From Segetibacter sp. (GTDB lineage Bacteria; Bacteroidota; Bacteroidia; Chitinophagales; Chitinophagaceae): a DNA stretch of 35,437 nucleotides. Below, piece after piece: positions 1 to 35,437 of this stretch (position 1 is the first letter of the stretch; each line of letters opens with the position of its first letter). The DNA is taken from NCBI GenBank assembly GCA_028288505.1, contig JAQBNN010000205.1, forward strand, positions 1 through 35,437. Reading direction: 5' to 3'. Below the pieces are notes generated by a model. The model was not told where the DNA came from. It ran no database searches and saw only the letters and a program-made list of their open reading frames with translations. A program made the position numbers and the translations under genes.

Positions 1-746
1 AAGTTGGAAAAATTTTGATGGCGCAGAGTTCAACCACACTTAAGAAAATGTCTTTAGAACTAGGGGGTAACGCGCCGTTAATTGTATTTGACGACGCCAA
101 CATTCAACAGGCGGTAAAGGGGGCCATTGCAAGCAAGTACCGGAATGCCGGGCAAACATGTGTATGTGTAAACCGCATTTTTGTACAGGAAGGAATTTAT
201 GCTGCTTTTATGAGGGAATACAAGAAAGCGGTTAAAGGTTTAAAGGTTGGTGCCGGCACCGGAAAGGGAATTGACATTGGTCCTTTGATCAATAAGGATT
301 CGGTCAAAAAGGTCAACCGCTTATTAAAAGATGCGGTAAAAAAAGATGGCACAATTACGTTGGGAGGACAACAACACGAGGCAGGGCCTTTATTCTTTCA
401 GCCCACCATAATTGAGAATTGTAATACGAAGATGGCTTTAAGTGAAGAAGAAATATTTGGGCCTGTGTCAGCGGTCTTCAAATTCTCCTCGGAAGATGAA
501 GTGGTTAAATTAGCGAATGATACGGCTTACGGCTTAGCTGCTTATTTCTTCTCGCAAAACATTAACCGTGTATGGCGCGTAGCAGAAAGATTAGAATATG
601 GAATGGTTGGCATAAATGAGGGAATAATATCGCACGCTGAAGCGCCTTTCGGCGGTGTAAAGGAAAGCGGTTTTGGTCGCGAAGGCAGCAAATATGGCAT
701 TGAGGATTATGTGAACATAAAATATTTGTGCTTAGGCGGAATGTAG
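1..746 (+). CDS. gabD: Succinate-semialdehyde/aldehyde dehydrogenase, C-terminal part (5' end outside window)
   Basis: Frame is open upstream of the listed TTG start (VGKILMAQSSTTLKKMSLELGGNAPLIVFDDA), with the ALDH motifs ELGGNAP and AGQTCVCVNR. Confidence 0.88.
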   Translation, partial: VGKILMAQSSTTLKKMSLELGGNAPLIVFDDANIQQAVKGAIASKYRNAGQTCVCVNRIFVQEGIYAAFMREYKKAVKGLKVGAGTGKGIDIGPLINKDSVKKVNRLLKDAVKKDGTITLGGQQHEAGPLFFQPTIIENCNTKMALSEEEIFGPVSAVFKFSSEDEVVKLANDTAYGLAAYFFSQNINRVWRVAERLEYGMVGINEGIISHAEAPFGGVKESGFGREGSKYGIEDYVNIKYLCLGGM

Positions 747-782
747 CAAGCGAGCACAGGTTGTTGCAGGTAGAACCAAAAG

Positions 783-806
783 TACAAGAGTGCGACGCAA
801 CGGCTG
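783..806 (+). repeat. Extragenic repeat, class B (gtacaagagtgcgacgcaacggct)
   Basis: Direct match to the 24-mer family; tail acaaatgccgg at 820-830. Confidence 0.9.
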
Positions 807-839
807 CTTAACCAAAAGTACAAATGCCGGCCTCCAAAT

Positions 840-2639
840 TTATTTTTCATAAATTCTTTCAACTGCATCTTTAAATTTCTCCATCACTATCTTTCTTTTT
901 AAACTCATTTTCGGGGTCATTTCACCGGTATCAATGGTCCACTCCTGCGGGAGCAATTCAAACTTTTTAATTTGCTCCACCTGGTTAAAATATTTGTTGT
1001 AGGTATCAATAAGTTCCCTGTACAACTTTACAACCTGGGGAAGTTTTATTACTTCTTCGTTATTGGTGAACGGAATGTTTTGCTCACGCATCCAGAGCTT
1101 TAAATTTGGAAATGAAGGCACGATGAGGGCGCCAACAAATTTGCGCTCTGCACCAACTACAATCAACTGTTCAATAAAAGGACTCTCTTTTAATTTGTTT
1201 TCGATAGGCTGAGGGGCTACATACTTGCCACCACTCGTTTTAAACAACTCTTTTTTACGATCGGTGATCTTCAAAAACTTTCCGTCCCACACGCCGATAT
1301 CGCCGGTGTGCAGCCAGCCATCAATTATCACCTCCTCAGTAAGATCAGGACGTTTGTAATAACCAACCATTACGCATGGTCCCTGCACGAGGATCTCGCT
1401 GTCTTCTGCAAGCTTAACCTTTAAGCCATTCAATGGCAAACCAACTGTTCCAAATTTTGTGTCAACACTTTGATCTTTCCTGTTTACACTTATAACCGGG
1501 CTGTTTTCAGTAGGGCCGTAGCCTTCATAAACGGGAATTTTCGCAGCATTAAAAATGCGCATTAGGTTAATAGGACAGGCGGCTCCACCAGTAATAATGA
1601 AGCTTACATTTCCACCTAACGCCTCCCTCCATTTACTAAAAATAAGTTTGTTAGCAAGGGCAAGCTGTATGTTGTAAGCAATGCCACCACTTTCAAGGTT
1701 GTCGTACTTTTCTGCTAAAGAAACGGCCCAGTAAAACAGTTTTCTTTTTACACCAGTCAACTCATTACCCTTCTGCATTATCTTTTCGAAAACCTTTTCC
1801 AGTAACCGCGGTACCGTGGTGAAACCATCAGGTTTTACCTCCCTTAAATTGTCACCAATTGTTTCAAGGCTTTCTGCATAATAAATGCTGATGCCGCTAA
1901 ACAAATAAATGTAGGTAACCATTTTCTCGAAGATGTGATTAAGCGGCAGAAAGCTTAAAACTTTCTGGTGCGGCGCATCAGGAAATGGAAAGCTCTCCCT
2001 GGAAAAAGCAAGGTTAGTATAAATGTTTTTGTGACTTAACATAACGCCCTTTGGCGTACCCGTTGTACCCGAAGTATAGATGATTGTTGCTACGTGTTCA
2101 ACCGATATAGATGCTTTAATTTTTTCGACTTGTGCAAGTGTTTGTTCATCTGCCAGTGCCGGTATTTCGCTCCAATGATTAGCACCTTCAACATGATCGA
2201 AAGTATAAATCATGGTTAAGCTAGGCACTTTCTCTTTTATTGAAATTACTTTTTCATACAGGTCGTGGTTGCTTACTATAATTAATTTTACTGATGCATC
2301 AGAAAGTATAAACTGTAGCTCATTAATATGTGTGGTGGGATAAATTGGAACGAGTATAGCACCTGTTTGCTGCACGGCAAGATCTGTAAAAATCCACTCG
2401 GGTCGGTTGCTACTAATAATAGCAACCTTATCTGATCCTTCCGCTGACATGTTGTTGGCACTAATGCCTAATTTTAAAAGGCCGGCGCTAAAGTTATTGG
2501 CTATTTGCTGTACCTGCGCTGTGCTGTAAGGCTTCCACACACCTTCTTCTTTAGCAACAAGCATATCAGTTTTTGTAAAGGCCGATAACTGGTATTCAAC
2601 GCAGTCAAACAATCGCTTAATCGTCATACTATTATTCAT
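840..2639 (-). CDS. Long-chain acyl-CoA synthetase (AMP-dependent synthetase/ligase)
   Basis: AMP-binding motifs IIYTSGTTGTPKGVMLSH, GYGPTENSPVIS, GWLHTGDIG, DRKKELFKTSGGKYVAPQPIE. Confidence 0.93.
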   Translation of the reverse strand: MNNSMTIKRLFDCVEYQLSAFTKTDMLVAKEEGVWKPYSTAQVQQIANNFSAGLLKLGISANNMSAEGSDKVAIISSNRPEWIFTDLAVQQTGAILVPIYPTTHINELQFILSDASVKLIIVSNHDLYEKVISIKEKVPSLTMIYTFDHVEGANHWSEIPALADEQTLAQVEKIKASISVEHVATIIYTSGTTGTPKGVMLSHKNIYTNLAFSRESFPFPDAPHQKVLSFLPLNHIFEKMVTYIYLFSGISIYYAESLETIGDNLREVKPDGFTTVPRLLEKVFEKIMQKGNELTGVKRKLFYWAVSLAEKYDNLESGGIAYNIQLALANKLIFSKWREALGGNVSFIITGGAACPINLMRIFNAAKIPVYEGYGPTENSPVISVNRKDQSVDTKFGTVGLPLNGLKVKLAEDSEILVQGPCVMVGYYKRPDLTEEVIIDGWLHTGDIGVWDGKFLKITDRKKELFKTSGGKYVAPQPIENKLKESPFIEQLIVVGAERKFVGALIVPSFPNLKLWMREQNIPFTNNEEVIKLPQVVKLYRELIDTYNKYFNQVEQIKKFELLPQEWTIDTGEMTPKMSLKRKIVMEKFKDAVERIYEK

Positions 2640-2719
2640 TCAATCGTTATTGCAATTTGGGTAAGAAGCAGTTAAGTTAAGAAGTATATTTTGTTGACAA
2701 GCAGTGTATCTTAATTCGC

Positions 2720-2743
2720 CATCGTTGTGTCACTCCCTTGTAC
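2720..2743 (-). repeat. Extragenic repeat, class A (catcgttgtgtcactcccttgtac)
   Basis: Reverse complement gtacaagggagtgacacaacgatg. Confidence 0.9.
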
Positions 2744-2865
2744 TGTTATTTCTTCACTCAGCGCCTAACAAAGCTGCTTAGCTGCTCTTGGTATAGCATA
2801 GCTGGTTTTTAACACCCAAACCGTCTTAAACGGTCTTAGGTTATATTAGACATTATCCTACAAAT

Positions 2866-2898
2866 AAAAAAGCCGGTAAAAATCTTACCAGCTTTATA
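2866..2898. terminator. Hairpin with flanking A/T tracts
   Basis: aaaaaagccGGTAAaaatcTTACCagcttta. Confidence 0.5.
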
Positions 2899-2982
2899 TT
2901 CTGTTGCTTGTATTAGCTATTTTTTTTACTTGAAAACAAGCGACTGTGAATTGGTTTTTAGAAGCAGCATAAAGAACAAAAA

Positions 2983-3006
2983 GTACAAGTGAGTGACACA
3001 ACGATG
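2983..3006 (+). repeat. Extragenic repeat, class A (gtacaagtgagtgacacaacgatg)
   Basis: Identical to the copies at 3669, 9697, 24986, 27659 and 35307. Confidence 0.95.
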
Positions 3007-3052
3007 TTGAAACTATTAGTTCAGCAGGCTGGAAGTAATTCAACATACACCT

Positions 3053-3583
3053 CTACTTCGCCTCATTATACTGGGCGAACCACGATGAATACTTCACGTA
3101 ATTATTAGCGATCCTGTTAATCTCTCCATTTATTTTTTCCTGCGAAACGTCTTTCACTTTTTTAGCAGGAACGCCGGCATAAATGCTTCCTTCTTCCACA
3201 ATGGTTCCTTCCAGCACAACTGCACCCGCTGCTATAATTGAATTGCTATGTACTACACAACGATCCATTACAATGGCACCCATTCCTATCAGCACGTTAT
3301 CATGTACAGTGCACCCATGTACAATTGCATTATGCCCAATAGAAACATTGTTGCCAATGTGGGTAGGATGCAATTGGTAAGTGCAGTGAACTACTGCATT
3401 GTCCTGTACATTTACTTTGTTGCCCATCCTGATAAAATTTACGTCACCTCTAATAACTGCATTAAACCAGATGCTGCATTCGTCACCCATTACTACGTCG
3501 CCCACAATAGTGGCGTTGGGCGCTATAAAGCAGTTGTTGCCATTAACCGGTGTTTTATCGTTTACAGTAAGTATATAAGCCAT
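3053..3583 (-). CDS. Gamma-carbonic anhydrase family / hexapeptide-repeat protein (YrdA/PaaY-like)
   Basis: Left-handed beta-helix hexapeptide repeats: GDVVMGDECSIWFNAVIRGDVNFIRMGNKVNVQDNAVVHCT. Confidence 0.92.
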   Translation of the reverse strand: MAYILTVNDKTPVNGNNCFIAPNATIVGDVVMGDECSIWFNAVIRGDVNFIRMGNKVNVQDNAVVHCTYQLHPTHIGNNVSIGHNAIVHGCTVHDNVLIGMGAIVMDRCVVHSNSIIAAGAVVLEGTIVEEGSIYAGVPAKKVKDVSQEKINGEINRIANNYVKYSSWFAQYNEAK

Positions 3584-3668
3584 GAAAAGAATTTAAAATT
3601 CAAAATTAAAAATTAAAAAATGAGTGCTGTTGCAGTCATGTTTTTTGTTGCTGAATAGAATACTAATT

Positions 3669-3692
3669 GTACAAGTGAGTGACACAACGATG
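3669..3692 (+). repeat. Extragenic repeat, class A
   Basis: gtacaagtgagtgacacaacgatg; tail aaacgccgataccaaaa follows. Confidence 0.95.
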
Positions 3693-3824
3693 CTTAATTA
3701 ATATACAAACGCCGATACCAAAATCTTTTTCAAATATCAAGCTAATAGCTGAAGTATGCGTATTTACAAAAACTATTACTCTCCATCTTAATGGGTGTTA
3801 CTTAATTTCGCCTGCAATTACATA

Positions 3825-5003
3825 ATGATGACCAATCGTCAACTATTTTTAAGTCACGTTGCCCAAACTTCGCCATCTCCAATTGGTATTGAAATGGTGA
3901 GAGCAAAGGGGGTGAACATGTGGGATGTTAGTGGTAAAAAATACATTGATCTTATTGCAGGTTTTAGTGTTTGTAATATTGGCCACGGTCATCCTAAAGT
4001 TGTAAAGGCAATTACAGACCAGGTGAATGAATATATGCACCTGATTGTTTACGGCGAGTTTATACAAACTCCGCAGGTTGCGTATGCTACAAAGCTTACT
4101 GATCATCTTCCTGCTTCATTGAACAGCGTTTATTTTACCAACAGTGGCGCAGAGGCGACCGAAGGCGCCATGAAACTTGCAAAGCGGGCAACGGGACGCA
4201 CAAAAATGATTGCGTGTAACAAGGCTTATCATGGTAGTACGCAAGGCGCTTTAAGTGTAATGGGGGATGAGTATTGGCGCAACTCCTTCAGGCCGTTGTT
4301 GCCGGGCATTTATCATGTTGATTATAACAGCGAGGAAGCTATTAAGCTGATTGATGATGATACCGCTTGTATTATTGTTGAAACTGTGCAGGCGGAAAGT
4401 GGAGTGAATAAGCCGTCCCAAGATTGGCTGCAGCAACTCCGTAAAAAGTGCGACGAGCATAACTGCTTACTGATCTTTGATGAAATACAGGCAGGCTTTG
4501 GCCGTACGGGAAGCCTTTGGGCTTTTGAACAATATAAAGTTGTTCCCGATGTTTTATTGCTTGGGAAAGCGCTTGGCGGAGGTATGCCTTTGGGTGCTTT
4601 TATAGCCGACATAAAATTAATGAACCTGTTAACGAGCGATCCTGTGCTTGGTCATATTACAACCTTTGGTGGTCACCCTGTTTGCTGTGCTGCTGGCCTT
4701 GCGGCATTTAACGTATTGTTAGAGAACGATTACATCTCAGCAGTGAAAGCGAAGGAGGAATTGTTTGTAAAACGATTAATCTATCCTGCAATTAAACAAG
4801 TAAGAACGGCAGGTTTATGGGCAGCAATAGAGTTCGAATCTTTCGAGTTTAACAAGCAGGTTATTGATGCATGTATAGAGAAGGGTATAATTACAGATTG
4901 GTTTTTATTTGCTCCTAATTGCATGCGCATTGCACCTCCGCTTACAATTACTCATCAGGAAATAGAAGAATGTTGCTCGATTATTTTGGAGAGTATTGGT
5001 TAG
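3825..5003 (+). CDS. Class III (PLP-dependent) aminotransferase, aspartate aminotransferase family
   Basis: FTNSGAEATEGAMKLAKRATGR, LLIFDEIQAGFGRTG, LGKALGGGMPLGAF. ORF starts at 3795 but the MMTNRQ start at 3825 is more plausible. Confidence 0.9.
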   Translation: MMTNRQLFLSHVAQTSPSPIGIEMVRAKGVNMWDVSGKKYIDLIAGFSVCNIGHGHPKVVKAITDQVNEYMHLIVYGEFIQTPQVAYATKLTDHLPASLNSVYFTNSGAEATEGAMKLAKRATGRTKMIACNKAYHGSTQGALSVMGDEYWRNSFRPLLPGIYHVDYNSEEAIKLIDDDTACIIVETVQAESGVNKPSQDWLQQLRKKCDEHNCLLIFDEIQAGFGRTGSLWAFEQYKVVPDVLLLGKALGGGMPLGAFIADIKLMNLLTSDPVLGHITTFGGHPVCCAAGLAAFNVLLENDYISAVKAKEELFVKRLIYPAIKQVRTAGLWAAIEFESFEFNKQVIDACIEKGIITDWFLFAPNCMRIAPPLTITHQEIEECCSIILESIG

Positions 5004-5011
5004 CATTTATA

Positions 5012-7111
5012 CTATTTCTTTTGCAATTTCCCTCTCTTTAAAGACGAGTGATAATCGTACCCGTAACCAAAAAGCTTTCCTTTAACGAGGTTTTTGCCTG
5101 TTTTAGATTTATCAATTGAAGCCATCCTTTCTTTCAAAAAATTGATCTCACCTTCAAGTGTATCTATTTTATTATTCAAATTCTGTTGAAGGTTCCTGCT
5201 TGTTCGGTTGAGCGTCGCAATTTCTTTATCTTTTATCAATAGCTCCGACTGCTTCTGTTTTAAATCATTCTCCTTGTTTCTCAACTGTTGTGAAATCGTT
5301 TTTCTTTCATTATTAAAATTAGAAATCTCCCTCAAATTTTTTTCATTGTCGCTAATGTGAGTTCTCTTAATAACTTCTGTTTCCTTATCTTTTGCTTTTA
5401 CTACTTCTGCCAGCTTATTAGTCCTTAATTTTTCTTCGTCAACATTTTTAGTTGCAATCTGTAGTTCATCTTTTAATCGATTGTTTTCTGCAACCAGCAC
5501 GGAATCTGAAGCGTTTATATCAGTTAAATTTGAAGTGGAGTCGAGTTTAGTATTCAAAAATTTTCCTTTATCCTTTTGGCCAAAAGGTTTTGGATGTTGA
5601 TCAATTGCACTATCTAATCCTGATAGTGTGTCTTTTTTTAACTCGATTGTATTGTTCAATTCGGTTAATACACTGTCTTTTACTTCAATATCTTTATCCA
5701 AAGTTTTTTTATACAATGCTGTCCCAGCATAAATAAATGAACATATTAAGACAGCAGCTACAATTAATATTGCTGATCTTCTTTTGGCTTTCCTGTGGGC
5801 TAAACGTAATGCTGCTTTTTTTCTTCTTTCTTCTCTGTCAGTTTTTACTAAGGTTACAATTACATCATGCGTCAATTCTATAGTTTGGCCTTCCTCTCTA
5901 ATAAAGTATTTTCCTCGAAGGACATTAATGCCTGGTTTTATTTTTTCGTCTATTTCAAGTGTCGAATATTTTGTTCGGAAACCTTCGTCAGTTATAAGTT
6001 CTTCTTCAATAAATTCTTGTATCGGATTAATTGCTAGAACGGCTTTAGACTGATCATGTGTATTTAAAGCTTTTAAACTTTCTTCAAGTACTTCGTTATA
6101 TAAAGACCTTAGCAAAACGCCTTTGGGATATTTATCAAGGAATGTGGAAGAAACTTTTTTTAATCCTTGATCATTTTTTTCCTTGTCAAGGAAGGTGCAA
6201 ACCTGGCTTAATAATGACGGCTCTACTTCAAAAGTATCTTGCAATCCATATTTGGTAGGTTGTAAAGAGTTTCCTGCCTCTTCAGTAATAAGCGATACAA
6301 TTTTCTTTGCTTCAGACAAGTCAATAGCATTAGGCCATGAATTTAGAATTACGTCTAATCCTTGCTCCGATGTCATGGCTCTCAATCTAAACCTGGAGTT
6401 CTTTGCAGAAGGTATCCTTGCAGTAATGCTTTCAATCTCGGGTAGAAAATCTTCTCTGAAAGCAAAGAGAACTTTACACTTTTGCTTGTTATAATTGTAA
6501 TTAAGCTTCAGGTTATTATTTACGATCTTATCCTTTATTTGCTTAGGCATTGAGTTTTCAATAAGGTCGGATAACTGCTGGATCAGGTTTTCCAATTTCT
6601 CCTTCTTGAATAAGCTGCTTTTATTAGCAAGAGTGAAAATTTCTTCGAACTGGTCGAATACAAGTACTGGAGTAACTACTTCCCACAAGCTTTCCCTATG
6701 GAAATACTCCCACAATGTTTCTGTATTATTCGGGTAGCTTTCTGCTCTAAATTCATCCATTGAAGTTGAATCCTTATTAGTTGCCTTTACATCCATTGCA
6801 TCCTTAATGGCTGCCTTTACTTGTGTGATAAGATCCGGGCAATTATTGGTGAATTCTAATCTAATTCTTATTGGTAAGCAATAATCTTCCCTTAGTTTAG
6901 GAAATACTCCGGCATTTAATAAAGAAGTTTTGCCGGTACCAGATTTTCCAAATACAATGGTTAAAGCATTAGCTTTAATAAGCTTATACAAAGTCTTTAT
7001 TTCTTCACCTCTTCCAAAAAATAAATTCGTCTGGTCCTCTGTATAAGCGTTTAAACCAATGAAAGGTGAAGAAGTTTCTTTTTTAGGATTGATTGAAGTT
7101 TCTGCAATCAT
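5012..7111 (-). CDS. nSTAND1-type P-loop NTPase with transmembrane segment and C-terminal coiled coil
   Basis: SSPFIGLNAYTEDQTNLFFGRGEEI..., Walker A GKSGTGKTS, Walker B VLVFDQFEEIF, TM segment SAILIVAAVLICSFIYAGTAL, then a long heptad-rich charged tail. Confidence 0.85.
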   Translation of the reverse strand: MIAETSINPKKETSSPFIGLNAYTEDQTNLFFGRGEEIKTLYKLIKANALTIVFGKSGTGKTSLLNAGVFPKLREDYCLPIRIRLEFTNNCPDLITQVKAAIKDAMDVKATNKDSTSMDEFRAESYPNNTETLWEYFHRESLWEVVTPVLVFDQFEEIFTLANKSSLFKKEKLENLIQQLSDLIENSMPKQIKDKIVNNNLKLNYNYNKQKCKVLFAFREDFLPEIESITARIPSAKNSRFRLRAMTSEQGLDVILNSWPNAIDLSEAKKIVSLITEEAGNSLQPTKYGLQDTFEVEPSLLSQVCTFLDKEKNDQGLKKVSSTFLDKYPKGVLLRSLYNEVLEESLKALNTHDQSKAVLAINPIQEFIEEELITDEGFRTKYSTLEIDEKIKPGINVLRGKYFIREEGQTIELTHDVIVTLVKTDREERRKKAALRLAHRKAKRRSAILIVAAVLICSFIYAGTALYKKTLDKDIEVKDSVLTELNNTIELKKDTLSGLDSAIDQHPKPFGQKDKGKFLNTKLDSTSNLTDINASDSVLVAENNRLKDELQIATKNVDEEKLRTNKLAEVVKAKDKETEVIKRTHISDNEKNLREISNFNNERKTISQQLRNKENDLKQKQSELLIKDKEIATLNRTSRNLQQNLNNKIDTLEGEINFLKERMASIDKSKTGKNLVKGKLFGYGYDYHSSLKRGKLQKK

Positions 7112-7121
7112 TTTAAATGAT

Positions 7122-8417
7122 TTAAGAAAGTTTAAGTATTTCTTTTACCCTATCAATAAATGCATTATCCATCTTGCCCTCGGGCACAGGTTCAATGCTT
7201 AAATCCTTGTAATAGTCTTTAATAATTTTGTTGTCCAGGTCTGTGTTGTCAATTACTATTGGCATTAAATACTTGTCTGCTTTACCGCCTTTTAATCTAT
7301 ACCTGTAGGTATCAGTGGCTCTCAACCATTCTTTAAGTACATACCTGTCTTCTTGAACCAGGCAGTTTTTTGAAATTAGTGGAATGAAAAGATCTGCATT
7401 CCTGATATTGTCTATTATATCATCTTCGTAGTTGTCTCCTGCTCGTAAACGTTCTTTATCGTACCAGCAAGTGAGGTTACTAACCTGCATTAAAGCTTGT
7501 TTTACATTTTCTACGGCCGCAGCGTCTTTATGCGTATAACTAAGAAAAATTACTTTGGGTTTTACTGTTGTTGGATTAATCAGGTTCCAATTATCCGTTA
7601 GTTCATCAATAAATTCCTTTGTGTTTCCTTCGTACGTTTTAGCATTATAATTTTTGAAAAACTCGTATTGCTTCTGGCGATGATTAGATGCATCATTAAC
7701 CACAATTATCTTATTTCTACGTTTTACCCAGTCATTCATTCTTTCATTCGATATTACTCTAAGAAAGAACCTGATCAACCAATCTGGTTGACTACAACCC
7801 AGGAAAAGCAAAGTTTTATTCTTAAAAGCATTCAAGATGTCAGGAGCATTAACAAGCATTCTTTCCTTAAAAGAAGTAGTAAACTCAAGCATTTCTTCAT
7901 CACGTAGAGCAGGATCTACTGATTTAAAAGAACCAAATACATTAAAAATTACCGGAGAGCTTAAGGTTTCAATGTCTTCGCAATCTTCAAAAGTTGAACA
8001 GATAGAAAAGTCAATTGCTTTCGCTGATTGTCCCTTTGACTTCAGGATCTGCTTTTCTATAAGCGTACTATAAACGGTAGTATTAGTAAAAAAGTTGAGC
8101 TTCTCAATTTGCAACAGCTTGTGCAATGCGGGAAAATGAGCGTCTATTTTGCCTGCCATTCGTTTTAAGCTGCTAATAATTGTATCAATATCCTGCCCTT
8201 GTTGCATTAGGTAAGAAATAGTTTCTGAAAGCGTATTCGTTGAATTTTCTTGAATATCATTTTCCTTTTCAAGTTGTCGTTTCAAAAAATTATCCACTGT
8301 TACTTCCTGTTCTTTCAGCTTAAACATTTCATTGCCTATTATAGGTATCACACTCCCTTCAGCAATTTTTTCCATTAGCACATCCCAACTAATCTTCGAG
8401 GATAAATTATTGATCAT
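7122..8417 (-). CDS. SIR2-like domain + C-terminal TIR domain protein
   Basis: N-terminus VIPIIGNEMF and LLFLGCSQPDWLIRFFLR resemble SIR2-like folds; C-terminus KVIFLSYTHKDAAAVENVKQAL...CWYDKERLRAGDNYEDDIIDNIRNADLFIPLISKN...KEWLRATD is a TIR domain. Confidence 0.82.
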   Translation of the reverse strand: MINNLSSKISWDVLMEKIAEGSVIPIIGNEMFKLKEQEVTVDNFLKRQLEKENDIQENSTNTLSETISYLMQQGQDIDTIISSLKRMAGKIDAHFPALHKLLQIEKLNFFTNTTVYSTLIEKQILKSKGQSAKAIDFSICSTFEDCEDIETLSSPVIFNVFGSFKSVDPALRDEEMLEFTTSFKERMLVNAPDILNAFKNKTLLFLGCSQPDWLIRFFLRVISNERMNDWVKRRNKIIVVNDASNHRQKQYEFFKNYNAKTYEGNTKEFIDELTDNWNLINPTTVKPKVIFLSYTHKDAAAVENVKQALMQVSNLTCWYDKERLRAGDNYEDDIIDNIRNADLFIPLISKNCLVQEDRYVLKEWLRATDTYRYRLKGGKADKYLMPIVIDNTDLDNKIIKDYYKDLSIEPVPEGKMDNAFIDRVKEILKLS

Positions 8418-8608
8418 ATCGATTGTGTTTTAATTAATAAGGATTGTAAGAATATTAGTAGGGGTTAAAATCCCGGAACCGAGAGGTGTTGATAGAGGTA
8501 GCAGTTGTTCGAAATCAAGTTATAAGGTAAAGCTTTTTATTAATGTTTTATATATGTTTTTATTATTATTTCTAAAAATCTAACTGAGTAATATATTTAC
8601 TCTAAAAA

Positions 8609-9412
8609 ATGGAAAAGATGCTTACAAACCACGAAATAGATTACCGCATTCATGGCGAAGAAATGCAGTATGTAGAAGTAGAATTAGATCCGCAGGAAAC
8701 GGCGATTGCAGAGAGTGGCAGTTTTATGATGATGGATGACGGCATACAGATGCAAACCATTTTTGGTGATGGAAGCCAGCAGCAAGGCGGCGGTTTTTTA
8801 GGTAAATTAATGGGTGCAGGCAAAAGGCTGTTAACAGGTGAAAGCCTTTTTATGACAGCCTTTACCAACGTCATGCATGGTAAACGCAGCGTAAGTTTTG
8901 CATCACCTTATCCAGGTAAAATTATTCCACTTGATTTGTTGCAGCTTAACGGAAAAGTGATCTGCCAAAAGGATGCTTTTTTATGTGCAGCCAAGGGCGT
9001 TAGTGTGGGTATAGATTTTCAACGAAGACTAGGCACCGGTATTTTTGGCGGTGAAGGTTTTATTATGCAGAAGCTTGAGGGAGACGGGATGGCTTTTGTG
9101 CATGCAGGCGGCCACGTGTTTGAAAGGGTGCTTGCCCCCGGCCAGATGATAAAGATTGACACCGGTTGTTTGGTTGCTCTAACCCAAACTGTCGACTACG
9201 ACATACAATTTGTTGGCGGAATTAAAAACACCATTTTTGGTGGTGAAGGTTTGTTTTTTGCTACCCTTCGTGGCCCGGGAAAGGTTTGGATTCAAACGCT
9301 GCCGGTTAGCCGTTTAGCGAGTCGCATTCTTTCTTATGGCACCACTAACCGCAAAGAAGAGGGCAGTATTTTAGGCGGCCTTGGGAATTTGTTGGACGGC
9401 GACGGGCGCTAG
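8609..9412 (+). CDS. AIM24 / TIGR00266 family protein
   Basis: [70 protein letters not shown]. Confidence 0.88.
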
Positions 9413-9538
9413 TTAGAAGGTCGAAGTCAAAAGTAAAAAGTCAAAGGTCAAAATTCAAAAGGCTTTCAACAGACACAAGCATGTTAATATGCTGGGTGAA
9501 ATTTTTTTAAAGCCAGCAGTAGTACATCTATAATTCTT

Positions 9539-9560
9539 CCGTTGCGTCGCACTCTTGTAC
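9539..9560 (-). repeat. Extragenic repeat, class B (ccgttgcgtcgcactcttgtac)
   Basis: Reverse complement gtacaagagtgcgacgcaacgg. Confidence 0.9.
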
Positions 9561-9696
9561 TATTGTTTCATAACTGAACAACAAAGATTGAGGATGAGAA
9601 TTGCTTTAGGGAAGACTTTATCAGCTTATTCAACTGCTGATAAACAAATAACTGGTAAACCAATAAACCATTGTCCCCGCTGCTACTTTGCTAAAA

Positions 9697-9720
9697 GTAC
9701 AAGTGAGTGACACAACGATG
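9697..9720 (+). repeat. Extragenic repeat, class A
   Basis: gtacaagtgagtgacacaacgatg. Confidence 0.95.
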
Positions 9721-9752
9721 TTAAGTAGAGCTTTACTGCTGGTAAACAAATA

Positions 9753-9785
9753 AAAAAAGCCGCACTTTTTAGAGTGCGGCTTTTT
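9753..9785. terminator. Bidirectional intrinsic terminator
   Basis: AAAAAGCCGCACTttttAGAGTGCGGCTTTTT between convergent genes. Confidence 0.9.
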
Positions 9786-9807
9786 AGTGGAGTTTCTAAA
9801 AACTGTA

Positions 9808-10563
9808 TTAATCGCGGCTGCTTAGTTTGCTAAGCAAGCGAAGTATTTCAATGTACAACCAAACAATGGTTACCAATAGACCGAAAGCACAGTACCATTC
9901 CATGTATTTTGGTGCGCCCATTTCAGCACCTTTTTCAATCATATCAAAATCAATGATAAGGTTAAGGGCAGCAATAGCAACTACAAAAAGACTAAAGCCG
10001 ATACCAATCAACCCGCCTTCGTGCAAGAAAGGAATATCAATACCAAACATGCGAAGTGCCATAGCAATCAGGTAAAAAATAGCGATACCTGCAGTAGCAG
10101 TGAAGATGATAGATTTAAAACGCTCGGTGGCTCTTATAACCCTAAAGTTATATAACAGGAACATAGCGATAGCTGCACCAAAAGTGAGGGCTACAGCCTG
10201 CAGTACAATTCCAGGATAACTTTCCTTAAATGCATTGCTGATCATCGCAGAAAGTGCACCTACAAACAAGCCTTCAAGCAAGCCGTACAAGGGGGCAAGG
10301 TAGCCTGCCCAGCTTCTTTTAAATGTAATGATAATTGCTACAATAAAACCACCAATAGCACCACCAATGAGGTAGCCCGTAACATCCTGGCCTTCCTGGA
10401 AAGCATGCCATGTATATGCAGAAGACGCAAGCATCATGATAAACAGGAAGCCAAATTTGTTAATGGCTCCGCGGGCAGTCATAGCACCTTCCTGTTCAGC
10501 AGTAATTGATTTGTTGAATATTTTTTCAGTTAACGAGGGGTTGCCCGATTTAAACAAATCCAT
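9808..10563 (-). CDS. Bax inhibitor-1 / YccA family membrane protein
   Basis: Seven-TM-like hydrophobicity pattern; GYLAPLYGLLEGLFVGALSAM, LNLIIDFDMIEKGAEMGAPKYMEWYCAFGLLVTIVWLYIEILRLL. Confidence 0.9.
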   Translation of the reverse strand: MDLFKSGNPSLTEKIFNKSITAEQEGAMTARGAINKFGFLFIMMLASSAYTWHAFQEGQDVTGYLIGGAIGGFIVAIIITFKRSWAGYLAPLYGLLEGLFVGALSAMISNAFKESYPGIVLQAVALTFGAAIAMFLLYNFRVIRATERFKSIIFTATAGIAIFYLIAMALRMFGIDIPFLHEGGLIGIGFSLFVVAIAALNLIIDFDMIEKGAEMGAPKYMEWYCAFGLLVTIVWLYIEILRLLSKLSSRD

Positions 10564-10821
10564 AGTTTTTTTTTTAAGTTACTAAAGTTAATCACAAAAG
10601 TAATCAAGTCGTTCTTACTCAGTTAAATTTTAGCTGTATGAAATACAAAAATAGCTTTTGAATATGGCTGCTTGTTTTTCTTCAAACCGCCTCTGCTAGC
10701 GTGCACCGCCTTAATAATCAATTCTATTTAAGCATTCCTTATGACTTATAACTGTTATAACCCAAAAATCAGTAATGTTCTAGCTGCACATGTAGTACTT
10801 TTGACCCCTTGAATTTTTGTT

Positions 10822-12672
10822 ATGATTCGTAAAGAAGAAGTTTTACAGGATGTGGTGATAAAGTTTGCTGGCGACAGCGGCGACGGTATGCAGTTGACTG
10901 GTAGCCAGTTTACCAACAATACCGCATTACTAGGTGTTGACCTTGCCACTTTTCCTGATTTTCCAGCTGAGATACGTGCCCCAATCGGCACCTTGCCCGG
11001 TGTAAGTGGTTTCCAGCTACATTTTAGTACCGGTAAGGTTTACACTCCCGGTGACGATTGTGATGTACTTGTTGCCATGAATGCTGCCGCATTGAAAGTG
11101 AACATGAAGAACCTGAAGAAGGGCGGTCGTGTAATTGTAAATACAGACGGTTTTGATGCAAAGAATCTCCGCCTTGCTGCATATGTAGATGGGGTAAATC
11201 CTTTGGAAGACGGAAGTTTGGATAACTACGAGGTTATAAAAATGGATGTTACCAAAATGACCCGTGAGGCCCTGAAGGATTTCGAAATGGGCACAAAAGA
11301 AAAGGATCGTGCAAAAAACATGTTTGTCCTTGGCTTTTTGTACTGGATGTATAACCGAAATATGGATAACACCATAACTTTTTTAACAGAGAAGTTTGGT
11401 AAAAAGGATACTATACTACAAAGTAACATAAGGGCTTTACAGGCAGGATATAATTACGCTGATACTACTGAAACTTTTACCACCCGCTACACGGTTGAAA
11501 AGTCTAAAATGATTCCCGGTAAGTACCGGAGCATTATGGGTAACCAGGCTTTGAGTTATGGTTTAATTGCGGCGGGTAAAAAAAGTGGTTTATCTATATT
11601 TCTTGGCTCCTATCCAATTACACCTGCTTCTGACATTTTGCATGAATTAAGTAAGCATAAATCTTTTGGTATAAGAACTTTCCAGGCAGAGGATGAGATA
11701 GCTGCTATTACTTCTTCAATTGGTGCCAGTTATGGTGGATTGCTTGGGGTTACTACTACTTCAGGCCCGGGCATGGCGCTAAAAGCTGAGGCAATGGGTT
11801 TAGCAGTAATGCTCGAAATTCCTTTGCTTATTATAAATGTGCAGCGTGGTGGACCATCAACAGGTTTGCCTACAAAAACAGAACAGAGTGATTTATTACA
11901 AGCTTATTATGGCAGGAACGGTGAGTGCCCCATGCCTGTAATTGCAGCCTCAACGCCAAGCGATTGTTTTGATGCAGTGTATGAGGCAGTACGTATTTCT
12001 GTACAGCATATGACGCCGGTTATTCTCTTAAGCGATGGTTATATCGCCAACGGTTCTGAGCCGTGGAAGTTCCCTCAAACTGACGATCTGCCTGAAATAG
12101 CAGTAAGCTTTAAAAAAGAGCTGGGTGCTTGGGAAGATAAGTTTATGCCTTACTACCGCGATGAAAAACTGGTACGTCCATGGGCTATACCCGGCACGCC
12201 TGGTTTCGAGCATCGGGTAGGTGGTATTGAAAAACAAAACATTACTGGTAACGTTAGTTACGACCCTGATAACCACCAATTGATGGTTAAAATAAGGGAA
12301 GAAAAGGTTGACAAGATTGCCAATTACATTCCCGAGCAAAAGCTGGATAGCGGCCCTGAAAAAGGCAAGATGCTTGTGCTTGGATGGGGCAGTACTTATG
12401 GGGCGATCAAGAGCGCAGTAAAAGAGTTGCAGGAGCATGATTTTGATATTGCTCACGCCCACATTCGCTACATGCGTCCTTTCCCTCGCAACCTGGGCGA
12501 CATTATTAAGAACTACAACAAAGTTTTAATTCCCGAGCTCAATAACGGGCAGTTAATTAAGATCATCAGGGATAAATACCTGGTTGATGCTAAAGGCTAC
12601 AACAAAATAATGGGTATCCCCATTACAAAGGGAGAGCTTATCGAAACCATTAAAAAAATGTGGAACGAATAA
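10822..12672 (+). CDS. korA: 2-oxoacid:ferredoxin oxidoreductase, fused gamma-alpha subunit (KorA type)
   Basis: Gamma domain FAGDSGDGMQLTGSQFTNNTALLG...FPAEIRAPIGT and alpha domain GSYPITPASDILHEL, TTTSGPGMALKAEAMGLAVMLEIPLLIINVQRGGPSTGLPTKTEQSDL. Confidence 0.92.
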   Translation: MIRKEEVLQDVVIKFAGDSGDGMQLTGSQFTNNTALLGVDLATFPDFPAEIRAPIGTLPGVSGFQLHFSTGKVYTPGDDCDVLVAMNAAALKVNMKNLKKGGRVIVNTDGFDAKNLRLAAYVDGVNPLEDGSLDNYEVIKMDVTKMTREALKDFEMGTKEKDRAKNMFVLGFLYWMYNRNMDNTITFLTEKFGKKDTILQSNIRALQAGYNYADTTETFTTRYTVEKSKMIPGKYRSIMGNQALSYGLIAAGKKSGLSIFLGSYPITPASDILHELSKHKSFGIRTFQAEDEIAAITSSIGASYGGLLGVTTTSGPGMALKAEAMGLAVMLEIPLLIINVQRGGPSTGLPTKTEQSDLLQAYYGRNGECPMPVIAASTPSDCFDAVYEAVRISVQHMTPVILLSDGYIANGSEPWKFPQTDDLPEIAVSFKKELGAWEDKFMPYYRDEKLVRPWAIPGTPGFEHRVGGIEKQNITGNVSYDPDNHQLMVKIREEKVDKIANYIPEQKLDSGPEKGKMLVLGWGSTYGAIKSAVKELQEHDFDIAHAHIRYMRPFPRNLGDIIKNYNKVLIPELNNGQLIKIIRDKYLVDAKGYNKIMGIPITKGELIETIKKMWNE

Positions 12673-12725
12673 GGTTAAGGCGCTCAATTGAGTATGAATT
12701 AGTTTAGAATATTTAGAAGATATAG

Positions 12726-12760
12726 CTGCCGCTGGTTTTAAATCTGGGGCAGTTTTTTTA
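12726..12760 (+). terminator. Possible terminator downstream of korA
   Basis: CTGCC...GGGCAGTTTTTTT hairpin plus T-tract. Confidence 0.5.
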
Positions 12761-12822
12761 TGCTAATAAACCGTGATAGATTTTTTATGGCACCGGGCTG
12801 AGTTACTACTATTAAGCTTTTC

Positions 12823-12840
12823 TTGCGTCGCACTCTGTTC
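12823..12840 (-). repeat. Extragenic repeat, class B, diverged (ttgcgtcgcactctgttc)
   Basis: Core match; the gtacaag end is degraded. Confidence 0.8.
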
Positions 12841-12916
12841 TTTTTTCAGCAAGTATTTTTATTAGGTTAATCGGCCTGCATGCTGTTTAAAGTGTTAGCT
12901 CCATAGCAAACTAAAT

Positions 12917-12940
12917 GTATAAGTGAGTGACACAACGATG
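12917..12940 (+). repeat. Extragenic repeat, class A (gtataagtgagtgacacaacgatg)
   Basis: 23/24 match to the class A 24-mer. Confidence 0.95.
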
Positions 12941-13018
12941 TTTAATAGCGACTCGAATGCTTGTTCCCAAAAAAAATTCAGGCTACTTAAAGAGAGTTGT
13001 AAAAAGGCACGTTTATTC

Positions 13019-15238
13019 TTAGTGTATCTCTGCTGTTGTTGTAATTTTATTAATGTCAACAACGGCCCTGTAAATAAGGTTAAACTGGTCAGAGATCGTT
13101 TTCATTTCGAAGAGAGTCTTTTTAGTTGGCGTTTCCAACAACCCTTTTTGAAGTTCGTCGTAGCGCTGTTTTACTACGGTATTTGTTTGCTCGTTTAAGA
13201 TGCTTAGCGACTCGTTGTCAAGAATGTGCTCGTCGGTTTTTTCCTGCTGTAATTGGGCGATAGCATTTTTAAAATAAAGCTGGATGTCTTGAACAACTTT
13301 TGACAACGTTGGGGATGAATTTTTTAAAGAATTGAAGTGTTTGTTGTGGGATAAAGTAGCTATGTACGAAACAAGCATATGATTTAAAACAACAAAGCGG
13401 TGGATTTCTTTAATTCCGGTTTGCCTGCGTTTAGGATCTGACAACATTCTGTTGAATGCGTCGGATAAGTTGGCGAGAGCGACTAATGCATTTTTTCTTG
13501 CCAGTTGTAATTCTTGCTCGGTAGTATCCTGCACACTTTTTTGGGCAACAACGTGTAAGTATTCCCGTGCTTCTTTTAGCATGTTTATCATCAGCGGTTT
13601 TATTTTATCGCGCTCCCAGGTAGGCAGTAGAAAGAAACTGGCGACAAATGCAATTATCGAACCAATGGCGGTATCAATAATTCTATCGCGTAAAACCTGT
13701 TGAAAAAGTTGGGGATTTAGCAAGTGAAATAACATGATGATATATGGAGTCATCAAGAGTACACTGAGTAAATAATTATTACGCATAAAGCTGTAGCTGA
13801 ATGCCATTAGCACTACCATTATGCAAAGCAATGCAATACTATTTTTGATTAGTAAAACAATAACAACCCCTATTAATACGCCAAGAACGGTTCCAATAAG
13901 ACGGTCCTTATTTCTCTTTTTTGTTAAGCTGTAGGCAGGTTTAAGAATTACAATAATTGTAAGCAAAATCCAGTAACCATGTCCGAGATTAAATAGGTGA
14001 GAGAGAAGGAAGCCGGCAGCTATAGCAATGCTCATTCGCATCGAATGTCGAAAGATCTCAGACTTTAGACTGAGGTTATCGATTATGAGAGGAAGCCTTA
14101 CTCTTTCCGATTTTGTAAACTTGTCGTAATCAACTTCAGGTAATTTCTGCTTGGTTAAAGAACGGTCGTAAGTAGTGTAAAAGTGAATTGTATTTATGCG
14201 TTGCTCAAGGTCTTGCAGGTTGTGCAATATTTGTCGCAGGCTTACAAAACCTTCCAGGTTTTTAGGCGTAAGATCGCTTGCTCTTAAAGTATTTAAGGTG
14301 TTTTCAATTTCTTCGATTTCCGCATGCAATTTCTTAAAAGGTTTGGATGCATCTCCTGTTTTAACGGCCAATCCTATTTCTTCTAATTCGTTGGCAAAAA
14401 GTAGGGCTGCCCAGTTGTATTTTTCTAAGATGCCTGTACCATCAAAGTACTTGTGAAGCACCGAGTATCTTTGGTACGAATTCATGATTCTGTCAAACAT
14501 CTCGGTTACATCCAGGAACAACATCAGGAGGATTCTGCCTACGTGCGTTGTTTCTTTTGCAATGTCCCTTGTTTTAAAAAGCAGGTCGCTAATTAAGGTT
14601 TGCTTCTCTTGCACAACCGCCTGTTGCTGCAAAAGTTTTTTGTAGGTTTCTTCGTAATTAACATCCTTACTGTACAATTCCGACCTTATTCGCAAATACT
14701 CAGCAATAGTATGTATGTATTCGCCTATAGCTTGCTGTGTAAGTTTATAAGGCCTGAAGTTATAAAGCAAAAGGCTGAAGCACATGTACCAAATGCCGCC
14801 TACAGTCATATAAACGGCGTTCAAGGCAAGGCTATCTACTTGTGTTGTAGGTTGGGTATTAAGAATAATAACCAATAAAGACGCAATCCCAATTCCTCCT
14901 GCCCTGCCACCATAAACGCCGAGCATCGAAAAAAAGAAGGATGCGATAACAAGCAGCAGCCCGAGCAGCAGCGGGGAAGTTGCGGTAAGGCCGGTGAGTA
15001 ACGTCATGAGGCAAATGCTTAAAATAGCAACAAGCATCCCATTCCTACGATGATGAATAGGTCCGGGGTTGTCAGTAACGCTCACACAAATAGCACCGGT
15101 TGAAAGAATAATACCTATATCTAAATGATTATAAAAACTTAGGACAAAAGCGGGTAGTAAAATGCCGATCGTCATTCTTATGCCCTCGGTTACATAGTGG
15201 CTGTTTACAAAACTTTTATATGATTGAATTCCCGTCAT
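13019..15238 (-). CDS. FUSC (YccS-like) family inner-membrane protein
   Basis: Two hydrophobic TM clusters separated by a long soluble region; second TM block HSMRMSIAIAAGFLLSHLFNLGHGYWILLTIIVILKPAYSLTKKRNKDRLIGTVLG. Confidence 0.9.
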   Translation of the reverse strand: MTGIQSYKSFVNSHYVTEGIRMTIGILLPAFVLSFYNHLDIGIILSTGAICVSVTDNPGPIHHRRNGMLVAILSICLMTLLTGLTATSPLLLGLLLVIASFFFSMLGVYGGRAGGIGIASLLVIILNTQPTTQVDSLALNAVYMTVGGIWYMCFSLLLYNFRPYKLTQQAIGEYIHTIAEYLRIRSELYSKDVNYEETYKKLLQQQAVVQEKQTLISDLLFKTRDIAKETTHVGRILLMLFLDVTEMFDRIMNSYQRYSVLHKYFDGTGILEKYNWAALLFANELEEIGLAVKTGDASKPFKKLHAEIEEIENTLNTLRASDLTPKNLEGFVSLRQILHNLQDLEQRINTIHFYTTYDRSLTKQKLPEVDYDKFTKSERVRLPLIIDNLSLKSEIFRHSMRMSIAIAAGFLLSHLFNLGHGYWILLTIIVILKPAYSLTKKRNKDRLIGTVLGVLIGVVIVLLIKNSIALLCIMVVLMAFSYSFMRNNYLLSVLLMTPYIIMLFHLLNPQLFQQVLRDRIIDTAIGSIIAFVASFFLLPTWERDKIKPLMINMLKEAREYLHVVAQKSVQDTTEQELQLARKNALVALANLSDAFNRMLSDPKRRQTGIKEIHRFVVLNHMLVSYIATLSHNKHFNSLKNSSPTLSKVVQDIQLYFKNAIAQLQQEKTDEHILDNESLSILNEQTNTVVKQRYDELQKGLLETPTKKTLFEMKTISDQFNLIYRAVVDINKITTTAEIH

Positions 15239-15322
15239 TTATTTTAATATGCCTCGCCTTTTTTATCGGTATGATGTCATGAATAACCAATTTAATGATA
15301 CCAACATCAGTTTTCATAGTAT

Positions 15323-15348
15323 CATCGTTGCGTCGCAATCACTTCATC
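15323..15348 (-). repeat. Extragenic repeat, class C (catcgttgcgtcgcaatcacttcatc)
   Basis: Shares catcgttgcgtcgca with class B but has an AATCACTTYATC end. Confidence 0.9.
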
Positions 15349-15486
15349 GGCAGTAATTTTCCCCGGCGACACAAAGCTTTTAACTGCAATTGCAGGTGCA
15401 AAGTTCGGCGTTGTCAGCCTAAAATTTTCATGCCTGTTAACCACTTATACAACAAGTTACAGGCTTGTTGTATAGAATTACCGGTA

Positions 15487-15506
15487 GTACAAGAGTGCGA
15501 CGCAAG
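15487..15506 (+). repeat. Extragenic repeat, class B (gtacaagagtgcgacgcaag)
   Basis: Core match. Confidence 0.9.
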
Positions 15507-15556
15507 AAAAGCAAAATAGCAGATGATCGCTGGAAACAAAAAAAGAAACCGGGCAT

Positions 15557-15587
15557 AAAAAAAGGCTCGCCAGTGCGAGCCTTTTAG
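15557..15587 (-). terminator. Intrinsic terminator downstream of the DUF6089-like gene
   Basis: AAAAAAAGGCTCGccagtgCGAGCCTTTT. Confidence 0.85.
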
Positions 15588-15603
15588 AATATTTTGAGAG
15601 TAA

Positions 15604-16506
15604 CTACCTTCTTTCTCTTCCCAATATTAGTCCCACTTTTAAGCTAAAGCTCATGTAGGTGTCGTTCGAGTTGGGGCCTCCTCTTTGTCCACCTACTACA
15701 GGAGTTCCTCCATTTGAGCGATACAAAGACTTTGCAAGACCGGCCTGCACGCCGGTAAGGTATTTATCAAAAAGAGCAGGATCTATATAAGTGGTACTTA
15801 CATCGTCAAGGTAATCGGTAAATAATATACGGTGCAGGAATTCGAAACGAAGGTTTAAGAGAGAAGACAGTTCGTATTTTATGCCTGCTCCTATCGGAAC
15901 ATTTGCCTGTGACCTATGATAAGGCCATCTTCCCGGGTGTTCGCGAAAACCCTGCCCTTCAGTACGTAATGGCTGAAGGTCGACATAATATCCGTTGATA
16001 TTTGCCTGTGGGTTGAATGAAAAATACCCCAGACCTGCAGTGATATAGGGAGAAAATTTTAGCGGCTCTTCCAGGTTGAAAAACATGAGGGGATGTACTT
16101 CTGCAAGAACAGCGATTTCAGTTATATTGCTTCTAAAGCCAAGGTTCCTGCCATAGCGTCCTTTAGCTTGTTCGTCTGAGGCGCCTTTTAGAATGCTATC
16201 ATGTGCATTTACCGATCCAAACGTTGCTTCAATACGTACACCAAACGTTTGGCGATACATTGCACCTACATAAAAGGTTCCCGCTACTTGGGTATTCTTC
16301 CAGTTTACATCGTTAATGTATAAGCCGCCTTTGGTTTTCGATCCGCCGAGATCAGTAATGCAATTCATGCCGCCAACTCCTGCTCCAACCTCGAACAATA
16401 GGTCTTTCTCGTAGTAGTTATTATCGTAATAATAATATTGTGAATACGACCGGGATGAAGTAAAGATTGATAATGCCAGGAGTAGTATTTTAAAGGCGTT
16501 CCTCAT
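15604..16506 (-). CDS. DUF6089-like outer-membrane beta-barrel protein
   Basis: Signal peptide; LLFEVGAGVGGMNCITDLGG; alternating amphipathic strands; terminal FSLKVGLILGRERR. Confidence 0.75.
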   Translation of the reverse strand: MRNAFKILLLALSIFTSSRSYSQYYYYDNNYYEKDLLFEVGAGVGGMNCITDLGGSKTKGGLYINDVNWKNTQVAGTFYVGAMYRQTFGVRIEATFGSVNAHDSILKGASDEQAKGRYGRNLGFRSNITEIAVLAEVHPLMFFNLEEPLKFSPYITAGLGYFSFNPQANINGYYVDLQPLRTEGQGFREHPGRWPYHRSQANVPIGAGIKYELSSLLNLRFEFLHRILFTDYLDDVSTTYIDPALFDKYLTGVQAGLAKSLYRSNGGTPVVGGQRGGPNSNDTYMSFSLKVGLILGRERR

Positions 16507-16515
16507 AGTAGGTGT

Positions 16516-17187
16516 TTAACTGGGTATGGTAAAAGTTACTTTGTTGTTTTTAACAACAGAATTGTAATACTTACAGGCAGGCTTTAAACCGCATATTTCG
16601 CATTTAGGATTTCGGGCAATGCAAATATAGCGGCCGTGCAATATAAGCCAATGATGTGCTATGTAAATCACCTCTTTAGGTAAATGTTGTACTAGTTGCT
16701 TTTCTGTGGCTAGTGGAGTTTTGGCATTAGTGGTAAGTCCTATTCTTGCAGCTACCCGAAAAACGTGGGTGTCTACCGCCATGTTGGGCTGGTTATCTAC
16801 TACAGAGGTAATTACGTTAGCAGTTTTTCTTCCAACACCTGGTAACTTAATGAGCTCGTCTACGGTTAATGGTATGTCGCCTCCAAACTCTTCAACCAGC
16901 ATCTTGGCCAGTCCCATTAAATGTCTTGTTTTGTTTCCCGGGTAGGAGATGCTTTTGATAAAATAAAAAAGCTCTTCGTATTCTGCCCGGGAAAGGTCGT
17001 AAACGGTTGGGTAATGTGCAAAGAGGGCAGGCGTCGTTATATTAACCCTCTTGTCAGTACATTGAGCTGAAAGGACGACTGCAACCAGTAATTGGTACGG
17101 ATTGTCGTACGCTAGTTCTGTTTCGGCATTAGGAGCATGCTCCTGGAAATAGCTAATAACAAAACGGTATCTTTCTTTTTTAGTCAT
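16516..17187 (-). CDS. nth: Endonuclease III
   Basis: HhH motif LPGVGRKTANVITS, AVDTHVFRVAARIGL, Fe-S cluster cysteines C-X6-C-X2-C-X5-C at the C-terminus. Confidence 0.95.
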   Translation of the reverse strand: MTKKERYRFVISYFQEHAPNAETELAYDNPYQLLVAVVLSAQCTDKRVNITTPALFAHYPTVYDLSRAEYEELFYFIKSISYPGNKTRHLMGLAKMLVEEFGGDIPLTVDELIKLPGVGRKTANVITSVVDNQPNMAVDTHVFRVAARIGLTTNAKTPLATEKQLVQHLPKEVIYIAHHWLILHGRYICIARNPKCEICGLKPACKYYNSVVKNNKVTFTIPS

Positions 17188-17259
17188 ACTAAAACCAAAT
17201 CGAAGATACCGGTTTGGTGTATAATTTAAAATAGCTGCAGGTAAAGTAGTTAACTTTTA

Positions 17260-17499
17260 TTATAGGTTTGCAGCTACTGCCGTGGTGTTAGCGTAGTGTA
17301 AAATTGCTGATACTGCCTCTGGTCTTGGGCTATCAAGGGTGTCATCTAATTTGCGCAAAGTGTTTTTTAGAACAATAAATTTATCCATTAGTGTCCAATT
17401 CGCGTGTAAAGCCTTCTCAATAGCCATTGACTGATCTTCTGATGTTTCATGATACAAGTACTGCATCAAATCCTCGGTACTAAATTGTAACATAGCCAA
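17260..17499 (-). CDS. Small hypothetical protein (79 aa), anti-sigma-N-terminus-like
   Basis: ORF fits neatly between nth and the ftsB/divIC-like gene; acidic helical sequence LMQYLYHETSEDQSMAIEKAL. Confidence 0.6.
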   Translation of the reverse strand: MAMLQFSTEDLMQYLYHETSEDQSMAIEKALHANWTLMDKFIVLKNTLRKLDDTLDSPRPEAVSAILHYANTTAVAANL

Positions 17500-17563
17500 T
17501 TAAGAAATGTTTAGTCTTTTGTAATTTGTCCGTATTTGTTAATAAAACGCCATCGGTACGAAA

Positions 17564-17890
17564 TTATTGTATTGTTGGATTGCTTTTTCCACTTAAAGTG
17601 TCTTCTACGATAAAAACTTCTTCATGTGGTCTTTTCAGGTAAAAATTTTCCCGTGCGTACTTCTCAAAAAAAGTTTGGTCATATTCCAGGTCATTCAGGT
17701 CTTTCTTGGTAGTTTCAATTTCTGCTTGGTAATACGCCTTGCTGGTCTCTAATTTCTCCAGTTCCTTTTTCCTGTCCCACTGTGTAAACATATCATTCCT
17801 GTCGAAAAAGCAAAGCCATAGTGTAAAAATTAGCACCGAAAGGATGTATTTATTTTTAAGCAGAGCAGCAATAAAAAAGTATTTTTTCAT
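17564..17890 (-). CDS. Septum formation initiator family protein (FtsB/DivIC-like)
   Basis: Short N-terminal TM, coiled coil, LEYDQTFFEKYARENFYLKRPHEEVFIVE; located just downstream of eno. Confidence 0.88.
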   Translation of the reverse strand: MKKYFFIAALLKNKYILSVLIFTLWLCFFDRNDMFTQWDRKKELEKLETSKAYYQAEIETTKKDLNDLEYDQTFFEKYARENFYLKRPHEEVFIVEDTLSGKSNPTIQ

Positions 17891-17907
17891 AAAGGGCTAT
17901 AAATAAA

Positions 17908-17944
17908 ATCGCCGGTTGTAAAGTTAATTTTTACAACCGACGAT
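17908..17944 (-). terminator. Intrinsic terminator downstream of eno
   Basis: TCGCCGGTTGTAAAgttaatttTTACAACCGACGA hairpin; T-rich after the stem on the minus strand. Confidence 0.75.
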
Positions 17945-17962
17945 AAAAATTTTGGGTCCTAT

Positions 17963-19267
<1,305 letters not shown>

Positions 19268-19311
19268 TTATAAGATGTTTTTTTGTAGTCGTTTTTAGTT
19301 TTTCAATGTGG

Positions 19312-19335
19312 CATCGTTGCCTCGGACTCTTGTAC
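19312..19335 (-). repeat. Extragenic repeat, class B variant (catcgttgcctcggactcttgtac)
   Basis: Reverse complement gtacaagagtccgaggcaacgatg. Confidence 0.85.
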
Positions 19336-19386
19336 GTTATAATCGTTATTCAGCTTTTTTTATATTGCTTTAAACCTAACATTTAG

Positions 19387-20316
19387 TTAAGAAGGAACTG
19401 TAGTTAATTCTTTGAAAATATCCTCAAGGCTACTGCTTTCAGTTTGCAAAGAAACGATATTCAAATTTTTTTCAACTGCTATATTTAATAATGTCCTTTT
19501 CACTTCGCCAGGTTCGCTTGTCTCAAAGCGCCATTGGTATGCTCCCTCGGTTGCTGCTGGTATTTCTATAATTGAGGATACCGTTGAAACTCCTGCAAAT
19601 GCTTCTGCAGTTACCTGTTCTTTTAATCGTAGCACAACTAACTGCTGGCCTTGTTGTTTTTGCATCAGGTTTTCGAGCTTATCATCTGCTACCAACTTTC
19701 CCTGGTTAATAATAATTACCCTGTCGCAAATGGCTTGTACTTCCTGCAAGATATGAGATGAAAAAAGTATAGTCTTATTTTTGCCTTGTTCCTTTATTAC
19801 ATTTCTGATTTCAATAATTTGGTTGGGATCTAACCCGCTTGTCGGCTCGTCTAATATTAAAATTTCGGGGTCGTGAATTAGTGCTGCTGCAAGTCCTACA
19901 CGCTGTTTGTAGCCTTTTGATAATTGTCCTATTTTCTTCCGGCTTTCAAGAGTTAAGCCCGTGAGTTCGATTACCTGGTTTATTCTTTTTTTCTTGCATG
20001 TAATTCCATGTACGCCTGCAATAAAAGCAAGGAATTCTTTAATATACATTTCAAAATAAAGGGGGTTGGCTTCGGGCAGGTAGCCTATTTTCTTTTTTGC
20101 TGCTATTGGGTTTTTAGTCACGTCTATCCCGCTTACCGTAGCGGTTCCGCCATCAGGTGAAAGATAACCTGTTATCATTTTCATAGTAGTGGACTTGCCT
20201 GCACCGTTAGGGCCGAGGAACCCCACAATTTCGCCTTTATTAACGGAGAATGAAATGTGATCTACTGCTTTCTGCTCACCGTATACTTTCAGCAGCTCAC
20301 TTACAATTATTGACAT
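19387..20316 (-). CDS. gldA: ABC transporter ATP-binding protein, GldA-like
   Basis: MSIIVSELLKVYGEQKAVDHISF, Walker A GPNGAGKST, signature LSKGYKQRVGLAAAL, ILILDEPTSGLDP. ORF runs to 20370 but the start at 20316 fits better. Confidence 0.85.
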   Translation of the reverse strand: MSIIVSELLKVYGEQKAVDHISFSVNKGEIVGFLGPNGAGKSTTMKMITGYLSPDGGTATVSGIDVTKNPIAAKKKIGYLPEANPLYFEMYIKEFLAFIAGVHGITCKKKRINQVIELTGLTLESRKKIGQLSKGYKQRVGLAAALIHDPEILILDEPTSGLDPNQIIEIRNVIKEQGKNKTILFSSHILQEVQAICDRVIIINQGKLVADDKLENLMQKQQGQQLVVLRLKEQVTAEAFAGVSTVSSIIEIPAATEGAYQWRFETSEPGEVKRTLLNIAVEKNLNIVSLQTESSSLEDIFKELTTVPS

Positions 20317-20473
20317 TTTAGATAAAATGTTTTTTTTAAAAATAGTTGCCAAGGTAAGCAAACAACACAAAACAATTGCCAGAAGTAAACCAACATTTGT
20401 TGCAGCGAGAGAGTAGCTGGAAGAAATAGTATGTGTACGAACTTGAAGCCTACTGCTGAATAGAACTACATTG

Positions 20474-20497
20474 GTACAAGAGTGCGACGCAACGATG
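20474..20497 (+). repeat. Extragenic repeat, class B (gtacaagagtgcgacgcaacgatg)
   Basis: Full-length class B. Confidence 0.95.
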
Positions 20498-20573
20498 CAG
20501 AATTAATTTGGGATGCTGGTAACCCAAAAAAAGATAAGAACAACGAGCTGTTGTATAATATGCCGCTTCGTTT

Positions 20574-20861
20574 CTACCTTCCAAAAATGCTGGGTAGAAA
20601 TGTGGCTAAAAGGATCATTAATAAAACGAAATAAATACCGAAGGTTACCATGTTTAATACACGCATCATTGTGCGTCGTGGGGTGTGGTCCTCCATTTCC
20701 TGCTCTTCTTCGCTAAACCATTTTAAAAGTGCGAAGATGATGCCATTTATACCCTCGAGATTGCGGTTGAAATAGTAGGACAGTACAATTTTTAAGAATG
20801 CCACTGCACCTAGTAATAACCAAAGGAATTTATAATATCGGGCAACTAATTCAAGCAGCAT
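20574..20861 (-). CDS. Small hypothetical membrane protein
   Basis: 95 aa ORF with two or three hydrophobic segments in a tandem minus-strand context. Confidence 0.6.
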   Translation of the reverse strand: MLLELVARYYKFLWLLLGAVAFLKIVLSYYFNRNLEGINGIIFALLKWFSEEEQEMEDHTPRRTMMRVLNMVTFGIYFVLLMILLATFLPSIFGR

Positions 20862-20965
20862 TTCTAAACGTTAGCTCCATGCGGGCTTTTAATGTTTTGA
20901 GGCAAAGGGTGTAACCTGCAAACTTATGGTTTAATTTTTACAAGAAAGAATTGCTGTTTGGCAAG

Positions 20966-21214
20966 CTAAGTGGCGTTGTTAGTAGTTTCTGTATTGCTGA
21001 AATCGTATTCACCCTGCAGGGCATACTTGCCAAAAATAATAAGGCCACCAACGATTATCGGCATTAGTACAAAAGCATAAATGATAGCCGGAATCAGTTC
21101 TTCACTATTATTGCTTTTAAATTTTGGGATGGCCTGGTTTACTACCAGGTAGTAACCTGCTGCTAATCCTAAAAGTATCCAAACAATGCCTAAATATTTT
21201 TTTAACTGGTTCAT
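20966..21214 (-). CDS. Small two-TM membrane protein directly downstream of the MFS gene
   Basis: MNQLKKYLGIVWILLGLAAGYYLV...IIYAFVLMPIIVGGLIIFGKYAL; start 10 bp after the MFS stop. Confidence 0.7.
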   Translation of the reverse strand: MNQLKKYLGIVWILLGLAAGYYLVVNQAIPKFKSNNSEELIPAIIYAFVLMPIIVGGLIIFGKYALQGEYDFSNTETTNNAT

Positions 21215-21224
21215 ATAAATTCTT

Positions 21225-22769
21225 TTAGTCTTTAATACTTTTATCTCTGCCATTAATGTAAATGGTGCCAATTACCAGGCTTACCCCTGCTACAATTATT
21301 GGGTACCACAAACCCTCTAGAAAAGGCTTTTCGTAAGGTATTGCTGTACCTGCTTTTATTGCCACATCGTTGGCTTGGGCAGCTCTTGTTGCCAGGAAGG
21401 TGGCAATAGCTGGTAACAATCCGCCAAAAATTCCATTGCCAATATGATAAGGAAGTGACATTGAAGTGTACCTGATTTGTATCGGGAACATTTCAACAAG
21501 GAAAGCAGCAATAGGTCCGTAAACCATTGTAACAAAGAGTACCTGTACAAACACCAGCCAAACAAGGGTCCAGAAAGAACTGTTATCTAAAACCACGGAG
21601 CTTTCTGTGTTATTGTTTCCTGCTACGCTTAATCTTGTCTTTACTGTTTCTTTTAAAATGGTACCATCAGTAAAATGTTTTGTTGTTAGTGCTACGTCTA
21701 ATTTTTCTCCTAAGTGCTTAGGGTCGTCTATGGTTTTTCTTTCGGTGGTTGTGCTTGCTGTTACTTCTTGTTTGTTATTGGTACTTGCTGCATCGTACAT
21801 CTTAGAATAAATAGGGCGGTAAGCAATAATCGCGATGAGCATTCCCGCCATCATGATCCATTTTCTCCCAATTTTATCGGAAAGCCAGCCAAAGAATAAA
21901 AAGAAAGGTGTAGCGAAGCCAATGCCGTACATAATTAGTTTACTTGCCTGTGCAATTTCAATATGTAAAGTGTTTTGAATAAAGCTTAACGCATAAAATT
22001 GACCGGTATACCATACAACACCCTGGCCCATTGTAGCACCAAATAATGCAAGCAAAACAAACTTAAAGTTTAGCTTATTACCAAAGCTTTCTTTCAAAGG
22101 GTTCTTCGAAGTTTTGCCTTCGGCTTTAGCCTTAGCAAATAGCGGTGACTCCGACATGCGCATACGAATAATCATAGAAACACCAACCATTATTATAGAG
22201 ATCCAAAAAGGAACACGCCAGCCCCAGTTGTCAAACGACTCTTCATCCATTGCACCTTTCGTAAGTATAATAACAAGAAGCGAGATAAATAAACCTACCG
22301 TTGCTGTTGTTTGTATCCACGATGTCCAGTAGCCTCTTTCATTTACTGGTGAGTGTTCTGCTACATAAGTTGCTGCACCTCCATATTCGCCTCCTAAGGC
22401 AAGTCCCTGCAATAGTCTTAATAGCAAAACAAGTATTGGAGCAGCGTAACCTATTGTTTCGAAAGATGGTATACAGCCAATCAAAAACGTAGACAGGCCC
22501 ATTAAAACCAATGTAACAAGAAACGTATATTTTCTGCCAATAAGATCACCAAGACGCCCAAAGAACAACGCACCGAAAGGCCTCACTACAAATCCAGCTG
22601 CAAATGTTGCTAACGTTGATAGAAGCGCAGCAGTAGGGTTTTCAGAAGGAAAAAATTTGGTGGAGATAATTGTGGCAAGGCTTCCAAAAATGTAGAAATC
22701 GTACCATTCAATTAAAGTTCCTAACGATGAAGCAGCAATAATTGCAGGCAGTCCTTTTTTGTTGCTCAT
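21225..22769 (-). CDS. MFS transporter, metabolite:H+ symporter (MHS)-like
   Basis: SSLGTLIEWYDFYIFGSLA, RPFGALFFGRLGDLIGRKYTFL, GGEYGGAATYVAEHSP. Start at MSNKKGLP (22769) preferred. Confidence 0.9.
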   Translation of the reverse strand: MSNKKGLPAIIAASSLGTLIEWYDFYIFGSLATIISTKFFPSENPTAALLSTLATFAAGFVVRPFGALFFGRLGDLIGRKYTFLVTLVLMGLSTFLIGCIPSFETIGYAAPILVLLLRLLQGLALGGEYGGAATYVAEHSPVNERGYWTSWIQTTATVGLFISLLVIILTKGAMDEESFDNWGWRVPFWISIIMVGVSMIIRMRMSESPLFAKAKAEGKTSKNPLKESFGNKLNFKFVLLALFGATMGQGVVWYTGQFYALSFIQNTLHIEIAQASKLIMYGIGFATPFFLFFGWLSDKIGRKWIMMAGMLIAIIAYRPIYSKMYDAASTNNKQEVTASTTTERKTIDDPKHLGEKLDVALTTKHFTDGTILKETVKTRLSVAGNNNTESSVVLDNSSFWTLVWLVFVQVLFVTMVYGPIAAFLVEMFPIQIRYTSMSLPYHIGNGIFGGLLPAIATFLATRAAQANDVAIKAGTAIPYEKPFLEGLWYPIIVAGVSLVIGTIYINGRDKSIKD

Positions 22770-22866
22770 AAAACTCTTTGTATGTCTTGTTGTCCCTAAA
22801 TATATAAGTTTATCATAAGCATGGTTAAAATTATTTTCTTTATACCGGCTCAAGTTTTCATGGCAT

Positions 22867-22892
22867 CATCGTTGCGTCGCAATCACTTTATC
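22867..22892 (-). repeat. Extragenic repeat, class C (catcgttgcgtcgcaatcactttatc)
   Basis: Full-length class C. Confidence 0.95.
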
Positions 22893-23012
22893 TGTAAATC
22901 TATATTCATCTTTAGGTTTACATTACCTGGTTCTTAAATTCTTATAAAGCTTATCAGGCTTATTTATTCTTTTCGTTTACTTAGGTTTGTATCAGCAAAA
23001 AATTCTTTTAAA

Positions 23013-24950
23013 ATGTCATACCCGTACCAGATTAATACAATACAAGAATACCGGAAGGAATACGAGAAAAGTGTAAGTGACCCCGAAGGTTTTTGGGAGG
23101 AAATAGCGAACCACTTTACCTGGCGTAAAAAATGGAACAGTGTACTTAACTGGAATTTTACAGAGCCTAAAATTGAATGGTTTACAGGTGCCAAATTAAA
23201 CATTACTGAAAACTGTATCGATCGGCACCTGGCCACCAAAGGAGATCAACCGGCACTAATCTGGGAGCCTAATGATCCCGAAGCACACCATCGTGTTTTT
23301 ACATATAATACGTTGTATGATAAGGTTTGCCAGTTCTGCCATGTGCTTAGCACTAATGGCGTAAAAAAAGGTGACCGCGTTTTAATTTACCTCGGCATGA
23401 TTCCAAGGCTTGCCATAGCAGTACTCGCTTGTGCACGAATTGGTGCAATACATAGTGTTGTATTTGGCGGCTTCAGTGCGCAAAGCATTGCCGATCGATT
23501 AAGAGATGCCAAAGCTGAATTTATAATAACAGGTGACGGTGCCTTTCGTGGTCAAAAAGATATTCCCCTAAAAAGCATTATTGATGATGCATTGATAGGT
23601 GTTGATTTTGTAAAACGGGTAATTGTTTGTACCCGTACACGCATCGGTGTAAGTATGATGAAGGGGCGCGACGTGTGGTGGGAGGATGAAATTGAAAAGG
23701 TAGAAACTTTAGGACTTAAAGATTTTCCTGCTGTGGAGATGGATGCAGAAGATCCGCTGTTCATTTTGTATACTTCAGGTTCTACGGGCAAGCCCAAAGG
23801 CGTTGTGCATACTTGTGGAGGATACATGGTTTATACTAACTATACATTTGTAAACGTGTTTAATTACCAACCGGGAGAAGTTTTCTTTTGTACAGCCGAT
23901 ATAGGTTGGATAACAGGCCACAGTTATATTCTATACGGCCCGTTAAGTGCCGGTGCCACCTCTGTAATTTTTGAAGGCATCCCGACGTGGCCTAATGCAG
24001 GAAGGCTGTGGGATATCATTGATAAATTCAAGATCAATATTCTTTATACAGCGCCTACAGCTATCCGTAGTTTAATGAGCTATGGCTTAGATACCGTAAA
24101 AGAAAAAGATATGAGTAGCTTAAGGGTATTGGGAACTGTAGGCGAACCTATAAATGAAGAAGCATGGCATTGGTACGATGAGAACATTGGTAAAGGAAAT
24201 TGCCCCATCGTTGATACATGGTGGCAGACAGAAACAGCCGGAATATTGATTACCAATCTTGCAGGTGTTACGCCTTCAAGACCGGGTTGGGCAACACTGC
24301 CGTTGCCAGGTATTCAACCAGTGCTTGTGGATGAAAAAGGCGATGCAATTCCATTTGAAATTAAAGACAACCCAACAGGCCAGCAGGTGAGCGGGAACTT
24401 ATGTATTAAGTTCCCTTGGCCGGGGCTGTTGCGAACAACATGGGGTGACCATCAAAGATGCAGGACTACCTACTTTGCTACCTATCCTAACCTCTATTTT
24501 ACAGGTGACGGAGCCATATTTGAAGACAACGGCTTTATAAGAATTACCGGTAGAGTAGACGATGTATTGAACGTAAGTGGCCATCGTATAGGTACGGCTG
24601 AAGTAGAGAACGCAATTAACATGCATGCTGGTGTAGTTGAAAGTGCAGTTGTAGGTTTCCCTCACGATATTAAAGGCCAGGGCATTTATGCCTACATTAT
24701 TTATACCGGTCACCAAAAGAATGATGATGAGATAAGAAGAGATATAAACATGACCGTAAGCCGCGTAATTGGAGCGATTGCAAAACCTGACAAAATTCAG
24801 TTTGTAACGGGATTGCCTAAAACAAGAAGCGGTAAAATTATGCGTCGCATCTTAAGAAAGATAGCTGAGAATGAAATGGATAATTTAGGTGATACCACAA
24901 CACTATTAGATCCTGGTGTTGTTGACGAGATTAAGCGAGGGAAGCTGTAA
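23013..24950 (+). CDS. acs: Acetyl-CoA synthetase
   Basis: ILYTSGSTGKPKGVVHTCGGYMVYT, ADIGWITGHSYILYGPL, DTWWQTETAGILIT, GRVDDVLNVSGHRIGTAEVE, KTRSGKIMRRILR. Confidence 0.97.
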   Translation: MSYPYQINTIQEYRKEYEKSVSDPEGFWEEIANHFTWRKKWNSVLNWNFTEPKIEWFTGAKLNITENCIDRHLATKGDQPALIWEPNDPEAHHRVFTYNTLYDKVCQFCHVLSTNGVKKGDRVLIYLGMIPRLAIAVLACARIGAIHSVVFGGFSAQSIADRLRDAKAEFIITGDGAFRGQKDIPLKSIIDDALIGVDFVKRVIVCTRTRIGVSMMKGRDVWWEDEIEKVETLGLKDFPAVEMDAEDPLFILYTSGSTGKPKGVVHTCGGYMVYTNYTFVNVFNYQPGEVFFCTADIGWITGHSYILYGPLSAGATSVIFEGIPTWPNAGRLWDIIDKFKINILYTAPTAIRSLMSYGLDTVKEKDMSSLRVLGTVGEPINEEAWHWYDENIGKGNCPIVDTWWQTETAGILITNLAGVTPSRPGWATLPLPGIQPVLVDEKGDAIPFEIKDNPTGQQVSGNLCIKFPWPGLLRTTWGDHQRCRTTYFATYPNLYFTGDGAIFEDNGFIRITGRVDDVLNVSGHRIGTAEVENAINMHAGVVESAVVGFPHDIKGQGIYAYIIYTGHQKNDDEIRRDINMTVSRVIGAIAKPDKIQFVTGLPKTRSGKIMRRILRKIAENEMDNLGDTTTLLDPGVVDEIKRGKL

Positions 24951-24985
24951 ACCGCGTTCTTGTTACTGCTGCCATTAAATATGCG

Positions 24986-25009
24986 GTACAAGTGAGTGAC
25001 ACAACGATG
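24986..25009 (+). repeat. Extragenic repeat, class A
   Basis: gtacaagtgagtgacacaacgatg, then tail atgctataaaaaacaaatgctggtaccaaaa and a terminator. Confidence 0.95.
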
Positions 25010-25041
25010 ATGCTATAAAAAACAAATGCTGGTACCAAAAT

Positions 25042-25075
25042 AAAAAAAGAGGAGATGTTGGTCTCCTCTTTTTTT
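25042..25075. terminator. Bidirectional intrinsic terminator between acs and the lipoprotein gene
   Basis: AAAAAAAGAGGAGAtgttggTCTCCTCTTTTTTT. Confidence 0.92.
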
Positions 25076-25091
25076 ATAAGTATGATTTTTT

Positions 25092-26861
25092 TTAGAAACT
25101 TCTTTTAACCCTAAACGTACCTTGAACCGGTACTACGGTGTTGGCAGTACTGCTGTCTCTTACATTTCCGTTAAAGCTTCCTGCTATAAAACCACCAGCA
25201 GCGCCGTATTCAGTTATAGTAGCAGTCGCTGATCCAGGGGCTAGGTTGCCAAATGTATTTCCCCCAGCAACAGTAAGAGAAGTTATGGTGGCAGCACCCA
25301 CTGCCTGACCACTAAATGTGAATGACAATGACCTGTATGTTCCCTGGCTTTGGCTATAGCCCTGGATACTTGTACCTACAGGCTGTTGAATCAAGCGGGC
25401 AGAAAGTGAGTCGCCAGGAGGTATCAACGAGTAGGCATTTCCGTTTAATGTATAATTTATAAACTGGTTAACGGAAGTGCCGCAGGCAGTTATTGCACCG
25501 GTATTATTGTTACCAGTAGCTACCGTTATAGTAGTTGGAGTGCCTTGTTGGTTTGTTGCTAAGTCTGTTACAACCAGCTTACCAGTTTGTGGGCCACTAC
25601 AAGTGAAGAGTGTAAATGTAAACGAGCCATTTGTAACACTTGCCCGATAGGTTTGTTCGTTAATAATTAGATCAGCGGAACCATTTAAAAGCGGCGTACC
25701 TGCACAGTTAGTTGCAGTACCTGTAACAACTGAAACCTGTTGGGCATTAACTGTTACGGTTACACTAATATTAGCAGCAGAAGCAAATGGCCCTATGTTT
25801 TGAGTATGTAAAATAGTGTTGCTACAAGTGTAACCAGCAACTACTTCTACCACCAGTGGTTCATTAGAAGGTACCTTGCCTTTTACTATACCGAGGCTAT
25901 CTGTAAAGCCAGTGCTATAAGAGTTAACCGCCGTTCTTCTTATTCTAACTAACTTATGTTTCAATGGTTCGCCGCTCTGATTTTTAATTGTTGCTGTAAA
26001 ATCTACGATGGGAAATTGTGCGTCGCAATTCCAGAATGAGAAGTGACTCACTTCGGCAATATAGAAATTACCTGATTTAGCTGCGGTGCCTTCTTGCTTC
26101 CATAAACCCGTTGTTTCATCAAAACTCCAAAGAGGAATATCAGTTGGTGCAGCAGCAGTAATTGAAGCAGGCAGGAAGAATTTTACAGTAGCTTTTTTAC
26201 CTGCAGCTATTTGTAATTTTTCACCACCAGCACCTGTAAGTTCAACTGCTACCATGCCGAAACTTTGCATACCCATTTCTGTATTGCTTTGATTAATGCC
26301 GCGTAAGTCACCAGGCATTTCACGTGTAAGGTCAGTTGACGTTGGATCGATCCATGCCATGGACACATTAATATTGCCGGTATAAGCAACATTGCTGGAT
26401 GCAACTACAACAGATGATGCAGGTAAAGTAACAGCAGTTCCGTTTGCTAATGCAACAGTACCACCGCTGGCATTATTGATGGTACCAATGCTTTGATTTG
26501 GTAAGAGCTTTACTTCTATATATTGTACTGCACCTGCATTCGCCACGAAAGTGCGGCTGCCACTGAAATAGCCGGGCTTAGTTACTTGTACAAACGCCGC
26601 CTTGTCGTACACGCTTACATTGTTTAAGGAGAACTCACCATTAACGCTTGTTGTAGTTGTTGAAGAGCCCGCTTTAATCGTTGCGCCTTGTACCGGTTTG
26701 TTTTGTTCGTCAACAATTCTACCGGTAATGGTTGTAGTAATGTTGGGAGTATTGTCAATAGTGGGAGGAGTATTACCCGATCCCCCAATTTCTTTTTGGC
26801 AGGAAAATAAAAAAGCAATCACTACAATTAGCGATGCTGCAATTAGTCTTATTGGTTTCAT
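25092..26861 (-). CDS. Large lipoprotein with carboxypeptidase-regulatory-like (CarboxypepD_reg-type) domain
   Basis: Lipobox FLFSCQKE; TITGRIVDEQNKPVQGATIKAGSSTTTTSVNGEFSLNNVSVYDKAAFVQVTKPGY; Ser/Thr-rich beta-type repeats. Confidence 0.75.
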   Translation of the reverse strand: MKPIRLIAASLIVVIAFLFSCQKEIGGSGNTPPTIDNTPNITTTITGRIVDEQNKPVQGATIKAGSSTTTTSVNGEFSLNNVSVYDKAAFVQVTKPGYFSGSRTFVANAGAVQYIEVKLLPNQSIGTINNASGGTVALANGTAVTLPASSVVVASSNVAYTGNINVSMAWIDPTSTDLTREMPGDLRGINQSNTEMGMQSFGMVAVELTGAGGEKLQIAAGKKATVKFFLPASITAAAPTDIPLWSFDETTGLWKQEGTAAKSGNFYIAEVSHFSFWNCDAQFPIVDFTATIKNQSGEPLKHKLVRIRRTAVNSYSTGFTDSLGIVKGKVPSNEPLVVEVVAGYTCSNTILHTQNIGPFASAANISVTVTVNAQQVSVVTGTATNCAGTPLLNGSADLIINEQTYRASVTNGSFTFTLFTCSGPQTGKLVVTDLATNQQGTPTTITVATGNNNTGAITACGTSVNQFINYTLNGNAYSLIPPGDSLSARLIQQPVGTSIQGYSQSQGTYRSLSFTFSGQAVGAATITSLTVAGGNTFGNLAPGSATATITEYGAAGGFIAGSFNGNVRDSSTANTVVPVQGTFRVKRSF

Positions 26862-27046
26862 TGATTAGATTTTATAGTAGATATTCAATTGTTGAATTGT
26901 GATGCTTCAATAGAAAAATAATTTTTGCACTGATGGTGTATGTTGGAATTTGATAATCGAATTATTATGAAGAAAAGAGGTTTAATTACAGCAAAATTTT
27001 AAAGAGAGTTTTTATGTACTTAGCAGGAGTTAAATATTAAGCTCCT

Positions 27047-27066
27047 GTTGCGTCGCACTCTTCAAC
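27047..27066 (-). repeat. Extragenic repeat, class B, diverged (gttgcgtcgcactcttcaac)
   Basis: Core match. Confidence 0.85.
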
Positions 27067-27095
27067 TGAACCAATACTAATGAGCCTTTCTTATG

Positions 27096-27551
27096 TTATA
27101 CATTAAACTGTCGCAAATGATGATCAAGATGCATCCAGGTAAATACGCCCCATTGCCTTGTACTTAGTTTTCCAAAAACCGGGTGCGTAACTTCAATAGA
27201 TTGCTGCCTGCTCGAAAACGTTTTTATAAGATGAAGAAACTGCTCTAATTCGATTTCGAAAGAGGCTGGCGAAAGTTTACTTTTCTTAACGTCTATCTTT
27301 CCTGGTGCACCTACATTTTTTGGAAACCTTGGTATTACTTTTAAAAACAAAAACTTTAAGCCTCTTTGCTTTAATGTAGGAATGGCATTGTCGGGTTTAC
27401 CCTCCAGTGTTGCAGTTAATGCAGCGTTGCAGTGATGTAGCATTTCAGTTACAGTCATACTTCCCCATAAAGGTTTTAAGGTTTGCTTCAGCAAGTTTGC
27501 ACGCTGTGCTAGTTCATTAGCAACTGGTGCATCTAGTAGATTTTTTTTCAA
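27096..27551 (-). CDS. DUF1569 (DinB-like) protein
   Basis: WGSMTVTEMLHHCNAAL ... GKLSTRQWGVFTWMHLDHHLRQF, spaced-histidine DinB-like pattern. Confidence 0.8.
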   Translation of the reverse strand: MKKNLLDAPVANELAQRANLLKQTLKPLWGSMTVTEMLHHCNAALTATLEGKPDNAIPTLKQRGLKFLFLKVIPRFPKNVGAPGKIDVKKSKLSPASFEIELEQFLHLIKTFSSRQQSIEVTHPVFGKLSTRQWGVFTWMHLDHHLRQFNV

Positions 27552-27658
27552 TGCGGAGTTTTTAACTGTAAGTAAAACACTATGGCCAGGAACAAGTTGA
27601 GAGGTGCTATATCAACTTTGATAAGTAATTAATTTTCTTGCTGCTTCCGCTAACAAAA

Positions 27659-27682
27659 GTACAAGTGAGTGACACAACGATG
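27659..27682 (+). repeat. Extragenic repeat, class A
   Basis: gtacaagtgagtgacacaacgatg, then tail acaaatgttggtaaccaaaa. Confidence 0.95.
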
Positions 27683-27717
27683 CTGCTATGAAATACAAAT
27701 GTTGGTAACCAAAAGAT

Positions 27718-29217
27718 CTACTTTATGTCGTGCATCCACTTGCGAATAATTGGAACGAAGGCAATAAGAATAACACCTAATGCTATTGAACCGATCCCAA
27801 TCTTACTTAAGATGTCTGCATAAAACGGTAGCGAGGTTGCAGGATTATTTGCTTCTGCAATCTCTCGTGGTACACTCATTAACGAACCGATTTTTGCTGA
27901 TAAAAATTCTCCTATGGCACTTGCAAAAAACCAAATGCCCATCATCATAGCAACAATATTTGTAGGCGATAACTTGGTGACCATTGATAAGCCAATTGGT
28001 GACAAACACATCTCGCCGCAAATAATAAAGAAGTAGCCAAATACGAAATTGACTAGCGAGATTAAACCGGTATCAGTATTTGTTTTACAACCTAAATAAA
28101 ATGTATAAAACCCGATGCCCATTAAGATAAAGGACAGTGCAAACTTTAGAGGAGTAGATGGCTCCATCTTTCTTTTATTAAGCCATGGCCACAACCATGC
28201 AAAGAAGAAACTTAGTATTACAACCCAACCCGGCGGAAGGAAATTATTAACTGATAGAGGAGGCAGGTTAACGCCGCCAACATTCATGTCAACATTGCGC
28301 ATTGCGAACAAGTTAAGTGAGCCGGCATTTTGTTCGTAGAAGGCCCAGAAGAGCGTTGAGAAAACAATCATGACCAATGCTGCAAATAATTTAAAGCGGG
28401 CAATTCGCTCTAATTTTAAAGCAATAAAAATGATGTAAGAAAGTGACAATGCTCCCAGGCCAAACATGATGTAATCCATTACTTCGTACTGGTGAAATAA
28501 GGTAACTACGAGGGGAACAACTAAAAGCGTTCCTCCATAAATTATATGTTCGTGTGTGAGGAATGCAAAGCGCGGTTTTTTTAATTCGGCTAGGTTAGGT
28601 GGCAAGCCTCTTTCTTTTAAAGATTGTTGCCCAAAGGCAAATACAACTAAGCCCAGAATCATGAAAACACCGGCTAGACCAAAACCGTAATGCCAGTTAA
28701 TTCTTTGCCCAACATAGCCACAAAGAAGCCCTCCTAAAGCAGCACCAATGTTTATGCCCATGTAAAAAATAGAGAAGGCGCTATCCTTTCGGGGATCGTT
28801 GTTACTATAAAGGGTTCCAACAAGGCTTGATATGTTTGGTTTAAAAAAACCATTGCCACAAATGATGAAAGCCATACCATAAAAAAAACTCCAGCCTTGT
28901 GGTACTGCCAAAACAAGGTGGCCAATAACCATTAATATTCCACCAAATAATACTGACTTTCTATAGCCTAAAAACCTATCAGCCATAACACCACCAAACA
29001 TGGGCATTGTATAAACCAGTGCTGCGTAAGAACCGAGTATTGCATAGCCTTTCGGCTCATCAAACTTTAGTTGGGTAACCATGTAAGCAAGCAGTAAAGC
29101 CTTCATTCCATAGAATGAAAAACGCTCCCACATTTCCGCGAAGAACAACATGTACAATTGCCGAGGGTGCTTATTGGAAACGATGGAAGGATCCGGCGCT
29201 TTTTCAGTTAAATCCAT
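27718..29217 (-). CDS. POT/PTR family peptide MFS transporter
   Basis: EMWERFSFYGMKALLLAYMV, GGVMADRFLGYRKSVLFGG, GNGFFKPNISSLVG, AFSIFYMGINIGA. Confidence 0.94.
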   Translation of the reverse strand: MDLTEKAPDPSIVSNKHPRQLYMLFFAEMWERFSFYGMKALLLAYMVTQLKFDEPKGYAILGSYAALVYTMPMFGGVMADRFLGYRKSVLFGGILMVIGHLVLAVPQGWSFFYGMAFIICGNGFFKPNISSLVGTLYSNNDPRKDSAFSIFYMGINIGAALGGLLCGYVGQRINWHYGFGLAGVFMILGLVVFAFGQQSLKERGLPPNLAELKKPRFAFLTHEHIIYGGTLLVVPLVVTLFHQYEVMDYIMFGLGALSLSYIIFIALKLERIARFKLFAALVMIVFSTLFWAFYEQNAGSLNLFAMRNVDMNVGGVNLPPLSVNNFLPPGWVVILSFFFAWLWPWLNKRKMEPSTPLKFALSFILMGIGFYTFYLGCKTNTDTGLISLVNFVFGYFFIICGEMCLSPIGLSMVTKLSPTNIVAMMMGIWFFASAIGEFLSAKIGSLMSVPREIAEANNPATSLPFYADILSKIGIGSIALGVILIAFVPIIRKWMHDIK

Positions 29218-29271
29218 ACAAGTGGCAGTAATTGTTTGAGGGTTTAAAGTAAGATTTCTTCTCTAATAAAT

Positions 29272-29302
29272 AGAAAAAGGTGCCCGTTGGTCACCTTTTT
29301 CT
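29272..29302 (-). terminator. Intrinsic terminator downstream of the POT gene 29319-30869
   Basis: AGAAAAAGGTGcccgttggtCACCTTTTTCT. Confidence 0.8.
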
Positions 29303-29318
29303 AAAAATGTCTGTTAAA

Positions 29319-30869
29319 TTACTTTATACCGTGCATCATCTTTTTCAACTTGAAAGATAGCAGGAATAATATAATAGCTGCTGCTCCTGCAAAGCCAACA
29401 AAGATCATAAAGTAGGTGTGAAGGTTGTCAATAGTTATACCAAGAAAAACCGGTGGTGTTTTAGTAGATGCGGGATCGGGATACAATGAACTCATAGTAC
29501 CTGCCAACTTATTGCCGGTTGCTATAGCCATAAACCAGATGCCCATCATTAAAGACGTGAAACGACCGGGTGTTAATTTGTTAACCATGGATAAACCTAT
29601 TGGACTTAAAAAAAGTTCACCCACAGTATGTAGGAAGTATAAACCTGTTAACCAAATAATACTAACCTTAATTGCTGCATTATCGGTTACCCCAAATGAA
29701 ATGAATAAAAAGCCAAGAGCTAAAAATCCTAAACCCATTGCTTGTTTCATTGGTGCGGGTGGTTCAACACCTGTCTTGCCAAGCCTGCCCCACAGCGTTG
29801 CAAATATCGGAGCTAAAAGCACGATGAAAATCGGGTTAAAGCTTTGGAAATAACTGGCTGGCATTTCCCAACCAAACAACCTTCTATCAGTTTGTTCGTT
29901 TGCGAAAAAGGTTAGCGATGCGCCGGCTTGCTCGAAGCACATCCAGAAGAAAATAACAAAGAGCATGATGATGATGATGACAGTAAGGCGAGATTTCTCA
30001 ACCTTAGTTAGTGACCTGTCTGTAAGAATTGCAAATGGTAAACATAAAGTCATTCCATAAATAGCAGAGCCCCAAAAGTCGACATCAAAAACAAAATATA
30101 TTAAGGCGATAGCTGCGACAATTGAAGCAATGAGAACTATGATCTGTGTAGTACTAAAACCTGTTTCACCTGTTTCAGAAACAGAAGTGTCTTTTAGTTT
30201 ATTAGCATGTGTTCCTAGTTGTTCTCCTGTATGGGAGATCACGTATTTGTCCTTTGTGTAATAAAAAATTATTAAGCTGATGATCATACCAACACCTGCA
30301 GCAAAGAAGCCCCATTTAAAGTCCACTTTCTCCCCAAGATAACCGCACACTAAAGGAGCTAAAAACGCTCCTGCATTGATGCCCATATAAAAGATAGTGT
30401 AGGCTGAATCTTTACGGCTATTATCACCTTCGGGATATAGCTGGCCCACCATTGTAGAGATGTTTGGCTTAAAAAAGCCATTCCCAAAAATCAGGAAAGC
30501 AAGGCCAGTCCATAGTAATGTTGTAGTTACTCCACCTGAGCCTTCGCCCATAGAGGCGCATGCAAATAATATAAATTGTCCAATTGCCATTAGGAGACCA
30601 CCGACAAAAATAGACTTCCTGTTACCCCAATACCTGTCAGCAACGTATCCACCGATCAATGGGGTCAAATAAACAAGACCAGTATAACTACCATAAATAT
30701 TTGCAGCATAAGCTTTGTCAAATAATAACTTGTCGGTCATGAAAAGGACGAAGATTGCCCGCATGCCATAGTAGCTAAATCTCTCCCAGAACTCTGTCGC
30801 AAAAAGAACATAAAGACCTTTGGGATGGCCCTTTTGTAAAATAGCCTGGTCGGCTGGAGTAACGTTCAT
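29319..30869 (-). CDS. POT/PTR family peptide MFS transporter (paralog of the adjacent gene)
   Basis: EFWERFSYYGMRAIFVLFM, GGYVADRYWGNRKSIFVGG, GNGFFKPNISTMVGQLYPEGD, AYTIFYMGINAGA. Confidence 0.95.
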   Translation of the reverse strand: MNVTPADQAILQKGHPKGLYVLFATEFWERFSYYGMRAIFVLFMTDKLLFDKAYAANIYGSYTGLVYLTPLIGGYVADRYWGNRKSIFVGGLLMAIGQFILFACASMGEGSGGVTTTLLWTGLAFLIFGNGFFKPNISTMVGQLYPEGDNSRKDSAYTIFYMGINAGAFLAPLVCGYLGEKVDFKWGFFAAGVGMIISLIIFYYTKDKYVISHTGEQLGTHANKLKDTSVSETGETGFSTTQIIVLIASIVAAIALIYFVFDVDFWGSAIYGMTLCLPFAILTDRSLTKVEKSRLTVIIIIMLFVIFFWMCFEQAGASLTFFANEQTDRRLFGWEMPASYFQSFNPIFIVLLAPIFATLWGRLGKTGVEPPAPMKQAMGLGFLALGFLFISFGVTDNAAIKVSIIWLTGLYFLHTVGELFLSPIGLSMVNKLTPGRFTSLMMGIWFMAIATGNKLAGTMSSLYPDPASTKTPPVFLGITIDNLHTYFMIFVGFAGAAAIILFLLSFKLKKMMHGIK

Positions 30870-30965
30870 AATAGTCTTTAATTTGGTTAGTAATTAGAAG
30901 GTTTACTTTTTTAACGGCTCAAAATAGCGATAATTCTTTTTGTTTGCTTGTAACAACCATACCAA

Positions 30966-30998
30966 ATTGAGATAACACCGAATTACTTTTTACTTTCG
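30966..30998 (+). promoter_or_regulatory. Candidate Bacteroidota-type promoter for purD
   Basis: ATTG, ~21 nt, then TACTTTCG upstream of the purD start. Confidence 0.35.
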
Positions 30999-31029
30999 CC
31001 CCATCATCTAATCACTTTTAACTATTAAT

Positions 31030-32310
31030 ATGAACATTCTTTTGCTAGGTTCTGGCGGCCGTGAACATGCGCTTGCATGGAAAATGAAACAGAGCCCTTT
31101 ATGTTCTTCTTTATTTATTGCTCCTGGAAATGCAGGTACTTCAGCGTTTGGTATTAATGTAAATATTGGTGTTAATGATTTTGCCGTACAAAAGACATTC
31201 TGTCTAAAGCACAATATAGATATGGTAGTTGTAGGCCCTGAAGATCCATTGGTAAATGGGGTCTATGATTTTTATAAAAATGACGAGGCGTTGGAGCACA
31301 TAATTGTTGTTGGCCCTTCTGCAAAAGGTGCACAGTTGGAGGGAAGCAAAACTTTTTCAAAACAGTTTATGCAAAGACATAATATTCCAACGGCTGCTTA
31401 TGCTGAGTTTGATGATTTAAGTTTTGAGCAAGGGGTTGATTACCTGGAGGAGCATGCACTACCGATTGTATTAAAAGCAGACGGTCTGGCTGCAGGGAAA
31501 GGTGTGCTTATCTGCCAATCAAACGAGGAGGCAATAGAAGTTTTTACTTCAATGATTAAAGGCAGGCAGTTTGGAGAAGCCAGTTCGAGAGTGGTAGTAG
31601 AAGAGTTTTTAGCGGGTATAGAGATCAGCGTATTTGTATTAACTAATGGCAGTGATTATAAAATTATTGGACATGCAAAAGATTACAAGAGGATTGGCGA
31701 AGGAGATACAGGTTTAAATACTGGCGGAATGGGTTGCGTTAGCCCTGTACCATTTGCTGATGCATTTTTTATGAAGAAAGTTGAAAAGAATATAATTAAG
31801 CCTACAATTAAAGGATTGTATTCAGAAGGATTAGAATACAAAGGATTTGTTTTTTTTGGCCTGATATTAGTTAACGACGAGCCTTTTGTAATAGAATACA
31901 ATTGCAGGATGGGCGATCCTGAGACTGAAGTTGTGATACCCAGATTGAATAATGACCTTGTAGCTTTGTTTGTAGCTATGGATAAAGGCGAGTTGGAAGA
32001 GCAACGAATAGAAATAGATGAAAGGGCTTGTTGTACAGTAATGGCAGTGAGTGGTGGCTACCCGGGAGATTATAAAAAAGATATAGCAATTGAGGGACTG
32101 ACAGAAGGGTTGGGCGAGGATGTACTGCTTTTTCATGCGGGCACAAGGCAGGCGGGTGATACGATTGTTACAAATGGAGGAAGAGTACTTGCTGTAAGTG
32201 CGTTTGGTTCAGGTATTAAAGAGGCTGTAAACACGGCAAAAAAAGGTTTGGAAAAGATAAGTTTCGAGGGAATGTATTACAGGAAGGATATAGGTTATGA
32301 ATTTGAATAA
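31030..32310 (+). CDS. purD: Phosphoribosylamine-glycine ligase
   Basis: MNILLLGSGGREHALAWKMKQSP, LKADGLAAGKGVLIC, GDTGLNTGGMGCVSPVPF, EYNCRMGDPETEVVIPRL. Confidence 0.97.
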   Translation: MNILLLGSGGREHALAWKMKQSPLCSSLFIAPGNAGTSAFGINVNIGVNDFAVQKTFCLKHNIDMVVVGPEDPLVNGVYDFYKNDEALEHIIVVGPSAKGAQLEGSKTFSKQFMQRHNIPTAAYAEFDDLSFEQGVDYLEEHALPIVLKADGLAAGKGVLICQSNEEAIEVFTSMIKGRQFGEASSRVVVEEFLAGIEISVFVLTNGSDYKIIGHAKDYKRIGEGDTGLNTGGMGCVSPVPFADAFFMKKVEKNIIKPTIKGLYSEGLEYKGFVFFGLILVNDEPFVIEYNCRMGDPETEVVIPRLNNDLVALFVAMDKGELEEQRIEIDERACCTVMAVSGGYPGDYKKDIAIEGLTEGLGEDVLLFHAGTRQAGDTIVTNGGRVLAVSAFGSGIKEAVNTAKKGLEKISFEGMYYRKDIGYEFE

Positions 32311-32362
32311 TATTATTTGCAGAACGGCGTTATACTGTTGAATAGGATGAATAATGGTATCT

Positions 32363-32382
32363 TGTACAAGAGTGCGACGCAA
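32363..32382 (+). repeat. Extragenic repeat, class B (gtacaagagtgcgacgcaac)
   Basis: Core match; tail ctgatgggtaccaaaa follows. Confidence 0.9.
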
Positions 32383-32485
32383 CAGAGGTTGAATAGCATT
32401 GAACTGATGGGTACCAAAATATTTCTGTGCAAATGCAACGTTCGTTCTACATTCGCGCCAAGCTTGTATTGATACGGTTTTCGAC

Positions 32486-32517
32486 TTTGTTATTTCGAAC
32501 TATTTCTTACAACTTTG
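32486..32517 (+). promoter_or_regulatory. Candidate Bacteroidota-type promoter for mreB
   Basis: TTTG (32486-32489), ~20 nt, then CAACTTTG, similar to -33 TTTG / -7 TAnnTTTG. Confidence 0.35.
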
Positions 32518-32552
32518 TACGCATTAAATAATCATTAAGGAACTTTTTATAA

Positions 32553-33578
32553 ATGGGACTATTTAACTGGTTTACGCAAGAAATAGCTATTGACCTTGGT
32601 ACGGCCAACACGCTTATCATTCATAATGAAGAAGTGGTGGTTAATGAACCTTCGATTGTTGCCTTAGACAGGAACAACCCGAAGAACGTTCTGGCTGTGG
32701 GGAAGAGGGCTTTGATGATGCACGAGAAGACCCATGAAAGTATTAGAACTGTTCGTCCGCTTAAAGACGGTGTAATAGCTGACTTTAACGCTGCGGAGTT
32801 AATGATAAGGGAACTAATTAAATTGGTTTATCCAAAAAAACCGCTTTTCCCGCCGAGCTGGAGGATGATGATTTGTATTCCATCGAGCATTACAGAGGTG
32901 GAAAAACGTGCTGTTAGAGATAGCGCAGAACAAGCCGGGGCCAAAGAAGTTTATCTTTTGCATGAGCCGATGGCTGCGGCACTAGGTATTGGTATTGATG
33001 TGGAGGAGCCGGTTGGAAATATGATTATTGATATTGGCGGTGGTACAACTGGTATTACAGTTATTGCCCTTGCAGGTATCGTTTGCGACCAAAGTATTCG
33101 TATTGCAGGTGATGAATTTACTGCTGATATTATGGAAGCGCTTCGCCGTTACCATAGTTTGTTAATTGGTGAAAGAACTGCCGAGCAAATTAAAATTCAG
33201 ATTGGTGCTGCTATGAAGGATTTGGATAATCCTCCTGATGATATTCCTGTAAACGGTCGTGACCTTGTAACCGGTATTCCTAAACAAATTATGGTAAGCT
33301 ACCAGGAAGTTGCTGAAGCTTTAGATAAGAGCATCTTTAAAATTGAAGAGGCTATTTTAAAAGCTTTGGAAACTACACCTCCTGAGTTGGCTGCTGATAT
33401 TTATCGTCGTGGTTTATACTTAACAGGCGGGGGTGCACTACTTCGTGGCCTTGACAAACGTTTGAGCCAAAAAATAAAACTGCCTGTACACGTTGCTGAC
33501 GATCCTCTTAAGAGTGTTGTTCGCGGTACAGGTATAGCGCTTAAGAATTACCAGCGTTTTCCTTTTATTATGAGATAG
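32553..33578 (+). CDS. mreB: Rod shape-determining protein MreB
   Basis: IAIDLGTANTLIIHN, VRPLKDGVIADFNAAE, MIIDIGGGTTGITVIAL, YLTGGGALLRGLDKRL. Confidence 0.97.
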   Translation: MGLFNWFTQEIAIDLGTANTLIIHNEEVVVNEPSIVALDRNNPKNVLAVGKRALMMHEKTHESIRTVRPLKDGVIADFNAAELMIRELIKLVYPKKPLFPPSWRMMICIPSSITEVEKRAVRDSAEQAGAKEVYLLHEPMAAALGIGIDVEEPVGNMIIDIGGGTTGITVIALAGIVCDQSIRIAGDEFTADIMEALRRYHSLLIGERTAEQIKIQIGAAMKDLDNPPDDIPVNGRDLVTGIPKQIMVSYQEVAEALDKSIFKIEEAILKALETTPPELAADIYRRGLYLTGGGALLRGLDKRLSQKIKLPVHVADDPLKSVVRGTGIALKNYQRFPFIMR

Positions 33579-33579
33579 G

Positions 33580-33745
33580 GCCCCCTTAATCCCCCAAAGG
33601 GGGAATTACAAGCATCGGTGATGTCACAATGTTCAATAATGATTTCGGTACACCCATTTAAGAGGATGCGCAAAATTGCTATTCTTCAGCCTGCTATGGT
33701 TAACGATTTTTTGTTCCCTCCTTCGGGGAGCGGGGGGGCTGGATT
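33580..33745. mobile_element. MITE-like element between mreB and mreC with G/C-rich imperfect terminal inverted repeats
   Basis: Left end GCCCCCTTAATCCCCCAAAGGGGGAATTAC; reverse complement of the right end GCCCCCCGCTCCCCGAAGGAGGGAACAA. Confidence 0.5.
33613..33634 (-). repeat. Possible degenerate copy of the same repeat (catcggtgatgtcacaatgttc)
   Basis: Partial match to catcgttgtgtcactcccttgtac. Confidence 0.35.
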
Positions 33746-34597
33746 ATGAAAAATATTTTTGTCTTTATAAGGAGGTACTTCAATTTTCTTTTCTTTCTTG
33801 TTTTACAGATCTTATCTATTGTTTTATTGGTTACTTATAATAAGACGCACCAGGCTACTTATGCTGTTGTGGCTAATGAAGTAACAGGCTACCTTAACTT
33901 CCAGTATAATAAGGTTCAGCAATACTTTCACTTAAAGGAAACCAACCGGCAGCTTGCTGAAGAGAATGCACGCTTAAGGAATCTTCTTGGCAATAATTTC
34001 GAAAATCCAGATAGTTCGCAGGTAACAGTGCTCGACAGCCTGGTAAGAGATACAGTAGGCAGGCAACGTAAGTTTCTTTGGTTACCTGCCAAAGTGGTTG
34101 GCAATACGGTGTCAAGTCAAATGAATTATCTTACCCTTCATCGTGGAGCCAACCAGGGAGTGAAAAAAGACATGGCTGTTATTGGACCACAGGGAGTTGT
34201 TGGTATTATAATAGATGTAAGTGAAAATTACAGCCGTGTTATGAGTTTGCTGCATCGTAATAGTAAAGTAAGCAGCATGCTTAAAAAGGGTAACGTGTCA
34301 GGAAGTGTTGAGTGGGATGGGCAGGATCCGCGCTACCTTACTTTAAGAAATATACCTAAGAGTGCACCGGTTGTAAAAGGCGATACTGTACTTACAAGCA
34401 CGTACTCAGCTAACTTCCCCAGCCATATTATGGTGGGCACCGTGCAGGATATTGCTGCAGAGCCTGCAAGTAACTTTTTTACAATCCGTGTAAAAACGGC
34501 TACCAATTTTTTAAGTATTCAATACGTAAACCTTGTTGCCAATATGCAATGGGAAGAACAGCGCAGGTTAGAGGCTGTGCAGCTTAAAAACCAATGA
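33746..34597 (+). CDS. mreC: Rod shape-determining protein MreC
   Basis: N-terminal TM, coiled coil, NYLTLHRGANQGVKKDMAVIGPQGVVGIIIDVSENYSRVMSLLHRNSKVS. Confidence 0.95.
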   Translation: MKNIFVFIRRYFNFLFFLVLQILSIVLLVTYNKTHQATYAVVANEVTGYLNFQYNKVQQYFHLKETNRQLAEENARLRNLLGNNFENPDSSQVTVLDSLVRDTVGRQRKFLWLPAKVVGNTVSSQMNYLTLHRGANQGVKKDMAVIGPQGVVGIIIDVSENYSRVMSLLHRNSKVSSMLKKGNVSGSVEWDGQDPRYLTLRNIPKSAPVVKGDTVLTSTYSANFPSHIMVGTVQDIAAEPASNFFTIRVKTATNFLSIQYVNLVANMQWEEQRRLEAVQLKNQ

Positions 34598-35127
34598 GTA
34601 CTTTAGTAAGAAATACCATCCGCTTTATAATGTTCCTGCTGGTGCAGTATTATGTGTTGGACCAGATCAGGCCTATCCACCAGTTTATTACACCTTACCT
34701 GTACTACCTTTTTGTGTTATGGCTTCCGTTTTCCATCTCGCGATTTGGGCTGATGTTGGTGGCGTTTGTATTTGGTTTTTCGCTTGATCTGCTTACAGGC
34801 ACACCAGGTTTGCATGCTGCGCCCTGCGTATTAATTGCTTATTTACGTCCCTTTCTCATAAACCTTCTTATGTCGCAGGAAGGTGCGGAATTCAACTATA
34901 CAGAACCTTCTATTCGGAGTATGGGCGGCGCGCCTTATAGTTTATATATATTGGTGTTTACGTTTCTCCACCACGCCTTCCTTGTTTTTATTGAGTGGTT
35001 AGATTTTGGTACCATCCTTTACTTCTTAGGAAAAGTAACCGCTACTACCGGCCTAAGTCTGTTGCTGGTTTTTATCAGCGAGATGCTGTTCTTCCGCAAG
35101 CAAAAGTTTCGCACGAACACTGCGTAG
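34594..35127 (+). CDS. mreD: Rod shape-determining protein MreD
   Basis: Multi-TM protein overlapping the mreC stop by 4 nt (ATGA); FGFSLDLLTGTPGLHAAPCVLIAYLRPF. Confidence 0.9.
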   Translation: MSTLVRNTIRFIMFLLVQYYVLDQIRPIHQFITPYLYYLFVLWLPFSISRFGLMLVAFVFGFSLDLLTGTPGLHAAPCVLIAYLRPFLINLLMSQEGAEFNYTEPSIRSMGGAPYSLYILVFTFLHHAFLVFIEWLDFGTILYFLGKVTATTGLSLLLVFISEMLFFRKQKFRTNTA

Positions 35128-35171
35128 TGCCGGGTTAATTTTTCTGATACCAGCTATCTCTTCAATAGCAT

Positions 35172-35197
35172 CATCGTTGCGTCGCAATTACTTTATC
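35172..35197 (-). repeat. Extragenic repeat, class C (catcgttgcgtcgcaattactttatc)
   Basis: Full-length class C with one change. Confidence 0.95.
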
Positions 35198-35306
35198 GGC
35201 ATATCTATTGGCAGCAGTTCTTCTGTTTTGCTGTTACTGGAAAAGTCACTTTACCTATTGTTTACGGCATGGCAATGTAAGCCTAATGTTGCTTATAGTT
35301 TTACAA

Positions 35307-35330
35307 GTACAAGTGAGTGACACAACGATG
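35307..35330 (+). repeat. Extragenic repeat, class A
   Basis: gtacaagtgagtgacacaacgatg. Confidence 0.95.
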
Positions 35331-35361
35331 ATGCTATGAAAAACTTCTGCTAGCCAAATAA

Positions 35362-35434
35362 TAATGCAAAATGCAAAATGAAAAACGAGGAGAGACGTCT
35401 CTGATTTTTTTACATTTTACATTTTGCATTTTTA
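35362..35434. repeat. A/T-rich imperfect inverted repeat around a 12-bp perfect palindrome
   Basis: aatgcaaaatgcaaaatgaaaaa ... AGAGACGTCTCT ... tttttacattttacattttgcattttt. Confidence 0.7.
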
Positions 35435-35437
35435 ATT

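Follow-up and report, generated by a model that had tools for sequence, protein, structure and literature searches.

The window, a 35,437-nucleotide stretch of Segetibacter sp. DNA, carries two adjacent genes that raise the question of whether they form an immune receptor and, if so, which of their parts would sense and which would kill. A preliminary description had presented them as an operon coding for a SIR2-like–TIR protein and an nSTAND1 NTPase. Both open reading frames run as it had drawn them, its domain assignments score above the Pfam cut-offs, and the operon holds up, with both genes on the minus strand, 10 nt apart and in an order kept in relatives. The features are as follows.

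7122..8417, minus strand: gene 1, SIR2-like and TIR, 431 aa (open reading frame; Pfam SIR2_2, TIR_2)
7632..8387, minus strand: degenerate SIR2-like domain, about residues 11-262, with a ThsA/DSR2/KomC-like fold and the GAGxS, TTNxD and HG motifs lost
8067..8084, minus strand: NTTVYS at the sirtuin TTNxD position, residues 112-117, catalytic Asn absent (alignment)
7929..7946, minus strand: FNVFGS at the sirtuin HG position, residues 158-163, catalytic His replaced by Phe (alignment)
7233..7556, minus strand: TIR domain, about residues 288-395 (Pfam TIR_2; family profile against NADase TIRs of the PDB)
7329..7331, minus strand: putative catalytic Glu363 of the TIR domain (Glu in 32/32 family members)
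7112..7121, minus strand: 10-nt gap from the gene 1 stop to the gene 2 start (sequence)
5012..7111, minus strand: gene 2, nSTAND1 NTPase, transmembrane (TM) helix and variable tail, 699 aa (open reading frame; nSTAND1)
5792..7066, minus strand: nSTAND1 NTPase and helical/winged-helix-like module, about residues 16-440 (Pfam, alignment, model)
6923..6949, minus strand: Walker A, GKSGTGKTS, residues 55-63 (P-loop Gly/Lys columns invariant in 20 homologues)
6641..6667, minus strand: Walker B, VLVFDQFEE, residues 149-157 (DQFEE invariant in 20 homologues)
5714..5770, minus strand: single TM helix, residues 448-466 (hydropathy 2.48)
5015..5713, minus strand: predicted extracytoplasmic coiled-coil tail, residues 467-699 (model helices 531-584 and 589-668)

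The two genes are paired far above chance. A broad scan for gene 1 over one genome per species (85,462 species) recovered 29 public loci, a set that includes the identical L052 and L056, the close L039 and L040, and three relatives counted before (L036, L045 and L061). Gene 1 is conserved over its length, and gene 2 directly follows it in 28 of the 29, L037 being the sole exception. These loci fall in the Bacteroidota, Acidobacteria, Gemmatimonadetes, Aminicenantes, Proteobacteria and Campylobacterota, with record taxa including Chitinophagaceae, Bacteroidales, Acidobacteriaceae, Gemmatimonadetes, Aminicenantes, Alphaproteobacteria, Methylococcales and Sulfuricurvum; the pair is also present on a Paraburkholderia megaplasmid. 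Among 100 relatives, G001, G005, G014 (two copies) and G017 carry both genes as direct neighbours, with their order unchanged. Across 395 Bacteroidota genomes, an nSTAND match lies within about 1.5 kb of 7/7 full-length gene-1 loci retrieved, a count that takes in the window itself (L066) and a locus with both genes broken (L069), versus 1/23 TIR-only loci (hypergeometric about 4e-6, calculated by hand for this sample). In all seven, gene 2 comes immediately after gene 1. The co-occurrence on which the preliminary description had staked its proposal is thus retained across distant phyla. Gene-1 and NTPase identities correlate closely (r=0.97, 351 pairs), which says only that partners have not been exchanged, as expected of neighbours inherited together. 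The SIR2-like–TIR/nSTAND1–TM pair is a genuine and widespread two-gene membrane STAND/TIR module.

Several individual loci depart from the common layout. At L037 (6179-7480), an intact-looking gene 1 lacks gene 2 downstream and is followed by a BatA/vWA-type gene, and at L069 (G270) both genes are disrupted by frame changes, either as pseudogenes or through assembly errors. One subfamily features a small membrane protein gene directly before gene 1 (L012 2924-3835, minus strand; L062 6135-6932); the two products are 63% identical, and no Pfam match was found for them. The window's own genome (G000) holds a second gene 2 on a short contig, 48% identical in the matched part, alongside the tail of its own gene 1, which is cut by the contig end. 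Full-length gene 1 occurs in 3 of 10 same-genus genomes, the window's own included; a clean empty site was not found among four same-genus genomes, whose gene order differs to the left of a TIGR00266-type gene.

Gene 1 matches SIR2_2 at residues 113-260 (2.5e-8, above the Pfam cut-off). Its structure model (mean pLDDT 85) has ThsA as its best fold match, followed by DSR2 and KomC, and in the superposition on ThsA the SIR2 domains coincide and the TIR domain takes the place of ThsA's SLOG. We compared the SIR2 motifs of 32 gene-1 family members with those of 20 ordinary SIR2_2 proteins from the same phylum. The G-x-G loop, T-x-N-x-D and H-G are present in nearly all of the latter, whereas in the gene-1 family the GAGxS loop position reads (I/V)G-x-(E/D) or similar, the catalytic His is absent from 32/32 members (Phe, Tyr, Leu or Met instead) and the catalytic Asn from 30/32, with N-x-D retained in L058 and L063. 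In Avs5, Asn110 and the Asp are essential, whereas the protein stays active with NG at the HG position (PMC12931631). Because both Asn and His are lost, and the Asn is required in Avs5 (PMC12931631), the motif comparison points to the SIR2-like domain of gene 1 being a pseudoenzyme. We regard it as highly improbable that the domain is still enzymatic despite these changes, which would give gene 1 two NADases: the activity of Avs5 with NG (PMC12931631) and the two members with N-x-D speak for such an arrangement, but the family-wide loss of His, the near-universal loss of an Asn that Avs5 cannot spare and the altered GAGxS loop speak against it. Active SIR2/sirtuin NADase status was rejected for gene 1, the TTNxD Asn and the HG His not being present.

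The TIR domain offers a different picture from the SIR2-like one. TIR_2 matches residues 290-395 (4.8e-16, 59.8 bits against a Pfam cut-off of 28), and the best PDB matches of the family profile are enzymatic bacterial TIRs, e.g., AbTIR (5e-11) and TIR-APAZ proteins. The putative catalytic Glu is invariant in the family, and the Asp of WxD and the Gly of the next loop are mostly retained among the 32 members. Some TIRs serve as scaffolds only, and gene 1's could likewise be a structural assembly module rather than an enzyme; the invariant Glu, the largely retained Asp and Gly and the proximity of the profile to enzymatic TIRs make this a poor prospect. Only the TIR of gene 1's two domains is likely to be a NADase, judging from these residues. 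Thus, of the two NADase effectors in the preliminary description, the TIR survives as a prediction, based on the fold match and the Glu, and the SIR2 falls with its family-wide loss of the active site.

Gene 2 has a strong nSTAND1 (PF20703) match at residues 16-280 (6.4e-29, 102 bits against a cut-off of 27). A sequence search of the PDB gave no match for it, and a fold search gave only generic AAA+/ORC-type matches plus weak ones to Avs4 and RPP1. The NTPase is followed by a TM helix in every gene-2 protein of sufficient length, nearly always a single one (L064 has more than one). The 20 residues before the helix in the window's protein include 10 K/R and 1 D/E, and those after it 4 K/R and 5 D/E; greater positive charge before the helix than after it is a trait of the family. 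By the positive-inside rule, this excess would keep the NTPase in the cytosol and the tail outside, so that the C-terminal part of gene 2 should lie beyond the membrane, a placement drawn solely from charge. WD40 repeats outside the membrane, which it would entail for some members, would be unusual.

The tail itself is highly variable. It is a coiled coil or of low complexity in the window's clade, and the coiled coil of the preliminary description is seen in the structure model, where both tail helices have low-to-middling confidence. Other tails contain WD40 repeats (L051, L052, L057, L058 and L063; weakly L062), TPRs (L048) or BspA-type LRRs (L064). L038 and L046 have 82% identity in gene 1 and 80% in the NTPase, compared to 35% in the tail; the tail of the window's gene 2 is 12-21% identical to those of relatives with which its NTPase shows 38-57% identity. 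Such a pattern, with the tail diverging far faster than the NTPase, is what one would expect of a ligand-binding part undergoing diversification, and loose constraint alone could also produce it. The membrane-tethered STAND partner proposed earlier is upheld as an nSTAND1 protein with a TM helix, but the notion of a tether needs refinement, as the helix lies between the NTPase, on the cytosolic side, and a variable sensor that is probably extracytoplasmic. Near the C-terminus of gene 2, an octapeptide, FGYG(Y/H)DYH, is shared by the window (5048-5071, residues 681-688), L036 and L045, whose tails are otherwise unalignable; it is perhaps a sorting or binding peptide.

A profile search with gene 2 uncovered variant loci with other upstream genes. 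All four STAND partners contain a TM helix; the upstream gene codes for a degenerate SIR2 fused to EAD11 in G271 and G216, and for an intact SIR2 alone, with no TIR, in G350 and G127. In G271, the next gene upstream codes for an EAD11-CHAT protein whose HFSGHG and NSC motifs are caspase-like, and the STAND partner has a long LRR tail; in G216, the STAND gene is followed by a CHAT gene whose own EAD11 match is weak. Portions of PMC7159879 describe EADs as homotypic adaptors that recruit effectors in trans. L163 5730-11776 (G271) presents consecutive genes for an EAD11-CHAT protease, a degenerate SIR2-EAD11 and an nSTAND-TM-LRR protein, which make up a membrane LRR-STAND-adaptor-caspase-like cluster, and L165 1609-6084 (G350) and L149 1-3572 (G127) present an intact SIR2 and then an nSTAND-TM. 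In the SIR2 tree, the two intact STAND-paired SIR2s branch between ordinary SIR2s and the degenerate clade, which has support of 100/96 with long branches that call for caution. The pairs of G350 and G127 are possibly the ancestral form. In the simplest story, an active SIR2 effector coupled to a membrane STAND lost its activity and was kept as an adaptor when a TIR, or EAD11 and CHAT, took over the killing.

Against PADLOC and NCBIfam, neither gene had a convincing match, only weak partial ones (for gene 2 in PADLOC, AriA, mad8 and PDC-M26A), and the open-access papers searched on SIR2-TIR fusions and on nSTAND with TIR and phage do not describe the pair. AVAST/Avs systems, such as Avs5 and Avs4, share with it a STAND switch, a variable C-terminal sensor and a NADase or other death effector. 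However, Avs is one polypeptide with an N-terminal effector, whereas here the effector is in a separate gene; gene 2 belongs to the nSTAND1 clade, Avs5 to nSTAND3; and, unlike in Avs, a TM helix lies between switch and sensor. Avs membership was rejected, the pair consisting of two genes rather than one protein and matching no PADLOC Avs model. The closest fold match, Thoeris ThsA (SIR2-SLOG), has an active SIR2 NADase and a SLOG sensor, whereas gene 1 has a dead SIR2, with a TIR replacing SLOG. Gene 1 was rejected as ThsA for its lost SIR2 motifs, the absence of a SLOG match and the TIR in its stead, and as ThsB for a TIR fused within a larger protein and a ThsB model match of 24.9 bits over 70 residues. 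DSR2 and KomC share the SIR2 fold but possess the catalytic His, mutated for several solved structures (H171A, H146N); in gene 1, the His is naturally lost and a TIR added. The nSTAND1/EAD conflict systems, as portions of PMC7159879 and PMC8195603 present them, have in common with the pair nSTAND1, effectors acting in trans via adaptor domains and TIR as an effector; the passages searched in Kaur et al. 2020 and 2021 (PMC7159879, PMC8195603) contained neither a degenerate SIR2 in the adaptor role nor this pair of genes. By analogy only, metazoan Toll-like receptors share the logic of outer LRR, TM and TIR, and the APAF-1 apoptosome that of a STAND with WD40 recruiting a protease; unlike in either, the STAND here stands between the TM helix and the TIR partner, and we do not claim homology of the whole. 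The pair is a new variant within STAND-type immunity, a member of neither Thoeris nor Avs, with a mechanism that we infer.

The genomic neighbourhood gives a mixed answer on defence. A patatin phospholipase, akin to PADLOC phospholipase effectors, is coded near the pair in seven loci and is convergent and directly downstream of it in five of them:

L038 3570-4709: patatin-like phospholipase
L039 10508-11638: patatin-like phospholipase
L040 10506-11324: patatin-like phospholipase
L043 10553-11689: patatin-like phospholipase
L046 10655-11794, minus strand: patatin-like phospholipase
L063 4467-5600: patatin-like phospholipase
L036 1-1089: patatin-like phospholipase

Further neighbours are a prok_STING-domain gene and a TPR-S gene (L036), TIR-TPR-S and CHAT-TPR-S genes (L063), and TPR-S and CHAT genes (L113). 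The proximity to defence genes envisaged in the preliminary description is therefore found in several relatives but not in the window, where the pair is flanked by housekeeping genes. The defence-type neighbours of relatives, together with the patchy presence of the pair, support a defence role without proving it. Prophage origin was rejected, relatives being absent from the viral contigs and phage records searched.

The reading that we favour, and hold to be probable, is an immune-type receptor at the membrane, made of two proteins. Gene 2 would act as an inner-membrane STAND switch whose single TM helix links a cytoplasmic NTPase to a variable external sensor; gene 1 would be the cytosolic output arm, whose dead sirtuin-fold domain docks or oligomerises on the STAND and carries the TIR NADase. 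Once the outer part detects a trigger, whether a phage that adsorbs or injects, a damaged envelope or another cell, the STAND would exchange nucleotide and assemble, collecting gene-1 subunits and bringing their TIR domains together, and this proximity would lead to NAD+ cleavage and growth arrest or cell death. Here we infer the topology, the contact between the two proteins, the NADase activity, the trigger and the anti-phage role.

The same machine might instead serve regulated cell death or the recognition of kin or self. Its variable outer domains and the two divergent copies per genome fit neighbour recognition equally well, the window's locus lies outside a defence island, and the variants include CHAT and EAD parts; but the patchy presence and the patatin, STING-domain, TIR-TPR-S and CHAT-TPR-S neighbours look like defence islands, and we judge this reading unlikely. 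A Thoeris-like scheme, with the TIR making a cyclic ADP-ribose isomer and the SIR2-like domain binding it as a sensor, would draw on the best fold match over both domains being ThsA and on the capacity of TIRs to make such signals. We think it very unlikely, as the SIR2 catalytic residues are lost, the TIR sits where SLOG would be, the PADLOC ThsB match is weak and a downstream effector is not conserved.

The best reading of the whole family is a membrane STAND receptor acting through a dead-sirtuin adaptor on an exchangeable death effector. Most of the prokaryotic STAND immune sensors that have been studied well consist of a single chain and act within the cell. Somewhat short of an even chance, in our estimation, is the broader proposal that these bacterial proteins form a new class of transmembrane STAND receptor, in which a ligand-binding domain outside the cytoplasm, exchangeable between LRR, WD40, TPR and coiled coil, would drive a cytosolic STAND, and a sirtuin-turned-dead adaptor would take a TIR NADase or, via EAD11, a caspase-like protease, with the intact-SIR2 pairs of G350 and G127 ancestral and the attachment of a new effector preceding the change from enzyme to adaptor. 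The dead sirtuin would offer a clear example of an immune enzyme that has become an adaptor, one that a few point mutants could test. A family-wide membrane STAND with a fast-diverging outer domain would give bacteria a means of sensing attacks from beyond the membrane, and would parallel Toll receptors in its outside-in logic and the apoptosome in its adaptor-caspase logic.
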